Shown piece after piece: positions 1 through 64,000 of a DNA stretch of 64,000 bases. The notes under the pieces are model-generated. The model was given only the letters and a program-made list of their open reading frames with translations. It ran no database searches and was not told where the DNA came from. Each line of letters starts with the position of its first letter. The first letter of the stretch is position 1. The DNA comes from Terrimicrobium sacchariphilum (lineage in GTDB: Bacteria; Verrucomicrobiota; Verrucomicrobiia; Chthoniobacterales; Terrimicrobiaceae), in assembly GCF_001613545.1 (NCBI RefSeq), contig NZ_BDCO01000002.1, forward strand, positions 2,728,001-2,792,000, written 5' to 3'. A program made the translations under genes and the position numbers.

Positions 1-1039
1 CGATCTGCTTGATCACCTGGTAAATGCCCTCCGGCTCGATCTCCCAGCCCATCTGGGTGTAGTTCGACGACTTCTCACCCTGGCCGTGATTGAGGAAGCT
101 GCGGATGCTGGCGTCCTGCGTGTAGTAGTAGTTGATGCCGATGATATCGACGACCGACTGGATCATGTCGAGGTTGTCGAAATTCTGCCTGCGCATCGTG
201 TTATACGTGCAGAGCGTCGGGTCCTGCCAGCGGTTGGGTCGCCAGTTGGGGAGCGAATGCACGCTCATGATGACGGCGTCGGGACGTTCCTTTTTGATGA
301 TGTGCGCGGCATCGATGAACATGTCGGCGCAAACGCGCATGGCGCGCTTGTACTTGAAGGGACTCAGGAGAATGCCCGGCGGCCAGTGTCCGGCGATCCA
401 TCCAAGCTGTAGCGCACCATTCGGCTCATTTTGCGGTACCCAGTAGCGGACGTAGGGTTTCAGCGCGCCGACCATCTTGGTGACGTAAACTTCCCATTCC
501 TTCTGGACGTCAGGATGGAGGAAGTTGACCTCACGCTTGTCGTAGCGGTTGTAGAGCCAGTCGGGGAAAGTGAAGTGCCAGAGCGTGACGATCGGCTCGA
601 TGCCTGCCGCCTTCAACTTGCGAGCCATCTCGGCATATTGACGGATGGCGGCCTCGTTAAACTGGCCCTTCTTCGGCTCGACGCGAGCCCACTCAATACT
701 GAAGCGGAAATGCGAAACGCCGATCTTCTTCAGGGCGGCTACGTCCTTGTCGAAGTTCGTCCACGAGAATGTGCCGGCATCGCCCTTCACCGCCGCCTTG
801 CCTTCGTCGGCAAACACATCCCAGTCCGTACGGAAGTAGTTCGGGTCTCCTTCCTTCACCCCTCGATCTTCGTTCTGGAAGCTGCTCGTGGAGGTGCCCC
901 ACCAGAACTTGCCTGTATTGAGCGCCTTGTTGCGAGCCTCCTGGTCCGGGGCGGGTTTGTACTTCGCCGGTGGCGTGACGCAACCGGTCAGAGCGAGCGC
1001 ACCGATGAGGGAGGCCGCAGTGAGGAAATGGTTTTTCAT
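1..1039 (-). CDS. Glycoside hydrolase family 1 lipoprotein (beta-glucosidase-like), C-terminus cut by window edge
   Basis: The reading frame runs from an ATG at 1039 to the left edge without a stop, so the first 346 or so residues are visible. It opens with a lipoprotein signal (hydrophobic stretch then LTGC, Cys20), so the enzyme is probably anchored in a membrane facing the periplasm. Family GH1 is shown by FWWGTSTSSFQNE near the mature N-terminus, FRFSIEWARVEP, the LWHFTFPDWL segment and the acid/base motif QNEP (Glu205). The nucleophile motif lies beyond the window. GH1 enzymes hydrolyse beta-linked glucosides or related glycosides by a retaining mechanism; the exact substrate cannot be told. 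It diverges from the gene at 1089 across only 49 bases, which hold a 7-bp dyad. No clear Shine-Dalgarno precedes the ATG. Confidence 0.88.
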   Translation of the reverse strand, partial: MKNHFLTAASLIGALALTGCVTPPAKYKPAPDQEARNKALNTGKFWWGTSTSSFQNEDRGVKEGDPNYFRTDWDVFADEGKAAVKGDAGTFSWTNFDKDVAALKKIGVSHFRFSIEWARVEPKKGQFNEAAIRQYAEMARKLKAAGIEPIVTLWHFTFPDWLYNRYDKREVNFLHPDVQKEWEVYVTKMVGALKPYVRYWVPQNEPNGALQLGWIAGHWPPGILLSPFKYKRAMRVCADMFIDAAHIIKKERPDAVIMSVHSLPNWRPNRWQDPTLCTYNTMRRQNFDNLDMIQSVVDIIGINYYYTQDASIRSFLNHGQGEKSSNYTQMGWEIEPEGIYQVIKQI

Positions 1040-1053
1040 GAGCAAGATGCTGG

Positions 1054-1069
1054 AAGAGAGACCTCTCTT
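1054..1069. promoter_or_regulatory. Dyad in the divergent intergenic gap (possible operator)
   Basis: Seven-base arms AAGAGAG and CTCTCTT separated by AC form a near-perfect dyad in the 49-base gap between the GH1 gene and the secreted-protein gene. An operator shared by the two divergent genes is inferred; nothing identifies the regulator. Confidence 0.3.
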
Positions 1070-1088
1070 GTGATAACCGCGGTATGGT

Positions 1089-2030
1089 ATGCAAGTTCAT
1101 ATCCGCCTGTCATTGCGAAATTCGCTCGCCGGGGCTGTTGCTCTCCTCCTTTTCACCGGATTGACCCCAGCCAGCGCCGCCCTTTATCCCGACAGCATTG
1201 AACTGACCTCAGGCAAGACCTTGCGTGGTCTCATCGTCAAGCAGACGAGCAGCGACGTGACGATCCAGATGCCCTACGGGGAGGACACGATCAAAAACGC
1301 GGATATCGTCCGCATCCGCAATGTGGATGACGACGAGATGTGGTTCGTTCGTGTGCTCAGTCCGGGCTCCTTGCCCCCGTGGCGAGTGATCGCGAACGAT
1401 CTGCGCAATCAGGACGAGATCAAGAGTTTCAAGGAAATCCCCGCCACGGCCGTCGACAATGGGGCCTTTAAAAATGTCCCTTACAGCTCATTCCGCGCCA
1501 ATGGTCACTTTGAACTGAATATCTATGGTGATCCAGATGATCCGGCCGGGGTGGAACTCGGTATCTACGGGCTCGCTCGCTCGGATAAAAAGGTTCACAA
1601 GGTCATTCGTCAGTTCCTCGGCAGCTATCTTTCCAGCGTACCTGAGATCAAGGCGCTGTATGCGCTCGACCTGAAAAAGGACAATGTCCAGAAGGTCGGC
1701 AATTTGACGATGGAGGTTTCCCAGCCGAACGCACCGGACTCCTACGGGGCTTGGTGGCTCTCGTTTTATAATGAAAAGAAGCTTAATGAAATCCGCCTGA
1801 GCGATGCAGAGTATGCCAAGCTCACCGTGCCGGTGGAGGAGGTGCTTGATCGCCGCGGGCGCGTCAAGGTGATGGAATGGGAGGCTTCCGATATCCGGAA
1901 TTCTCCGCGTGCCGTCAAAGCCCGGGCTGAGGGTCGGGTGCTCTTTGACGGATTCTACCGGGATAAAAACGGCGTCTTTCGCCTTTCTGATGGTGGGAAG
2001 AATGGCACGCCGGTGACGCCTCAGAACTGA
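1089..2030 (+). CDS. Secreted protein of unknown function
   Basis: A 313-residue protein with a signal peptide of about 30 residues ending in PASA, so exported. The mature N-terminus (SIELTSGKTLRGLIVKQTSS followed by a stretch of acidic beta-strand pattern) resembles the small SH3/Sm-like beta barrels common in verrucomicrobial and planctomycetal secreted proteins, but I do not recognise a named family. The rest is mixed alpha/beta with no catalytic motif that I can see. It is followed by a GC-rich hairpin at 2036-2068 and then trpA, so it is probably a single-gene unit. Confidence 0.75.
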   Translation: MQVHIRLSLRNSLAGAVALLLFTGLTPASAALYPDSIELTSGKTLRGLIVKQTSSDVTIQMPYGEDTIKNADIVRIRNVDDDEMWFVRVLSPGSLPPWRVIANDLRNQDEIKSFKEIPATAVDNGAFKNVPYSSFRANGHFELNIYGDPDDPAGVELGIYGLARSDKKVHKVIRQFLGSYLSSVPEIKALYALDLKKDNVQKVGNLTMEVSQPNAPDSYGAWWLSFYNEKKLNEIRLSDAEYAKLTVPVEEVLDRRGRVKVMEWEASDIRNSPRAVKARAEGRVLFDGFYRDKNGVFRLSDGGKNGTPVTPQN

Positions 2031-2035
2031 CTGTC

Positions 2036-2068
2036 TCCCGCCGCACCAAGCCCATCATCGCGGCGGGA
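2036..2068 (+). terminator. Terminator-like hairpin after the secreted-protein gene
   Basis: A perfect 9-bp stem (TCCCGCCGC with GCGGCGGGA) starts six bases after the stop codon. The downstream T content is weak, so factor-independent termination is only plausible. Confidence 0.4.
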
Positions 2069-2120
2069 ATCGTGATTTGCTTGCCACGCTTCCCCTCGCC
2101 ATCCGATTCTCTCGGATTCT

Positions 2121-2930
2121 GTGACAACGCCCAATCGTATCTCCGAACGTTTCCGCGTCCTGGCCGAAGCCGGGCAGTCTGGATTCGTGGCCTATATCAC
2201 CGCGGGTGATCCCTCGCTCGCGGCCACACTTTCCGTTGCTCGCGCCTTGGACGATGCTGGAGTGGACATCCTGGAACTGGGCATTCCATTCTCCGATCCT
2301 GTGGCCGACGGTCCGACGATTCAGGCTGCTTCGACACGAGCTCTCGCCAATGGCGCATCGGTCGCCAAGGTACTCAACGTCGTCCGCGAACTGCGCAAGA
2401 CGTCGCAAATGCCCGTCGTGCTGTTCACTTATCTCAACCCAATCTACGTGTACGGGTTTGAAAACTTCCTGCGCGATGCGGTGGAAGCCGGTGCGGATGG
2501 GCTGTTGATACTCGATCTGCCACCGGAGGAGGCGGCGCAGAATGCGGAGTTTGTGGTCGCGAGTGGTCTCCAGCCGATCCGGCTCATCGCTCCCACCACC
2601 CCGCCCGCCCGCATGGCCAGGATCGTCGCAGGTGGCGGCGGATTTATCTATTATGTCTCCCGCGAAGGCGTGACCGGGGAGCAAAAGGACATCTCCGATA
2701 CGATCGGCGAGCAGGTGGCGGAAATACGCCGCCACACGCCGCTGCCGATTGCCGTGGGTTTTGGCATTTCCTCACCCGAGCAGGCCGCGGCGGTAGCGAG
2801 GCAATCCGACGCGGTTGTCGTGGGCAGCGCCATCGTACGCCGCATCGCTGAGCATGGAAACGAGGAAGGCCTGGCTGACCGCATCAAGGATTTCGTCAGC
2901 CCCCTTGTGCAGGCGGCCCACACCCGCTAA
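2121..2930 (+). CDS. trpA: Tryptophan synthase alpha subunit
   Basis: The 269-residue protein, with a GTG start at 2121, cleaves indole-3-glycerol phosphate to indole and glyceraldehyde 3-phosphate, the penultimate step of tryptophan synthesis. Indole is normally channelled to TrpB. The TIM-barrel signature is clear: LELGIPFSDPVADGPTIQAA carries the catalytic Glu and Asp region, then FTYLNPIYVYG, and the phosphate-binding GFGISSPEQA and VVGSAIV loops near the C-terminus. Length fits the family. No trpB or other trp gene lies beside it; it heads the run into dapF-dapA-dapB-folK-panB, with dapF starting 16 bases after its stop. A 6-bp hairpin (2101-2117) sits just before the GTG and no Shine-Dalgarno is evident. 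Confidence 0.97.
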   Translation: MTTPNRISERFRVLAEAGQSGFVAYITAGDPSLAATLSVARALDDAGVDILELGIPFSDPVADGPTIQAASTRALANGASVAKVLNVVRELRKTSQMPVVLFTYLNPIYVYGFENFLRDAVEAGADGLLILDLPPEEAAQNAEFVVASGLQPIRLIAPTTPPARMARIVAGGGGFIYYVSREGVTGEQKDISDTIGEQVAEIRRHTPLPIAVGFGISSPEQAAAVARQSDAVVVGSAIVRRIAEHGNEEGLADRIKDFVSPLVQAAHTR

Positions 2931-2946
2931 CTTCTCCGCGACAGAT

Positions 2947-3756
2947 ATGCAGTTGAAATTCACCAAGATGAACGGAGCGGGCAATGATTTCGTCATGCTC
3001 GACAACCGTGATCGCTCGCTGAGCCTCGATCCGTCGCGCATTGCGCATCTTTGCGACCGCCACCGCGGTATCGGTGCCGATGGCGTGCTCATGGTCGAGC
3101 CGTCCCTGCATGGGGCCGACTTCCTGATGCGGTATTACAATGCTGATGGAGGCGAGGCCGAGATGTGCGGAAATGGGGCCAGGTGTTTTGCCCGGTTTGC
3201 CACCAGCCTGCAGGCCAAGCCATCGGAGGAGGTTTCCTTTGAAACACTCGCCGGGCTCATCCGCGCCCAGATCACGGATGGTCTCGTCACCATCGCGATG
3301 AGCGACCCGCATTCCCATCGTCCGCCGGAAACGCTTGATGTGGCTGGCGAGGAGATGGAGGTTCATTTCCTCAATACCGGCGTGCCGCATGCCGTGGCCT
3401 TCGTGTCAGATCTGGAGGCCGTCGATGTCCGCAAGGCAGGCGCGGCTTTGCGGTATCACCAGGCCTTTGCTCCGAAGGGAACAAACGCAAACTTTGTCCA
3501 GACCATCGAACCCGGTCTCATCGCGATCCGCACCTATGAGCGGGGCGTGGAGGATGAGACTCTCGCCTGTGGCACGGGCGTTTGCGCTGCGGCTTTGCTC
3601 TATCATCTCAAGTCCCAGACCCCGAGTCCGATCTCGGTAAAGGTTCGCGGAGGCGACACCCTTCAGGTTGGTTTCGAAAAAGTCGCGGGCAACTTCCGCA
3701 AAGTGACCCTCACCGGCCCGGCGGATTTTGTTTTCGCCGGGACAATTACTCTCTAG
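2947..3756 (+). CDS. dapF: Diaminopimelate epimerase
   Basis: Converts LL-diaminopimelate to meso-diaminopimelate, used for lysine and for peptidoglycan cross-links; it is cofactor-independent and uses two cysteines. The start at 2947 gives 269 residues beginning MQLKFTKMNGAGNDFV, the family's typical N-terminus. Both catalytic cysteine motifs are present: MCGNGARC and ACGTGVCA. The open frame extends further upstream (to 2815) but that part overlaps trpA and is not conserved-looking. It lies 14 bases before dapA, and the run continues to dapB, so three lysine-branch genes are together. Confidence 0.97.
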   Translation: MQLKFTKMNGAGNDFVMLDNRDRSLSLDPSRIAHLCDRHRGIGADGVLMVEPSLHGADFLMRYYNADGGEAEMCGNGARCFARFATSLQAKPSEEVSFETLAGLIRAQITDGLVTIAMSDPHSHRPPETLDVAGEEMEVHFLNTGVPHAVAFVSDLEAVDVRKAGAALRYHQAFAPKGTNANFVQTIEPGLIAIRTYERGVEDETLACGTGVCAAALLYHLKSQTPSPISVKVRGGDTLQVGFEKVAGNFRKVTLTGPADFVFAGTITL

Positions 3757-3770
3757 GCTTTCTTTTTCCC

Positions 3771-4649
3771 ATGTCGTTTGCAGGCACATATACAGCGTTG
3801 GTGACGCCGTTTCGCGACGGAGCGTTTGACCAGGCCGCCTTTGCGGCCTTGATCGAAGGCCAGATCCGTGGTGGCGTGGAGGGCATCGTTCCCGTGGGGA
3901 CCACGGGCGAATCGCCCACTCTCGATCATGACGAGCATAATGCCGTCATCAAAGCCGCCGTCGAGATTGCCAAGGGCCGCTGCAAGGTTATCGCTGGCAC
4001 GGGATCAAACAGCACCAAGGAAGCCATCGAGTTGACCGTGGAGGCCGAGCGCCTCGGTGCGGACGCGGCTCTCCTGGTCGCGCCCTATTACAACAAGCCC
4101 TCCCAACAGGGCCTTTATCTCCACTACAAGGCGATCGCCGAGGCAGTAAATATCCCGCTCGTACTGTACAGCATTCCGGGACGTTGTGGCATCGAGATCG
4201 CAGTTGAGACCGTCGTGCGTCTCGCAAAGGATTTCCCAAACATCGTCGCCATCAAGGAAGCCGGCGGTTCGGTCGAGCGCGTGAGCCAGCTCCGCCAGGC
4301 TCTGCCCGATTCCTTTGAGATTCTTTCCGGGGACGATTCCCTCACCCTGCCCTTCCTTTCGGCCGGGGCGGTCGGCGTGATCAGCGTGGCGTCGAATATC
4401 ATTCCCAAGGAAGTCGGTGATCTCGTGCGGCATTGGCTCGCGGGACGACCGGGTGATGCGGCGGCAATCCATCGCCAGTACTACCCGATCTTTAAGGACC
4501 TCTTCATCGAACCAAATCCGGTGCCCACCAAGTACGCCCTGGCGGAGCTCGGCCAGATGACGCCGGAGGTCCGTCTCCCGCTTTGTGAAATGACCGAAGC
4601 CAGCAAGGTTCGGGTCAAGTCAACCCTCACAGCCGTAGGCATCCTCTAG
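3771..4649 (+). CDS. dapA: 4-hydroxy-tetrahydrodipicolinate synthase
   Basis: Condenses pyruvate with aspartate semialdehyde, the first committed step of the diaminopimelate/lysine branch. The 292-residue TIM-barrel protein shows GTTGESPTL in the N-terminal half, the catalytic Tyr in LYSIPGR, and the Schiff-base lysine in VAIKEAGGS. The ATG at 3771 gives the standard start (SFAGTYTALVTPF). The frame stays open upstream inside dapF, which I treat as spurious. The gap to dapB is one base, pointing to translational coupling. Confidence 0.97.
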   Translation: MSFAGTYTALVTPFRDGAFDQAAFAALIEGQIRGGVEGIVPVGTTGESPTLDHDEHNAVIKAAVEIAKGRCKVIAGTGSNSTKEAIELTVEAERLGADAALLVAPYYNKPSQQGLYLHYKAIAEAVNIPLVLYSIPGRCGIEIAVETVVRLAKDFPNIVAIKEAGGSVERVSQLRQALPDSFEILSGDDSLTLPFLSAGAVGVISVASNIIPKEVGDLVRHWLAGRPGDAAAIHRQYYPIFKDLFIEPNPVPTKYALAELGQMTPEVRLPLCEMTEASKVRVKSTLTAVGIL

Positions 4650-4650
4650 C

Positions 4651-5394
4651 ATGGGCGCTCTCAAGCTGATTATCAATGGTGCCAAGGGCCGCATGGGGCA
4701 GGCATTGATCCACTGCGCCGAGGCGGATCCAGACCTCATTGTCTCCGCCGCGCTGGATCATGGCGATGACCTCGCTGCTGCCTTGTCTGGATGCGATGCC
4801 GTCATCGACTTTACCCATGCTGAAGTCACGCTCGGCGTGGCCGAAGCCTGCGCCAAGGCTGGCAAGGCTCTTGTCATTGGCACGACCGGACATTCCGATG
4901 CCGTGCGGACTCGCATCACGGAGCTTTCAAAGGTTATCCCCATCGTTTTTGCCCCAAACTTCAGCGTGGGCGTGAATACGCTTTTCTGGCTCACCCGCAA
5001 GGCAGCCGAGATTCTCGGACCCGACTTCGACCTTGAGGTCGTGGAGATGCACCATCGCTTGAAGAAGGACTCGCCCAGCGGCACCGCTCGCCGATTGGTG
5101 GAAATCCTCGCCGAGGTGCGAGGCCTGAGTTACGACAGCGACGTCCGCCATGGCCGCGAGGGCATGGTCGGCGAACGAACGCCGACGGAAATCGGCCTCC
5201 ACGCGGTACGCGGGGGTGACGTCGTGGGTGACCACACCGTCATTTATGCAAATGTCGGGGAGCGCGTTGAACTCACCCACAAAGCCTCCAGCCGCGATAC
5301 ATTCGCTAAAGGCGCTCTACGTGCAGCCAAGTGGGCACATGGTCGCGATCCGGGTCTTTACGACATGCAGGACGTGCTCGGTCTCACCGACTAA
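4651..5394 (+). CDS. dapB: 4-hydroxy-tetrahydrodipicolinate reductase
   Basis: Reduces the DapA product with NAD(P)H. The protein has 247 residues. It shows the Rossmann-type nucleotide loop GAKGRMGQAL at the N-terminus, the IGTTGHS segment, and the catalytic and substrate-binding motifs HHRLKKDSPSGTA. It begins directly after the dapA stop and ends seven bases before folK. DapA, DapB and DapF are here, but the acyl-transfer or aminotransferase step is not, so that gene lies elsewhere. Confidence 0.97.
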   Translation: MGALKLIINGAKGRMGQALIHCAEADPDLIVSAALDHGDDLAAALSGCDAVIDFTHAEVTLGVAEACAKAGKALVIGTTGHSDAVRTRITELSKVIPIVFAPNFSVGVNTLFWLTRKAAEILGPDFDLEVVEMHHRLKKDSPSGTARRLVEILAEVRGLSYDSDVRHGREGMVGERTPTEIGLHAVRGGDVVGDHTVIYANVGERVELTHKASSRDTFAKGALRAAKWAHGRDPGLYDMQDVLGLTD

Positions 5395-5401
5395 CCGCCT
5401 T

Positions 5402-5902
5402 ATGAGAGCAGGCATCGCCCTCGGGTCCAACATCGAGCCGCGCCTGCTTTACCTTCAGGCTGCTCGGCGGGAATTGCTCAATCTGCACGTAGGTTCCGAT
5501 CCCGTGATCGGCTCCCGCGTTTATGAAACAGCCCCGGTGGATTGCTCCGCAGAAGCCGAGCCTTTTCTCAACGCGGCGCTGGAGATCTCCACCTCGCTGT
5601 CCCCGATGGAACTGCTGACCCGTCTACTGGAGATCGAAACCGACCTTGGACGACCGAATAACCATCCCCGCAACAGCCCGCGCACCATCGATCTCGATCT
5701 GCTCTATTGCGATGGAATGACCCTGGAAGATTCCCGCCTCATTCTCCCCCATCCGAGGATCTCAGAGCGGGCTTTTGTCCTTTTGCCCTTGGCCGACATC
5801 CGGCCTCGCATGCTTTTGCCCGGTCAGAATCGGTCCATTGCCCAACTACTGACTGATGTCGACAAGACGGAATGCCGTATTTACTCGGAATCTATTTACT
5901 AG
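5402..5902 (+). CDS. folK: 6-hydroxymethyl-7,8-dihydropterin pyrophosphokinase
   Basis: Transfers pyrophosphate from ATP to hydroxymethyl-dihydropterin in folate synthesis. The ATG at 5402 gives 166 residues beginning MRAGIALGSNIEPR, the family's hallmark GSN start. The diagnostic signature follows: ETDLGRP, then the PRTIDLDLL motif that binds Mg-ATP, and LILPHPRISERAFVLLPL. The frame is open further upstream inside dapB but has no family similarity there. An AGGAGGGG box at 5901-5908, overlapping the stop codon, is well placed to serve the next gene, panB. Confidence 0.96.
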   Translation: MRAGIALGSNIEPRLLYLQAARRELLNLHVGSDPVIGSRVYETAPVDCSAEAEPFLNAALEISTSLSPMELLTRLLEIETDLGRPNNHPRNSPRTIDLDLLYCDGMTLEDSRLILPHPRISERAFVLLPLADIRPRMLLPGQNRSIAQLLTDVDKTECRIYSESIY

Positions 5903-5913
5903 GAGGGGCTTAA

Positions 5914-6694
5914 GTGCCTTTTTTATATTAATACCTTAAGACAGGATTTTACTGAAAAGAAGGCGGCGAATCACAAATTTGCCGCACTCACCGCCTACGA
6001 TTATCCCATGGGCCGCTTGTTGGATGATATGGGCCTCGACCTGATCCTGGTCGGAGATTCTTTAGGTATGGTGGTCTTGGGCATGCCGGATACCACCGGC
6101 GTAACGATCGATCACATGGTGCACCATACCGCGGCGGTCGGACGTGGTGTGACCCAGACCCTTCTGGTAGGCGATCTCAGCGCTGACGCTGCTCCTGATC
6201 CAAAAACAGCACTGACCAATGCAAGACGACTGACGGACGCAGGAGCCAAGGCGGTCAAAATCGAGGGAGGCATTGAGGTTCTTCCCATCGTTCGAGCCCT
6301 CTTGGATGAACATATCCCCGTGCTGGGCCACCTGGGAATGCTTCCTCAACGTGTGAAGGAGGAAGGAGGCTACCGGATCAAGGGAAAGACCGATGATCAA
6401 GCTCGTCGATTGCTGGAAGATGCCGAGGCTCTCGCCCTGGCCGGAGTTTTCGGGATCGTTCTGGAACTCGTGACGCCGCCGGTGGCTGAACAACTGTCCA
6501 GGGCTATTCCGGTGCCGACCATCGGTATCGGGAGCGGCGAAGGTTGCGACGGACAAATCCTCGTCACATACGACCTGCTCGGCATGTTTCCGTGGTTCAC
6601 TCCGAAATTTGTTAAACCCAAGATCAACGTAGCCTCCCAGATTCAGACCGCGGTAAAAGAGTTCATCGACGAGTCCCGAAAGCCAAAACCCTGA
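5914..6694 (+). CDS. panB: 3-methyl-2-oxobutanoate hydroxymethyltransferase, start region apparently frameshifted
   Basis: Adds a hydroxymethyl group to alpha-ketoisovalerate to give ketopantoate, the first step to pantothenate and CoA. Family motifs are strong: LTAYDYPMGRLLDDMG, LILVGDSLGMVVLG, VKIEGG, HLGMLPQ, GIGSGEGCDGQILV. The first ATG in frame (6008) falls after the conserved AYDYP strand, so it would lose about 30 essential-looking residues, and no ATG, GTG or TTG exists upstream in that frame. A GTG at 5914 sits six bases after AGGAGGGG but runs to a stop after five codons. Removing one T from the T6 run at 5919-5924 fuses it to the panB frame as MPFYINTLRQDF, a normal PanB start. 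The extent given includes that extra base. Alternatives are an ATT start at 5927 or initiation at 6008. Confidence 0.9.
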
Positions 6695-6736
6695 GTTGCT
6701 TCCCTTTCGACATCACGTAAAGCTGGTTTCCCGCGC

Positions 6737-7129
6737 ATGAAAAAATCCCTTACCCTGCTGTTCCTTTTCATTCCCCTCCTCCTCAAGGCGGAGCTTCCAC
6801 CCTCGGCCTACGAATCAATGCAGGCAAAGGCTCCTGAACTCGTCCAGATCGAGGTGCTGCGTGTAGACGTGGAACCCGGCGAGAAGGACAACGAGCAAAA
6901 GGTGCTCGTTGTCGCGATGGTCAATGAAGTCAAGCGTACAGCCAGCGGCCTCAAGCCAAATGACATCGTCAACATTTCCTACACTATAGCCGATCATCCC
7001 AAGGGATGGGTCGGCCCGGGTCAGGTTCCTGTTCTTGCGGAAAAGGATAAATGTCCGGCTTTTCTGATCAAATCCGAAACCGGCGACTATGCGCCAGCCG
7101 CCGGTCGGATGTCGTTCAGTACCTTCTAG
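6737..7129 (+). CDS. Small secreted protein of unknown function
   Basis: The 130-residue protein starts with a clear signal peptide (MKKSLTLLFLFIPLLLKA). The mature part looks like a single beta-rich domain with KVLVVAMVNEVKRTASGLKPND and GWVGPGQVPVLAEKDKC. I do not recognise the family. It follows panB by 42 bases on the same strand and converges on the Old Yellow Enzyme gene with a nine-base gap. Export to the periplasm is the only functional statement that the sequence supports. Confidence 0.7.
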   Translation: MKKSLTLLFLFIPLLLKAELPPSAYESMQAKAPELVQIEVLRVDVEPGEKDNEQKVLVVAMVNEVKRTASGLKPNDIVNISYTIADHPKGWVGPGQVPVLAEKDKCPAFLIKSETGDYAPAAGRMSFSTF

Positions 7130-7138
7130 AGATTCCTC

Positions 7139-8206
7139 TTAATTCAAGGTCGGATAGTCGATATAGCCGCCTGCGCCTCCGCCGTAGAATGTCTCCGAAT
7201 GGAAGGGGTTCAACGAAGCCCCTTCGGCGAAACGCCGAACAAGGTCAGGATTGGAAATGAAATCCTTGCCGAAGGCGACTGCGTCCGCTTCCCCGGCAGC
7301 GAGGACTTGCTCGGCAGTATCCAGCGTGAACTTCTCGTTCGCGATGTAAGCTCCGCCAAAATCCGCCTTGAGCGCTGGTCCGATGCGATTTTCGCCTAGT
7401 GATTCGCGGGCACAGAGAAACGCGATCTTGCGACGTCCCGTCTCGCGGGCCACATAGCCGAAGGTTTCCCTGGGATTGGAGTCGCCAATGCCATGGGAGT
7501 CCCCACGCGGAGCCAGATGCAGGCCGACCCGTCCGGGTCCCCATACGCCGACTGCCGCGTCGACTACCTCCAGCATCAGGCGAGCGCGGTTTTGGATCGA
7601 TCCGCCGTATTCATCGGTACGGATGTTGGTCTTGTCCTGGAGAAACTGATCGAGCAGATAGCCATTGGCTCCATGGATCTCGACGCCGTCGAATCCGGCT
7701 CGTTGGGCATTTTCCGCTCCCTTTCGATAGGCTTCGATGATACCGGGAATCTCGTTGAGTTCCAATGCACGCGGCGTGACGAAGGGAGTGAGCGGACGAA
7801 TGAGATTCACGTGGCCCTCCGCCGCAATGGCGCTGGGAGCTACTGGGAGATCGCCATCGAGATAGCGGGGATCGGAAATTCGGCCCACGTGCCACAACTG
7901 GCAGAGAATAATACCGCCCGCCTCGTGGACGGCCTTGGTGATGAGCTTCCAGCCCTCGACCTGCTCATCCGACCAGATACCCGGTGTGTCGGGATAGCCC
8001 ACCCCTTTGGGAGTTACCGAGGTGGCTTCCGTCAGGATAAGCCCCGCCGTAGCTCGCTGCCGGTAGTACTCCGCCATCATTGTATTTGGGATTCGCCCTT
8101 CACTCGCGCGGCACCGGGTCAAGGGTGCCATGATAATGCGATTTGAGAGGTGAAACTCACCGATCTGGACGGGTTCAAGAAGGCGAAGATTCGAAGCTGT
8201 GCTCAT
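7139..8206 (-). CDS. Old Yellow Enzyme family alkene reductase (NemA-like)
   Basis: FMN-dependent NAD(P)H oxidoreductase that reduces activated C=C bonds and often nitro esters or N-ethylmaleimide. The 355 residues show NRIIMAPLTRCRA at the N-terminus, CQLWHVGR, the FMN/substrate motif HGANGYLLDQFL, LAPRGDSHG, and C-terminal AFGKDFISNPDLV and FYGGGAGGYIDYP. This matches NemA-type members of about 365 residues. I chose the ATG at 8206 (MSTASNLRLLEPV) over an in-frame upstream start, since family members begin there. An ArsR-type regulator is encoded divergently at 8312 with a 7-bp dyad between them, so induction by an electrophile or metal signal is likely. Confidence 0.93.
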   Translation of the reverse strand: MSTASNLRLLEPVQIGEFHLSNRIIMAPLTRCRASEGRIPNTMMAEYYRQRATAGLILTEATSVTPKGVGYPDTPGIWSDEQVEGWKLITKAVHEAGGIILCQLWHVGRISDPRYLDGDLPVAPSAIAAEGHVNLIRPLTPFVTPRALELNEIPGIIEAYRKGAENAQRAGFDGVEIHGANGYLLDQFLQDKTNIRTDEYGGSIQNRARLMLEVVDAAVGVWGPGRVGLHLAPRGDSHGIGDSNPRETFGYVARETGRRKIAFLCARESLGENRIGPALKADFGGAYIANEKFTLDTAEQVLAAGEADAVAFGKDFISNPDLVRRFAEGASLNPFHSETFYGGGAGGYIDYPTLN

Positions 8207-8210
8207 ATGT

Positions 8211-8230
8211 AGTTCGATAACGGTCGAACT
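8211..8230. promoter_or_regulatory. Perfect dyad between OYE and ArsR-type genes (likely operator)
   Basis: AGTTCGA and TCGAACT form perfect 7-base arms around six bases, centred 14 bases upstream of the OYE start codon. Its position between a divergent regulator and its probable target is typical of an ArsR-family operator. That assignment is inferred. Confidence 0.55.
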
Positions 8231-8311
8231 ATCGTTGTACAAAACGCGGAAGTCAAATTACATTCCCGCCATTGAGAAGCAGCGGCCCTGCTCGTATGAT
8301 CAATCAGGCCC

Positions 8312-8635
8312 ATGAAGCAATACGAACATCCGGAACTCGACAGCGTGGACATCGCCAATGTCCTGCAGGCCCTGGCCGATCCCTGCCGTCTCCAGATCGT
8401 TCGACATCTGCTGGAAAGTCCCGAGCAGGAGTTTGCCTGCAACGAGTTCCCCATCGAAGGAGCCAAGGCCACCCGGTCGCATCACTTCCAGATCCTGCGA
8501 GGGGCGGGAATCATCCGTACACGGGTGGACGGGACAAAATGCATGACGTCATTACGCCGGGAGGAACTCGACCAGCGGTTCCCGGGATTGGTAGCGTTTC
8601 TGACCCAATCGGCCGCGTCGCCTGCAAGCGTCTGA
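8312..8635 (+). CDS. ArsR-family winged-helix transcriptional regulator
   Basis: A 107-residue DNA-binding protein. The segment IANVLQALADPCRLQIVRHLL is the usual ArsR opening helix set, and KATRSHHFQILRGAGIIRTRVDGTK contains the recognition helix (S..HF..L) and wing. Cysteines occur at C44, in EFACNEF, and in TKCMTS, so metal or redox sensing is possible but unproven; the classic ELCVCDL metal box is absent. Divergent from the Old Yellow Enzyme gene and probably its repressor. The gene ends just before the bidirectional terminator shared with clpC. Confidence 0.88.
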   Translation: MKQYEHPELDSVDIANVLQALADPCRLQIVRHLLESPEQEFACNEFPIEGAKATRSHHFQILRGAGIIRTRVDGTKCMTSLRREELDQRFPGLVAFLTQSAASPASV

Positions 8636-8647
8636 TCTGGGCAAAGA

Positions 8648-8675
8648 AAAAGCCCGTCATCTCTGACGGGCTTTT
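8648..8675. terminator. Bidirectional intrinsic terminator between the ArsR gene and clpC
   Basis: AAAAGCCCGTCA, a four-base TCTC loop and TGACGGGCTTTT form a 12-bp stem with A and T tracts on both sides. It can therefore end transcription from the ArsR gene on the plus strand and from clpC on the minus strand. Confidence 0.88.
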
Positions 8676-8695
8676 CGTTGATTGTTTGCGCCTCG

Positions 8696-11179
8696 TTAGC
8701 TGGCCGTAGCCGAGCTCGGCTCGGGCAAGGTGCCCGACTTCGGTGTGAAGACGAGCTTCTCGCCCTCCCTGCGAACATTCAGCGTCTCGCCAGGCTTCAC
8801 GTTGCCGCGGAGGAGTTCCTCTGCCATCGGATCCTCGAGGTAACGCTCCACCGCACGACGCATCGGACGCGCGCCATACATGGGATCGTAACCCTTCTCG
8901 ATAAGGAGATCCTTGGCGGATTCCTCGAGCTCGAGGTGGATGTCCTTGGACTTGATGCGGGCGACCACCTTGCTGACCTCCAGGTTCACGATCGTAATGA
9001 GATCGGCCTTGCTCAGGGTGTGGAAGACAATGATGTCGTCCAGGCGGTTGAGAAACTCGGGTTTGAAGACACGCTTCGTCTCCTCGAGGATCTTGCCCTG
9101 CATGGTGTCGTAGTTGTCATCCAGCTTCGGAGCGCCAAAGCCCATCGAGGTCTGCTTCTTGATCAACTCGGCGCCGACATTCGACGTCATGATGATGATC
9201 GTGTTGCGGAAGTCGATCTTGCGGCCCAACGAGTCGGTGATTTTGCCTTCCTCCAGGATCTGGAGCAGGAGATGCATCACGTCAGGGTGAGCCTTCTCGA
9301 TCTCGTCGAAGAGCACCACGGAGTACGGACGACGGCGAACCGCCTCGGAGAGCTGACCGCCCTCTTCGTAACCGACATAGCCCGGAGGCGAGCCGATGAG
9401 GCGGGAAGCGGTGAACTTCTCCATGTACTCGGACATGTCGATCTGGATCAGTGCGTCCGCATCGCCAAACATGAATTCGGCAAGCGTACGGGCGAGAAAG
9501 GTCTTACCGACACCCGTGGGGCCAAGGAAGATGAACGAGCCGATCGGACGGCGCGGGTCCTTCAGGTCGGCGCGCGAACGACGCAGGGCCTTGCTGATCG
9601 CGACGACTGCCTCGTCCTGACCGATCACCTTGCCCTTGAGATCATTCTCCATGGTGAGGAGCTTTTGAGTCTCCTGCTGCTCCATGCGGGAAAGCGGGAC
9701 GCCCGTCCACTTGGACAAAACATGCATGATGTCGTCCTCGGTGACGTGGACCTCCTTCTCCTCCTTATTCGCCCTCCACTCGGCCAGGATGCCGTCGAGA
9801 CGATCCTTGGCTTGCTTCTCGGTGTCGCGGAGCGACGCGGCTTTTTCGAAATCCTGGGCCTTGATGGCGGCTTCCTTCTCGACACGGATCGACTCGATCT
9901 CAGCCTCGATGTCCTTGACGTTCGGCGGCCGGGTCATGGCCGAGATGCGAGCGCGAGCGCCGGCCTCGTCCATCACATCGATGGCCTTGTCCGGCAGGAA
10001 GCGCCCAGTCAGATAGCGATCGGACAGCTTTGCGGCTGTCTCCAAGGCCTCATCGGAGATTTTCGCCTTGTGATGCGCCTCGTACTTGGGACGGATGCCC
10101 TTGAGGATGAGAATGGTTTCGTCGACCGACGGCGCCTCGACCTTCACGGTCTGGAAGCGGCGCTCGAGTGCAGCGTCCTTCTCGATGTACTTGCGATATT
10201 CGTTCAGCGTGGTGGCGCCGATGCACTGGAGCTCGCCACGGGAAAGAGCGGGCTTGATGATGTTGGAGGCGTCCATCGCTCCCTCGGCGGAGCCTGCACC
10301 CACGATGGTGTGCAACTCGTCGATGAAAAGAATGACGTTCTTGGTGCGACGAATCTCGTCCATCACCGCCTTGATGCGCTCCTCAAACTGGCCGCGGTAC
10401 TTCGTACCAGCCACCATGAGGGCGAGATCGAGGGTGATAACCTTCTTTTCGCGCAGGATCTCCGGCACGTTGCCGTTGATGATCTCTTCCGCGAGTCCCT
10501 CGGCGATGGCCGTCTTGCCCACGCCCGCCTCACCGATGAGCACAGGGTTGTTCTTGGTGCGGCGGCAGAGGATCTGGATGACACGCTCGATTTCGTCGGC
10601 ACGGCCGATCACGGGATCGAGCTCGCCCTTCTTGGCGAGTTCGGTCAGATCGCGGCCGAAGGCACGAAGGGCCGGAGTCTTGCCGTCCTTTTTGGCACCG
10701 GCTTCCTGCGGCACGCCGCCTTCTTCTTCCTGCGGAGCAAAATTGGGATCGAGTTCCTTGAGGATCTCGTTGCGGGTGCGCTCGATGTCGACTTCGAGGC
10801 TCTTGAGCACGCGGGCTGCCACGCCCTCACCTTCGCGGAGCAGGCCGAGCAGGATGTGCTCGGTGCCCACATAGGAGTGCTGGAGCGCCTTGGCTTCCTT
10901 GCCAGCGAGGGCGAGCACCTTCTTGACGCGCGGTGTGTATGGGATGTTCCCGACCATCTTGGTCTCGGGACCGGACCCCACCTGTTTCTCGACCTCCATA
11001 CGGACGGTCTCGAGATCGAGGCCCATCTTCTGGAGGACATTGACCGCCACTCCCTGGCCGAGCTTGATCAGTCCGAGCAGGAGATGCTCTGTACCCACAT
11101 AATTGTGGTTGAACCGATCGGCTTCCTTGCGGGCGAGCGCCAATACCTGTTGCGCACGAGGAGTGAAGTTATTCATCAT
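8696..11179 (-). CDS. clpC: ATP-dependent Clp protease ATP-binding subunit ClpC
   Basis: An 827-residue AAA+ unfoldase that feeds substrates to ClpP. The order is: two N-terminal Clp repeats, each with a GTEH motif (the glutamates that bind phospho-arginine in Bacillus ClpC); first AAA domain with GEAGVGKT near 215-222; a middle region containing a UVR motif around 430-465 ([15 protein letters not shown]); second AAA domain with GPTGVGKT near 550; and a D2 small domain. An ATG-ATG pair marks the start, overlapping the end of mcsB by 11 bases. The gene order mcsA-mcsB-clpC matches the Bacillus operon without ctsR, so ClpC here probably degrades McsB-marked proteins. Confidence 0.97.
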
Positions 11180-12284
11180 TTTCGGTCGTCCCCAAGGGTT
11201 GGGTGGCGATTTTCGCGATATCCGGCTTGGGCACGACTTGTAGTTTGGCTCGAATCAGTGAAGCGCGCAAGGTGTCCCTTTCATCTGCGGACATTTTTTG
11301 CACATGTGCTCCTTTTTGAAGATGAGCAGGTTGCGTCTCGATGAATAGCTCATCCACCACGATTCGATTTTCGTCGGGGAAAAGGTTAAGGTCTGTTCCC
11401 AACTTGATCACTGAAAGCAGGTTAAGCGCCTCCTTCGAGCTGATGGAGTGCGCGTACGACAAAACCCCGTAGGCGCGACCGATCTGATCGAGGAGCGTGA
11501 CGGGCTTCTTTTGCAGGAGCAGCTGGCGGGCGTTGCACTCATGCTCGATGATTTTTACGATTACATCATTGAGGCGCGAAATGATTTCCTCCTCCGCCTC
11601 GCCCAAGGTTGTCTGGTTGGAGACCTGGAATAGGTTGCCCATGGCTTCCGTCCCCTCGCCGTGCAGGCCGCGGACGGCGAGTCCGATCTTGTTTACGGAG
11701 TTGATGATCTTGTTCATCTGGTCGCTCATGACCAGACCGGGCAGGTGCAGCATGGCGGATGCGCGCATGCCGGTGCCGACATTCGACGGACAGGCCGTGA
11801 GGTAGCCGAGTTGCGGGTGGAAGGCAAAGTCGAGCATGGGCTCGAGTTCGCTATCCGCCTGGTTGATCATGGCGAAAACCTTGTCGAGTTGCAGGCCGCA
11901 GCAAATCGCCTGCATGCGCAAGTGATCCTCTTCATTGATCATGAAGCTGAGGGACTGGTTCACATTCATCACCACGCCGCTGCCCACGCCCTTGGCAGCG
12001 TGCTCGCGGCTGATGAGATGGCGCTCGACCAGCACCTGTTTCTCAAGAGGAGAAAGGGCCTCGAGATTCTCGGTGTAGGCATCCTCCATCTCAGGAAGCT
12101 GCTCGACCGCACTCTTGACGATTTTGAGCACCTCGATGCGCTCCGCCTTCTTGGCCCAGCCGGGAAACGGCTTGCTGCGAAGGTTGCGCGCGAGACGGAC
12201 GCGGCTGCTGACGACGATGTTACGGTGCGGTCCGTCGCCTTTCAGCCACTCCCCGGAATTTTCGATGATTTCAGTAAGCTTCAT
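11169..12284 (-). CDS. mcsB: Protein-arginine kinase McsB
   Basis: A 371-residue ATP:guanido phosphotransferase-fold kinase that phosphorylates arginine residues on proteins and so marks them for ClpCP. Evidence: VVSSRVRLARNL near the N-terminus (nucleotide-binding arginines), the active-site motif CPSNVGTGMRAS around residue 165, and a C-terminal ERDTLRA near residue 336. That last motif matches the RDxxRA allosteric phospho-arginine pocket of Bacillus McsB in both sequence and position. It is flanked by mcsA (4-base overlap) and clpC (11-base overlap), so the three are translationally coupled. Creatine- or arginine-kinase function is unlikely in this context. Confidence 0.96.
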   Translation of the reverse strand: MKLTEIIENSGEWLKGDGPHRNIVVSSRVRLARNLRSKPFPGWAKKAERIEVLKIVKSAVEQLPEMEDAYTENLEALSPLEKQVLVERHLISREHAAKGVGSGVVMNVNQSLSFMINEEDHLRMQAICCGLQLDKVFAMINQADSELEPMLDFAFHPQLGYLTACPSNVGTGMRASAMLHLPGLVMSDQMNKIINSVNKIGLAVRGLHGEGTEAMGNLFQVSNQTTLGEAEEEIISRLNDVIVKIIEHECNARQLLLQKKPVTLLDQIGRAYGVLSYAHSISSKEALNLLSVIKLGTDLNLFPDENRIVVDELFIETQPAHLQKGAHVQKMSADERDTLRASLIRAKLQVVPKPDIAKIATQPLGTTENDE

Positions 12285-12772
12285 GCTTCCAATCCTGCCT
12301 CAATGCGACGGATCTGATCGCGAAGGTCCGCCGCTTTTTCATATTGCTCGGCCGCGACGGCTTCCTGGAGGCTTGATTGCAAGGTCTTGATCTTCTGGTC
12401 GATTTGCCGCGACCGCAGATAAGCCACCGGAGCTTTCCCGACATGCTCGGGCCCCTTGTGCATGTTGCGAATCATGCCCTCGAGACCCTCGGCAAAAACT
12501 TCATAGCATGTGCTGCATCCGAGACGGCCAGTCTTCTTGAAGTCGGCCTGCGTAAAGCCGCACACGGGGCACCGCTGCGAGGCCGGGTTTTTCTCGATCT
12601 CCTGGGCGGCGCCCATGCCCGAGAGGAGATCCGCCAGAGCGAATCCGGTCGGATCATCGACGCCTTTGTTCTTCGAGCATGCCTCGCAAAGGTTCACCTT
12701 CTGCATCTTCCCCCCCACGATCTGGGTGAGGAAAACGGTGGCTTCCTTCTGCTGGCAAACGTCGCACTGCAT
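12281..12772 (-). CDS. mcsA: McsA, zinc-finger/UVR activator of McsB
   Basis: The 163-residue protein has four CxxC pairs: C3/C6, C29/C32, the pair in RCPVCGF and the pair in LGCSTC. They suggest two zinc ribbons. A C-terminal UVR helix pair follows (LQSSLQEAVAAEQYEKAADLRDQ, seen as two parts of that motif). McsA activates McsB and bridges to ClpC in Firmicutes. The stop overlaps the mcsB start by four bases, and the gene begins three bases after ilvE. No ctsR repressor gene is next to it, so control must differ from Bacillus. Confidence 0.94.
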   Translation of the reverse strand: MQCDVCQQKEATVFLTQIVGGKMQKVNLCEACSKNKGVDDPTGFALADLLSGMGAAQEIEKNPASQRCPVCGFTQADFKKTGRLGCSTCYEVFAEGLEGMIRNMHKGPEHVGKAPVAYLRSRQIDQKIKTLQSSLQEAVAAEQYEKAADLRDQIRRIEAGLEA

Positions 12773-12774
12773 GC

Positions 12775-13644
12775 TTAATAAATCGCCGTACCAGAGTTGG
12801 CTGTCAACTCATGGAACTTCTCAATAAATTGGAGGGTCAGCGGACCGGGTTTTCCGGTGCCAATCACTCGGGTATCGAGCTTCGTCACCGGGATGACTTC
12901 GGCTGCTGTGCCGGTAAGGAAACACTCGTCCGCCGTATAAATGTCGTAGCGAGTCATGTTGGGCTCGCTGATCGTCACGCCGAGTTGGGCGGCGATATGG
13001 AACATCGCCTCGCGGGTGACTCCCGCCAGCGCTCCTGCGGAGATCGGAGGTGTGTAGACCTGACCGTTCTTGATCGTGAAAATGTTATCGCCGGTACACT
13101 CGGCCACATAACCCTGCTCGTTCAGCATGAGTCCCTCGCCCGCGCCAGCCTGCTGAGCTTCGATCTTGGCGAGTACGTTGTTGAGGTAATTGAGCGATTT
13201 CACCATCGGGCTGAGCGCACCATGCGGGATGCGGCGGGTGGCGCAGGTCACCACGGTGAGGCCGTTCTTGTACATCTCCTCGGGGTACAGAGTGATCTTG
13301 GCGGCAATGATGAACACGCTGGCCTTGGGACAAAGAAGCGGGTTCAGGCCGAGGTCACCGACGCCGCGCGTAACGACGAGACGCACGTAGCCGTCCTTGA
13401 GTTCATTGATCCGAATCGTCTCAAGGAGAGCCTCGGTCATCTCTGCCGGGGTCATCGGGATCGTCAGGCAAATGGCCTTGGCCGAATCATAGAGGCGGTC
13501 GATATGCTCCTCGAGGCGGAAGACGCGGCCATTGTAGAAGCGAATGCCCTCGAAGACACCGTCCCCATAAAGCAGACCGTGATCGAACACGGAAATCTTC
13601 GCGTCTTGCTTATCGTAGAACTGGCCGTCCAAAAAAATCTTCAT
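12775..13644 (-). CDS. ilvE: Branched-chain amino acid aminotransferase (class IV PLP enzyme)
   Basis: The ATG at 13644 gives 289 residues starting MKIFLDGQFYDKQDAKISVFDHGLLYGDGVFEGIR (shown here only as its parts: the DGVFEG motif is diagnostic). The PLP lysine lies in MVKSLNYLNN, and GYVAECTGDNIF plus FLTGTAAEVIPV are the other fold-type IV signatures. It transfers the amino group between glutamate and the keto acids of leucine, isoleucine and valine. D-amino-acid transaminase is an alternative within the family, but the sequence pattern is IlvE-like. It sits directly upstream of mcsA, probably co-transcribed. Confidence 0.9.
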   Translation of the reverse strand: MKIFLDGQFYDKQDAKISVFDHGLLYGDGVFEGIRFYNGRVFRLEEHIDRLYDSAKAICLTIPMTPAEMTEALLETIRINELKDGYVRLVVTRGVGDLGLNPLLCPKASVFIIAAKITLYPEEMYKNGLTVVTCATRRIPHGALSPMVKSLNYLNNVLAKIEAQQAGAGEGLMLNEQGYVAECTGDNIFTIKNGQVYTPPISAGALAGVTREAMFHIAAQLGVTISEPNMTRYDIYTADECFLTGTAAEVIPVTKLDTRVIGTGKPGPLTLQFIEKFHELTANSGTAIY

Positions 13645-13733
13645 GTGCGATGCTTGCTTCAAGGGTGGTTAAGGCAAGCCTGAGAGAATACGCCACGGTT
13701 CTCCCATCCCACAAGCCCGGAGGGAACAAAAGA

Positions 13734-14381
13734 TCACGCCTTGAGAACAATTTTGCGCCAACTCCAGTCGGCCAGATGCGCGCTGAGTGAGAGCTTGTCG
13801 GCGAAATGCGTTACCTCCCCGCCCTCCAGCAGGCCAAATCCCTCGCCATACGCCCGACCATTGACGACGCTGGCCGCGGTGCCGACCGTTGCGATCTGGC
13901 GTCTGCCGCGTTCCAGCGCATCGTCGCGGCTTCCATCGAGTTCGTACTTCCAGCCTACGATGAGGGCATGAGGAAATTTCTCGGGCAGGAGCGGCAGGAG
14001 CTTGGTGGCAGGAGTGAGGCGAATGACGAGCTCCTTGAGATCACTCCGGATCTTGTTGGTAACCTTGCCTCCCTCCACTGAAGCCACTCGATAGTCGCCG
14101 AGTGCTGCAGCATGAAAAATGGCTGAAGGAGTCTTCGGCAATGCGTCAAATAACACTTCCAGCGAGTCATTTGTCGTGAAGGGATACACCCGGGCCGAGG
14201 CCGGAGCCGGGTACGAAGCCATCTCGCCACGGAAGCACACGACCTGAAACCCTCTCGCCGCCAGTGCATCGCTCAAAAACACACCGATCTCTCCCGTCGA
14301 GTGGTTGGTAATGCGGCGGACAGAGTCGATTGGCTCATAGGCTGGGCCACAGGTGACAACCGCGGTCGGAGAGTCAGGCAT
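13734..14381 (-). CDS. coaB: Stand-alone phosphopantothenate-cysteine ligase (CoaB) domain
   Basis: A single-domain protein of about 215 residues from the ATG at 14381; a GTG at 14405 would add eight residues. It has the CoaB nucleotide-binding start VVTCGPAYEPIDSVRRITNHSTG, AAALGDYRV, and NKIRSDLKELVIRLTPATKLL. CoaB joins cysteine to phosphopantothenate in CoA synthesis. Most bacteria fuse it behind the CoaC decarboxylase; here no CoaC part precedes it. The family lysine in SSGKMG is replaced (STGEIG), so a divergent or specialised member is possible. It diverges from the GT5-like gene at 14434. Confidence 0.8.
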   Translation of the reverse strand: MPDSPTAVVTCGPAYEPIDSVRRITNHSTGEIGVFLSDALAARGFQVVCFRGEMASYPAPASARVYPFTTNDSLEVLFDALPKTPSAIFHAAALGDYRVASVEGGKVTNKIRSDLKELVIRLTPATKLLPLLPEKFPHALIVGWKYELDGSRDDALERGRRQIATVGTAASVVNGRAYGEGFGLLEGGEVTHFADKLSLSAHLADWSWRKIVLKA

Positions 14382-14433
14382 GAAGTCATCGTACAGTGAT
14401 GACACTGCTCCCGCAACGTGCTAGCAGACAGGC

Positions 14434-15888
14434 ATGAACATTCTCATGGCGTCGAGCGAGTTATCGCCCCTGATCCGTTCCGGCAGCCTGGCCGACACGC
14501 TGGCCAGCCTGACCAGCGAGTTGCGCACCCTAGGGCATGAGGTCAGCGTCGTGCTCCCCTACTACCGCGCCATCCGGGAAAACAAGTCGATCAAGACGCG
14601 CAAGACCGGCGTGAAATTCACCGTTCCCGTAGGCAGCGGCCGGTATCCCTGCGAGATCTTCGAGACCAAGACGCCTGCCGGGGTGCAGGTCTTTCTCGTG
14701 TCTCGCGACGAGTATTTTGACCGATCCGGCGTCTACGGCACCGACGACCGGGATTACCAGGACAACGCCGCGCGGTTTATTTTCTTCACCAAGTGCGTGC
14801 TGGAGCTCGCCCGCCGGGCCGATCCCGCGCCTCAGGTGCTGCATCTCCACAGCTGGGAAACCGCTCTGGCCCCGGCGCTGGTCCGCGACCAGCGGCTGCC
14901 CTTTCGCACCGTGCTCAGCCCTCATGGCCTCGAGTACCAGGGCAACTTCTGGAGCTTCGATTTTGGCCTGACCAACCTGCCTGGAGATTATTTCTCCGCC
15001 CAGGGGCTGGAGTACTTTGGCAGCATGAACTGCCTGAAGGGCGGAATCATCTACGCCGACGCCGTGGTTCTTCCGGGCGAACGTTTTGTCGATGCGGCGC
15101 AGACTCCTGACTACGGCTGCGGACTCGACCCCATCCTCCGAGAACAACGCCACAAGCTGGTCGGTATTCCCTCCTCCGACGATGTGCTCGGCTGGAGACC
15201 CGAGGCCGACTCTGCGCTCACCGCGCCATATTCCAAAGCGAAACCTGCCGCACGCAGCAAGAACAAGGAGGCCTTTCTCCAGGTTGCCGGCCTCACCCCG
15301 GGAGTCTCGGCCCGGACGATCGTGACCTTCACAAATGCCACGCAGCAAGCCGGCGTCGGCAGCTTGCTGTCCTCACTCGACCGCCTGCTGGTGGATGATG
15401 TGCGCGTCGCCTTACTGGGAACCGTTTCCGACGACCTGACGATTCCTCTGGAGGTGGCACGCCGCAAGCACGCAGGGAAATTTGTTCATTTCGGGGAATT
15501 CGACGAACCGCTCGCCCGGAAGGCACTGGCGGCGGCCGACCTGTTTCTGGCTCCCGCTGCCGTGGAGCCCGAGGCGACCTGGCTCAAGCGTGCAATCCTG
15601 TACGGCGCGGCTCCGATTGCCGTGCAGTGTGGCGGGTTGTTCCAATATGTCCGCGACTGGGAGGTGGGAAGCAACACAGGCAATGGCTTTGTGTTCACCC
15701 GGGAATCAAGTGACGGGATCGTCGACATCTGCCGACGCGCCCTGCGCACCTTGGACGATCCCGCCCAGGCTGAGATGTTGCTGAACCGCAATCTAGGCAC
15801 GGATTTTTCCGCCGCCACGATCGCGGCCGCTCATGTCAACCTCTACGAGCGGCTGGTCTATCCTTCCTACATCGGTCGCGCCGCCTGA
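14434..15888 (+). CDS. GT5 (glycogen/starch synthase-like) protein with degenerate active site
   Basis: The 484 residues have the GT5 GT-B layout: N-terminal MNILMASSELSPLIRSG, LHLHSWETALAP, SPHGLEYQG, and a C-terminal half ending GNGFVF. Key residues of true GlgA are changed. The KTGGLAD loop at 15-21 reads RSGSLAD (K15R, G18S). The R300/K305 phosphate-binding loop (VSRLTSQKG in E. coli) reads VTFTNATQQAG, with no Arg or Lys. EPCGL reads EPEATWL. The fold is therefore kept while ADP-glucose chemistry is probably lost or altered. It is followed after four bases by an aminotransferase gene, suggesting co-expression. True glycogen synthase function is unlikely. Confidence 0.75.
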   Translation: MNILMASSELSPLIRSGSLADTLASLTSELRTLGHEVSVVLPYYRAIRENKSIKTRKTGVKFTVPVGSGRYPCEIFETKTPAGVQVFLVSRDEYFDRSGVYGTDDRDYQDNAARFIFFTKCVLELARRADPAPQVLHLHSWETALAPALVRDQRLPFRTVLSPHGLEYQGNFWSFDFGLTNLPGDYFSAQGLEYFGSMNCLKGGIIYADAVVLPGERFVDAAQTPDYGCGLDPILREQRHKLVGIPSSDDVLGWRPEADSALTAPYSKAKPAARSKNKEAFLQVAGLTPGVSARTIVTFTNATQQAGVGSLLSSLDRLLVDDVRVALLGTVSDDLTIPLEVARRKHAGKFVHFGEFDEPLARKALAAADLFLAPAAVEPEATWLKRAILYGAAPIAVQCGGLFQYVRDWEVGSNTGNGFVFTRESSDGIVDICRRALRTLDDPAQAEMLLNRNLGTDFSAATIAAAHVNLYERLVYPSYIGRAA

Positions 15889-15892
15889 CGCG

Positions 15893-17278
15893 ATGCTGCC
15901 GGAAATCATCGTCCCGCCACCAGGGTCGCGTTCGCTCGCGCTTGCGGCCAAGCTCCGGGCGTACGAAGCGCGGGGCGTGACCTTGATCGATCCGGAGTTT
16001 CCGATCTTTTGGGAACGCGCCGAGGGTGCGAATGTCTGGGACGCCGACGGAAACCGCTACCTGGATTTCACCGGGGCCTTTGCCGTGGCAAATCTGGGCC
16101 ATACCGCCCCGGCCGTCCGTGATGCGGCTATCGCGCAGGCCGGCATACTGCTGCATGCCATGGGCGATGTTCATCCGGCCGCGCTCAAGGCGGATCTCTG
16201 CGAGGCGCTCAGCCGGATCACGTTTGAGCGTTGGGGCCTGGGTGCAGGGAAAACCTTCCTGGCGAACTCCGGCTCCGAGGCGGTCGAGGCGGCGCTCAAG
16301 ACAGCGCTGTTGCACAGCGGCAAGCCGGGAGTCATCAGCTTCACCGGAGGCTACCATGGCCTGGGTTACGGCGCCCTCGAAGCCGTAGGCATTGACTATT
16401 TCCGCGCGCCCTTCCGAGCACAATCGGCCCGCTTTGGCGTGCAACTCCCCTACCCGCACTGTTACCGCTGCCCCTTCGAATGTCGCGATGGCTTTCGGCT
16501 GGAAGGAAGCCCTTTTCCGAACTGCTCGACGCCATGCCTGGAAAAACTCCGCAGCCAGATCGCGGCCACCATCGAGCAAAGGGAAATCGGATGCATCCTC
16601 GTGGAGCCAATCCAGGGGCGCGGTGGCGAGATCACGCCGCCCCGCGATTTTCTGCGCATCCTAAGGGAGATCTGCGATGAGTACAAAGTCCTCCTTATCC
16701 TCGACGAGATATACACCGGATTTCATCGCACGGGGAAATTCTTTGCCTGCGAGCACTTTGGGGTGTTTCCTGACATCATCTGCCTCGGCAAGGCGCTGAC
16801 GGGAGGCTTTCCTCTCGCCGCCTGTGTGGGACGGTCCGACATCATGGACGCCTGGCCTGCCTCCTCCGGGGAGGCATTGCACACGAGCACGATGCTGGGC
16901 AATCCCGCTGGCTGCGCGATGGCGCTCGCATCGATCCGGGAGCATGAAAAGGATACGACGGCCGCAGCAGCCCGACGGACCGGGCGGACCTTGAGACTCG
17001 CCCTGGAGGCGCTTTCCTCCCCGCATATTGGACAGGTCCGGGGCGTGGGATCGATGCTCGGCGTCGAGCTGATCAAAACGGATGGATCACCCTTCCCGCA
17101 ACTCTCGGTTGCTATCATGTACCAGGGCCTCAAGGATGGCCTGATCCTGCTCGGCGGAGGGCCCGCCGGAAACGTCCTGTCGTTTTCTCCGCCCTTCGTC
17201 GTCTCCGAGGACGAGATCGGCTACCTGCGAGAGAAGCTTCAGGAGTACCTGACGTCCTTGCCCGGCTCCATCTCGTAA
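15893..17278 (+). CDS. Class III PLP-dependent aminotransferase
   Basis: 461 residues from the ATG at 15893; an upstream in-frame ATG at 15833 lies inside the preceding gene. Fold-type I class III motifs: NVWDADGNRYLDFTG, ANSGSEAVEAALK, FTGGYHG, LVEPIQGRGG, LILDEIYTGFHRTG and the PLP lysine in CLGKALTGGFPLA. A cysteine-rich insert around residues 185-215 (HCYRCPFEC, then NCSTPCLEK) may bind a metal; such inserts occur in 4-aminobutyrate-type enzymes. The substrate is probably an omega-amino acid but cannot be fixed. Its 3' end overlaps the convergent Dabb gene by 40 bases. Confidence 0.88.
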   Translation: MLPEIIVPPPGSRSLALAAKLRAYEARGVTLIDPEFPIFWERAEGANVWDADGNRYLDFTGAFAVANLGHTAPAVRDAAIAQAGILLHAMGDVHPAALKADLCEALSRITFERWGLGAGKTFLANSGSEAVEAALKTALLHSGKPGVISFTGGYHGLGYGALEAVGIDYFRAPFRAQSARFGVQLPYPHCYRCPFECRDGFRLEGSPFPNCSTPCLEKLRSQIAATIEQREIGCILVEPIQGRGGEITPPRDFLRILREICDEYKVLLILDEIYTGFHRTGKFFACEHFGVFPDIICLGKALTGGFPLAACVGRSDIMDAWPASSGEALHTSTMLGNPAGCAMALASIREHEKDTTAAAARRTGRTLRLALEALSSPHIGQVRGVGSMLGVELIKTDGSPFPQLSVAIMYQGLKDGLILLGGGPAGNVLSFSPPFVVSEDEIGYLREKLQEYLTSLPGSIS

Positions 17279-17556
17279 TCCAGCGCAAGGCGCTTGACGA
17301 TGTGGGGCTTGATCACCTGCTCCACGAACTTCACGTGGATCGGGTCGTTCATGTAGATGGAGAGCTTGTCCAGAGACTCGACCTCAACGGAAAGGAAGAA
17401 CGGCCACTCCATGGACTCGTCCACCCGCTTACCACAGCGGAGATTGAGTACTTCGGGAATCTTGAGCAGCTGGATGCGGGTTTCCCTCATCATCCACTCG
17501 ATCTTCTCCTCGTCGACGTCGGGTTTAACCTGAAAAAGGACCAGATGATGGATCAT
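17239..17556 (-). CDS. Dabb (stress-responsive A/B barrel) domain protein
   Basis: A 105-residue protein with the ferredoxin-like Dabb pattern: MIHHLVLFQVKPDVDEEKI at the start, GKRVDESMEWPFFLSVEVES in the middle and YMNDPIHVKFVEQVIKPHI near the end. Bacterial Dabb proteins are usually dimeric, and some have enzymatic roles; no specific role can be given. It is downstream of nuoA on the same strand (30-base gap) and overlaps the convergent aminotransferase gene at its 3' end. Confidence 0.85.
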   Translation of the reverse strand: MIHHLVLFQVKPDVDEEKIEWMMRETRIQLLKIPEVLNLRCGKRVDESMEWPFFLSVEVESLDKLSIYMNDPIHVKFVEQVIKPHIVKRLALDYEMEPGKDVRYS

Positions 17557-17586
17557 ACGAGGAAAATGATAGCCAAGCCGGACGGC

Positions 17587-17961
17587 TTAGCGACCCCACT
17601 CGAGAGCACCCTTCTTGACCGCGTAGACGTAGCCGAAGAGAAGGATGATGACGAAGCTGAGCATGCTCCAGAAAATGAGCATGCCGTGCTGGGCAATATA
17701 GTCGCGATAGACCACGGCCCACGGGTACATGAAAACCACCTCGATATCGAACAGGATGAAGAGCATCGCGACGAGGTAGAACTTCACACTGAAACGCGGC
17801 TGCGGACCGGGCTCCGGGATGATGCCGCACTCGTAGGCGGTGTCCTTGATCTTTGTGCGTTTTCCGGCCCTTCCCAGAGCAATATTCAGCACGAGGACGA
17901 CCGTGGCAAAGCCAACGGCAACCACCACGTGAAGGAGGATCGGAAGAAAATCGATAAGCAT
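17587..17961 (-). CDS. nuoA: NADH-quinone oxidoreductase subunit A
   Basis: The 124-residue membrane subunit of complex I has three predicted transmembrane helices. Its signature is AYECGIIPEPGPQPRFSVKFYLVAMLFILFDIEVVFMYPW, visible here as the conserved YECG, RFSVKFY and FDIEVVF parts. NuoA lies in the membrane arm at the junction with the quinone site. No other nuo gene is nearby: the neighbours are a Dabb protein and a peptidoglycan-binding protein. The rest of complex I is presumably elsewhere in the genome, or this is a duplicate copy. Confidence 0.95.
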   Translation of the reverse strand: MLIDFLPILLHVVVAVGFATVVLVLNIALGRAGKRTKIKDTAYECGIIPEPGPQPRFSVKFYLVAMLFILFDIEVVFMYPWAVVYRDYIAQHGMLIFWSMLSFVIILLFGYVYAVKKGALEWGR

Positions 17962-18008
17962 CGGAAAAAAGGATTAGCGGTGAGCGCCTTTCTCTGCAAT
18001 CGAGAAAA

Positions 18009-18584
18009 TCAGTTGGGCATGATGTTCAAGCCCTTCAACGTGTTCTCGTCGAAGCGCCCGGTCTGGCGGAAACGAGCACTCGCCTGCCAGGCTTTCAGCG
18101 CACTGACCAGCGCGGGGCTGGGCGAACCGTTTACCGGGCCATTGTAGTACCCGAGCAGGCGGAGCGTTTTCTGGGCCTGCCGGATCGTGGCAATCTGCAC
18201 CTCCGGCCCGGCGGAAATATAGGGGCCACCTTTGAAGATATCTGCGATGGCCACATATTCCGGCACAGATTGGACGGGGGCGGTTCTAGGCGGATTGGAA
18301 GACGGATTTTTCGTCGGTGGTACAGCCTGAACGGTCGGAGGCGGAGTCTGGACGCGCAGACTGTCGAGGGTCTGCGGGGTCAGGTTGCCGGTGACGCGGA
18401 GATTTTCCGCGAGTTGGTATCGGCGAATGGCGGCGGACGTCTGGCTGCCCATCTGCCCGTCGACCACACCGCTATAGTAGCCCATTTTCAGCAGTTTTTT
18501 CTGCACATCGGCCACCACCTGATCAGCCCTGGCGGCGCCAGCCGCGAGAACCAGACAGCAAAGAACGCGGAGAAAGGCTTTCAT
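18009..18584 (-). CDS. Secreted protein with two peptidoglycan-binding domains
   Basis: 191 residues with a signal peptide ending in AARA. Two PG_binding_1 modules are seen: residues about 24-75 (VQKKLLKMGYYSGVVDGQMG, then IRRYQ) and about 130-185 (IRQAQKTLRLLGYYNGPVNG, then LKAWQ). A Pro/Ser/Thr-rich linker joins them. Such modules bind peptidoglycan or act as small adaptors in the periplasm; no catalytic domain is attached. The gene follows the MMPL exporter on the same strand with a 24-base gap and precedes nuoA. Confidence 0.88.
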   Translation of the reverse strand: MKAFLRVLCCLVLAAGAARADQVVADVQKKLLKMGYYSGVVDGQMGSQTSAAIRRYQLAENLRVTGNLTPQTLDSLRVQTPPPTVQAVPPTKNPSSNPPRTAPVQSVPEYVAIADIFKGGPYISAGPEVQIATIRQAQKTLRLLGYYNGPVNGSPSPALVSALKAWQASARFRQTGRFDENTLKGLNIMPN

Positions 18585-18608
18585 ATCCGTGCCCGGAATC
18601 TAGCCAAG

Positions 18609-21053
18609 TTATTCACGTCGGGCAAGACGGCTCTCGTGCCGCATCGCCCCGGGAGCTACGAGGAGCAGGGAAAAGAGCAGACACCACAGTACCCCCACTC
18701 CGCAGATGATGCCGAGGCCGGACAGAGCGGGATTTTGAGCGAGCACCAAGGCGCCAAAGCCCGTGGACGTGGTCAGACCGCTCAAGCCCACGGCTTTGAT
18801 CGTTCCCGCGAAGTTCCCGTCCCCTGCCCGCGCGGCCAGGATCAGATGGGTGCCATAGTCCACTCCCACACCGAGCATGAGAGGAAAGGCCAGCACGTTG
18901 AGCAGATTGATCGGAACGCTGAAGAGCTTCAGCGTGGCTGCCGTGGCGAGAAGAGCAGCGATTATCGAGGCCATGTGCAGCAGCCAAAGCGAGGCGTTGC
19001 GGTAGACGAATGCGAGAATGAATGCCACCAGCACGGCCACGGCTCCGCCAAAGACGAGCAATTCGCGTTGCGCCCAAGGCACAAGGCTGGCCAGCGTCTG
19101 ACTCCAACCCGAGACGAGCGCGCCATCCACATGAGCGTCGATCTCCTTTGCGATGGCAAGACGGTCCGCGGGGGTGAGGCCTTGTGCGACCTTGGCATAG
19201 GCGATGACGGTCGGCGAAGTGGAGGACACCATGCGATCGAGCAAAAACCACCAGCGTGATTCCGAGCCCACGTAGTCCCGCCAGTTCGCAGAGGTGATCT
19301 TGAGGGCTTGAGTCAGGTCCTCAATGGGTTCCAGCAGCGAGGGCGATGCGACCAGTCCGGTATGCGATGCGGCCACTTGAACAGCAACCCGGGCAGAATT
19401 CGCATCCCAGAGCGCGAGAGAACGCCGGTTTTCCGCCACCCGCGCCGGATCGAGATAGAGACCCGACGGCGAGGACCACGACAGGACCTTTCCTTCGCTT
19501 TGCAGGCGCTTCAACTCCGCGTCCAGAGCATGAAGTTTTTCTGCACTCGGCGCAGGCAATACTACCATCAGCGGTTCAAACGTTGCAGGGAAGCGCCGCA
19601 TCATATCGGCCAGAGTGCGTGCCGCCGGAGTGTTCCGCGGCTCAAGAGAAGCTGGGGTGATGTCAAAGCGGAGAGCGCCCCATGGAAGAAGGATCATCGT
19701 ACCGGCAACAATCGCACCGCCGACACTTGCAGCGACGAGCCAGCCCGCGTGATTACGGCAGAGATCGGCGAACCATTTCGCCGGGCCGAGGCCTGCGGCG
19801 TTTCCGGCGGAATCCCGGACAAATGGAAACAGAAAGAGCGTCATGAAGATGGCGCACAAAAACACGCCCGCCGCCACGAGGAAGCCGAGTTGGGCAAAAC
19901 CTGCGGACCCACTGAAGCTCAGCGCGAGAAAACCCACTCCCGTAGTAAGCGCGACCCAGAGCATGCCCGGCAGACAATGATTAATGGAACTGGCTATGGC
20001 CTTCTGCCGGGGCAGACCATCCGAGCGAGCCTGATAAAAATGCTGGCAGAGCAGCAGGCTGAAGTCGTCCCCCAGCCCGAATAGAATCGAACAAAAGCTG
20101 ATGGCAATGATGTTCAGCTGCCCGAATACCCAGATCCCGCACACCATCGAAATCAGGGCGGTAAACGCCAGGATGAGAGTGATCCCGATGAGAGGTAGAA
20201 CCCTCCGAAACCCCAGCCAGAAAAGGCCCACGACCGTGATCATCGAAACAGCCGAGGTCAGCATGATGTCGCGCTGCATGCTGGCCGCGATTTCGACAAC
20301 ATAGGCGGAGCGCCCGGTCACGCCGATCTCGGGTCCCTCGGGTCCCATGGCTTTGCGAGCCTCCTCAATGAACTGATGCACCTGCGCCATAACGACCTGG
20401 CATGATGCGGCGGAAAGATCGGGCTGATTGGTGATGGCGGGAACGATTGCGGCCGTTTCGTCGCTCGACACCAGGTCGAAGGCATCTGAGAGCGACACGC
20501 TTTCCCACACCGGCTTCGCGGCAGCGGTCGCAAGGCCGAGGGGATCATTCTCCCACTCAAAGCGCGCCTTTGGAGAACCTGAGGCCACCTGGTCCGCCAA
20601 GCGGGAAAACCGTTCCTCCAGCGTGCCCTCGCTCAGCCGGTCCAGCGCAGCGCGAAAGTCCTGCGGAGGCAGGTTCAGCAGAAGCGGTGCGAGGATCTCG
20701 TTGACTTGTCCCGAAGCACCGGCAAGCGGCGGCGTGTCGAGCACACGCACCACCCAGGGCTGTTTTTTCAAGAGCTCAGCAAACTCCTCGCGATACCGGT
20801 GCGCGTCGTCAGGCGGCTGCTTCCAGGTCAGGAGGAAGGCGAGTTCCCGGGCCTGAGTGAAGTCGGCATTGTAGACCTTCAGCCCTTGCACCGCCGGGCT
20901 TGAGGCCGGGAGCAGGTTCAGGATGTCTGTATCGAAGTTTTGCCTGAGCCCGAGGACCACGCCCGCCAGCAAGGCGAGCGAGATTCCCAAGGCCAGCAAA
21001 ACTCCCTGCCTGCGGACGATAAGGGACGCCAGCAGGTCAGACAGATACTTCAT
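18609..21053 (-). CDS. MMPL/RND-family exporter (HpnN-like)
   Basis: 814 residues with RND topology: one N-terminal helix (residues about 14-36), a periplasmic loop, five helices (about 255-420), a second single helix, a second periplasmic loop, and five C-terminal helices. Motifs include FDTDILNLLP after the first helix and MLGVGVDYGTHLILAARAGD in the C-terminal helical bundle, the MMPL/sterol-sensing-like signature with the proton-relay Asp. The family moves lipids or hydrophobic molecules, for example hopanoids by HpnN, across the inner membrane. No hopanoid genes are present here, so the cargo is unknown. It lies between ychF and the peptidoglycan-binding gene. Confidence 0.85.
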   Translation of the reverse strand: MKYLSDLLASLIVRRQGVLLALGISLALLAGVVLGLRQNFDTDILNLLPASSPAVQGLKVYNADFTQARELAFLLTWKQPPDDAHRYREEFAELLKKQPWVVRVLDTPPLAGASGQVNEILAPLLLNLPPQDFRAALDRLSEGTLEERFSRLADQVASGSPKARFEWENDPLGLATAAAKPVWESVSLSDAFDLVSSDETAAIVPAITNQPDLSAASCQVVMAQVHQFIEEARKAMGPEGPEIGVTGRSAYVVEIAASMQRDIMLTSAVSMITVVGLFWLGFRRVLPLIGITLILAFTALISMVCGIWVFGQLNIIAISFCSILFGLGDDFSLLLCQHFYQARSDGLPRQKAIASSINHCLPGMLWVALTTGVGFLALSFSGSAGFAQLGFLVAAGVFLCAIFMTLFLFPFVRDSAGNAAGLGPAKWFADLCRNHAGWLVAASVGGAIVAGTMILLPWGALRFDITPASLEPRNTPAARTLADMMRRFPATFEPLMVVLPAPSAEKLHALDAELKRLQSEGKVLSWSSPSGLYLDPARVAENRRSLALWDANSARVAVQVAASHTGLVASPSLLEPIEDLTQALKITSANWRDYVGSESRWWFLLDRMVSSTSPTVIAYAKVAQGLTPADRLAIAKEIDAHVDGALVSGWSQTLASLVPWAQRELLVFGGAVAVLVAFILAFVYRNASLWLLHMASIIAALLATAATLKLFSVPINLLNVLAFPLMLGVGVDYGTHLILAARAGDGNFAGTIKAVGLSGLTTSTGFGALVLAQNPALSGLGIICGVGVLWCLLFSLLLVAPGAMRHESRLARRE

Positions 21054-21074
21054 GAAGCTTCGGCAGAACCGGAA

Positions 21075-22175
21075 CTAGACGTTGAAGCGGAACTCCATCA
21101 CGTCGGCATCCTGCACAACGTATTCCTTGCCCTCGATGCGGAGCTTGCCCGCCTCGCGAGCCTTGGCTTCCGAGCCAAGGGTGATGAGATCCTGAAACGC
21201 TATCGTCTGGGCAGCGATAAAGCCGCGCTCAAAGTCACTATGAATGACGCCCGCCGCCGCCGGGGCCTTGTCCCCCTCGTGAATGGTCCACGCGCGGGTC
21301 TCTTTCGGTCCGGTGGTGAAATAGGTGCGCAGACCGAGCAGATGGTAGACGGCGCGAATGAGCAGGCTCATACCGCTATCGGTCACACCGAGACCGGCAA
21401 GAAACTCCCTGGCTTCTTCAGGCGGGAGCTCGGCGAGTTCGCTTTCGATCTGGGCGCTGATCACGACAGCCTCGCTGCCCATGTGGGCGGCGGCGTATTC
21501 GCGGACGGCGCGGATGAACGGATTGTCGGCATCGGCCAGTTCATTCTCACCGACATTGCACGCAAAAATGGTGGGCTTCGAGCTCAGGAGGAAGAAGGTC
21601 TTGAGCAGCGCACGCTCCTCGTCGTTGAGATCGGCTGTCAGGGCAGGCTTGCCTGCATCGAGGTGCGGGATAAGCTTTTCGCAAAGAGCGAGTTCCGCCT
21701 TGGCGGTCTTGTCGCCCGACCGCGCACCCTTCTGGAGACGCTCGGCACGTTTTTTAACGCCAGAGATGTCGGCGAGGATCAACTCGGTCGAGATCACCTC
21801 GATGTCTCGCACCGGGTCAACCGAGCCCGCGACGTGGTGAATGTCTTCGCTCTCAAAACAGCGTACCACCTGTACGATGGCGTCGACTTCACGGATGTGG
21901 CTGAGGAATTGGTTGCCCAATCCCTCCCCCTCGCTCGCGCCTTTGACGAGGCCGGCGATGTCGACGAATTCGATGGCGGCGTAGATCGTCTTCTCGGAAC
22001 CCGTAAGGGCGGCGAGACGGTCTAGCCGCTCGTCCGGGACGTTAACGATGCCGACATTCGGCTCGATGGTACAAAATGGGAAATTGGCCGCCTGCGCCTT
22101 GCGGGTGCGGGTCACGGCGTTGAACAGAGTGGACTTGCCCACATTGGGAAGCCCGACGATACCAGCTTTGAGCAT
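21075..22175 (-). CDS. ychF: Redox-regulated ATPase YchF (Obg family)
   Basis: The 366 residues start [22 protein letters not shown], seen as GLPNVGKS for the P-loop. G3 is [10 protein letters not shown], and the G4 motif reads CNVGENEL, the NxxE form that makes YchF prefer ATP over GTP. A C-terminal TGS-like domain includes [15 protein letters not shown] and ends MEFRFNV. An upstream in-frame ATG at 22187 would add four residues. YchF associates with ribosomes and modulates stress responses. It lies between opgH (downstream end 22225) and the MMPL gene on the same strand. Confidence 0.96.
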
Positions 22176-22224
22176 CGCGACAGGCAATCAGATGCTCTGC
22201 CCGGAGAAAAGCAGGGAGTGTAAA

Positions 22225-24329
<2,105 letters not shown>

Positions 24330-24333
<4 letters not shown>

Positions 24334-24890
24334 GAGGCGAAAAATTGGTCGTACGCGTAGAGCGCAGCGAAGAAGATGGCAGTCCAGAGCACGGCCGCAC
24401 GCAAGAGCGGAGCCCAGGCAAATCGATGCCATGTCTCCTGGGCAATGGTCTCCATCGCGCCGAAGTCCATCGGTCGCGGCGTCATACTCGAAACGGCGAG
24501 ATCGGGCCCGGTGCGGAAAGACACCCTCGCGAGCGTGGCCTTGAGCTCGTCCGGTACAGGGCCGTCATCCAATACCGCAGTGGGCCAGCGGCTCACCGCA
24601 TCGGTCACACGGATACCCACGACACCGGTGGCCACACGCTTCGCTACTGGTACGTCAATATTGGCAAAGGCCCGCCCAAACCAGGCATCCAGCCGGTCGA
24701 GGGTGATGTTCATGGTATGTTCCACCGGAGCAACTGTCGGATTCTCCGCGTGCTTGCGCCGGGCTTCATCCACGATGTCGACCGCGATGCGAACGCGGTG
24801 TTCGACGCCACCGATATGCAGAGCGGCGAGAAACGAGAGGAGCCTCGATAGCGCCTCGTCCCATTCTGTGGCGGATTTTATGGATTCCAC
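24330..24890 (-). CDS. Unknown tail-anchored membrane protein inside the opg operon
   Basis: 186 residues, mostly soluble, with one hydrophobic helix close to the C-terminus (APLLRAAVLWTAIFFAALYAYDQFF). No signal peptide and no family that I recognise. It overlaps opgG by 13 bases upstream and opgH by four bases downstream, so it is translated in step with both. OpgG/OpgH pairs in Proteobacteria have no gene between them. A role in regulating or docking the glucosyltransferase is inferred from this position only. Confidence 0.8.
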
Positions 24891-26392
24891 GTGTAGGTCC
24901 AGGTTTCGCTCGCCGGATTGCCATTGACCAGCACGCGGCAGCGGAGTTCGATCGGCTTTTTGTCACCGTTGCGCTCGGCCAGAAAGCTGACACGCCACGA
25001 TTTTCCAAACTCATTACGCTCGACCTTCACATTGGAAATGGTTGCGGCGTTATTTGGCGACGAAACCTCGGGCACAGGGGTCTCACCTTGTTTCACCTTG
25101 TCGAGCGGTCCCCCGGAGAAATCGAGGAAAATCTCACGACGGTTTGCCTCATCCTGCAAGTCCACGCGGGTGGAAACGCAGCGCCCCACGGGCGGCAGGT
25201 CCGGACTGTAGGTCATCCAGCGGAGAACATACTCGATCTCAACCGGTTCAAGCGGTCGAGGCGAGGTCGCAGGCGACCAGTATGCCATCACGTTATCGGC
25301 CTGATCGTTTTGAGTCGGCTGCTGGAGCAAGGAAACGGCCCCCTGGTTGAAGCCTTTGACCGGCTGCACCCAGACGCTGGGCATCTGATGAAAGAGGGAA
25401 TTCAGGTCCTGATAGTGGCTGAAATCGCGGTCTCGCTGCATGAGTCCGTAGCCCTTGGGGCCGGCATTGGCAAAGATGTTGACCTGGGCTGACTCGATCC
25501 AAGCCAGGGGACGCCACACCCATTCGCCACTGTCGGTCTGGAAAAGCAGGCCATCCGACTTGTGCACCTCAGGGCGGAAGTCGCCAAAGGTGTTGCTCGT
25601 GTTTTCGCCGAACCAGAACATGCTGATCAGCGGGGCAAATCCCACCTTGTCCACCTTGCGACGGAAATACAGCCGGGCGCGTACACGCACCCTGGTTTCC
25701 TCGCCCGGTTCGACCTCAAAGCTATAGGCCCCCGTCACACTGCGACTCTCCAGCAGTGCGAGCAGGGTAAACTGCGAGGAAAACGTATCCGGGCGCCGGA
25801 GCCAGAAGCTGGTGAACACCGGCTCCTCGGCCGGTTGATCCTTGCTACCCGGGTCGATCACCAAGGCGCGGGTTTTCGCACCGAGTACGAGGCCCTTGGC
25901 CACCGCTTGAAAATCTGAGCCACCGAGGAAACGCAGCACCTCGTCGAGCTGCTCCGGCCGGTTGATCGGATACATGAGGCGGAAGCCCGCATACCCGATA
26001 ACGTTGAAAAACTTCAACCCCTCAAGGCGCGGGTCAAACTCGAAGGATTGCCGCGAGTAGGTCTTCTTTTGAGTTCCCTGCTTGTTGACCTCATAGATAT
26101 CGATCTGGCGATCGTACACATGACCCGGGTGAAAGAAACGGACCTGAAAAGGAAGCCCTTCCTTGCGCCAGAGGGTTTTCTCGTCATTCCAGCGGATGAG
26201 CTTGTATTGGTCTGCGGTCAGCTCGCGCAGGCTGCGCGGCAAGGCAGGTGACGCCGTGAGGTAGTCCTCCTGGGCCATCTTGAGCGCAGCGGCGGCAACC
26301 TGGTCAAACCCGACGGTTTCCCTTTGCCGGGAACTGATGACGATCACAAGGAGCAGGACCGTGATCAGACCAAAGACCAAATGAATTTTCAT
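24878..26392 (-). CDS. opgG: Periplasmic glucan biosynthesis protein G
   Basis: 504 residues with an N-terminal signal/anchor helix (residues about 4-20). OpgG-family segments: FDQVAAAALKMAQEDY, YDRQIDIYEV, FKFFNVIGYAGFRLMYPINRP read as RLMYPIN, APLISMFWFGENTSN, the RPEVHKSDGLL motif, and WVWRPLA. OpgG works in the periplasm in making or branching the glucan backbone extruded by OpgH. It is first in the operon opgG-X-opgH. OpgD is a close paralogue; partnership with opgH supports OpgG. Confidence 0.93.
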   Translation of the reverse strand: MKIHLVFGLITVLLLVIVISSRQRETVGFDQVAAAALKMAQEDYLTASPALPRSLRELTADQYKLIRWNDEKTLWRKEGLPFQVRFFHPGHVYDRQIDIYEVNKQGTQKKTYSRQSFEFDPRLEGLKFFNVIGYAGFRLMYPINRPEQLDEVLRFLGGSDFQAVAKGLVLGAKTRALVIDPGSKDQPAEEPVFTSFWLRRPDTFSSQFTLLALLESRSVTGAYSFEVEPGEETRVRVRARLYFRRKVDKVGFAPLISMFWFGENTSNTFGDFRPEVHKSDGLLFQTDSGEWVWRPLAWIESAQVNIFANAGPKGYGLMQRDRDFSHYQDLNSLFHQMPSVWVQPVKGFNQGAVSLLQQPTQNDQADNVMAYWSPATSPRPLEPVEIEYVLRWMTYSPDLPPVGRCVSTRVDLQDEANRREIFLDFSGGPLDKVKQGETPVPEVSSPNNAATISNVKVERNEFGKSWRVSFLAERNGDKKPIELRCRVLVNGNPASETWTYTWNP

Positions 26393-26484
26393 TCAGGATA
26401 CGAAGGGGCGCACTATAGCGACCAGTTGGCCGGTGGCAAAGAAGTCTTGCGTCTTTTGACAAAAAGAGCGCAAAGAGCATTTCC

Positions 26485-27165
26485 ATGAAACTCTCCTACT
26501 ACGGACATTCCTGTTTTGCGGTGGAAACGAGTGGCGCGACTCTCCTCTTCGATCCGTTCATCCGGCCAAACAGCCTGGCCGCCTCGGTGGAGGTTTCCAG
26601 CATCAAGGCAGACTATATTCTCCTGTCGCACGGGCATTTTGATCACGTCGCAGATGCGGTCGAGTTGGCCAGGCTCACCGGAGCAACGGTGATATCGAAT
26701 TTCGAAATCTACACTTGGCTCGGCCAGCAGGGCATCGACAAGGTGCACCCCATGAACCATGGAGGGAGCTTTCGCTTTCCCTTTGGCCGGGTGAAGTTCG
26801 TCAATGCCATCCATTCCAGCGTCCTCCCAGATGGCACCTACGGGGGAAACCCGGGTGGATTCGTCATCGAGTCCGGCGATGGCTCATTCTACTACGCGGG
26901 AGATACGGCCCTCACGCTCGACATGCAACTGATCGCCGAGGAGTTTGACCTCTTGTTTGCCGTTCTGCCCATCGGCGACAACTTCACCATGGGCGCGAAC
27001 GACGCAGGTCGCGCCGCAAAGCTCCTGAACTGCAAGAATGTCGTGGGAGTGCACTACGATACCTTCCCTCCCATCAAGATCGATCATGCGGAGGCAAAGG
27101 CCACGGTGGCAAAGCAGGGCGCGATGCTTCATCTCCCCGCGATCGGGCAGACGATCGACCTGTGA
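26485..27165 (+). CDS. Metal-dependent hydrolase, metallo-beta-lactamase fold (UlaG/UPF0173-like)
   Basis: 226 residues. MKLSYYGHSCFAVE at the start and LLSHGHFDHVADAVEL (HxHxDH metal site) are diagnostic of this branch, as are YYAGDTALTLDMQLI and the C-terminal VGVHYDTFP. Members bind two divalent metals; physiological substrates of the UPF0173 group are mostly unknown, while UlaG is a lactonase. It is the first gene of a plus-strand run with tatA and EEP phosphatase genes. Confidence 0.9.
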   Translation: MKLSYYGHSCFAVETSGATLLFDPFIRPNSLAASVEVSSIKADYILLSHGHFDHVADAVELARLTGATVISNFEIYTWLGQQGIDKVHPMNHGGSFRFPFGRVKFVNAIHSSVLPDGTYGGNPGGFVIESGDGSFYYAGDTALTLDMQLIAEEFDLLFAVLPIGDNFTMGANDAGRAAKLLNCKNVVGVHYDTFPPIKIDHAEAKATVAKQGAMLHLPAIGQTIDL

Positions 27166-27207
27166 CTTTCGGTTGCATCGGCCCAGCCCGAGGTGTAGCC
27201 TGACCAC

Positions 27208-27468
27208 ATGCAACCACTCGTTCCTCTTGCCTTCGGCTTGCCGGGCGGCCCGGAATGGTTTTTCCTTATAGCCTTGGTATTGCTTTTCTTCGGTGCCAAG
27301 AAGCTTCCGGAACTCGCTCGCGGTCTGGGCCAGAGCCTCGGTGAATTCCGCAAGGCTAAGGAAGAGTTTGACAAGGAACTGCATAACTCCGCCAACGCCG
27401 TGACCTCTGCTCCGGCCAAAGTGGAAGCCAAGCCTGCAGAAGGTACCGAGCCTCAGCAGAAGTCTTGA
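27208..27468 (+). CDS. tatA: Sec-independent protein translocase subunit TatA/TatE
   Basis: An 86-residue protein with one N-terminal transmembrane helix (EWFFLIALVLLFFGAKKLP) and the amphipathic helix GLGQSLGEFRKAKEEF, the standard TatA arrangement, including the FGAKKLPELARG motif. TatA forms the pore for folded proteins carrying twin-arginine signals. No tatB or tatC is in the window. The Ala/Pro/Glu-rich tail is typical. It lies 42 bases after the hydrolase gene. Confidence 0.94.
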   Translation: MQPLVPLAFGLPGGPEWFFLIALVLLFFGAKKLPELARGLGQSLGEFRKAKEEFDKELHNSANAVTSAPAKVEAKPAEGTEPQQKS

Positions 27469-27485
27469 TCGTCTCCTGACCAGTC

Positions 27486-28379
27486 GTGGGCCGATTCCAG
27501 ACCTGCTGCTGCCGTACTCTCATATTCCTCTTTCTCGCGGCGGCAGCGTCGTTCGCCGCAGAGGTCAAAGTCGCGTGGTTCAATCTTGAGAACTACATTG
27601 AGCGCGACGATGGCTCCGGCCAGATCGCGAAATCTCCCGCCCGCATCGGTGCCGTGGTCAAGACCATCACGGAATTGCGCCCGGATATTCTCGCCGTGGC
27701 TGAGATCGGCGACCGGACTACCCTCACCGACCTGCAAAACCGGCTGAAAGCCGCCGGATGGGATCTCCCCGCGTCGGAGTGGGTTGCCGGGCTGGATCAA
27801 GCCCGCCATCTCGCCCTGCTCAGCCGTTATCCGATCGTCGAGCGCAATTCCCAGGATGCGCTTTATTTCCCTCTCAACGGGGTGAAGCACGGCATGCACC
27901 GCGGCATCCTCGACATCACCGTCGAGCTGGCTCCGGCATATCGGCTGCGGGTGCTCGGCGCGCATTTCAAGTCTCGGCGTGATGAAAGCGCATACGACCA
28001 GGCTGCCTTTCGGCTGGCGGAGGCCCGTCTCTTTCGCAGCTATGTTGAAAAGATCCTCCGTTCCGCACCTGAAACCAATCTCCTCGCCGCCGGAGACCTC
28101 AACGATACGAAGAACGAACCTGCAATCCGGGAGATCATCGGGACGCCCAGGGAGCCGGGAATACTCCGCGACATCTGGGTGCGGGATTCCCGAGGGGAAA
28201 CGTGGACGCACTATTGGAAAGTCGCTGACGTCTATTCGCGAATCGACTATTTGTTGACCAGTCCCGGACTTTCGCCCGAGATACTCTGGCGGAAGTGCGG
28301 GATCGTCGACGCTCCCTACTGGTCACAAGCCAGCGACCATCGCGCCATTTACGCCGTTCTCTCGCCCGAAAACAAATGA
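27486..28379 (+). CDS. Secreted endonuclease/exonuclease/phosphatase family protein
   Basis: 297 residues, GTG start at 27486, with a signal peptide (LIFLFLAAAASFA). EEP-fold motifs: AWFNLENY, LAVAEIGDR (metal-binding Glu), VLGAHFKSRRDE, LAAGDLNDTKNEPA (Asp/Asn), and SDHRAIYAVL at the end (Asp-His pair). The family hydrolyses phosphodiesters in nucleic acids, lipids or inositol phosphates; the target here is unknown, but the location is extracytoplasmic. Its stop overlaps the next start as ATGA, so the two genes are coupled. Confidence 0.88.
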   Translation: MGRFQTCCCRTLIFLFLAAAASFAAEVKVAWFNLENYIERDDGSGQIAKSPARIGAVVKTITELRPDILAVAEIGDRTTLTDLQNRLKAAGWDLPASEWVAGLDQARHLALLSRYPIVERNSQDALYFPLNGVKHGMHRGILDITVELAPAYRLRVLGAHFKSRRDESAYDQAAFRLAEARLFRSYVEKILRSAPETNLLAAGDLNDTKNEPAIREIIGTPREPGILRDIWVRDSRGETWTHYWKVADVYSRIDYLLTSPGLSPEILWRKCGIVDAPYWSQASDHRAIYAVLSPENK

Positions 28380-29410
28380 TCCGCCCCCTCATTCCTCTCG
28401 TCGCCATTTTCCTCCCCTTGGTTGCCATCGCGGACTCCGCCAGCGAATGGGCGCTAATCCTCAAGCTCGACGAGGGGCCGCAAAAGAAGATCAGCTCCAT
28501 CACCGATGTGCGGCAGGAGGCCCGCAATCATCTCCTCCTCCAGCAAAAGACTCTCGAGACTTTCATCTCCCGCTACCCGAGTGATCCGAATGTCATCGAG
28601 GCACAGATGAAGCTTGCCGCAGTCCAGGCAGCATTGGGAAACATCGATGAGAATCACGCTCTCGTCGACACGGCGATCAAGTCGCTTGCGTCGCTGGAAA
28701 GCTCACCCAAAGCCACCGCGGAGCAGGCAGCTAATGCCGGTTTCCTCAAGGTTTCGCTCCAGATGCAGGATGCCGGGGGCACAGATGCGGAGCGCCGGGA
28801 CGTCATTATCGCGGCGGCGCAGGATTTTAACAACCGTCACCCCGGGGATCGGCGAGGGCCCCGCCTGCTGGTTGAGGCGGCGACGCTATGCGACGATACT
28901 CCCTCGCGTAAGCGCGAGTTACTCGATCAGGCGGCAAGGGAGACCAAGGAGGCTTCACTGAAACAGCGCATCGCCGACGACCTCCATCGGCTCGATCTGC
29001 TCGGCAGGACGCCATCGATCAAGGTTCCCCTCATAAAAGGGGGCGTCCTCGACCTCGCGACCCTGCGCGGCAACGTGGTGGTGCTGATTTTCTGGTCTAC
29101 AGACTCCCCCCACTCTCTTCTCTGGCTGAGGGATTTTCGCATCGCCTACGAGTCGCTCTCAAAAAATAACCTCAAGGTCGTGACGGTCGGTCTTGACCGC
29201 TCCCGCCAGTCCTATGAAAGCCGGGCGAAGAGCTTCCCGCCTGAGTGGGTCGACTCCTACGACTCCGATGGATGGCTCGGCGCCCTGCCGCGATCACTCG
29301 GAATTAATGCCCTCCCGTCGGTTTGGATTCTGGACAAGAAGGGCGTAGTCCGTACGATCAACGCCAAGTCGAACTTCGCGAAATGGATTCGCGATTTGCA
29401 GGCTGAGTAA
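28376..29410 (+). CDS. Secreted TlpA-like thioredoxin-fold protein lacking redox cysteines
   Basis: 344 residues from the ATG at 28376 with a signal peptide (LIPLVAIFLPLVAIA). The N-terminal two thirds look helical and TPR-like (QQKTLETFISRYPSDPNVIEAQ parts). The C-terminal domain is thioredoxin/TlpA-like: VVVLIFWSTDSPHSLLWLRDF, VVTVGLD and the cis-proline strand INALPSVWILD. The usual WCxxC is DSPHS, so both active-site cysteines are serines and disulphide chemistry is not possible. A binding or scaffolding role is inferred. It is co-translated with the EEP gene and seven bases from the acetylesterase gene. Confidence 0.82.
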   Translation: MIRPLIPLVAIFLPLVAIADSASEWALILKLDEGPQKKISSITDVRQEARNHLLLQQKTLETFISRYPSDPNVIEAQMKLAAVQAALGNIDENHALVDTAIKSLASLESSPKATAEQAANAGFLKVSLQMQDAGGTDAERRDVIIAAAQDFNNRHPGDRRGPRLLVEAATLCDDTPSRKRELLDQAARETKEASLKQRIADDLHRLDLLGRTPSIKVPLIKGGVLDLATLRGNVVVLIFWSTDSPHSLLWLRDFRIAYESLSKNNLKVVTVGLDRSRQSYESRAKSFPPEWVDSYDSDGWLGALPRSLGINALPSVWILDKKGVVRTINAKSNFAKWIRDLQAE

Positions 29411-29417
29411 ATCCCAG

Positions 29418-31454
29418 ATGAAATATCCCCTACTTCCCCTAGTAGCTGCATGTCTGTTTGCCCCGGCCCTGGCCCGGGCAGATGTCACCCTCCCCGCCAT
29501 CTTCTCAGAGCACATGGTGCTCGAGAAAGCCGCCAAGGTCCCGATCTGGGGCAAGGCATCTCCCGGCGAGGAGGTCACCGTCAAAGTCGGCGACCAAACC
29601 GCCACAGCCAAAGCCGGAGAGGACGGCACGTGGAAAGCCGTGCTCGATCTTTCCAAGTCTGGACCCGGCCCGTTCGTAGCCACGGTAAAGGGCAACAACG
29701 AGATCACCATCAACGACGTCGTCGTCGGTGAGGTCTGGGTGGCATCTGGTCAGTCCAACATGGAGTGGGTCCTGTCCAATACGCTCGACTCTCAGAAGGA
29801 GATCGCAAATTCTGCCAATCCGATGCTGCGTCAGTTCCGACTGACCAAGAATGCCGCGGAAAAACCGACGACCGAGTTTACCGGCACATGGGAGGTGGCA
29901 AGCCCCGAAACCTCCGGGAAGTTCACCGCCGTCGGATACTACTTTGGCAAGGATCTGCAGAAGGAGCTCAATCAGCCGGTCGGCCTCATTTACACCAACT
30001 GGGGCGGCACGCCGAGCGAAGCATGGACGAGTCCGGATGCAATAGCCTCCGTTCCCGAACTTCAACAATCGCTTGAGAAGCAACAGGCTTACGCCAAGGA
30101 ATACGTCGGCTTGAAAGCCAAGTTCGTGGAGGACTTCAAGAAATGGCTGGCGGACACGGATCGCGCCGACAAAGCGACACCTGACATCGCCGCCTATGCA
30201 GGCGAAAAGATCGCCGCCGATGGCTGGGCTCCGGTGAATTTCCCGGCGAAATTCACGGATGCAGATGGCAAGCCGTTCTATGGAGCCATCTGGGTGCGGA
30301 GGGAGTTTGACATGCCAAAGACGGACAAGTCGATCTGGCTCGATGTCGGCAATGTCGAGGGATTCGACGCTCTCTACTGGAATGGCAAGCTGATCAAGGC
30401 GAACTCCTTTGATACCGCGCCTGCCGGTCGCCGTACCTACAGCATCCCGGCGAATGAGATCAAGGAAGGTCGCAACGTCCTGGCGATGCGTATCTACTCC
30501 CCGTCGTTTCAGCCGACATTGCAGCGCGACTTCGTGATCTCCGGAGCCACACCTGCCGGTCCGACAGTCTCCAAGGCAGAGTACACCCAGACCGCACCTG
30601 CTGCGGACAAGGTGGCTCCCAAGCTGCCCGCTCCGGCCATGGCTCCGCAGAATACCGCGACCTACCTGTTCAACGGGATGATCAACCCGATCCTGTCGTA
30701 CGCCATCTCGGGCGCGATCTGGTACCAGGGTGAAAGCAACGCCGGACGGTCCTATCAATATCGCATGGCGTTCCCGCTCATGATTACCGACTGGCGCAAG
30801 CAGTGGGGACAGGGAGATTTTCCGTTCTACTTCGTGCAACTGGCCAACTTCCTGCCCAAGGACAACACTCCGGTGGAGTCCGGCTGGGCAGAGCTTCGCG
30901 AGGCGCAGAGCATGACGCTCAAGCTGCCCAATACGGGCCAGGCCGTGATCATCGATGCCGGTGAGTCCGACGACATCCATCCACGCAACAAGCAGGTGGT
31001 AGGCGAACGCCTCGCCCGCATCGCGCTGGCCAGGGACTACGGCAAGAAGGACCTCGTTTACTCGGGACCAACCTACAAGTCGATGAAGGTCGATGGCTCC
31101 AAAGTACGCCTGAGCTTTGACAACATCGGCGGAGGCCTCACTGCCCATGAGGTGCCGGCGACCTACGTCAAGAAGTCGCAAACCAATGAAACCGCCCCGC
31201 TCGTGCGCAACAGCCCGTCCAGCGAACTGGAAGGCTTTGCCATCTGCGGAGAGGATAAGAAGTGGGTCTGGGCCGACGCCAAGATCGATGGCAATGAAGT
31301 CGTGGTTTCGTCTGACAAGGTGGCCAACCCCGTAGCCGTACGCTATGGCTGGGCCAACAATCCCACCTGCAACCTCTACAACAAAGAGGGTCTGCCTGCC
31401 TCTCCGTTCCGCACGGATGACTTCCCGGCCTCGACGGCCAATGGCAAATACTAG
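29418..31454 (+). CDS. Sialate O-acetylesterase family protein
   Basis: 678 residues with a signal peptide ending in ARA. The SASA domain shows the nucleophile motif VWVASGQSNMEW (Ser), GLIYTNWGGTPSEAW, IWYQGESNAG, and the catalytic Asp-His pair in DAGESDDIHPRNK. A jelly-roll insertion (residues about 230-380) holds a GH2-like sandwich module (IWVRREFDMPK, FDALYWNGKLI). The enzyme removes O-acetyl groups from sialic acids or other acetylated glycans outside the cytoplasm. Such enzymes are common in polysaccharide-degrading Verrucomicrobiota. Confidence 0.92.
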   Translation: MKYPLLPLVAACLFAPALARADVTLPAIFSEHMVLEKAAKVPIWGKASPGEEVTVKVGDQTATAKAGEDGTWKAVLDLSKSGPGPFVATVKGNNEITINDVVVGEVWVASGQSNMEWVLSNTLDSQKEIANSANPMLRQFRLTKNAAEKPTTEFTGTWEVASPETSGKFTAVGYYFGKDLQKELNQPVGLIYTNWGGTPSEAWTSPDAIASVPELQQSLEKQQAYAKEYVGLKAKFVEDFKKWLADTDRADKATPDIAAYAGEKIAADGWAPVNFPAKFTDADGKPFYGAIWVRREFDMPKTDKSIWLDVGNVEGFDALYWNGKLIKANSFDTAPAGRRTYSIPANEIKEGRNVLAMRIYSPSFQPTLQRDFVISGATPAGPTVSKAEYTQTAPAADKVAPKLPAPAMAPQNTATYLFNGMINPILSYAISGAIWYQGESNAGRSYQYRMAFPLMITDWRKQWGQGDFPFYFVQLANFLPKDNTPVESGWAELREAQSMTLKLPNTGQAVIIDAGESDDIHPRNKQVVGERLARIALARDYGKKDLVYSGPTYKSMKVDGSKVRLSFDNIGGGLTAHEVPATYVKKSQTNETAPLVRNSPSSELEGFAICGEDKKWVWADAKIDGNEVVVSSDKVANPVAVRYGWANNPTCNLYNKEGLPASPFRTDDFPASTANGKY

Positions 31455-31455
31455 T

Positions 31456-31473
31456 CTGCGCTGATACGCGCAG
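31456..31473 (+). terminator. Short hairpin after the acetylesterase gene
   Basis: CTGCGC and GCGCAG form a 6-bp stem with a TGATAC loop directly after the stop codon. Only a short T run follows, so it may be a weak terminator. Confidence 0.35.
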
Positions 31474-31487
31474 CGTTTCCCCGAGGT

Positions 31488-31516
31488 GCGATATCAGGTT
31501 GTAACCCTGATATCGC
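31488..31516 (+). promoter_or_regulatory. Perfect 11-bp inverted repeat abutting a start codon
   Basis: GCGATATCAGG and CCTGATATCGC flank a seven-base TTGTAAC loop and end one base before the ATG of the small lipoprotein gene. No Shine-Dalgarno is seen outside it. It could be an operator, or a hairpin that hides the translation start. Confidence 0.5.
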
Positions 31517-31517
31517 C

Positions 31518-31769
31518 ATGAAACTCCTAACGGTTTCCCTCATTAGCGGCGTCCTGCTGTCTCTTTGCAGCGGATGCTTTTCCTACAAGTCCACCGGCAC
31601 GCGCACGGTAGTCGTCGAAGACGTACCTGCGACCACGACCACACGTACGGTCACAGTATTGCCCAGCGGGTATACGACCACGGTGGTACGAGGCACAACG
31701 TACTACACCTATAACAACGTATACTACCGCTCGGCTCCCGGCGGATACGTCATCGTACCTCGCCCATGA
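31518..31769 (+). CDS. Small Thr/Tyr-rich lipoprotein
   Basis: 83 residues with a lipobox (SLCSGC, Cys21), so probably membrane-anchored on the outside. The mature part is unusually rich in Thr, Val and Tyr (TTTTRTVTVLPSGYTTTVV, YYTYNNVYYRS) and lacks a recognised domain; short YxY-rich proteins of this kind occur as surface lipoproteins. The start is immediately preceded by a perfect 11-bp inverted repeat, suggesting tight control. It is convergent with doxX across a hairpin. Confidence 0.75.
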   Translation: MKLLTVSLISGVLLSLCSGCFSYKSTGTRTVVVEDVPATTTTRTVTVLPSGYTTTVVRGTTYYTYNNVYYRSAPGGYVIVPRP

Positions 31770-31778
31770 TTTTCAACA

Positions 31779-31808
31779 AGCGTGGGTCGCTTAACTGCGA
31801 TCCACGCT
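31779..31808. terminator. Hairpin between the convergent lipoprotein and doxX genes
   Basis: AGCGTGGGTCGC and GCGATCCACGCT pair over 12 positions (one G-T) around a six-base loop that contains the doxX stop codon. It probably serves as a bidirectional terminator, though flanking T tracts are weak. Confidence 0.5.
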
Positions 31809-32198
31809 ATACTTCCCGGCACCGACAAAGATGAGGCTGAAAAACAGCACAAGGAAAGTCGCCGGGTGAGCCCAGTCGTTGAATTGACCGTTATTCGTCT
31901 TATATAGCAATACGGTCGCAACGATGAAGTTGAACGTCAGAAGAATGGTCGTCGGACGAAAAAGAAAGCCGAGGATCAAAAGCACTCCGCCCAGAGTTTC
32001 CACAATGGCGGAGGAAAAGCCCCAAAAGCCGGGGAAGAAATTCACCCCGAGATATCCCATCGCATGCCCGAGCTTCTGCCACGCAGGCAGACCTCCGGCG
32101 AGCTTGGGCCAGCCATGCATGACCATGATCGCACCGATGCCGATGCGCATGAAAAGCAGGCCAATGTCACGATACTGGGACAGCCAGGTAAGCAGCAT
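31791..32198 (-). CDS. DoxX family membrane protein
   Basis: 135 residues with four predicted transmembrane helices. The DoxX pattern is LLFMRIGIGAIMVMHGWPKL in the first helix, GFSSAIVETLGGVLLILGFLFRPT in the middle and a final LFFSLIFVGAGKYSVD. DoxX proteins are linked to quinone or thiol redox chemistry in some bacteria, but most are uncharacterised. The gene follows ssb on the minus strand with a 54-base gap. Confidence 0.88.
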   Translation of the reverse strand: MLLTWLSQYRDIGLLFMRIGIGAIMVMHGWPKLAGGLPAWQKLGHAMGYLGVNFFPGFWGFSSAIVETLGGVLLILGFLFRPTTILLTFNFIVATVLLYKTNNGQFNDWAHPATFLVLFFSLIFVGAGKYSVDRS

Positions 32199-32252
32199 GA
32201 GAATGCCTTACGGGAAACTTGAACGAAGGGAACGCTCTGTAGCGCGAGTCGC

Positions 32253-32729
32253 CTAGAACGGGATATCGTCGTCTTCGGCGTCGAGCGGCGCGGGTTTGGG
32301 CGGACCCTGGCGCTGCGGCGGTGCGGCCGGGCGGCGTTGCGGCGTCGGCGGGGCATCCATATCGTACTCCCCTCCTCCACCGCCCTGGCCACCCTGGCGC
32401 GTACCGAGCAATTGCAATCCTTCGCCGACCACCTTTAGACGGCTGCGCTTCTGGCCGGATTGCTTATCCTCCCACGAGTCAATGCGGAGACGGCCTTCGA
32501 TGAAAATAGGCCGTCCTTTCTTGGCGTATTCGCCCGCGATCTCCGCGAGGCGCCCCCAGAGTTCCACATCGACGTAGGTCGTCTCCTCCACCTTTTCTCC
32601 GCCCTGGTTGGTGTAGGAGCGATTGATGGCCAGACCCAAGTCGGCGACTGCGCTGCCTTTCGGGGTGTACTTGATCTCGGGATCACGAGTGACATTCCCG
32701 ATCAGCATGACTTTGTTGAGACTGGCCAT
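32253..32729 (-). CDS. ssb: Single-stranded DNA-binding protein
   Basis: 158 residues. The OB fold runs over residues 1-110: MASLNKVMLIGNVTRDPEIKYTP, FGLA-type AVADLGLAINRSYTNQ, TTYVDVELWGRLAEIAGEYAKKG and FIEGRLRIDSWEDKQSG. A Gly/Pro-rich linker follows and the tail DAEDDDIPF is the conserved acidic tip that recruits partner proteins. It sits 12 bases after rpsF, the common rpsF-ssb arrangement; rpsR, usually next, is absent. Confidence 0.97.
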   Translation of the reverse strand: MASLNKVMLIGNVTRDPEIKYTPKGSAVADLGLAINRSYTNQGGEKVEETTYVDVELWGRLAEIAGEYAKKGRPIFIEGRLRIDSWEDKQSGQKRSRLKVVGEGLQLLGTRQGGQGGGGGEYDMDAPPTPQRRPAAPPQRQGPPKPAPLDAEDDDIPF

Positions 32730-32741
32730 AGGATGTTGGAA

Positions 32742-33047
32742 TTAGGCGGCGGGAGCTGCTGCCTTCTTGGAGAGAACGAGATAGTTCTGGAAAGCGACGT
32801 CGTCGTCGAGCTTCAACTTGGAGCGGAGCTTGTCGATCAGAGCAGGCTCGGCCGAGAAGATGATGTTGACGAAATAGGCGCTCTTCTGATGGTCGTGCTC
32901 GTAGGAGAGCTCACGACGCTCGAGGCGCTGGACCTGCTCAACTTCAGCACCCTCGCTCTTGAAGAGCTTCTCGATGCGATCGATGATGTCTTTGGCGGAT
33001 TCCTCCTGCGTCTTCAGCGCGAGGAGAGCTTCATAGCGTTTGTTCAT
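32742..33047 (-). CDS. rpsF: 30S ribosomal protein S6
   Basis: 101 residues. S6 features: MNKRYEALLALKTQEESAKD at the start, ERRELSYEHDHQKSAYFVNIIFSAEP in the centre (shown as the RRELSYE and SAYFVN parts). S6 binds S18 in the platform of the 30S subunit. The start overlaps the pth stop by four bases, and ssb follows at 12 bases. An Ala-rich tail closes the protein. Confidence 0.95.
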   Translation of the reverse strand: MNKRYEALLALKTQEESAKDIIDRIEKLFKSEGAEVEQVQRLERRELSYEHDHQKSAYFVNIIFSAEPALIDKLRSKLKLDDDVAFQNYLVLSKKAAAPAA

Positions 33048-33619
33048 ACGGTGGTTTTCTTGTTGTAAATATTCATTGCCGCCTCGACGCCATGGGCATT
33101 GGCGTATTCGACGGCATCTGCGGCCCGACTGTAAAGATCTTCGAGCCGCGTTTTCTCCTCGGGAGTGAACTGGCCGAGCACGTGGGAGTGAAGGGCGCCG
33201 GAAGCCGCACCGATTCCCACCCGCAGGCGGGGGACAGCTTCCGTACCAAGATGCATAAGCACCGACTCCAGTCCGTTGTGTCCGCCGGGGCTGCCCGATT
33301 TTCTCAATCTCAGGTCGCCGAACGGAAGCGCGACATCGTCTATGACGATGAGCACTTCCTCAGGCGCGAGACGGTAATACCGGGCGTAGTTGCCGATAGC
33401 TTCGCCGCTTAGGTTCATGAAGGTTTGGGGCTTCATGAAAATGCGACCGCCACAGGATGCCACCTCCGCGTCCCACTTCGGTTCGAAGCGAAACTCTGCG
33501 GCGCACCGACGGGCGAGCTCGTCGACAACTGCAAACCCCGCGTTGTGCCGTGTTCCCGTATATTGCCGGCCGGGATTACCCAGACCGGCGATAAGGCGGA
33601 ATACAGCGGCATGCTCCAC
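33044..33619 (-). CDS. pth: Peptidyl-tRNA hydrolase
   Basis: 191 residues that recycle peptidyl-tRNA by cleaving the ester bond. Diagnostic motifs: LIAGLGNPGRQYTGTRHNAGF (catalytic His in RHNAG), KPQTFMNLSGEAI, VLIVIDDVALPFGDLRLRKSGSPGGHNGLESV (seen as DDVALPFG and GGHNGL). It lies between rplY (15-base gap) and rpsF (4-base overlap), a common translation-gene cluster. The start at 33619 has a short extension before FRLIAGLGN. Confidence 0.96.
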   Translation of the reverse strand: MEHAAVFRLIAGLGNPGRQYTGTRHNAGFAVVDELARRCAAEFRFEPKWDAEVASCGGRIFMKPQTFMNLSGEAIGNYARYYRLAPEEVLIVIDDVALPFGDLRLRKSGSPGGHNGLESVLMHLGTEAVPRLRVGIGAASGALHSHVLGQFTPEEKTRLEDLYSRAADAVEYANAHGVEAAMNIYNKKTTV

Positions 33620-33634
33620 GCGGAGACAGGCAGG

Positions 33635-34303
33635 TTATTTCTTGTCGCCGCCCTCGGCAGCGTCAGCCTTCTTCTCCTTGATGACCTCAGGAGCCGTCGG
33701 GGCTTCCGCGGACGATGCGGATTCATCCGCAACTGTAGGCTCGGAGACGAGGAAAACGGTCAGTTCGGCATCGCCAGTCGCGCTCACACCAGCCGGAAGC
33801 TTGATGTCACGGATGTGGAGAGATTCGCCGACATTGAGGTTGGAAACGTCAACCGTGATGACCTCGGGAAGATTCTGCGGGAGGCAGGAGATGGCGAGCG
33901 CACGGAGATTCTGCTGGAGCAGGCCGCCGTAGGTCTTGACGCCGATGGATTCGCCAACCGGCTCGAGGACGACTTCCGCCTCGATCTCTTCCGTCGCGGA
34001 AACGGCGTGAAAGTCGACGTGGATGACTTCACCTTTCACCGGGTGATGCTGGATTTCCTGGATGAGCGAGAGACGATTGGTCGTCTTGCCGTTTTCCTCG
34101 ATCTGGAGATCGACCAGGATGTTCTCACCGACCGCATGAGCGAGGAGCTGCTTGATGTCCTTCAGCGAGACCTCGAGGTTCGCGGGTTCGTCCTTGGCGC
34201 CATAGATGACGGCAGGCACGGAGCCGCGGGCGCGGACCTGTTTGACCGCGTTACGACCGGCTTCGACGCGCGGACGGGCGGAGAGTTTTACTTGTTTGGC
34301 CAT
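33635..34303 (-). CDS. rplY: 50S ribosomal protein L25 (CTC/general stress type)
   Basis: 222 residues: an N-terminal L25 5S-rRNA-binding domain (residues about 1-95; KLSARPRVEAGRNAVKQVRARGSVPAVIYG) and a C-terminal TL5-type beta domain (about 100-195), then an acidic/lysine-rich tail ending GGDKK. This is the long Ctc form rather than the short E. coli L25. It precedes pth and follows prs by five bases, as in many bacteria. Confidence 0.95.
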   Translation of the reverse strand: MAKQVKLSARPRVEAGRNAVKQVRARGSVPAVIYGAKDEPANLEVSLKDIKQLLAHAVGENILVDLQIEENGKTTNRLSLIQEIQHHPVKGEVIHVDFHAVSATEEIEAEVVLEPVGESIGVKTYGGLLQQNLRALAISCLPQNLPEVITVDVSNLNVGESLHIRDIKLPAGVSATGDAELTVFLVSEPTVADESASSAEAPTAPEVIKEKKADAAEGGDKK

Positions 34304-34308
34304 GTTTA

Positions 34309-35274
34309 CTAAGGGTTCTTCGGGTGTTTAATCTCAAAGAGCGAGCTCACCGATTCATCATCGTGAATGCGTCGAATGCCCTCACCGAGCAACGCAGCTA
34401 CCGACAGGACCTTGACGCGGGCGTCTGAATCCGCTCGCACAGGCACACTGTCGGTGGTGATCAACTCCTTGATTTCTGAGCTCTTCAATCGCTCAACCGC
34501 CAAATCTGTCAAGACTGCGTGCGAAACACCAGCATAAATATTGCGCGCACCGTAACTCTGCAGGATTTTTGCCGCGCCGATCAAGGTTCCCGCCGTTTCG
34601 GTGAGATCGTCGACGATCATGACGTTCTTGCCCTCGACCTCACCGATGACGGTGATGGCTTCGGTTTCCGAGGCGCTCTTACGGCGCTTGACCACGATAG
34701 CGAGACCGGCGCCGAGGGTTTGGGCATACGCTGAGGCCATCTTTACCCCCCCGACGTCGGGCGAAACAACGACGAGATCGGTGAGGCCGAGCTCCTGCAA
34801 GTAGTTCATCATCACCGGTAAAGCGTAGAGATGGTCCACCGGGATATCGAAGAAGCCCTGGAGCTGCTGCGCGTGCAGATCCATGGTCAGGACACGGTGC
34901 ACACCGGCGGCGGCGATGAGATTGGCGACGAGCTTGGCCGTGATGGGAACGCGCGGCTGGTCCTTGCGATCCTGACGGGCGTACCCGAAAAACGGGATGA
35001 CTACCGTGATGCGGGCGGCGCTGGCGCGGCGGGCGGCATCGACCATGATGAGAAGCTCCATCAGGTTCTGGTTCGTCGGCGGACAGGTCGGCTGGACGAT
35101 GAATACGTCACGTCCGCGGATGTTTTCGTTAATCTTTACGAAGGTCTCGCCATCCGGGAAGGTGCTGACAGTCGCGTCGCAAAGCGGCACCCCGAGGTAG
35201 TTGCAGATATCCTGGGCAAGGCGGGGATGGGCCGTGCCAGTGAAGATTTTCATCTCGGGAGTGCGATCTAACAT
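34309..35274 (-). CDS. prs: Ribose-phosphate pyrophosphokinase
   Basis: Makes PRPP from ribose 5-phosphate and ATP. From the ATG at 35274 the protein has 321 residues; a second ATG at 35253 (MKIFTGTAHP) is an equally good start. Motifs: FPDGETFVKINENIRGRDVFIVQ, FGYARQDRK, DLHAQQLQGFF, and the PRPP loop VMIVDDLTETAGTL. It is followed by rplY-pth-rpsF-ssb and preceded by a Pro/Ala/Ser-rich secreted protein with a 28-base gap. Confidence 0.96.
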   Translation of the reverse strand: MLDRTPEMKIFTGTAHPRLAQDICNYLGVPLCDATVSTFPDGETFVKINENIRGRDVFIVQPTCPPTNQNLMELLIMVDAARRASAARITVVIPFFGYARQDRKDQPRVPITAKLVANLIAAAGVHRVLTMDLHAQQLQGFFDIPVDHLYALPVMMNYLQELGLTDLVVVSPDVGGVKMASAYAQTLGAGLAIVVKRRKSASETEAITVIGEVEGKNVMIVDDLTETAGTLIGAAKILQSYGARNIYAGVSHAVLTDLAVERLKSSEIKELITTDSVPVRADSDARVKVLSVAALLGEGIRRIHDDESVSSLFEIKHPKNP

Positions 35275-35302
35275 AAATTCGGAGAACACGGCCTGACTTT
35301 CT

Positions 35303-36145
35303 TTAGCGGGTGAGAGGCTCCGGAGTCGGAGGCGGGTTGAGCGGTATGGTCGGCTCAAGCCTCTCCTGGGCAAGTCGGCGGAGATAGGCTGCCTCCATTC
35401 CCCGACAACGGACTGTCAGGGAGCTGTCGATATCGATCATCTTTTGGAAGAGGAGACGGTAGTACTCGCGTAGGGCCGCCCGCTTGTCCTCGTCGGTCTT
35501 GGCGACGGTCGACTTTTTGTACATGGCGAGCACCTGGGGATCCTTGTCGGCCTGGATGCGTACATCGCGGTAGCGAACGAGCAGGTCGCGGGTCTTGGAT
35601 TGAGTGTTCTCCGCCACCTTGGGCATGCTCGGGGGCACGGGACCGGAATCCGGAATGATGGCATTGGGATCGGTAAAGGCCGCATCCGGCATGGGAGCGG
35701 TCGGGAGCGGCGGTGCGAGATCCTGGGTATCGAGAGGAGCGCCACCCGTGGGGGCTGCGGTTTGTCCCTCGAGCGGAATGGTGTCGGTCGAGGCAGCCGG
35801 AGACGGAGAGGCTTCTGCGGCGGGTGAAGCTTCAGGTGCAGGTGAGGACTCCGGAGCGGGAGATGATTCCGGTGTCGGGGAGGACTCCGCCGAGGCTGCC
35901 GGAGATGCCTCCGGACTGGCGGCAGGTGTCGCCTCGGGACTCGCCGAAGCCGTAGCCTCCGGGATAGCGGCGGGAGTCGCCTCCACCGCTGCAGCGGGCG
36001 TGGACTCGGGAGCGGGCGTGGGTGACGCCTGCTCTACCGGGGTTGCGGTCGGCTCGGGAGTAGCCGACGGAGACGCGGCTTCCTGGCAGATCGCCGCAGC
36101 ACAGGAAAGCAGCAGCACAAAAAGGATGCGGAGCATGGACGACAT
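35303..36145 (-). CDS. Secreted Pro/Ala/Ser/Glu-rich protein
   Basis: 280 residues with a signal peptide (LFVLLLSCAAAICQ). Residues about 20-130 are an extended low-complexity stretch of PEAS/PAPE/SPT-type repeats with alternating Pro and acidic residues, likely an unstructured periplasmic or wall spacer. The C-terminal 110 residues form a helical, charged domain (RDLLVRYRDVRIQADKDPQV, REYYRLLFQKM) with no recognised family. It is upstream of prs on the same strand. The repeat DNA is prone to slippage, so length may vary among strains. Confidence 0.8.
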   Translation of the reverse strand: MSSMLRILFVLLLSCAAAICQEAASPSATPEPTATPVEQASPTPAPESTPAAAVEATPAAIPEATASASPEATPAASPEASPAASAESSPTPESSPAPESSPAPEASPAAEASPSPAASTDTIPLEGQTAAPTGGAPLDTQDLAPPLPTAPMPDAAFTDPNAIIPDSGPVPPSMPKVAENTQSKTRDLLVRYRDVRIQADKDPQVLAMYKKSTVAKTDEDKRAALREYYRLLFQKMIDIDSSLTVRCRGMEAAYLRRLAQERLEPTIPLNPPPTPEPLTR

Positions 36146-36198
36146 CGGGAAAACCCGGAGCTTAATCTGCGTACAAGCCGATACTCAAGCAGAAGAAC

Positions 36199-37434
36199 AT
36201 GGACGCAGCCCTCTCTTTGGGAGATTTTCTTCGTGTGGCTGTCGAAAATCCCAAAATCGAGACCCCGGACCTCATCGATGCGGCGCGCGCGCTGCGTTCG
36301 AAAAGCGGTTTTGTGTGCCTTGAGGATGGCATGCCCGGTCCCCAGTCGTTTTCGCTCCTGGCAGCGGAACCCGATCTGGTAATGTCAGGAAATCTGGAGT
36401 CGTGGTCCGATTTTGAGGCGGAACTCTCCCGGCGGGCCGCTCCATCTGCTGACCTCGGGATACCGACCGGCGCCGCCATTGGCTGGGTCGGGTTTGATGG
36501 CAGCTATCGCTTTGGATTCTATGACCAGCCATCGATCTATCACCATGGTCGGGGGGTCTGGCTGACCAATCCGCCGGCAGAGGAGACTTTCACCCCCACT
36601 GGGTTCTCTCGTCCCGAGTGGCGGCACCTGATCGGGCGCGACGAGTTTGTCTCGATGGTGACCCGGGCCAAGGACTACATCGCTGCGGGCGATATTTATC
36701 AGGTCTGCCTGGCGCAGGCTCTTGAGTGCGATTTTGCCGGGGACCCATGGGAGTATTACGAATCCCTGCGCCATCACTCCCCCGCCCCCTACTCCGCCTT
36801 TCTCGATCTGGGAGATTGCCAGGTCGTCTCCGCCTCGCCCGAGTGTTTCCTGCGTATGAACGGGAGGCGCATCATCACCCGCCCGATCAAAGGCACCCGG
36901 CCTCGCCGCATGGATCAGCAGCTCGACCAGCGCAACGCTTACGACCTGCTTACCTCTCCCAAGGAAATCGCCGAGCTTGTCATGATCACAGACCTTGAGC
37001 GCAACGATCTCGGACGGGTCTGCGACTACGGCAGCGTGAGCGTGCCGGAACTGCTCAAGCTCGAGAGCTTTCAGCACGTGCATCACCTCGTCTCGACCGT
37101 GCATGGGATCCTGCGCGAGGATGTCAGCCAGCCAGCCGCGCTACGGGAGTGTTTCCCCGGCGGCTCGATCTCGGGTGCACCCAAAAAGCGAGCTCTGGAG
37201 ATCATTGCGGAACTCGAACCGCACCCTCGAGGCATCTACACAGGTGCAATCGGGTACTTCGGCTACAACGGGGAGAGTCAATTCTCCATCGCCATCCGCA
37301 CGGCGGTCTTTGAAAATGGACGCGGCAGTTTTCACTCTGGAGCCGGGATCGTGGCTGATTCCGAACCGGAGGCCGAATGGCAGGAAACGCTCGACAAGGC
37401 AGCAACTCTCCTGCTGCCCGCAGAGGGTCGCTGA
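36199..37434 (+). CDS. pabB: Aminodeoxychorismate synthase component I
   Basis: The 411-residue chorismate-binding enzyme makes 4-amino-4-deoxychorismate for folate. It has GDIYQVCLAQ, SPECFLRMNGRRIITRPIKGTRPRR, ERNDLGRVCDYGSV, FPGGSISGAPKKRA and GAGIVADSEPEAEW. The PIKGT lysine is the residue that distinguishes PabB from anthranilate synthase TrpE (PIAGT), so PabB is favoured. No pabA or pabC is alongside. The next gene, an SMR transporter, begins 111 bases later behind a riboswitch and is not part of the same function. Confidence 0.9.
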   Translation: MDAALSLGDFLRVAVENPKIETPDLIDAARALRSKSGFVCLEDGMPGPQSFSLLAAEPDLVMSGNLESWSDFEAELSRRAAPSADLGIPTGAAIGWVGFDGSYRFGFYDQPSIYHHGRGVWLTNPPAEETFTPTGFSRPEWRHLIGRDEFVSMVTRAKDYIAAGDIYQVCLAQALECDFAGDPWEYYESLRHHSPAPYSAFLDLGDCQVVSASPECFLRMNGRRIITRPIKGTRPRRMDQQLDQRNAYDLLTSPKEIAELVMITDLERNDLGRVCDYGSVSVPELLKLESFQHVHHLVSTVHGILREDVSQPAALRECFPGGSISGAPKKRALEIIAELEPHPRGIYTGAIGYFGYNGESQFSIAIRTAVFENGRGSFHSGAGIVADSEPEAEWQETLDKAATLLLPAEGR

Positions 37435-37492
37435 CTCACACAGAGGGGAATCGATTTGACCCCGAGGCGGAGAAAAGCTACCTTCCGCCCTT

Positions 37493-37532
37493 GAGAGGAC
37501 GACCTCTCCTGAACCGCACACGGGACGGCCCG
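37493..37532 (+). promoter_or_regulatory. Guanidine-II (mini-ykkC) riboswitch
   Basis: Two small hairpins carry identical-type tetraloops: GAGAGG-ACGA-CCTCTC (37493-37508) and CGGG-ACGG-CCCG (37521-37532), joined by a 12-base linker. Both loops fit ACGR closed by GG/CC, the defining feature of the guanidine-II class. It ends 13 bases before the start of an SMR/Gdx gene, the expected target. Binding of guanidinium is expected to turn the gene on. Confidence 0.9.
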
Positions 37533-37545
37533 GATCATAAATCTT

Positions 37546-37863
37546 ATGAACTGGGTATACCTGACACTCGCGGCATTTTTTGAAATCGGCTGGGCCGTCG
37601 GCCTGAAGTATAGCGATGGGTTCCGGCGTCCGCTCGCCTCGACCATCACCTTCCTCTGCCTCCTGCTAAGCATCTCACTGCTCGGCATGGCTGCGCGCTC
37701 GCTGCCCATCGGGACGGCCTATGCGATCTGGACGGGACTCGGAGCGGCAGGGACGTTTCTTTGCGGTTCGCTATTGCTCGGTGACACACTGTCTCCGCTC
37801 AAGCTGGCCTGCATCTCCCTGATCCTGCTCGGCGTGATCGGCCTCAAGCTCGCTCCTCATTAG
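37546..37863 (+). CDS. gdx: SMR-family guanidinium exporter (Gdx/SugE type)
   Basis: 105 residues with four transmembrane helices. SMR features: MNWVYLTLAAFFEIGWAVGLKYSDGF with the essential Glu13 in helix 1, the IGTAYAIWTGLGAAGT segment and the LLLGDTLSPLKL loop. The AYAIWTG/GAAGTFL pattern is that of SugE/Gdx rather than EmrE. The guanidine-II riboswitch just upstream indicates that it exports guanidinium in exchange for protons. A broad drug-efflux role is less likely. Confidence 0.92.
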   Translation: MNWVYLTLAAFFEIGWAVGLKYSDGFRRPLASTITFLCLLLSISLLGMAARSLPIGTAYAIWTGLGAAGTFLCGSLLLGDTLSPLKLACISLILLGVIGLKLAPH

Positions 37864-38080
37864 CATGGTCCGAATACCGATGTTGAGCTGATCGGTGGAA
37901 GCGCCTCCGCGAGCGGTGGTCGCAGATTCATCCCGTCTGCCCTGAGTATCATGCGATCGCCCGTGCAACGGGCGTCTCTGCAATGCCGGAACGGTGAGCG
38001 AACCCTTGGGCTTGCCTGCCGTGCGCCTCCTGAGGGCGCCGAACCCAGCCCCGCCTATTCCGATGAGCTCGCAGTGGCGA
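37864..38080. other. Intergenic region with several GC-rich hairpins, no gene recognised
   Basis: The convergent gap between gdx and bcsC holds short stems such as GCCCGT-GCA-ACGGGC (around 37965-37979) and GCGCC-GGCGC (around 38027-38043). I checked for SRP, 6S, tmRNA and common riboswitch motifs on both strands and found none. Termination sites for both genes probably lie here. Confidence 0.4.
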
Positions 38081-40198
38081 CTATTGGAAGAGGTCGAAGC
38101 CGATCAGGTCGGTACGGAGGAGGCCCTTGCGGCGATCAAAGAAGTAGCGACCCCAGATGTAGATGCCGCCTTCGTTGTAATCCGCCGTGATGTTGTAGTT
38201 CAGACTGCCGCCGATCATCCAGTTGGGATCGATCAGGTAACCGCCCTGGAGCTGGATGAGGCCGATACCAGTGGTCGACTCCTGCGAGTCAAACTCCTGG
38301 CCGTCGTCGTCCAGCGGGAAATACGGAGAGGCGTCCTGCTTGTTGTTCTGAATACCTGCGCCGACGCTGCCGGCGGCGAGCCAGCGCTTGCCTTCCTCGG
38401 TGAGGAACTGGGCCTGGATGACACCCTGCAGGAGGTACTGCGGGCTGAAGTAACCGCCGTTACCATAGGTGAAGTGGTTCTGGTTATTATCGAACTGCTC
38501 GTAGGACAGGGCGAAGCCGATGGTGAAGTACTCGTAGCCCGGCATGTCGAGCAGGTGAGCAAAGGCGGCTGTACCGTAAAGGTGGGTGTTGTCCTCGACA
38601 TTCGTGCCGTCGATCGTGCCGTAACCTCCCTTGAGGTAGATCGTATTGTCCTCGCCGACGGAGTGGAAGAACTGGAGGTTGCCACCGGTCTCCTGCACTC
38701 GGCCCCATTGATTGCCCGTATACGGATCGACGATACCAACCCAGGAGAGCATGCTTTCCTTGATCGACTTGGAATAAATTTCACCCTGGACGTAGCCGCT
38801 GTTGCTGCGCCAGATGAGGCCAGCGCTGCCAGTCGGGCGACTCTGGAGCGGACCATTGATCGGCGTGGTACCGAGCTGAATGTACCAGCTGATCCAGTCC
38901 TGATACTCCAGGCGGACATTGAACTCCCAGAGGTCGTCTTCGCTCGTGGTCGGCTGATAATTATAGGGTGTGTAAACCGGCGGCGGAGTGCCGACCTGAG
39001 CGCCATTGGGCAGGTCGCCGCTGTTCAGGCTCAGGTGCGTGAGAGCTGCGCTGAGCATAAACTTGTTGGCCGGAAACACCTGGGCCTGAATGACTGGAAA
39101 TGTAACGACCTCCAACTGGCCCTCGCCCGCGGAACCCGACTTCGTGCGATACCCGAAGCCTGCGGCAATGCTCGGCTTGTTCAGGTTTTGCAGCACGGGG
39201 TAAACCTTTGCCCCACCTGAGTCGGCGGCGGCGCGGAAGAGGTTGGCGGACATGTAGCTCTTTGCGTCGTACGTGTAGTACATGTCGCGGAGCGGGCCAC
39301 CCGCGCCCGAGAGTGTATCGAGCTTGTCGTAGGCCTTGGTCTTGGAATATGCGGCGTAGGCGCCTTGAGCGGAAACGCGGTCAGGCGAGTTGCGATAGAG
39401 CTTCTGGAAAAGCTCGGCTGACTGCTCGTATTGCTTGGTGTAGTAAAGATCCCACGCGACAATGATCTGCTCATTGCGACTGAGGGGACGCATGGCGCCC
39501 GCCTTGTTGAAGTACTGAAGGCTGTCGTCGTACTGCTTGTTCTCGTAAGCCTCGGTACCCCGTCGGGAGTAAATGTCTCCTAGCAGCGTCTTCATCTTGG
39601 GATAGCTGTTGACGCGGAAATTGGCGATGGCTTCCGCCGAGGAGAGATCCCCTTCCCGGAATTTGGAGAGCGCCAGACCATAGGCCGCCTCGCCGGAGCT
39701 GGAGTTCCACTCGAGAGCCTGGTTGAACCACATGCCGGCGGAGGAATATTCGTTGCGGTTGAAGTACGCCCAACCGAGTTGGGTCGCCGTGGCGGAACTC
39801 CTTGTGGTGCTCGCTTCGTTGGCAAGCTGGCTGATCTGCGCCGTGGAAAGAGTCTGCGGCGTGGGCGACGTGCGTCTCACCGGAGTGGGAGTCGGCTGAG
39901 CCCTGGTCACCGGCTTTGCCACCGGGATGGCCTGCGGAATGATGTCCACCGTCTCGCCCGTCGCCTGTACCGCCGGGGCTGGCAGGTCGCTCGGGATAAA
40001 CATCGTCGGCGTCGCAGCTGCGGCCGGAGTCGGCACCGGGGTCGGAGTCGGGGCTCCGGGCCTGACGGGAACGAAAAGGGACGGCGTGCTGGTGGGAGCC
40101 GGAGCGCTGATATCCGGCGGCGGCTGCTCACCAAAAAACGGCTGAGCGACCGTCTTCTCGAATGCGAGAACGGAAATGCTCAATGCAACCAGACGCAT
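38081..40198 (-). CDS. bcsC: Cellulose synthase outer-membrane channel, BcsC-type
   Basis: About 705 residues from the ATG at 40198 (an ATG at 40252 would overlap bcsZ). Layout: signal-like N-terminus, a Pro/Thr/Ala-rich spacer (to about 120), TPR-like helical repeats (about 130-330), then a C-terminal outer-membrane beta-barrel with long aromatic/glycine strands ending DLIGFDLFQ. The BcsC barrel domain exports the cellulose chain, and the TPR part reaches the peptidoglycan. It is shorter than E. coli BcsC (about 1150), with fewer TPRs. It is last in the bcs operon, 31 bases after bcsZ. Confidence 0.86.
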   Translation of the reverse strand: MRLVALSISVLAFEKTVAQPFFGEQPPPDISAPAPTSTPSLFVPVRPGAPTPTPVPTPAAAATPTMFIPSDLPAPAVQATGETVDIIPQAIPVAKPVTRAQPTPTPVRRTSPTPQTLSTAQISQLANEASTTRSSATATQLGWAYFNRNEYSSAGMWFNQALEWNSSSGEAAYGLALSKFREGDLSSAEAIANFRVNSYPKMKTLLGDIYSRRGTEAYENKQYDDSLQYFNKAGAMRPLSRNEQIIVAWDLYYTKQYEQSAELFQKLYRNSPDRVSAQGAYAAYSKTKAYDKLDTLSGAGGPLRDMYYTYDAKSYMSANLFRAAADSGGAKVYPVLQNLNKPSIAAGFGYRTKSGSAGEGQLEVVTFPVIQAQVFPANKFMLSAALTHLSLNSGDLPNGAQVGTPPPVYTPYNYQPTTSEDDLWEFNVRLEYQDWISWYIQLGTTPINGPLQSRPTGSAGLIWRSNSGYVQGEIYSKSIKESMLSWVGIVDPYTGNQWGRVQETGGNLQFFHSVGEDNTIYLKGGYGTIDGTNVEDNTHLYGTAAFAHLLDMPGYEYFTIGFALSYEQFDNNQNHFTYGNGGYFSPQYLLQGVIQAQFLTEEGKRWLAAGSVGAGIQNNKQDASPYFPLDDDGQEFDSQESTTGIGLIQLQGGYLIDPNWMIGGSLNYNITADYNEGGIYIWGRYFFDRRKGLLRTDLIGFDLFQ

Positions 40199-40229
40199 AG
40201 CGCCTGAGGCAATAACTCTGGTGTTGTAT

Positions 40230-41351
40230 CTATTTGGTCGCAAAGGACTCACGGACTGCGATCTTGGTCAGGATGGAAAGGCTGGCAGAGAAGTACGGCT
40301 CCTCCTTCGTTACCGCAGGAAGCGCCCGAACTGTCAAGCTCCCTTTGGACGCGCAGGCGATGGTGTAGGCGGCTATTGACTTCATCCCAGGCAACGCCGG
40401 ATAGGGTCCAAAAGAATCGTCTTTCAGATTTACCGTCGCGGGCATGTGATCCGGGAGCAGAGGCTTCCAAAAGTCGGCAAAGGATACCAGCAATGGCGAG
40501 TTTTTTTGCGCCCAGGCAAGGTGGAGCGGCACACGAACGGCATTGTAGCCAAAATCGGGTGGGAACTTGGTAGATATCTGGAGCTCACTCCCCGTGGCGA
40601 AGAGCCAGTCCGGGGTGAGCTTCCATTTACCGAAAGCCCCCTTTTCGACAAGCGATCTTCCGTCGGCGGCGACCTTGGTCCAGGGCGTGCCGGGGAAGGC
40701 CGCAGCTATCTCATCCAGAGCGGGAAAAATGTAGTACGAGGGATTCAGCGTGGCTCCATCATCCGCCCAGAAACCATCGGTGCCGGGCAGGAGGATCGTC
40801 TTGCCCTCGTAGTCCTTGAGATCAAGACGGGCGAGGTCCACCAGGATCTGGGCGGCGGCCTGCTGGTACTTGTAGTCATTCCAAACCTTGGAGGCACGAA
40901 TGAGCGCCCAGGCTACGAGGAGGTCGCCGTCGCTGGCGTTGTTGGTATCTGTAACTGCGCCGCCATGGTCAGCTCCAGGCAACGGCGTGCCGTTTTGATC
41001 CTCGATCGGCTTGGCTCCGGGCTTCCACTGCCAGGCGAGGAGCTTGTCGGAGGGGCGTACCTGGAGGTTTTGCTGGGTCCAGTTCCAGATGCGGTCAAAG
41101 GCTGCACGGTCCTGATAGGCCGCGGCAATGACAAGGCCATACCCCTGCCCTTCGCTATGGCTGACATTCTCGTTGCCAGTGTCGATGACGCGGCCGTCGG
41201 CACTGATGAAGTTTCGCTGGTAGATCTCCCAGTCGGCCTTGCGCAGTCCGTAGGGGTTGAGAAAATCCAGCACGAAGGAGGTCAGCTTGAAGCCGAAGAC
41301 GAGTGCGAAAATCGCACTAAGGCTGAGGATGACCGCCCATTTCGCTCTCAT
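40230..41351 (-). CDS. bcsZ: Periplasmic endo-beta-1,4-glucanase, GH8 (BcsZ)
   Basis: 373 residues with an N-terminal signal/anchor helix (AVILSLSAIFALVFGF). GH8 features: NVSHSEGQGYGLVIA with the catalytic acid Glu, TDTNNASDGDLLVAWALIRA with the catalytic Asp, and DGFWADDGATLNPSYYIFPALD. BcsZ trims or releases cellulose during secretion. Its ATG overlaps the bcsB stop by one base and bcsC follows, the classical bcsABZC order. Confidence 0.93.
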   Translation of the reverse strand: MRAKWAVILSLSAIFALVFGFKLTSFVLDFLNPYGLRKADWEIYQRNFISADGRVIDTGNENVSHSEGQGYGLVIAAAYQDRAAFDRIWNWTQQNLQVRPSDKLLAWQWKPGAKPIEDQNGTPLPGADHGGAVTDTNNASDGDLLVAWALIRASKVWNDYKYQQAAAQILVDLARLDLKDYEGKTILLPGTDGFWADDGATLNPSYYIFPALDEIAAAFPGTPWTKVAADGRSLVEKGAFGKWKLTPDWLFATGSELQISTKFPPDFGYNAVRVPLHLAWAQKNSPLLVSFADFWKPLLPDHMPATVNLKDDSFGPYPALPGMKSIAAYTIACASKGSLTVRALPAVTKEEPYFSASLSILTKIAVRESFATK

Positions 41352-43726
41352 CAGGCATCGGATTCATTGTCTTCCGCTCCGAGCTTCTCACCGCGACGCC
41401 GCAGCACAGTGCGCACGCCGAGAGCGATCAGCAGGATGAGAATGATAAGGATCGGGGCAAAGAGCCATGGGCTCTGCTGCATGTTGGTGCCGACGCGGGT
41501 GACGACGGAGGTCGACTTGTAGATGAAGTCGGGTCCCACCTTGGCCACGGCGAGAGAATCCGGCTGGGAGTTCCAAACCGCGAGGTCGCCCGCGAGGTTG
41601 TCCCATACGCTGCGGTCCTGCAGGGCATTCATGCCGGAAAGCAGGTTGGTAGCGCTGCCCGCTGTCACGATGGTGATCGGGTAGCCGACGGCGGTGGGCG
41701 ACTCAAATTGCACGGCGACCGTATCCTCGATCATGTCGGCAGCCATCGTCATCTCGGCGGTCTTCGGAGGTTCCGGCTCCGCTTTCTCCGAAGGCGTGCC
41801 GCGGATCTTTTCCACGAACTCCTCGATCGGCGAGGTAGCGAGACGCTCCGGCTTGGGGCTGACGCTCACGAGGTAGCGCATCTTGCCCACTTGCAAAGGA
41901 GAGACCGGGGCGCGGGCGACGATATCCTCGGGGATCTGGTCGCGAGCGCCGACTACGAGGAGGTTTTTGCGGATGTTGCGGCCCGGGGGCTTGAAGCCGA
42001 CCTCGAGGCGATGGAGGAGAGCACCGGAGATCTGGGACATCTTGCCGAGAAGCGTCCAGGCGGCGGTGACGGTCTCCATATCGCGACCGGCGACAAAGAG
42101 CGCTGTTTCCGCACCGTCCGGCGAGCCAGAGTACGGGAAAGCCGTCTGGGAGAAGAGTCCCAGGCTCGGAAGGCGGCACTTGCGCAGAGCGCGCGGAAAG
42201 ACAAAGAGAGAATCGTCGTAGAGGGTGAACACCAGATTCTCCTCCTGGATCATCTGGCACTTGCCGGTCACGAGCGGCACCATTACGGGAGTGAGCTCCA
42301 CCACGTTGCGCCCAGGCTGGAAGGAGATCATCGGCAGATACAGGCGATGATCGGAGTGCATCGAGCCATTCGGGTCACGCAGGCGGATGGCCTTCTGGAA
42401 CTGGCCATTGACGAAGACGTTGAAAACCGAGTCATCACGGAACGCAGCGCCGTAGGTGAAATGCAGGCGGAGTTCGGCATTGGCGCCATCATCCTTGGAG
42501 ATGTCGCCGGGCATGTAAATCGGCACGGAATAGCCGCCTGCGTTCCAGCCGCGGATCGTCTGCTGCTTGTACCCGAGCTGGCGGAAGCTGTATATGCCCG
42601 GCATCTGCAAGGGAGCGTTGCGGATATAGGCAGGCTCCTGCGGCAGGGTGAGCTGATCGACGATGGCGTACTGCGAGTCGGGCAACGGATAGTTCACCAG
42701 ACCAAAGGCCAGCGCGGTCTGGCTGACCTCCCGCTCGTCGCGACCACTGATGATGATCATGCAATGCGTGGGATCACCCGGCAGGGCCTTGATCGCAAGG
42801 AAGCTGCCATTGACTGATCCAATCTCCGTTGCGGTGAGATAGCCGGAAAGCTCCGTCATCGTGCCGATCACGATATTGTCCATGCCAGCACGCAGGGCAT
42901 TGGCCGTCATGACGCGGAAGGGCTGATAGTTCAGCGCGAGTGCGACGCCCTGGGTCACGATGCCGCCCCAGGCGAGCTGGAGGTCAGTCATCTGGCTAGA
43001 ACCCGGGAAGCAGACGTTGAACTGGTAGGGATTCCACAGCTTCTCATCCACCCACCAGCGGAGATAGGAGAGGCGCTGAGGGACATCCCGCCACTCGGCC
43101 ACGGCAGAGAGGTAAGAGGTGTCGGGATTGATTTCGGTGAAAAGCTCAGGAGCGCCTGGGTCTTCGCACTGGTTCGTGTAGTGCTGGGCGACGATAAACT
43201 GGAGGCGGTTGAATCCGGTCTTGAGCAGTTCCAGCGGGATGCCCATCTCCACGGAGTTGAAGGGCCGGTTGCGGTCGAGCCGGTACTGGGCGACGATGAC
43301 ATCGTTCACCACCACGCGGAGGACGGAACGCTCGGTGAGCAGAGCGATCGAGTTGGTGAAATCGAGATTCAGCGTGCAGGATTTGAACTTCAGTCGAGCG
43401 CTGACGGGGACAAAGATCGTATAGATGCTCGAGGCATTGCGAAGCATGAGGGGCGAGTCGAGCGCGATGAGCTTGCGAATGGGCAGGCGCATCGTCTCCT
43501 CACGCGGAGTCGTGCGCTCGGGCAGCGGGAGCTTGGCGGCACCGGCTGGAGCCGTACGCTGAAAGACCGACGATCCCGGAGTCGGCAGCGCCAGTGCGGC
43601 AGGAGCGACCGTGGGAGCGGCGACAGCTTGCTGCTGCGCGGACATGGGCGCGATCGAACTGACCAGAACGGCCAGAGCGAGGAGCAGACTCTGCGGCAGG
43701 TGGAGGTGGCGCATCATATCTTTCAT
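41351..43726 (-). CDS. bcsB: Cellulose synthase periplasmic subunit BcsB
   Basis: 791 residues from the ATG at 43726, seven bases after bcsA; an ATG at 43795 would overlap it. Signal peptide at the N-terminus (LLLALAVLVSSIAP). Large periplasmic region with paired carbohydrate-binding and flavodoxin-like domains typical of BcsB (NDVIVAQYRLDRN, FPGSSQMTDLQLAWGG, MYMPGDISKDD-like segment, LTPVMVPLVTGKC). A single C-terminal helix (WLFAPILIILILLIALGV) anchors it beside BcsA. It guides the glucan chain through the periplasm. Confidence 0.93.
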   Translation of the reverse strand: MKDMMRHLHLPQSLLLALAVLVSSIAPMSAQQQAVAAPTVAPAALALPTPGSSVFQRTAPAGAAKLPLPERTTPREETMRLPIRKLIALDSPLMLRNASSIYTIFVPVSARLKFKSCTLNLDFTNSIALLTERSVLRVVVNDVIVAQYRLDRNRPFNSVEMGIPLELLKTGFNRLQFIVAQHYTNQCEDPGAPELFTEINPDTSYLSAVAEWRDVPQRLSYLRWWVDEKLWNPYQFNVCFPGSSQMTDLQLAWGGIVTQGVALALNYQPFRVMTANALRAGMDNIVIGTMTELSGYLTATEIGSVNGSFLAIKALPGDPTHCMIIISGRDEREVSQTALAFGLVNYPLPDSQYAIVDQLTLPQEPAYIRNAPLQMPGIYSFRQLGYKQQTIRGWNAGGYSVPIYMPGDISKDDGANAELRLHFTYGAAFRDDSVFNVFVNGQFQKAIRLRDPNGSMHSDHRLYLPMISFQPGRNVVELTPVMVPLVTGKCQMIQEENLVFTLYDDSLFVFPRALRKCRLPSLGLFSQTAFPYSGSPDGAETALFVAGRDMETVTAAWTLLGKMSQISGALLHRLEVGFKPPGRNIRKNLLVVGARDQIPEDIVARAPVSPLQVGKMRYLVSVSPKPERLATSPIEEFVEKIRGTPSEKAEPEPPKTAEMTMAADMIEDTVAVQFESPTAVGYPITIVTAGSATNLLSGMNALQDRSVWDNLAGDLAVWNSQPDSLAVAKVGPDFIYKSTSVVTRVGTNMQQSPWLFAPILIILILLIALGVRTVLRRRGEKLGAEDNESDA

Positions 43727-43733
43727 AGGGCAG

Positions 43734-46001
43734 CTAGTTCGAAGATCGGCCTCCCGCATGATAGGCGGGCGAGGGTTGGCGGACATTGGATTCAATCATC
43801 AGGTGGGCGAAGTGCTCGATCGAGAACCGGATGCCGCAGCTCATGAGGAAGAACGCGCTGCGCGTGACGCCGAGCCGCTTTTCGCGATTTGTCTGGAAGC
43901 TGATCCAACGGTCGCTGCTTCCATTGACAAGGAGCACCTTGCGCTTCAGTTCCTCCAGGTCCTTGTGCTGGAACTGGACACCGAGATTGGTCAGCGAACC
44001 CTCGCTACGGGCATTGCGCACCACGAAATGGAACGGCTCGCCGGAGAGGGCATTGTTACCCTGGACAATGAAGTCGGCCTTGGTATCCGTGCGGAAGATG
44101 GTCTCATAGGCAGCATCGATCTGGATGCTTGCGCCGCTGATGGAAAGGTCGGTGATCGTGGCGACGTACGACTTGTCCCCCACCCGTACACGGGCGGGAA
44201 TATTGGCAGGCATGCGGGGCGAGGCACGCCGCTGTCTTCGCTCGAGGAGCGCGCCCATGGCGGCGAGGAGAATGAAGACATTGAATGCCGCCCAGCACAT
44301 CGTGATCGTGGTCGGAAAGCGGTCGCCAATATTGCCCCAGACGAGCCGGCCAGCACCAAAGCCGATGGCGACAAGGTTGAGCAGGAGGAAGAGGTAAAAC
44401 GGCCTGGCCAGAGGGCTGATGAAATCCTGCGTAAGCGTTTCGCCCTTGGCCGTCACGTTGAAGGTCGGTGCGCGCGGATTCATCAGCACCTTGAGCATGG
44501 CCGGGAAAGTGTAGACCGACTGCATGAGCTCATAGAGCTCGGAGACGAAGGACCATCGGACATGGCCAAAAAGGAAGTCGGAGACCATGAACACCGCAAA
44601 CAGGTGGGGCAGACAGTACGCGGCGAAGTCGACGAAGTTTGCGTTGTAGATCTTCAGGCCGAAGAAAAGGAAGCACATCGGCGCGAGCAGGAAGACGAGA
44701 CGCGCGTAGGCGAAGAACCAGAAGAAGCCGCTGCTGAAGTAGCACAGTCGCTGCGGCAGCGTGAGGCCCGGCAGGACGAGTGGATTCTTCAGGAGGAAGA
44801 TCTGGAGCATGCCTTGCGCCCAACGGACGCGCTGCCCGATGAAGCCGCCGAGCGTCTCCGGCTGCAGGCCCGAGATCATGGGCTTGGCGATGTAGGCGCT
44901 GTTGTACCCGCGGGCATGCATGGTGAGCGCGGTCTCGGCGTCCTCAGTGATGGTGTCGCCACTGATGCCGCCAATCTCCATGATGTATTTGCGCCGGAGC
45001 ACGGCGGCAGAACCGCAGAAGAAGGCGGCATTCCAGTAATCGAGTCCCCGCTGAATGACGCGGTAGAACATCTCGTTCTCACTCGGCATCTGGGTGAAGG
45101 TCTGGAGATTTTTCTCGATCGGATCGGGATTGATGAAGAAGTGCGGCGTCTGGACGAGGAACATCTTCGGGTCCTTGATGAACCACCCGACAGTGTTTTG
45201 CAGAAAGTCCGCCGTCGGCGCATGGTCCGCATCAAGGATCATGATGAGGTCGCCATGAGTCTGCTGGAGTGCGCTGTTGATGTTACCAGCCTTGGCGTGA
45301 ACGTTCTTTTCGCGAGTGAGATAGTTGGCACCCACCTTGGCGCAGAGAGCCTGCAGCTCGACGCGGCGCTTCTTTGCCTTTTCCGCCAGGACGGGATCGG
45401 GCGAGTTGCAGCGCTGGTCGGTACCGCCATCATCCAGCAGGTAAACATGGAAGCGATCCTTTGGGTAATCCATCTGGAGCGCGGAGAGCAGCGTGACCTC
45501 AAGGAGTTCCGAATCCTCGTTGTACGACGGGATCATCACGTCGACCGTAGGGGGCTTGGCATCGGCCTCCTTGGAAAGCGGGATCGGCCTGCGGTCGAGC
45601 GGATCGATGTTGACGAAGATACTGAGGATATAGACGACGAACCCGTAGAGCTCGGCGAGATACAGGATCATCGCGCACGAGAAGCTCAGCAGATCGTTGA
45701 ATCCCAGAGTGGTGAAGGTCCGCCAGTAGAAGTAGTCAACCGAGAGAAACGCCGCGAGGATGAGGTAAAGGACGCGAATCGTCTCAATGTTGTTGAAGCG
45801 CTTTAGGGCGAGGAAGACGACGATGGCCGACACGGCCACCGCGATCTGGGTCTTCGTCGTGATACTGGCCGCGCAGGCGATGATCCCGGCGACGAAGAGA
45901 GCCGCCAGCACGAGCTGGGTGACCGGGCTCTTTTCGATGCGGCTCAGGAGCTTCTGTCCGAGGTCCTCCGGGCCGCGCTGTTGGGATTTCTTTTTCGCCA
46001 T
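43734..46001 (-). CDS. bcsA: Cellulose synthase catalytic subunit with PilZ domain
   Basis: 755-residue GT2 processive glucan synthase. Catalytic set: LDDGGTDQRC (near 190), DADHAPTADF (DxD, near 255), AAFFCGSAAV, TEDAETALTM (TED, near 352) and QRVRWAQGML (QxxRW, near 392). About eight transmembrane helices flank the GT domain. The C-terminal PilZ domain has RRQRRASPR (RxxxR) and ITDLSISGAS (DxSxxG), both c-di-GMP contacts, so cellulose production should be c-di-GMP dependent. Order: small membrane protein (27-base gap) upstream, bcsB downstream. Confidence 0.97.
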   Translation of the reverse strand: MAKKKSQQRGPEDLGQKLLSRIEKSPVTQLVLAALFVAGIIACAASITTKTQIAVAVSAIVVFLALKRFNNIETIRVLYLILAAFLSVDYFYWRTFTTLGFNDLLSFSCAMILYLAELYGFVVYILSIFVNIDPLDRRPIPLSKEADAKPPTVDVMIPSYNEDSELLEVTLLSALQMDYPKDRFHVYLLDDGGTDQRCNSPDPVLAEKAKKRRVELQALCAKVGANYLTREKNVHAKAGNINSALQQTHGDLIMILDADHAPTADFLQNTVGWFIKDPKMFLVQTPHFFINPDPIEKNLQTFTQMPSENEMFYRVIQRGLDYWNAAFFCGSAAVLRRKYIMEIGGISGDTITEDAETALTMHARGYNSAYIAKPMISGLQPETLGGFIGQRVRWAQGMLQIFLLKNPLVLPGLTLPQRLCYFSSGFFWFFAYARLVFLLAPMCFLFFGLKIYNANFVDFAAYCLPHLFAVFMVSDFLFGHVRWSFVSELYELMQSVYTFPAMLKVLMNPRAPTFNVTAKGETLTQDFISPLARPFYLFLLLNLVAIGFGAGRLVWGNIGDRFPTTITMCWAAFNVFILLAAMGALLERRQRRASPRMPANIPARVRVGDKSYVATITDLSISGASIQIDAAYETIFRTDTKADFIVQGNNALSGEPFHFVVRNARSEGSLTNLGVQFQHKDLEELKRKVLLVNGSSDRWISFQTNREKRLGVTRSAFFLMSCGIRFSIEHFAHLMIESNVRQPSPAYHAGGRSSN

Positions 46002-46028
46002 CCGCTCGTATCGACTATCCGTACCTGA

Positions 46029-46550
46029 TTACAAAACGAGCAGTCGCGACACGATCGCGCCAAGCACCGCAAAGAAAATGCACAGGGTAACCACTGCCCC
46101 GCGGGTGATCGGCTTGATCTGCGAGCCGACCTTGTCCACGCGAATGACGAGCGCATCGGTCTCCTTCTTCACCACGTCGAGCTTCTTGGTGCAGTAGTCG
46201 ATGCCCTCGTGGTAGGCCTCGATCTGCTTGACGAACTTGTCGAAGTCGATGTGCTCGAGCTTCTGCTGCATCTCCTGGGCCTGGTACGACATGCGCTCAA
46301 TGACGGGCAGCAGCGCGGTTTTCATCGCCTCGGCCAGCGACTCACTGGAGACATCCACGTTGGCGGAGATGGGTGCTGCCGATACGGGCGCAGCCCTGTA
46401 CTCTCCTGCCTCCGCAGGGGCCGCCGAACCCCGCATGGGGCCGATGAATTCAATCAGCTCCAGCAAGGCAATCGCGGGATCACCATCCTGAATGTTGTAG
46501 CGTTTCTGCCAATCGAGGATTTTGGCGCGGATTTCCGGATTTTCTATCAT
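46029..46550 (-). CDS. Small coiled-coil membrane protein of the cellulose operon
   Basis: 173 residues: a helical N-terminal part (MIENPEIRAKILDWQKRYNIQDGDPA), an Ala-rich spacer, a predicted coiled coil (residues about 90-145) and one C-terminal transmembrane helix (AVVTLCIFFAVLGAIVSRLL). Topology is therefore cytoplasmic with a tail anchor. I do not recognise the family. Its start overlaps the end of the second ParA-like gene by four bases and bcsA follows directly, so it is probably a membrane partner of the ParA-like proteins or BcsA. This is inference from position. Confidence 0.8.
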   Translation of the reverse strand: MIENPEIRAKILDWQKRYNIQDGDPAIALLELIEFIGPMRGSAAPAEAGEYRAAPVSAAPISANVDVSSESLAEAMKTALLPVIERMSYQAQEMQQKLEHIDFDKFVKQIEAYHEGIDYCTKKLDVVKKETDALVIRVDKVGSQIKPITRGAVVTLCIFFAVLGAIVSRLLVL

Positions 46551-47278
46551 GGCAAAAGGATTTTCTTGGCGTTATCGAGCTGCGCAAACCAGTTCCGGGA
46601 GAAGTCAATAAGCCGCTGGCGGTCCAGAAGGTTCACCTCCGGGCTTTCCAGCGCCTTGTCGATGGTCATCGAGCGGCCCTGCAGGACCTCGGCGAGGTGG
46701 GGTTGGAGCTTGGGCATCTCGACCTCGATGGCGCCGTTGGCAAGCAGGGTCTGCCGGGCCTGGCTATTGTCGTAGATGCGCATGGTGTTCGACATCTTCT
46801 GGTTCTTGACGACGAGCCAGTCCACGAGTTTGCCCGCGCGTTTCGCCGCCTCACCCGCCTGATGGACGGTGTCCTTGTCGGACTCGATGATGAGCACGAG
46901 CGTGACGGAAAGGCCGAGTTGCTGCTTCACATTGAGCAGGTCGGTCTCCTCCATCCAGTCGAGGAAGATGCTCTGGTGCGCACCGACACCATCGACGATG
47001 ATGAGGTCGCTGCTGTCGAAGGATTCGACGATCTGGTCGAGATTCTCGCTATGGCGGATGTCGAGGAACTTTGCGCTGGGATAAAATCGGGTGAGCGTGC
47101 TGTTGCTGTAGTCGGGATCGAACGCGGAGAAGTTCACCCCATGCATGCCGAGCCACTCGACGAGGCGCACGCAGAAGAAGGATTTGCCCACCCCGCCCTT
47201 GTCAATGGCAACCATCACCAAGCGTTTGGTGTGGTTGCGAGTAGGGATTTTGGAAAGCGCCCGGGAACCGCTCATCAA
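46547..47278 (-). CDS. ParA/BcsQ-like P-loop ATPase (second copy, intact Walker A)
   Basis: 243 residues. The deviant Walker A motif reads DKGGVGKS (residues about 28-36), with both the signature lysine and the Walker lysine. SDLIIVDGVGAH supplies a Walker B-type aspartate. The central segment SDKDTVHQAGEAAKRAGKLVDWLVVKNQK is shared almost word for word with the neighbouring gene product, so the two arose by duplication. BcsQ proteins localise cellulose synthesis at a pole in E. coli. It overlaps both neighbours by four bases. Confidence 0.85.
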   Translation of the reverse strand: MMSGSRALSKIPTRNHTKRLVMVAIDKGGVGKSFFCVRLVEWLGMHGVNFSAFDPDYSNSTLTRFYPSAKFLDIRHSENLDQIVESFDSSDLIIVDGVGAHQSIFLDWMEETDLLNVKQQLGLSVTLVLIIESDKDTVHQAGEAAKRAGKLVDWLVVKNQKMSNTMRIYDNSQARQTLLANGAIEVEMPKLQPHLAEVLQGRSMTIDKALESPEVNLLDRQRLIDFSRNWFAQLDNAKKILLP

Positions 47279-48066
47279 ACTTCCTCAGGAGCCACGCGAG
47301 GGCGCGCAGACGTTGCCGGCTTGCCCGCCTTGTGGACAGGCGCTGTCATGGCCAGCCGGGTAGGCACCAAGAGAGCCCGAGCAGACTCCAGCTGCTCGAA
47401 GAATCTCTTTTGAAATGTCCGCAACCGCTGCCTTTCAAGGAAGGGCAGCGACTCATCCAGCACGAGGGAGGAAAGTCCGCGGCTGGTCTTTTGGATGGTG
47501 GCCAGCAAGCTCCACGGCACGCGCTCCATGGTGATCTCCACCGCGCCGAGGCGCAGGAGTTCCTGCCGGGCCTTGCTGTTGTCGTAAATTTCCGAGGTTG
47601 AGCAAGTCTTGTGGTTCTTCACCACGAGCCAGTCCACCTGGTCGCCGAGGCGCTTGGCCAGCTCCCCGGCCTGGAATACGGTGTCCTTGTCCTCCTCGAT
47701 CATGAGGATCATCGTGACCCGATGCTCGGAAAAGCGGTCCTTGTTCTGGACAAAGGTCTCGTCGAGAAAATCCGGGTAATACCCCTTCAATGCGCCCAGG
47801 GCATCCCAGCCCACCACCTCGCTGTCGTCGAGCACCTCGCTCAACTCGCGCACCGCCTCGTCGGGGTTGTCGAGCGGCAGGAAGCGCGAATCCGGCAGGA
47901 AGCGAGTCAGCGTGCCATTATAGACATCGGAATCAAAAAAAGCGCACTCCTGCTCGATCTCGGCATACCAGTCGGCGAGATTCACGAGGAAAAAAGTACG
48001 TCCAACGCCTCCCTTGCAGGTGGCGCTGACTATGATCCGGCGAATGATTTGGGCGCTGGCAGGCAT
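47275..48066 (-). CDS. ParA/BcsQ-like protein with Walker A lysine changed to arginine (first copy)
   Basis: 263 residues from the ATG at 48066 (upstream in-frame sequence gives a weaker start at 48120). The P-loop reads CKGGVGRT: the signature lysine stays but the nucleotide-contacting Walker lysine is Arg. VGWDALGAL aligns with the Walker B region. It shares EDKDTV, QAGELAKRLG, VDWLVVKN, and IYDNSKARQELL with the next gene. ATP hydrolysis is probably weak or absent, so it may act as a regulatory partner of the intact copy. First gene of the cellulose operon. Confidence 0.82.
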   Translation of the reverse strand: MPASAQIIRRIIVSATCKGGVGRTFFLVNLADWYAEIEQECAFFDSDVYNGTLTRFLPDSRFLPLDNPDEAVRELSEVLDDSEVVGWDALGALKGYYPDFLDETFVQNKDRFSEHRVTMILMIEEDKDTVFQAGELAKRLGDQVDWLVVKNHKTCSTSEIYDNSKARQELLRLGAVEITMERVPWSLLATIQKTSRGLSSLVLDESLPFLERQRLRTFQKRFFEQLESARALLVPTRLAMTAPVHKAGKPATSARPRVAPEEV

Positions 48067-48116
48067 GGTTAGTTCGACGCGAGGCTCCTGATGGCTGCAA
48101 AAAGATAAGCCATGGA

Positions 48117-48133
48117 GCATTCTCGAAGAATGC
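48117..48133. promoter_or_regulatory. Dyad upstream of the cellulose operon (possible operator)
   Basis: GCATTCT-CGA-AGAATGC has perfect 7-base arms around three bases, 51 bases upstream of the first bcs-operon start codon. Position and symmetry suit a dimeric regulator; no regulator gene is nearby. Confidence 0.4.
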
Positions 48134-48285
48134 CTTCCACGACAAGGTTATTTGCGATTTTCAGAGGGCGATCTCCCATTTTTGCAGCCGATTTCGCGAG
48201 GAGTCTAAACATATCGGAAGACGCATTGCAACCGATTGCATGACTTTTTTACAGGTTTCTCCCCCCTCGCTGGGAGTCCTGACAA

Positions 48286-48987
48286 CTAATTCCCTGCGGG
48301 AGAGGTCTTGAGCAAATTCTGCGCCGTTTGCTTCTGGACAGAGAACCGACCACCCGCCACCAGTGCGTTTTTGGTATCAAGAACGACTGATTTGACCGTG
48401 CCGGAGACGGCCTGCGGGTCGGAAACGACGGGCGCGTCGAGTGTGCCATCGGCATTCAACCTCGCCACGCTGCGCCGGGGCTGCCCGAGTACGAGGCTAA
48501 AACTGCCACCAAGGACGACCTTGCCGTCGGGCTGAATGGCGAGCGCAAAGACCGGGCCATCCGTACCGGGACTGGCTACGCCGTTGCCCGCTCCGAAAGT
48601 CTGGTCCACCGTACCATCTGCCTTGTACCGTGCGATGTTATAGGTTCCAAAGGAGTTCGCCTGGGTGAAAGTCCCGCCGACGATCACACTGCCATCGGCC
48701 TGGAGAGCAAGAGCGAATACCTGGCCATTCACTCCAGCTTCAAAACTGTTGGCAAAAGCCATGTCGAGAGTTCCATCCGGGTTCAGGCGGGCGAGGCTGC
48801 CGCGGGGCTGGCCGTTGACGGAGTTGAACCGGCCGCCAATGATGACCTTGCCATCGGGCTGGATCGCGATGGCATTCACCTCGCCTTGGACCCCTGGCTC
48901 GGTGGTGAATGCCGAGCGATTCTCCACGCTCGATTGGGCAAAAACAGAGGAACTCAGGGCCAGAAGGAGCACGAGCAACAGGGGCAT
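48286..48987 (-). CDS. Secreted delta-60 repeat protein
   Basis: 233 residues from the ATG at 48987, where a good signal peptide begins ([16 protein letters not shown]); the frame is open upstream but lacks export features. It carries delta-60 repeats of the form [38 protein letters not shown] and [19 protein letters not shown], each followed by an ARLNxDGTLD-type segment. These repeats form short beta-propeller-like or beta-strand units in exported proteins. The function is unknown. Length is short for the family, with about four repeats. Confidence 0.85.
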
Positions 48988-49072
48988 AAATGGTAGTCCA
49001 CTCCCGAAATCGTACAAAATCAAGCTCTCACGCTTGATTCCCCGCCGGAAATGCAGGATGCTTCGCACCCTC

Positions 49073-49146
49073 GCACCGGTAGCTCAATCGGATAGAGCGT
49101 CGGCCTCCGGAGCCGAAGGTTGTGGGTTCGACCCCCGCCCGGTGCA
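49073..49146 (+). tRNA. tRNA-Arg (anticodon CCG)
   Basis: A full cloverleaf: acceptor GCACCGG/CCGGTGC with discriminator A, D-arm GCTC/GAGC, anticodon stem TCGGC/GCCGA with loop CTCCGGA (anticodon CCG), five-base variable loop and T-arm GTGGG-TTCGACC-CCCGC. No CCA is encoded. It reads CGG codons. No integrase or direct repeat at its 3' end suggests use as an attachment site. Confidence 0.95.
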
Positions 49147-49150
49147 GTTT

Positions 49151-49201
49151 CTTTCTCCCTCTCAGAAATCTTTGGGAGGCTGTAGAAAGCTGCTTTTTTT
49201 T
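49151..49201 (+). terminator. Likely intrinsic terminator after tRNA-Arg
   Basis: CTTTC plus CTCCC pair with GGGAG and GAAAG in an interrupted stem starting five bases after the tRNA, followed by an eight-T run at 49194-49201. Confidence 0.55.
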
Positions 49202-49386
49202 ACCTTCTGTCCTTCTAGCACCGCTGGTTGACCTTTTTCGGCCCAAGGCACTCCTTGTGCGCAGCAAGACCCCGGGGGTCCGTTAACATAGGCGGGGCGG
49301 AATCTCCCCCGGAGGTGGAATCTCCTGGATCATCTCCATGTCCGGTGCCGAGACCCGTGAAAATCTGTCGGTTACCGGAGGACGTG

Positions 49387-50862
49387 TCATGCCGGATTTC
49401 CGCACAAGGCATTGAGCAGGATAGCGAGCGGGACGGTGGCGAAGGCTGTGGAGGAATCGGATACTGCGTAGGGAATGACAAGCTGTCCCTGGTGGATGAT
49501 GGCTCCGCAGGTGTAGACGACATTGGGCACGTAGCCCTCGCGTTCCTCGGGAGAGGGTTTGATGAGCGGTTCCCGCAGCCGGCCAATGACTCGCGAGGGA
49601 TCGTCGCGATCCAGGAGTATGGCGGAGATGCAATACTTCCGCATCGGCCCCACCCCATGGGTAAGGACAATCCACCCCGCCTCTGTCTCGATGGGCGAGC
49701 CGCAATTGCCGAGTTGCACAAATTCCCATGCCTCGGTGGGACGCATGATCACGCGGGACTCGAACCAAAAATGCAGATGGTCGGAGAACATGATATGAAT
49801 GTTTTCGTTGTCCTGCCGGGAGAGCATGCAGTAGTAGCCTCCGATGCGGCGCGGGAAAAGCGCCATCCCCTTGTTGCGGATCGCGGGGCCGTTCAGCGTA
49901 CAGATGTTGAAGTGGAGGAAATCGCGCGTCTCCATGAGCTGGGGAAAGATCACGCGCCCGTCATAGGCGGTATATGTCGCGATGTATGTACTGGTCCCAT
50001 CATCGTCAACGAAATGCACGAAGCGGGCGTCCTCGATACCGTTGCTCTGGCTGGGGGAAAAGGGAAAGATGATCCGTTCAGAGACGTTTTGCTTCGGGTC
50101 GAAGAATACCTCATAGTTTGATTTTGCCAGGACGATGAGGCGATCCCCGATGGCGGCTGCGTCGGGAGCCGGGTGCTCACGGAGGCCCGCTCGTACCGCG
50201 ACATGGAGTTGATCCAGGGTGAAGTGCTCGCCCAGCGTGTCGATGACCCTGCGGGAGAATTCATTGTCGAGGCTGAGTTCGCCGAGCTTTCGCCTGAAGA
50301 GGGTACGCTCAAAGGCCGCGTCCGTTTTGGGCCGGGGCTCGGTGACGAAGCGCGACGGCGGGTCGATTTCCACCGAGCCATCGGCGTGAATGAGTCCGGA
50401 GCGGAACGTGATCGACGAGATGTGCCCTTCGCCGGTGGCACGCAGGCTGAGGATGATGCGGATGGCTCCTGCCGGCACGTTCTCCTGATCAGGATGCGGG
50501 ACGACGCTGGGATTGAAGAGCGCGGCGGACTCCAGGGAATATTCGCTGGTGAAGAATGCCCCGATGAGCTGGCGGCGAGGCTCGTCCGGCGTCCGGTCCG
50601 TGGGCAGATGCTGCCGCACTCTCTCAAAATGCTCCAGGAGGATGCGGCGAAGCTCGATATGCCGCCCGCCGAAGTCGGAGTACACCTCCTCCAGCACCGC
50701 GGCCACCTCGGTGTCGCTGAGCGCCAGGATGCGTGAAAGGATCTTGTGGACACGGGGTACACCGCCGGAATCCCCGGCGGGAACGAATGGCCTCACCAGT
50801 ACCCGCGCCGGGTCGGGTTTGATGGTGAAAAGAAGCCTCCGGACAGGGATGGGGTCACTCAT
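49387..50862 (-). CDS. GH130 family glycosidase/phosphorylase
   Basis: 491 residues. The C-terminal two thirds show the five-bladed-propeller pattern of GH130 (beta-mannoside phosphorylases and beta-1,2-mannosidases): GIEDARFVHFVDDDGTSTYIATYTAYDG (shown as the GIEDARF and YTAYDG parts), KGMALFPRRIGGYYCMLSRQD, WEFVQLGNCGSPIETEAGWIVLTHGVG and LGNCGSP. The N-terminal 150 residues are a helical extension found in long GH130 members. It is directly downstream (12-base gap) of a GT4/six-hairpin fusion gene, a pairing that suggests a mannan or other oligosaccharide pathway. Confidence 0.88.
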   Translation of the reverse strand: MSDPIPVRRLLFTIKPDPARVLVRPFVPAGDSGGVPRVHKILSRILALSDTEVAAVLEEVYSDFGGRHIELRRILLEHFERVRQHLPTDRTPDEPRRQLIGAFFTSEYSLESAALFNPSVVPHPDQENVPAGAIRIILSLRATGEGHISSITFRSGLIHADGSVEIDPPSRFVTEPRPKTDAAFERTLFRRKLGELSLDNEFSRRVIDTLGEHFTLDQLHVAVRAGLREHPAPDAAAIGDRLIVLAKSNYEVFFDPKQNVSERIIFPFSPSQSNGIEDARFVHFVDDDGTSTYIATYTAYDGRVIFPQLMETRDFLHFNICTLNGPAIRNKGMALFPRRIGGYYCMLSRQDNENIHIMFSDHLHFWFESRVIMRPTEAWEFVQLGNCGSPIETEAGWIVLTHGVGPMRKYCISAILLDRDDPSRVIGRLREPLIKPSPEEREGYVPNVVYTCGAIIHQGQLVIPYAVSDSSTAFATVPLAILLNALCGNPA

Positions 50863-50873
50863 GATGATCGTGC

Positions 50874-53138
50874 CTAGTGCAGGGTGGCGAGAGCGTTTTG
50901 CGCCCGGCGCATTTCAGATAGCGACAGCAGGAAGGCAAGCGTGGACTCGGCTCCCTCATTCTGATTTGTGCGATCCAGGTGCAGGCCATCACGACAGCCG
51001 CCGGTCTGGGCATCGTAAAGGGACAGGCCGAGGTCGTTCCCGCCGAGGAACCAGTCGAAGGCAACCATCGCCTCTTCCTGCCATTTATCGTCCCCCGTGG
51101 CGGCGTGAGCCTCCAGACAGGCTCCCAGCATGGCATTTGCCTCGATGGGCTGCTGGTCAAAACGGGCGGGCTCGCCGTTGCGCTGCCAGAAGCCGTCGGA
51201 CCCGATCGGTCGGAAGCAGCCGCCATCACCGCGCTGATGTTCTGCCAGCCAGCCCAGTGTCTTGAGTCCTGCATCCAGCATGTCCTCGCGCTCCATCCAG
51301 CGCCCCGTCAGGATGAGGGCATGCGAGATGCGCGCGTTGTCGTAGGTGACGATATCCTCAAACCACATCCACTTTTCATCGGCCACATTTTGGAAGAGTC
51401 CGAGCAGCCTCTCGCCCAGCGTTTCGCGTAGCCGGTTGGCCATGAGGTCTCCGCTGAGCGTACGCAGGTACTCGTGAAGCCCGAGAATCGTGAACGCCCA
51501 GGCGCGCGGAGAGGTGAACGTCTCCGCCATGCCGACCGCCGCCTCGAACAATTGCGCCGCCCACTCGCGCAGGCTGTGGCTGCGAGATCGTCCGACGCAG
51601 GTGCCGAGCGCCCAGAGTGCCCTGCCGTGGCTATCCTCCGAGCCCATCTCCTCGAGCCAGACGCGGTTGAAGGCCATGAAATTGCGAAACCGCCGCGTCA
51701 CCGGGTTGAATGCTTCCTGGAGGAAGGCGGCATAGGTGCCGGTGATCCGGTAGGCCTCAGGCAATACGTCGCCAAGCTCGTCCATCAGCATCATCAGGAT
51801 GAGCGCGCGGGCGTTGTCGTCGGTGCAGTAGCCGTGCTGGAAATTCGGCACGCTGAAGGTGGCGTGCTGAAACATGCCGGTGCCATCGGTCATGCGCAGC
51901 AGGTGGGTGTACTTTGCGGCGGGCAGTTCCCCCCGGCGTCGGTCCAGGGTGGGAGCCGTGAACGCCGCCGGCGCGTGGCGTTCCTCGAGCCGCGCCCGCT
52001 CAAAGGCGTCCACGTAAAGGCGCGCCACATTGGACCATACCATTTCGCGCCCAATCTTGTAGGCCTGCTTGCGCATGGCGTGGCGCTCCGTTTCCTCGGT
52101 CAGCAAGTGACGGACGGCGGAGGCGATCGCGGGAGCATTGTTGAAAGGGACGAGGATGCCACGACCATCCGCCAGCAGCTCCCGCGCATGCCAGTAGGGC
52201 GTTGAGATGACGGCCTTCCCCGCGCCGAAGCTGTAGGCGAGCGTACCGCTCGTGATCTGCGCCTCGTTGAGATACGGGGTGATGTAGATGTCTGTGGCGC
52301 CAATGAATTCCGTCAGCTCGTCCAGCCCGACGAACCGATTGAAAAAGAGCACGTTTCTGCTCACTCCATTCTTCTGCGCCAATCGCTCCAGGCTCAGGCG
52401 ATAGGTCTCGCCCTGGTCCCGTACGAGGTTCGGATGCGTCGCCCCCAGCACGATGTATACGACATTGGGAAACTCCTTTACGATTTCCGGCAGGGCGTTG
52501 AGCACGTTCTCGATTCCTTTGTTGGGCGAGAGCAGGCCAAAGGTGAGCAAAACCTGCCGTCCCTCGACGCCAAACTGGTCCTTGTGGTAATTCGGATCAG
52601 CGAAGGGAACATCGGGAATGCCATGCGGGATGACGTCGATCTTTTCTGCCGGCACGCGATAAATCTCCTTAAGAAATTCCGCACCGTGCTCGCTCATGAC
52701 AATGAGGCGGGCGGAAAGCCGGGCCAGTTCACTCAAGACCCGGCGCTGCTCGGGATTCGGCTCGCGAAGCACCGTGTGCAAAGTGGTCACCACGGGCATG
52801 CGCAGAGCGCTCACCGCAGCGAGGAGATGCGCGCCAGCCACGCCGCCATAGATGCCAAACTCGTGCTGCACACACACCACATCGGCATTGCCGAGATTCA
52901 GAAAATCCGCCGCGCGGCGATAGGCAGGCAGATCGCGCTCGGGAATCTCGAAACGTACCTCCGGAGGGTAGTCATAACCTTCGGGCCGGTCCGTCACCGC
53001 CACTACCGGGCATTGGAGATCGGCATAACGCAGGTTGACCGCCTTGCGAATGTCCGCGGTGAATGTGGCGATACCGCATTGCCGGGGTACGTAATCCCCC
53101 AGGAACGCGACCTTGCGCAGTGGTGTTAGCGATTCCAT
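50874..53138 (-). CDS. Glycosyltransferase GT4 fused to a six-hairpin glycosidase-like domain
   Basis: 754 residues. Residues about 1-390 are a GT-B glycosyltransferase (VCVQHEFGIYGGVAG, TTLHTVLREP, LTFGLLSPNKGIENVL, and the EAQITSGTLAYSFGAGKAVI nucleotide-sugar loop). Residues about 420-754 form an alpha-helical domain with repeated Trp/Asp/Asn motifs (DDNARALILMM, YDNARISHALIL, QQPIEANAMLGACLEAH), like six-hairpin glycosidases. The fusion with the adjacent GH130 gene suggests synthesis and processing of a short manno- or gluco-oligosaccharide. Cytoplasmic; no signal peptide. Confidence 0.87.
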   Translation of the reverse strand: MESLTPLRKVAFLGDYVPRQCGIATFTADIRKAVNLRYADLQCPVVAVTDRPEGYDYPPEVRFEIPERDLPAYRRAADFLNLGNADVVCVQHEFGIYGGVAGAHLLAAVSALRMPVVTTLHTVLREPNPEQRRVLSELARLSARLIVMSEHGAEFLKEIYRVPAEKIDVIPHGIPDVPFADPNYHKDQFGVEGRQVLLTFGLLSPNKGIENVLNALPEIVKEFPNVVYIVLGATHPNLVRDQGETYRLSLERLAQKNGVSRNVLFFNRFVGLDELTEFIGATDIYITPYLNEAQITSGTLAYSFGAGKAVISTPYWHARELLADGRGILVPFNNAPAIASAVRHLLTEETERHAMRKQAYKIGREMVWSNVARLYVDAFERARLEERHAPAAFTAPTLDRRRGELPAAKYTHLLRMTDGTGMFQHATFSVPNFQHGYCTDDNARALILMMLMDELGDVLPEAYRITGTYAAFLQEAFNPVTRRFRNFMAFNRVWLEEMGSEDSHGRALWALGTCVGRSRSHSLREWAAQLFEAAVGMAETFTSPRAWAFTILGLHEYLRTLSGDLMANRLRETLGERLLGLFQNVADEKWMWFEDIVTYDNARISHALILTGRWMEREDMLDAGLKTLGWLAEHQRGDGGCFRPIGSDGFWQRNGEPARFDQQPIEANAMLGACLEAHAATGDDKWQEEAMVAFDWFLGGNDLGLSLYDAQTGGCRDGLHLDRTNQNEGAESTLAFLLSLSEMRRAQNALATLH

Positions 53139-53416
53139 CTGTAGCTTTCGACCGTCAGCCTGCCCGACGTGTTAACGAAAGCTGCTTGTGCGGTCGTTGG
53201 TTTATTCTTGTGGGTCATGTTAAAAATTCGATCCTGCGCCGACGAGTGCATGTACCCGGGCGGAACTCGTTGCGATTTGACTGAACTCGAGCCCGGGCGC
53301 CCGTGTTCAGGAAGCAATCGCCTGCCCGCTCGGTTTGATGTGGTTCCAACAGAGATCCCTGCGATCGCCTGCCAGATATTAATGATAAAAAATTGGATGC
53401 TAACTCTCTGTGCAAT

Positions 53417-54229
53417 CTATTGCATGCAGAGCAAATCAACCGTTTGTTTGGAAATGGCGCGGATTTTCAGCACTTCGCTCTCGGATGGCATCGTTCCTTC
53501 CCTGCCGCCCATCAATGGCTGCAAGCGGGCAATGCTGTTTCGAACCGCCGCAAGCGTCGGCTCCTCCCCGGGTTGATTTCCTGTTTTCCCCACGACATTG
53601 GCGAAATAAGCCAGCATCTCCGGTTGCCGCAGAAGCTCCGCCGCAAAGTCGGAGTACGGATGCGACGCCAGCATGGAGAGCGCCTCCAGTCCGCGCAGCC
53701 AGCCGCCCACGCTGATCAACTGAGACAAGGATTCACTCTTGATTTCGATCATGGCCGCCTTCAGGTCTTCGCTGGCGGCAGACCATTCCTTACGAACAGC
53801 CTCCCAGTCCTCGCGATCGACATGGTCCATGACGCTCTTTTCCCGCCGAAGCACGGCGTTTCCCACACCAAGCGCGCGCGCCAGTTTGACGGCCGTTCTG
53901 CCGAGGTTCTGCATTTCGTCGGCATCTTTCGCGGTAACCGCGAGAAAGCCCTCGCCGAACACCAGTCCCAGCGAAAGCGCGATCCGGGACGGGCCGCCGT
54001 CTGGTCGCAAGGCGGAGAGATTGGGCCGGAGGATGGAGTGCCAGTTCGCATCCGGAAACCTATCCAGCACGCGGAAAATCTCATTAGGCACCGGAACCAG
54101 CACGCCATTAATCAGCCGTACCTGCGGAGGCAGCCGATTCTCCGCAATCGAAGACTGCGATTCCGCCAAAGCGGAGCCGGCGAATGCCAACAGAAGAAGG
54201 CAGGCCCGCCTGATCGCAGGTGAGTGCAT
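53417..54229 (-). CDS. Secreted protein of unknown function
   Basis: About 270 residues from the ATG at 54229, which opens a signal peptide (CLLLLAFAGSALAES). The upstream in-frame codons (to 54361) lack export character and are treated as non-coding. The mature protein is mainly helical with VKLARALGVGNAVLRREKSVMDHVD and GGWLRGLEALSMLASHPYSDFAAELLRQPE segments. I do not recognise a family. It lies between the GT4 fusion gene and the divergent small gene at 54457. Confidence 0.72.
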   Translation of the reverse strand: MHSPAIRRACLLLLAFAGSALAESQSSIAENRLPPQVRLINGVLVPVPNEIFRVLDRFPDANWHSILRPNLSALRPDGGPSRIALSLGLVFGEGFLAVTAKDADEMQNLGRTAVKLARALGVGNAVLRREKSVMDHVDREDWEAVRKEWSAASEDLKAAMIEIKSESLSQLISVGGWLRGLEALSMLASHPYSDFAAELLRQPEMLAYFANVVGKTGNQPGEEPTLAAVRNSIARLQPLMGGREGTMPSESEVLKIRAISKQTVDLLCMQ

Positions 54230-54456
54230 GGCTTTACCTTGCTCTCCCGCTTCCTCCTTTACACGAAAAATCGTTCCCACGGAGACATTCCCGAGGGAAG
54301 CCCACTGATCTCCCCCCACCTTTCCCGGCCGAGGCGGGAACTCCCGGGATGGGAAAAACATGCTGGCAAGAAAGCCTCCATATCTCTTCCAAAACTCGCA
54401 GGGGAGCCATTACATTGTGCAAGGCTGAGGTGAGGAAACGGCCTGCGATTTACACC

Positions 54457-54822
54457 ATGGAAACGATTCTCTTGATCAGCGGGACCCAAACGATCTCATG
54501 CACCGATCCGACCTACTATGCGAGGCATGATGATCGGACGCCGAGCAAGCATGTGCCCAGCCATCTCGTCGCCACGCCATGCCGGGCGCACAAACCCGAC
54601 GAGATCTGCTACGTGCAGCTCACCCACCAGCGGGTTCCCGTACTGGTGACCCCTCAGCCGGACGGAAGCATCTGGATCGGCGGAGCGTATCTCGACACGA
54701 TCGCCCGCGAGCATCGACTGATCCCGCGCCCCCTTCCCCATGAGATGGAGGAAAAGACCAAGGAATGGCTGGAGGCGATCGGCGATCGCTGGCAAATCCC
54801 CGGCAAGGAGCCCTCCCCCTAG
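54457..54822 (+). CDS. Small unknown protein
   Basis: 121 residues from the ATG at 54457. The protein begins METILLISGTQTISCTDPTYYARHDDR and ends with a charged helix (LPHEMEEKTKEWLEAIGDRW); the middle has a VPVLVTPQPDGSIWIGGAYLD beta segment. No known domain recognised. The open frame extends upstream to 54220 but that part overlaps the divergent signal peptide gene and reads as non-coding. Its 3' end faces the transglutaminase gene across 60 bases. Confidence 0.6.
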   Translation: METILLISGTQTISCTDPTYYARHDDRTPSKHVPSHLVATPCRAHKPDEICYVQLTHQRVPVLVTPQPDGSIWIGGAYLDTIAREHRLIPRPLPHEMEEKTKEWLEAIGDRWQIPGKEPSP

Positions 54823-54882
54823 AGCGCCTGCTTTTGTGATATGGAGTCCGGTGCCTCCTCTCCAGCCCGGCAGGTCGGCGGG

Positions 54883-55812
54883 CTAGTGCTGTGGACGAAT
54901 GACATTGGCTGTGCCGCAGAGCCGCTTGGAGAGATCGACCGGGTCTCCGGTGCGGACCTCGGCAGGATCGACCTGATACGCCCACACGTCGAACTGCTTG
55001 AGGTCAGCCTGTCCATACAGGGTGGTAAATGCACAATTCACCGCATCGTAGCCCGACGCGATCCGGATGCGACCGATGCGCGGCGTATTGTACCGTGCGT
55101 CGAAGATCTGCCAGCGCCCACCGAGGAAAACCTCGCAATACGCGTGAAAGTCGTTCGGAGTCCCCGGGTCCGGGAAGCCAATGTCCGGCACGAACCCGCT
55201 GACATAGCGTGCCGGGAGATTGAAGGTGCGGCACAGGGCGACAGCGGCATGGGCCAGATCCCTGCAGACGCCATATCCGCGCTGGATGACACCAAAGGCA
55301 GACAAGCTGGAGTCCCCGGAAAAGGTGCGATATTCGATGTGATCATGCAGCCATTGGCAGATCCCGAGCACACGGGGTAGACCGTTATCCATGTGACCGA
55401 AGTGATCCCAGGCAAAATCGAGCAGCTTGTCGGAGTCGCAGTATCGCGATGGCAGAGTGTAGCGGAGGACGGAGGCGGGCAGCAGATAAGGCGGTACCGG
55501 CTCGTCCAGCCAGTAGAAGTCCTCGGAAAGCCCCGGCACCTTCACGATCGCGTCGTACTGGATGGTATTGAGTCCCGGCCGCAAGGTGAGCCGGTAAACG
55601 ATATTCTGATGATCGTCCTCAAACTCGGTGGCGGGAAGCTCCGGGTCGAAGCGCATGCTCTCCTGGCGAATTGACTGAAACTCATCCTGCCTCGGCTTGA
55701 AAACCACCAGCACGGGAGTATCGACCGTTGTTTCGTAATCCACCTTGCATCCGACGCGAACGGTAAGATCAAGCGGCGGACGCTCGGGCAATGTTTCCCT
55801 GTTCATTTCCAT
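54883..55812 (-). CDS. Transglutaminase-like cysteine protease family protein
   Basis: 309 residues. The N-terminal 130 residues are beta-rich (bacterial transglutaminase N-terminal domain), followed by the catalytic core. The triad is Cys in GYGVCRDLAH (near 182), His in DFHAYCEV (near 222) and Asp in IFDARYNTPR (near 238). Such proteins cleave or cross-link peptides; no signal peptide is visible, so it is probably cytoplasmic. It is convergent with the small unknown gene and divergent from the M20 peptidase gene. Confidence 0.9.
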   Translation of the reverse strand: MEMNRETLPERPPLDLTVRVGCKVDYETTVDTPVLVVFKPRQDEFQSIRQESMRFDPELPATEFEDDHQNIVYRLTLRPGLNTIQYDAIVKVPGLSEDFYWLDEPVPPYLLPASVLRYTLPSRYCDSDKLLDFAWDHFGHMDNGLPRVLGICQWLHDHIEYRTFSGDSSLSAFGVIQRGYGVCRDLAHAAVALCRTFNLPARYVSGFVPDIGFPDPGTPNDFHAYCEVFLGGRWQIFDARYNTPRIGRIRIASGYDAVNCAFTTLYGQADLKQFDVWAYQVDPAEVRTGDPVDLSKRLCGTANVIRPQH

Positions 55813-55880
55813 CCGGCGTGCGAGCTTGATAGCCCTGCCACCCCGCGGTGAAGAGTGGCTGCAGTATTCATAGTAATTTC

Positions 55881-57137
55881 ATGACCATACCACTTCTCTT
55901 TGGTGCTTGCGAATCGTTCTGGCCGGAAACGAAAGAATTCCTGCGGGAGATGGTCCTCACGAACAGCTTTTCCACAAATCCGGTCGGCGTGAACCGCGTC
56001 GGGGGGCAGGTGGCGGCGCAGTTTCAGCCGCTGGGCTTCACCGCCTCCACCGCGCCGCACCGGCTGGCCGATTACGGGGATCACCTCATCCTCCGGAGCG
56101 CCGCGGCAGATGGCCCCACGGTCGCCCTGATCGCTCACCTCGACACCGTCTTTCCCGAGCAGGAGGAAGAGCGAAACGCCTTTCGCTGGCGCGAGGTGGG
56201 CACGCGCATTCATGGACCGGGCACGAATGACATGAAGGGCGGCATCGCCATGATTCATCTCGTGCTCTCCGTCCTGCGCCGCCATGCCCCGCAGATCTTT
56301 CATTCGACGAACTGGACTATCCTTTGCAATGCCTGCGAGGAGGTGGACTCGGAAGACTTTGGCGTCCTGTGCCGGGCCGCCCTGCCCCCGCAAACCCTGG
56401 CCTGCCTGATCTTTGAGCCGGATGGAGGCAATACAAGCGAATTCTCCCTGGTGACGGCGCGCAAGGGCCGGGCGACGTTCCAGATCGACGTGGAAGGACG
56501 GAGCGCGCATGCCGGGAGCCAGCACGCCCGGGGAGCCAGCGCCATCGTGCAGCTCTGCCGGGTCATTGAAACGGTGGAAGCCCGCACGTGCTATGAAAAG
56601 GCGCTGACGGTCAATGTCGGGACAATCTCCGGCGGTCAGGTGCTCAACCGGGTGCCGGAGTCCGCCAGCGCCCGGCTGGAGATGCGCGCGTCCTCCACCG
56701 AAGTCTTTGAGGAGGAAAAGAGATTCCTTCTTTCCCTGAATGGAGACGGCGACCTGGCCAGCCGGGACGCCCACCCGCATCGCTGCCGGATCCACGTGAC
56801 CCAGCTCGATGAAACGCCGCCCTGGCCGAAGAACCCGGCGTCGGAAAGCCTCTTCGCCCTCTGGAAGGACGCCGCCCGGGAAATGTCCCTGGGGGTGAAG
56901 GCGGAGTCGCGAGGCGGATTGAGCGACGGAAATGTGCTATGGGACTGGGCGCCCACGCTGGACGGACTCGGCCCCGAGGGCGATCACGCCCACTGCTCCA
57001 CGCATGATCCTGCGGAGGGAAAGGAGCAGGAGTTTGTGGAAACGTCCTCGTTCTTCACCAAGGCGACACTGAATGTGATCGCCCTCTGTAAACTGCTGAT
57101 GCCATCAAGCCTGGAAGACCAACTGACACGACGATGA
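55881..57137 (+). CDS. M20-family zinc peptidase
   Basis: 418 residues from the ATG at 55881; an upstream in-frame ATG at 55848 would add 11. Metal-site motifs: ALIAHLDTVFP (HxD), GPGTNDMKGGIAM (bridging Asp), CNACEEVDSEDFG (general base Glu), FEPDGGN, then the dimerisation domain with GRSAHAGSQHARGASAI (His), and a C-terminal DHAHCSTHDPAEGKEQEF metal ligand. The pattern is that of glutamate carboxypeptidase/ArgE/DapE relatives. Substrate unknown. Not part of the lysine cluster at 3-5 kb, so a DapE role is only one possibility. Confidence 0.88.
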   Translation: MTIPLLFGACESFWPETKEFLREMVLTNSFSTNPVGVNRVGGQVAAQFQPLGFTASTAPHRLADYGDHLILRSAAADGPTVALIAHLDTVFPEQEEERNAFRWREVGTRIHGPGTNDMKGGIAMIHLVLSVLRRHAPQIFHSTNWTILCNACEEVDSEDFGVLCRAALPPQTLACLIFEPDGGNTSEFSLVTARKGRATFQIDVEGRSAHAGSQHARGASAIVQLCRVIETVEARTCYEKALTVNVGTISGGQVLNRVPESASARLEMRASSTEVFEEEKRFLLSLNGDGDLASRDAHPHRCRIHVTQLDETPPWPKNPASESLFALWKDAAREMSLGVKAESRGGLSDGNVLWDWAPTLDGLGPEGDHAHCSTHDPAEGKEQEFVETSSFFTKATLNVIALCKLLMPSSLEDQLTRR

Positions 57138-57208
57138 AAACCGCGGGGCGCCGGGATGCAGGTTTACGGAATACAGGCTGGCAAAACCCGCATGGATAAG
57201 CCCCATCG

Positions 57209-57577
57209 TCAGGGAGCCACGGAAGGCGATATCCGAAAGTGCGTGTAGCCATTGATGCGAAAGATGGTCAACGTATGAGAACCCAGTATCGAGTGAAACG
57301 CAGCATCGGGATTTTGCGCGAAGGCGACCCTCGCTCGATCCCGTATCACGAGAGCGGAGTCCCGACTCTCGAGAAACAGCTCCATCACGGAAAGCATCTC
57401 CGCCAGCTCCCGCTCGTCGGAAAAAATGCACACATGGTCGAGCGAACTCCCCAGGATGATCTCGACAGAGAACCTGCCCGCATCTCCCAGGATTCTCTGG
57501 CGACCGTCATCCAGATAAACATCTCTCCAGTCGGTGATGGAGGAAAAGCAGGCGAGGATTTGATCGAGGTCCGGCAT
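57209..57577 (-). CDS. Small unknown protein downstream of flavin oxidoreductase
   Basis: 122 residues, acidic N-terminus (MPDLDQILACFSSITDWRDVYLDDG) and a basic, hydrophobic C-terminus (LTIFRINGYTHFRISPSV). No domain that I recognise. It lies 15 bases after the nitronate-monooxygenase-like gene on the same strand, so the two are probably one transcript. Its role is unknown. Confidence 0.62.
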   Translation of the reverse strand: MPDLDQILACFSSITDWRDVYLDDGRQRILGDAGRFSVEIILGSSLDHVCIFSDERELAEMLSVMELFLESRDSALVIRDRARVAFAQNPDAAFHSILGSHTLTIFRINGYTHFRISPSVAP

Positions 57578-57592
57578 GATCGTATGAGCCTT

Positions 57593-59008
57593 TTAGGAAA
57601 GCATGTGCCGAAGAACATCCGCGGCTGAGTAGGATGCCTCTCCCTGCGTGAGGAAACGGCCGAGTTCGTTTACGCCCTCGCCCGCTGTGAGCAGCGGCGG
57701 CTCGCTGCCCGCTCCGGGCTGAGATTGTCCCAATCCAATCGTGGCCAGGAGCCCATTGCAAATACACGTGCGGCCATCCGACTCGCCGGGAGCTCCCCCT
57801 TTGCGTAAAAAAGCATCCCGTGGTTCGCTGGGACACCGGAAACCCACCGAGCCGTCATCCCGGCGATAGGCTCGACGGAGGACGCCGAGGTCGCAGACGG
57901 GCTTTCTCGAATGGCGGACCGCCTCCTCGGAAACGCTTCCCTCCAACTGCACCACTTTGAATGGGAATCCCGTGGGGGAGGCCTTGGGATCGGTGAATAT
58001 GTTCACCGCCGCCTTGCAGCTCTCTCGCACGACCTGGTTCTTGAGTTCATCGGTCATGCCGGACTCACGGCAGTAGGCGAAGGGAGTCCCGAGTTGTACA
58101 CCCTTGGCTCCGAGCCGCTTGGCCTCGGCCAGACGCTCCGGCGAGCCGTACGCGCCTGCCAGCCAAAAGGGCAGTCCAAGTTCACGGATCTTTTCGATCT
58201 CCGGAATATCGCGGCTCCCATAGACCGGCTCGCCTTTTGCATTCAATTGCATCTGGCCTCTGGGCGGTGCGTTATGCCCGCCTGCACTCGCTTCCTCGAC
58301 CACAAACCCATCCACCACGCCATTGGATTTCTTCGCCAGGGTGATCGCCAGGGTCGCGGAGGAAACGATCGGCAGGAAGAGCGGTCGCTTGAGCGCGGGA
58401 GCTGCCCCTCCACAAAATTCCGCCGGGCTGAAATGGCTGGCAAAATCCTCCCCTTTCTCTGCGCCCGAGACATCCAGTTTCAAGGTGACGTCGCCTCCTG
58501 CAGCCAGCCGATCCAGACACTGGGGGATAGACCGGGGGATTCCCGCTCCCATGAGCACGTAGTCGACACCCGCCAGCATCGCGCCATAGAGGGCCGGAAG
58601 GGTCGGGAGTTGGATTTTTTCCATCAGATTGACCCCAACCACTCCGGAATGCCCCTCCTTGGCGAGGAAGACCTCCACGTAATTCGCCAGGACAATCAGC
58701 GCAACTCGGCTCCTGGGAGAGTCCATGCCAAGCAGAGGCACGCTGCGGAATGGATCGCCCGGAGGCTTTCCGTGCGGGGAAAAGTAATCCTCCAGCACCT
58801 GCCTGCCGATATTCTCGACCGGAAACGAGGAAATGGCGCGGCGCAGATGACCGTCCTGATCTCCGTTTTGCAGCTTGCGAGCCAGGACCACGTCGAGTGC
58901 AGTCGCAGAAACTACTCCTAATTGCCCGAGTATTGAAACCGCCCGGGCCAAAGGCCACCCGGAGACAGCAACTCCCATCCCTCCCTGAATAATCGCGGGA
59001 TATTTCAT
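57593..59008 (-). CDS. Nitronate monooxygenase-like FMN oxidoreductase
   Basis: 471 residues from the ATG at 59008 (MKYPAIIQGGMGVAVSG). FMN-binding TIM-barrel motifs: AIIQGGMGV, EASAGGHNAPPRG (active-site His), GSPERLAEAKRLGAKGVQLGTPFAYCRES (seen as AKGVQLGT). Family members oxidise nitronates or act as enoyl-reductase-like FMN enzymes (PfaD group). The C-terminal CICNGLLATIGLGQ extends beyond the core. Substrate cannot be told. Upstream lies a 53-base inverted repeat and an IS3 remnant. Confidence 0.86.
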   Translation of the reverse strand: MKYPAIIQGGMGVAVSGWPLARAVSILGQLGVVSATALDVVLARKLQNGDQDGHLRRAISSFPVENIGRQVLEDYFSPHGKPPGDPFRSVPLLGMDSPRSRVALIVLANYVEVFLAKEGHSGVVGVNLMEKIQLPTLPALYGAMLAGVDYVLMGAGIPRSIPQCLDRLAAGGDVTLKLDVSGAEKGEDFASHFSPAEFCGGAAPALKRPLFLPIVSSATLAITLAKKSNGVVDGFVVEEASAGGHNAPPRGQMQLNAKGEPVYGSRDIPEIEKIRELGLPFWLAGAYGSPERLAEAKRLGAKGVQLGTPFAYCRESGMTDELKNQVVRESCKAAVNIFTDPKASPTGFPFKVVQLEGSVSEEAVRHSRKPVCDLGVLRRAYRRDDGSVGFRCPSEPRDAFLRKGGAPGESDGRTCICNGLLATIGLGQSQPGAGSEPPLLTAGEGVNELGRFLTQGEASYSAADVLRHMLS

Positions 59009-59058
59009 AGTTCGCATCAGGCCAACGATCACCCTGAGAAACTGAGTGCCGACGTTGT

Positions 59059-59111
59059 CCATACTGGCGATTTTGGTAGAATTGCGAGGTCGCGCTCATC
59101 CGCCAGTATGG
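59059..59111. repeat. Long inverted repeat upstream of the flavin oxidoreductase gene
   Basis: Perfect 11-base arms CCATACTGGCG (59059-59069) and CGCCAGTATGG (59101-59111) separated by 31 bases. It starts 50 bases upstream of the oxidoreductase start codon and may be an operator pair or an old insertion-sequence end. Confidence 0.45.
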
Positions 59112-59152
59112 TGAACTACCTCCAGTGCACCGCCACGTTACTGCCGGGCGGG

Positions 59153-59402
59153 TTAACTTGCAACGGATACTATCTTTCGTCGTGGAGCGGGTTTGACTGG
59201 CCGCGAAGGGCGTGGAGCGTTGGTAGCCCACCTTGCCAGGCGACCGGTGATGGTTGTAGTCGCGTGCCATAAGTCCTCGATGACGACTCGCGCTTCGGTC
59301 AGCGTCCAGAGATGTTCCCGGTTGAGGCACTCATCGCGGAGACGGCCAAAAGTTTGCACCAGAATCCAGAAAGCCCCGGCGCCGCCAGCAAGTGTAAACT
59401 GA
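59153..59402 (-). pseudogene. IS3-family transposase remnant (OrfB C-terminus)
   Basis: The minus strand encodes QTFGRLRDECLNREHLWTLTEARVVIED, the C-terminal integrase-core region of IS3-type OrfB, and then continues the family pattern only in another frame (ARDYNHHRSPGKVGYQRSTPF). So at least one frameshift lies near 59270, and the N-terminal two thirds are gone. Inactive. Confidence 0.82.
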
Positions 59403-59481
59403 CCTACCAGACCAAGACAGCAGTTGACGTGTCAGCTTTGCAACCCATTGTCAATAGGTGACGGGTTGTTAGCCTAGCGGA

Positions 59482-60876
59482 ATGAACACCCTCCAGAGCC
59501 CCAACCTGGCAAAACCGTCGTTCCTCAACCCCGCCGCCCGAACCTTCCGCCGCCGATGCGCGGCGCTGCTCTGCGCGTCGTTCGCCGCCGCACCCGCCCT
59601 CCATGCGCAGTATGTCTGGAGCGGAGGCAGCACCACCTGGGACAGCACGGGCAGTCCGGGCTGGAATGGCTCTGCGCCGAACAGCGCGGGAGCGGGCGTG
59701 ACCAAGACCGACTCGACCAGCGCCACGATCACCCAGAACAACAGCGCGGGAGTAACGATCGGGAGCTTCACTCTATCCGGCGGGGCCGGGACATTCGGCG
59801 TGACGCCGAGCAATGCCCTGACCTTTAACCAGGACGGAAACGGCGCGGGAGCCGCCGCGATCACAAACGCAGGCACGAATACGAACTCGCGGGTGAACTT
59901 CGGGTCCGGCACCCTCACGCTGGCCGACGACATCGTCATCAGCAACACCGGCAGCTCGACGAATGCAAGCGGGTCCATCGCCATTTCCTCCACCATCGGG
60001 GGCACGGGCAATGTCACCTTCAGCAACGTGAGCAACAACGCCGCCGCCGGTCATATCACCCTCTCCGGGCCGAATACCTTCACCGGGACGGTGACCGTGC
60101 AGAAGGGCGCGGTGACATTTTCCAACGCCACCTCGCTGGGCAACTCGGCCAATGCCGTACACCTGGGCAGCGCCGGAAACTCAGCCACGCTCGTCTCAAG
60201 CTCCAACTCGGTAACGCACGCGTACAATATCACCGTGGCCTCCACGCTGGGAACGAACGTGCTCGGGTCGATCAACACATCCACGTTCGACACGACGTTC
60301 TCCGGAACGCTGGCCCTGAACGGCAATGTCAGCCTGACGAGCAGCAAGACCAGCAATGCCGCCGTGCTCTACACCGGGGCCATCTCGGGCGGAGGAAACG
60401 TCACCCTCATCGGCAACGGCAAGACGCAGTTCGGCGACGGCACAGCCAGCGTGACCAATACCTATACGGGCAACACGACGCTGAGCGACAGCAGTTCGCT
60501 CCTGCTGGCGGACAATGCCAAAATGACCTTCGTCATCGGAGCCAGCGGAGTGAACAACAAGATCACCGGCACGGCGAATCAAACGCTCACTCTGAATGGA
60601 GACTTCATCTTTGACCTCTCCGGCGCGGCCGCCAATGGCAGCTGGACGATCGTCGATATCGGCACGCTCAATGAGAGCTTCGGCTCTTCATTCTCAATCG
60701 TGGGATTCACCGAGGCGGCCAATGTCTGGACGTATGTGTCGGGCACGAAGACCTATACCTTCTCGGAGGCCACAGGAGTCCTCTCGGCGGTACCCGAGCC
60801 GTCCACGATCATTCTGTGGGGACTGGGCGCCGCATTTGTGCTCTTCGGAATGCGCCGTCGCGCACGCCATGCCTGA
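59482..60876 (+). CDS. PEP-CTERM anchored autotransporter-repeat surface protein
   Basis: 464 residues. A long, basic signal region (RRRCAALLCASFAAAPALHA), then glycine/serine/threonine/asparagine-rich beta repeats of the autotransporter-associated type (GTGNVTFSNV, GPNTFTGTVTVQKG, GGNVTLIGNGKTQFG). The C-terminus has the sorting signal VPEPSTIILWGLGAAFVLFG followed by RRR (VPEPS, hydrophobic helix, basic tail), the PEP-CTERM tag recognised by an exosortase. Likely a surface adhesin or exopolysaccharide-associated protein. Exosortase is not in this window. Confidence 0.92.
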   Translation: MNTLQSPNLAKPSFLNPAARTFRRRCAALLCASFAAAPALHAQYVWSGGSTTWDSTGSPGWNGSAPNSAGAGVTKTDSTSATITQNNSAGVTIGSFTLSGGAGTFGVTPSNALTFNQDGNGAGAAAITNAGTNTNSRVNFGSGTLTLADDIVISNTGSSTNASGSIAISSTIGGTGNVTFSNVSNNAAAGHITLSGPNTFTGTVTVQKGAVTFSNATSLGNSANAVHLGSAGNSATLVSSSNSVTHAYNITVASTLGTNVLGSINTSTFDTTFSGTLALNGNVSLTSSKTSNAAVLYTGAISGGGNVTLIGNGKTQFGDGTASVTNTYTGNTTLSDSSSLLLADNAKMTFVIGASGVNNKITGTANQTLTLNGDFIFDLSGAAANGSWTIVDIGTLNESFGSSFSIVGFTEAANVWTYVSGTKTYTFSEATGVLSAVPEPSTIILWGLGAAFVLFGMRRRARHA

Positions 60877-60929
60877 AGGATACCTCGCTCCGCCCCGGCG
60901 ACGGGAAGGAGCGAAACATCCGCGAGAGA

Positions 60930-62171
60930 ATGTTGAAGCTCGGCATCATCGGAGTCGGCGGTTACGGCTGGAACAACGTCCTGGGGTTCCTGAATCTCCA
61001 GGCGGAAGGGCGGGTGAAGATCGCCGCCCTCGCCGACATCTCAACGAGCGCCCTGGAGGACTGCCGCGCCCGGCCGGAGCTGAGCGAGGCGCGTTGTTTC
61101 ACGGACTATCGCGACCTGCTGGACGCGCCGGGGCTGGAGGCCGTCCTGATCAATGTCCCCATCCCCTTTCACCGGGAGGCGACCCTCGCCGCGCTCGGGC
61201 GTGGTCTGGCCATCCTGCTGGAAAAGCCCGCCGTCCCGCTCCTCTCCCAGCTCGATGAACTGATCGAGGCCGACCGCGAGGGCCGGGTGATGGTGGGCTT
61301 TCAGCATGTCTACTCGTCGCTCGTGACGGCGGCGCGGGAGAGCATCCGTCGGGGCGGGCTGGGCCGGCTGAAATCCGTCTCGGCCTGGGGGATCTGGCCC
61401 CGGCCGACCTCCTACTACCACCGCGCCGGCTGGGCCGGACAGATCGAGTGGCGAGGGCTCCCCGTGCTGGACGGACCCTGCACCAATGCCTTTGCCCACT
61501 ACATCAACCTCGCCCTCCACCTGTGCGGCTCGGACGGGCGCAGCCAGGGGTCGCCGGTCGGCGGCCGGGGCGAGGCCTATCGCGCCCGGCCGGACATCCC
61601 GAGCTACGACACGGGGTTTCTCCGCGCCCGGCTGGAGGGGGATATTGCCTGCTCCTTCGCCTTCACCCACGCGGCGGCGAGGGAGCGCGGCGTGACGATC
61701 CGGCTGGCGGGCAGCCGGGGAGAGCTGCTGTTTTCCGGGAACGGCAGGGAACTGCGCCTGCCTGATGGCGCGGTGCTCTGCGGGGACGACGGACAGATGG
61801 GCCTGCGGCGGGCCTTCGTCGCCTTTGCCCGGGGCGACCGGGAGAGAAATCTCACGCCGCTGGAGGCCTCGCGGCCTTTTCTCAGCGCCACCCATCTCAT
61901 GCTGGCGGCGTCGGGCGGCATTCACCAGATCCCGGCGGAGCACTCCTGCAATGTGGCGCGCGAGAGCGGGGAGGACGAAGAGGGCGACCTGGCGTGCGCG
62001 ATCCCGGGGATCGAGAGGGATATGGCGCGATGCGTGGAAGATTTCCTCACGCCTGGCGAGGCCGGTCTGGCCTGGGCCGCCGACGCCGGGGAAACCATGG
62101 TTTCGGAAGGGCTGGAGGCGGAAATGCTGCACGGCCTGGGAACAGGAGCGGGGCTTTCCGTCCCCGCATAG
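60930..62171 (+). CDS. Gfo/Idh/MocA family NAD(P)-dependent oxidoreductase
   Basis: 413 residues starting MLKLGIIGVGGYGWNNV (Rossmann GxGxxG). Also FHREATLAALGRGLAILLEKPAV (EKP motif with catalytic Lys), then MVGFQHVYSSLV, and a C-terminal alpha/beta substrate domain. The frame continues upstream into the PEP-CTERM gene but the family start is at 60930. These enzymes oxidise sugars, inositols or related polyols. Locally very GC-rich compared with neighbouring genes. It probably forms a carbohydrate unit with the LacI-type regulator after it. Confidence 0.88.
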   Translation: MLKLGIIGVGGYGWNNVLGFLNLQAEGRVKIAALADISTSALEDCRARPELSEARCFTDYRDLLDAPGLEAVLINVPIPFHREATLAALGRGLAILLEKPAVPLLSQLDELIEADREGRVMVGFQHVYSSLVTAARESIRRGGLGRLKSVSAWGIWPRPTSYYHRAGWAGQIEWRGLPVLDGPCTNAFAHYINLALHLCGSDGRSQGSPVGGRGEAYRARPDIPSYDTGFLRARLEGDIACSFAFTHAAARERGVTIRLAGSRGELLFSGNGRELRLPDGAVLCGDDGQMGLRRAFVAFARGDRERNLTPLEASRPFLSATHLMLAASGGIHQIPAEHSCNVARESGEDEEGDLACAIPGIERDMARCVEDFLTPGEAGLAWAADAGETMVSEGLEAEMLHGLGTGAGLSVPA

Positions 62172-62232
62172 CCTGCCGGGTCCGAGGCGCGCCCGGTCTT
62201 GGGGGATCGAGCGCGAGCGGATACCGGGGCGC

Positions 62233-62262
62233 TCCCGCCCGTTCCGTCGTGAACGGGCGGGA
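62233..62262 (+). terminator. Strong hairpin after the oxidoreductase gene
   Basis: CCCGCCCGTTC and GAACGGGCGGG pair perfectly over 11 bases around CGTCGT, extendable by one T-A pair. It lacks a clear T tract, so termination is likely but not certain. Confidence 0.55.
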
Positions 62263-62337
62263 AGGGCTGCGCCATTTGTGCTTTATCCGGGGATTTCATC
62301 CTGCGAGGTTGCTCCATCGTCCAGCCCCTCCCCGATC

Positions 62338-63459
62338 GTGAAAAGCAGCAAGAAAAAAGGCGCGCCTGATCCTCCGCCGGAGGAGCCGCGCATCGTTCCC
62401 GGCCGGGTCTCGATCCGGGACCTCGCAGCCATCGCATGCGTGAGCCGCACGACGGTCTCGCTCGCCCTGAGAGATAGCCACAGGGTCAGCGCCCAGGTAC
62501 GCCAGGAGATTCAAAAGCTGGCGGCGGAGCACAACTACCGCAGCAACCCGATGGTAACAGCGCTCATGCAGCAGGTGCGCTCAAAGCGGGCGATCAAGGA
62601 CAGCGCGACGATTGCATTTGTCACCTCGAGCCATACCCGCGAGGAGTGGAAGAACTATTCCTTCAATCGCCAGATCTGGGAGGGAGCACTGGCCGAGGCC
62701 ACGCGGCTCGGCTTCCGGCTGGAGGAGTTCTGGGCGGGGCCGGGAGCGCGGGATATCCCGGCGCTCGCAGGCATGCTGTACCATCGCGGGATTCGCGCGC
62801 TGTGCTTTGCCCCGATGGCGTGGCCACACCCTCGCTTTGAGCTGCCGTGGGAGCGATTCGTGGCGATCGCCTGCACGGCGTCGACGGGCATCGCGGAGCT
62901 GCCGGTGGTACGAAGCGATCATACCCACGGCATGCACACGCTGCTCTCCCGGCTTCGCGGCCTGGGGGCGCAGTCAATCGGCGTGGCCATCTCGCTGGAG
63001 GATGACGAGCGCATCGCCCACGCGTGGTCGGCCGGAGTCCATACCTTTTGCCTCACCTCTCCGGACACCGCAGTCCATCTGCTTCGTCTGAAGGACTACA
63101 ACGACTTCGAAGGCTTTGCCGCCTGGTTCCAGAAGACGCGCCCCCAGGTCATGGTCGGCCTACAGTCGACCGTTCCGGCCTTCCTCGACCGCCTGGGCAT
63201 GGACGGAAAGATCGCCTATGCCTCGCTGGACGTGCTGACTGAGGAACTGGACGAAATCGCGGGCATCTTCCAGGACCCGCTTTATCTCGGTCGGCGAGGC
63301 GTGGAGTATGTCAGCAAGGCAATTTATGACCAGGTCTTTGGCCTGCCCACGCACCCCGAGTCCATCGTGGTCCGTGGGCGCTTCGTCGATGGGCGCTCTC
63401 TTGCGCCTTTGCTGAAAGCCCCCGGGCGCCGCAAAACGAAAACCGCCTCGCGCCGCTAG
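62338..63459 (+). CDS. LacI-family transcriptional regulator
   Basis: 373 residues from a GTG at 62338; further upstream the frame is open but lacks regulator similarity. A Lys/Pro-rich N-terminus leads to the helix-turn-helix VSIRDLAAIACVSRTTVSLALRDS (hinge and HTH), HNYRSNPMVTALMQQVR, and a periplasmic-binding-protein-like sensor domain (residues about 90-345). Regulators of this form control sugar use. It overlaps the convergent partial gene by four bases. The oxidoreductase upstream is a candidate target. Confidence 0.9.
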   Translation: MKSSKKKGAPDPPPEEPRIVPGRVSIRDLAAIACVSRTTVSLALRDSHRVSAQVRQEIQKLAAEHNYRSNPMVTALMQQVRSKRAIKDSATIAFVTSSHTREEWKNYSFNRQIWEGALAEATRLGFRLEEFWAGPGARDIPALAGMLYHRGIRALCFAPMAWPHPRFELPWERFVAIACTASTGIAELPVVRSDHTHGMHTLLSRLRGLGAQSIGVAISLEDDERIAHAWSAGVHTFCLTSPDTAVHLLRLKDYNDFEGFAAWFQKTRPQVMVGLQSTVPAFLDRLGMDGKIAYASLDVLTEELDEIAGIFQDPLYLGRRGVEYVSKAIYDQVFGLPTHPESIVVRGRFVDGRSLAPLLKAPGRRKTKTASRR

Positions 63460-64000
63460 TTCGCCGCCGGGCTGGCGGGAGCCTTCCGGCACCAGGGATT
63501 GCGGAATCGCAGCACGGCATTGCCTTGTCCCAGGACGCGGGCGCCGAGGACGAACTTCACGCTTTTAACCTCCCGGCCCTCTCCGACGAGGTTGACCGGG
63601 GATTGCAACGTCAGCACGAGCGGGCCGCCCGCATCGATGGCGGAGATGGTATCGCGCTTCTGGGTGCCGTCGAAATCATAGGCCACGGCGAAGGTGCCGT
63701 CGGTGAAGACGAGCGTAACCTCGGCCCGAACGTCGGCGAGATTTACCGAGCCGGGATCAATCTCGACCTGCACTCCGGCCTGGAATCCCCCGGCTTTTTC
63801 GGCGACCGGGATCACCTGGGAGACGCGCATGCCGCCGAGGCCGTTCTGGGCGGTGGTCTTGAGGTCGACGACGAGTTCATTCGTTCCGTCGGGGCGGGCG
63901 TTCACGGAAAAGGCGGACGAGCAGTTTGCATTGTCCCGTCCCCCGGTGAAGAGATCGGGCAGCACGCCGGTATTGCCCTCTCCGAGTTTTCCTGCCGTGC
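63456..64000 (-). CDS. C-terminal part of an unknown protein, cut by window edge
   Basis: The frame is open to the right edge, so only about 181 C-terminal residues are seen; the GTG at 63965 is probably internal. The part shown is beta-rich with SVNARPDGTNELVVDLKTT, VEIDPGSVNLADVRAEVTLVF and VKSVKFVLGARVLGQGNAVL. This suggests a carbohydrate-associated beta-sandwich domain, but no family is recognised. It ends convergent with the LacI-type gene, overlapping it by four bases at a CTAG. Confidence 0.6.
   Translation of the reverse strand, partial: TAGKLGEGNTGVLPDLFTGGRDNANCSSAFSVNARPDGTNELVVDLKTTAQNGLGGMRVSQVIPVAEKAGGFQAGVQVEIDPGSVNLADVRAEVTLVFTDGTFAVAYDFDGTQKRDTISAIDAGGPLVLTLQSPVNLVGEGREVKSVKFVLGARVLGQGNAVLRFRNPWCRKAPASPAAN

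Follow-up and report, generated by a model that had tools for sequence, protein, structure and literature searches.

The cellulose operon analysed here opens with two genes for TraL-like ATPases and a gene for a small membrane protein, termed A, B and C in the following, and we incline, if only modestly, towards regarding A-B-C as a domesticated DNA-mobilization accessory module (a TraL-like ATPase plus a small membrane protein) that now serves cellulose synthase. The features below are numbered within the window, i.e. the whole stretch of 64,000 nucleotides that was analysed:

47275..48066, minus strand: A, TraL-like ATPase, upstream copy, with KGGVGRT and a C-terminal RPRVAPEEV tail
47995..48015, minus strand: Walker A motif of A, K-G-G-V-G-R-T, residues 18-24 counted from ATG 48066
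47998-48000, minus strand: Arg codon CGT in the Walker A motif of A
47275..47304, minus strand: C-terminal tail of A, RPRVAPEEV plus stop codon
46547..47275, minus strand: B, TraL-like ATPase, downstream copy, with KGGVGKS
46029..46550, minus strand: C, small helical protein with an N-terminal WQ[KR]RYxIxDxDP segment and a C-terminal hydrophobic helix
43734..46001, minus strand: bcsA, UDP-forming cellulose synthase with PilZ domain (TIGR03030, 890 bits, cut-off 699; PF07238, 3.4e-10)
41351..43795, minus strand: bcsB, start approximate (PF03170, 4.7e-79)
40230..41351, minus strand: bcsZ, GH8 endoglucanase (PF01270, 3.7e-56)
38081..40252, minus strand: bcsC, outer-membrane export protein with TPRs (PF05420, 2.2e-54)

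Open reading frame positions and gene order agree with those given in an earlier, sequence-only reading of this DNA. A probably starts at ATG 48066, which gives a protein of 263 amino acids, because an in-frame stop lies just upstream of the matching ATG in the orthologue from L056. Overlaps of 4 bases had been proposed for the ATPase end of the operon; this holds for B and C (ATGA), whereas A and B share a single base (TGATG) if B starts at ATG 47275, and 4 bases only with a TTG start. The last codons of A (GAGGAAG) can also be read as a putative ribosome-binding site of B. Promoter and terminator scans of positions 37800-48600 yielded nothing over shuffled expectation, a PADLOC search for defence systems gave no match at E<=0.01, and only weak P-loop or unknown-function matches were obtained with PHROGs.

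Alignment of A with B gave 41% identity over 227 columns (E 4e-57), so that the sequence blocks common to both reflect real homology and the proposal of a tandem duplicate pair is borne out. No further copy was found in the genome, as a search with B recovered nothing below E 0.2 apart from A and B. In a tree including one BcsQ sequence the A clade received support of 100/98 and B as one side 51/23, and the latter value was 83/78 in a tree with four BcsQ sequences; the fork between BcsQ plus MinD and all remaining sequences was supported by 92/63 and 100/98, respectively. The long branches T_L051, T_L054, T_L045 and cyano_L066 were present in the former tree and omitted from the latter. The best tree, which falls short of proof, suggests that A and B arose by a single duplication before the split of the two bacterial families carrying the pair. 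An RPR[VI]xP tail is found in 11/11 A proteins, in none of the 11 B proteins and in none of 25 TraL-like proteins encoded at other loci. Judged by stem lengths, A evolved at about twice the rate of B in the family of the window's genus (0.73 vs 0.36 in this genus, 0.91 vs 0.40 in L062, and 0.59 vs 0.32), and the corresponding lengths in the other family are 0.38 and 0.40. The AlphaFold model of A (pLDDT 86) shows a ParA/MinD-type fold, with ParF as best structural match (Z 17.5, rmsd 2.6 A, 192 aligned residues), followed by FlhG (Z 17.1) and MipZ (Z 16.2); the 50 entries listed in this comparison include no BcsQ chain, which says nothing on kinship with BcsQ.

Several lines of sequence comparison establish the descent of A and B from a TraL-like ATPase. 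With the TraL model PRK13886, B is the best match in the whole genome (6.6e-8, positions 4-240 of 241) and aligns over its full length (8e-9), and A is hit in two separate pieces (E 0.5 and 0.9); B (35.2 bits) and A (21.3 bits) both stay below the NCBI cut-off of 360 bits, and the model is unspecific, with matches at E<=10 in 14/14 control genomes. Profile-profile alignment (hhalign) of A and B with six groups of TraL-like proteins reached probabilities of 96.8-100% over 210-230 columns. The same descent, from the membrane partner of a TraL-like ATPase, is evident for C, which matched the small membrane protein encoded behind verrucomicrobial TraL-like ATPases with a probability of 98.3% and a score of 88, whereas 60 column shuffles scored 18.7 at most and the reversed control 14.6. 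No similarity was seen between C and the five sequences of a second partner group (0.7%), and Pfam and NCBIfam searches at E<=0.1 assigned C to no family, including TraM (PF11657/PRK13895). Its model, of low confidence (pLDDT 68, pTM 0.27), shows long helices, and the C-terminal end is hydrophobic.

The sequence-only reading had taken A and B for a ParA/BcsQ pair. The operon position before bcsA as in E. coli bcsQ, the shared superfamily and fold type and the similar partner gene would indeed suit a duplicated, divergent BcsQ with C in place of BcsR, but this is very improbable. PF06564 (CBP_BcsQ) gave two matches in the whole genome at E<=0.001, neither of them at A or B; the 12 places found with TIGR03371 (cellulose_yhjQ) at E<=10 include neither A nor B, and none exceeds the cut-off; and hmmscan at E<=0.1 returned no BcsQ family for either protein. 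Profile comparison of the two proteins with BcsQ reached probabilities of 19.8% and 6.6%, over the P-loop only, and a clade of A, B and BcsQ was rejected by the AU test (p 0.0077) for the BcsQ sample used, which consisted of four enterobacterial sequences, acidobacterial BcsQ (PMC9693552) lying outside it. In addition, C is homologous to a protein of mobilization loci. An assignment of A and B to BcsQ was therefore rejected. Ancestry in mobilization loci is also what would be expected if A, B and C were remains of a mobile element inserted by chance before bcsA and without any role in cellulose production. That explanation is hardly credible, however, given the conservation of the block: A-B-C-bcsA occurs in few Verrucomicrobia (11/213 genomes of the window's order, in two families), with the A-B pair ahead of C and bcsA in all 11, which bears out the claims that the block belongs permanently to the cellulose operon and that it includes a conserved membrane partner. 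The start and stop codon overlaps and the dN/dS values of A (0.020-0.025), B (0.031-0.046) and C (0.049-0.063), which attest to purifying selection at the sequence level on all three genes, likewise speak against mere remains, and no relaxase or coupling gene adjoins A-B-C among the open reading frames called around the operon. Two genomes (G464 and G456) encode bcsA-bcsB-bcsZ-bcsC without A, B or C, with bcsA near a contig end in both; the BcsA of G464 is 76% identical to that of the window and its closest relative outside the genus, and that of G456 is about 50-53% identical. This indicates that the module is dispensable for cellulose operons in general.

As noted in the sequence-only reading, one of the two ATPases has a changed Walker A motif: A carries KGGVGRT and B KGGVGKS. 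The changed residue is the P-loop lysine; A retains the ParA signature lysine (the first K of KGGVGR), which is present in 11/11 A and 11/11 B proteins, and both Asp positions aligned with switch I and Walker B of MinD. Comparison of this motif among relatives revealed Arg in 3 of 11 A proteins (those of the window, L056 and L057), and Lys in the other eight and in all 11 B proteins. Since eight of the pairs have Lys in both copies, Arg is not a defining feature of an active/regulatory pair as had been proposed, and the basic mechanism involves no dead subunit. The Arg form is confined to one genus, where it occurs in 3/3 species, each time with the codon CGT, and dS among these species ranges from 0.34 to about 1.1. 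A recent point mutation, considered in the earlier reading, does not fit these observations: as judged from codons and substitution rates the Arg is not recent, because CGT matches neither Lys codon at any of its three positions and the dN/dS of A is only 0.02-0.025, though it has a single origin. The implied contrast with BcsQ does not hold either, as four enterobacterial BcsQ sequences show RGG[VTI]GTT and thus lack the P-loop lysine too (see also Table 1 of PMC9178275; the set left out a Photobacterium BcsQ-like match, L177, motif absent). It is lost as well in L051, a single-copy TraL-like protein with KGGVGAS. Membership of A in the KGGVGR-motif family NF047398 was rejected (19.5 bits, cut-off 90). 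The same substitution of the same residue is known from V. cholerae ParA2 K124R and P1 ParA K122R; these are laboratory mutants, whereas the Arg of A is natural in a genus and stands beside an intact paralogue (PMC10287910). For ParA2 K124R, abolished ATPase activity, weaker ATP binding, wild-type-like DNA affinity and immobile foci are described (PMC10287910), and by analogy A of the window's genus probably binds ATP but is hydrolysis-dead.

Ancestry and constraint are documented by these comparisons, and we infer a BcsRQ-like job at BcsA for the TraL/TraM-like module. With ATP bound, the two ATPases would assemble into a sandwich dimer of the MinD/BcsQ type, probably as an A-B heterodimer, which would be held at the inner membrane by the N-terminal segment of C that is common to the mobilization partners. 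The flexible RPR[VI]xP tail of A might dock the dimer on the neighbouring machine, most simply BcsA. Like BcsR2Q2 of E. coli, the docked module would then stabilise the synthase, activate it or determine its place. Only B would cycle in the window's genus, where A probably binds ATP without hydrolysing it and would serve as a static, scaffold-like half. A bolder and rather doubtful extension is that TraL-like ATPase and partner are a machine-independent membrane loader, which loads or gates the coupling-protein hexamer in mobile elements and was re-used for a polysaccharide synthase after duplication into a catalytic B and an anchoring A, hydrolysis by A finally being lost in one genus.

The Arg itself might be neutral, A being a structural subunit throughout the 11 genomes, or its ATPase activity being dispensable, so that the change drifted to fixation in one genus. 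We rate this as a serious possibility, somewhat short of an even chance, considering the single origin, the Lys of the other eight A proteins, the faster evolution of A in this family and the loss of the P-loop lysine in L051 and enterobacterial BcsQ; on the other hand, A has been constrained since the change like any operon gene, and all three species have kept the Arg. Purifying selection over the whole of A is by itself no proof of selection on the Arg. Alternatively, the ParA-like pair might be a positioning system that places the synthase at the pole or division site via nucleoid or membrane gradients, with C as adaptor. This would be in line with the role of the ParA/MinD family in general and with the polar BcsQ described for E. 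coli (PMC5727187), and the Arg form would give static foci like those reported for ParA2 K124R (PMC10287910), but neither a DNA-binding feature nor a MinD-type amphipathic tail appeared in this analysis and the relatives reside in mobilization loci, which makes it possible but rather unlikely. Positioning would be compatible with a domesticated module.

Among the best-matching titles and abstracts we found no description of a TraL-like module in a cellulose operon. If the domesticated-module explanation is true, cellulose operons have gained a ParA/MinD-type helper at least twice and from different branches of the superfamily (BcsQ and the A-B-C module), which would make such an ATPase a recurrent need of synthase-dependent secretion. 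It would also link TraL and its membrane partner, a poorly understood pair of conjugation proteins, to a machine with an easily measured output (calcofluor binding), and the Arg form would be a natural experiment with a hydrolysis-deficient ATPase half within one genus.

The closest known counterparts of A-B-C are mobilization loci (e.g. L148, L150, L037), which encode a homologous ATPase and membrane partner in the same order, with overlapping or abutting genes, directly before an inner-membrane machine. At 9/9 loci of the nearest group, genes for the C relative and for a GDTGSGKT protein come after that of the ATPase; the GDTGSGKT protein matched Pfam coupling proteins at both loci tested, and a TrwC relaxase adjoins the block at all three loci tested. 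These loci differ from the cellulose operon in having one ATPase instead of two, a coupling protein instead of BcsA, no RPR[VI]xP tail, and a membrane partner of about 115-135 amino acids, compared with at least 156 in C, whose additional middle region contains YHEGIDYCTKKLDVVKK. RP4-type TraL/TraM (PRK13886, PRK13895, PF11657) resembles the module in the full-length similarity of TraL to B and in the order of ATPase and small protein (L065, L158), but the score of B is far below the cut-off, and no similarity of C to two plasmid TraM sequences could be detected (0.9%). An RP4 deletion including traL is described as leaving the T4SS working (PMC11045733); our search of the literature on TraL with RP4 and on mobilization ATPases found nothing usable, among the papers listed, on the function of TraL-like ATPases beyond this source. 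In E. coli, too, a gene for a ParA/MinD-superfamily ATPase with a small partner, BcsR-BcsQ, lies directly before bcsA, whereas here C is located between B and bcsA, and the P-loop lysine is lost in both systems, being replaced by Thr in E. coli BcsQ and by Arg in A of the window. E. coli BcsQ belongs to another branch of the superfamily than A and B, and its operon has a single ATPase gene instead of two. BcsR, a small protein, is not known to have a membrane helix such as that of C. The E. coli BcsR2Q2 complex is described as asymmetric, with BcsQ forming an ATP sandwich dimer, and as contacting the PilZ domain of BcsA (PMC11470070).

Reading of the open reading frames located all seven genes of the cellulose operon on the minus strand of the window where the sequence-only reading had placed them, in the order A-B-C-bcsA-bcsB-bcsZ-bcsC, and the four cellulose genes pass in searches with their family models. 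The features discussed here are:

47275..48066 (-), A, upstream ATPase copy, motif KGGVGRT
46547..47275 (-), B, downstream ATPase copy, motif KGGVGKS
46029..46550 (-), C, small helical membrane protein
37493-37532 (+), Guanidine-II riboswitch (Rfam RF01068; 32.6 bits, gathering 32)
37546-37863 (+), directly 3' of the riboswitch, ORF for a membrane protein of the small multidrug-resistance type that presumably exports guanidinium

The start of A is probably the ATG at 48066, because the orthologue in L056, an Arg-bearing locus of the same genus, has a stop just upstream. A and B are indeed related copies with different P-loops: they share 41% identity, and a genome search gave no third gene of this type, its next matches lying at E 0.23 and above.

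Models, profiles and a tree were used to compare A and B with BcsQ and TraL. In the genome search PF06564 matched neither protein, and neither was among the 12 places matched by TIGR03371 at E<=10. For the TraL model PRK13886 the best match genome-wide was B (6.6e-8, over positions 4-240 of 241), with A met in two weak pieces; both stay far from its own cut-off (360 bits), and at the same loose threshold it also matches in 14 of 14 control genomes, so that this model alone is insufficient to call them TraL. Profile comparison of A and B with six TraL-like ATPase groups, drawn from loci without bcs genes, gave 96.8-100% over 210-230 columns, as against 19.8% and 6.6% (45 and 39 columns) for BcsQ, and 94% and 89% (41 and 39 columns) for E. 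coli MinD. In the tree, A and B form one group (99/98) on the side of the TraL-like rows, with BcsQ and MinD apart from both (100/98). A single group of A, B and BcsQ was rejected (p 0.0077), BcsQ being represented in profiles and tree by four sequences, all enterobacterial. The description of A and B as a ParA/BcsQ pair thus gives way to a TraL-like assignment.

Scanning with B revealed relatives in 30 of 387 Verrucomicrobiota genomes, the window counted. The group nearest by profile score comprises nine loci; eight come from the same order and one from the same class. In all nine the ATPase is followed by a small C-like protein and then by a GDTGSGKT protein. Both GDTGSGKT proteins scanned matched coupling-protein families (TrwB_AAD_bind, 4.5e-12 and 4.7e-12), a TrwC relaxase flanks the ATPase opposite to them in three of three loci scanned (L037, L148, L150), and L037 also has a phage-type integrase nearby. 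Judged by their gene content, these are mobilization loci. C itself (11 sequences) resembles the nine small proteins of this group with a probability of 98.3% and a score of 88 (maximum of 18.7 in 60 column shuffles, 14.6 for the reversed alignment), chiefly in an N-terminal WQ-x-x-x-x-I-x-D-x-DP segment and a C-terminal hydrophobic helix; neither plasmid TraM (two sequences) nor a second partner group (five sequences) showed similarity to C. In one genus (L058, at the 4445 end, L059 and L060) C is longer, with an apparent internal repeat around (A/S)xALSxAVRxxLQPxxDRL. Further TraL-like ATPase groups, deeply separate, occur in Verrucomicrobiota (L041, L049, L050, L046-L048, L052-L053), and in L053 a TrwC relaxase (PF08751, 7.2e-58) lies 3' of the ATPase.

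A narrow-pattern scan of 84,980 species genomes returned 76 stretches, nine of them relatives and all nine A-B-C-bcsA loci; G434 (locus L143), a pair-bearing genome, is missing from these nine, and L061 and L036 of G313 are one and the same contig. Within the order the pair occurs in 11 of 213 genomes, the window's counted. It is always followed by C and bcsA (11/11), and in nine loci also by bcsB, bcsZ and bcsC, the contigs of the other two (L058, L064) stopping in or just past bcsA. A BcsA-like match at E<=1e-60 is present in 15 of the 213 genomes, two of them distant (36 and 44%); among the other 13, G464 (BcsA 76%; locus L154) and G456 (about 50-53%; L153) carry bcsA-bcsB-bcsZ-bcsC but lack the pair: a search of the whole genome at E<=1e-20 gave none, and at E<=0.05 neither A nor B nor C was seen around bcsA, upstream of which the contigs reach only about 0.3 and 1.6 kb. 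The BcsA of G464 is the nearest to the window's outside the genus, yet its operon is without A-B-C. Across the phylum, BcsA matches above the cut-off come from six of 387 genomes (the window, G313 and L098-L101); L098-L101 have bcs genes with no A, B or C adjoining, and the lone weak match to A among them (E 0.002) covers a short piece and lies outside the operon. Given the bcs operons without A-B-C in G464, G456 and L098-L101, the module is a lineage-specific addition, probably lost at least once.

In the best tree the A group (100/98) and the B group (83/78), of 11 rows each, are sisters, the support of B being just 51/23 in another tree. Both show the same two-family split, which, on the best tree, places a single duplication before that split. 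The rate of A is about twice that of B in one family and equal to it in the other. All 11 A proteins end in an RPR[VI]xP tail behind a variable, partly Pro/Ala-rich linker; the motif is absent from all 11 B and from the 25 TraL-like proteins taken from other loci. The last residues of A (EEV), downstream of this stretch, may be kept for the ribosome-binding site of B. The tail has low confidence in the predicted model (pLDDT about 51), as expected if it is flexible.

The P-loop arginine is no mark of the pair: when Walker A was compared across relatives, only three of 11 A (the window, L056, L057) carried it, the others having KGGVGKS (seven, L143 included) or KGGVGKT (L062). Nor is a recent point mutation borne out, as the codon is CGT in all three species, three bases from either Lys codon, with dS of A at 0.34 to 1.13 (upper values near saturation). 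The dN/dS of A among them (0.025, 0.020, 0.020) is among the lowest in the operon (other genes 0.025-0.074). Codon distance and dN/dS together show an Arg form that is old by this measure, in a protein that is in use, although low dN/dS is no proof of selection on the arginine itself. Other ATPases have lost the P-loop lysine as well: the four enterobacterial BcsQ have threonine there, as does BcsQ in Table 1 of PMC9178275, and one of 25 TraL-like proteins (L051) has alanine. The L051 protein (oriented 7433-8200) is a single-copy ATPase with KGGVGAS, an overlapping 250-aa ORF coming next. The best experimental analogue of Arg-form A is V. cholerae ParA2 K124R, for which PMC10287910 reports no ATPase activity, ATP binding below wild type, DNA affinity like wild type and immobile foci. 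The finding is real, and the ancestry of the pair is more interesting than the residue first noticed.

An ATPase pair of this ancestry, fixed in a cellulose operon, under constraint and with a tail specific to A, can be read in several ways. A and B might form a heterodimer, anchored by C, which in an ATP state would dock on BcsA, the Arg-form A presumably having lost hydrolysis. That the pair positions the synthase is an equally legitimate reading of the same data. On the boldest reading TraL with its partner would be a general membrane loader, but an RP4 deletion including traL is reported to leave the T4SS working (PMC11045733). A cellulose operon with a ParA/MinD-type helper is of a known kind, and the helper here comes from a different source. 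In E. coli, BcsRQ is described as required for secretion (PMC7439463, PMC5727187), and two BcsQ, as an ATP sandwich dimer, form with two BcsR an asymmetric complex at the cytosolic face of BcsA that touches its PilZ domain (PMC11470070); compared with this arrangement, the proposed A-B heterodimer would be a version with the asymmetry built in.
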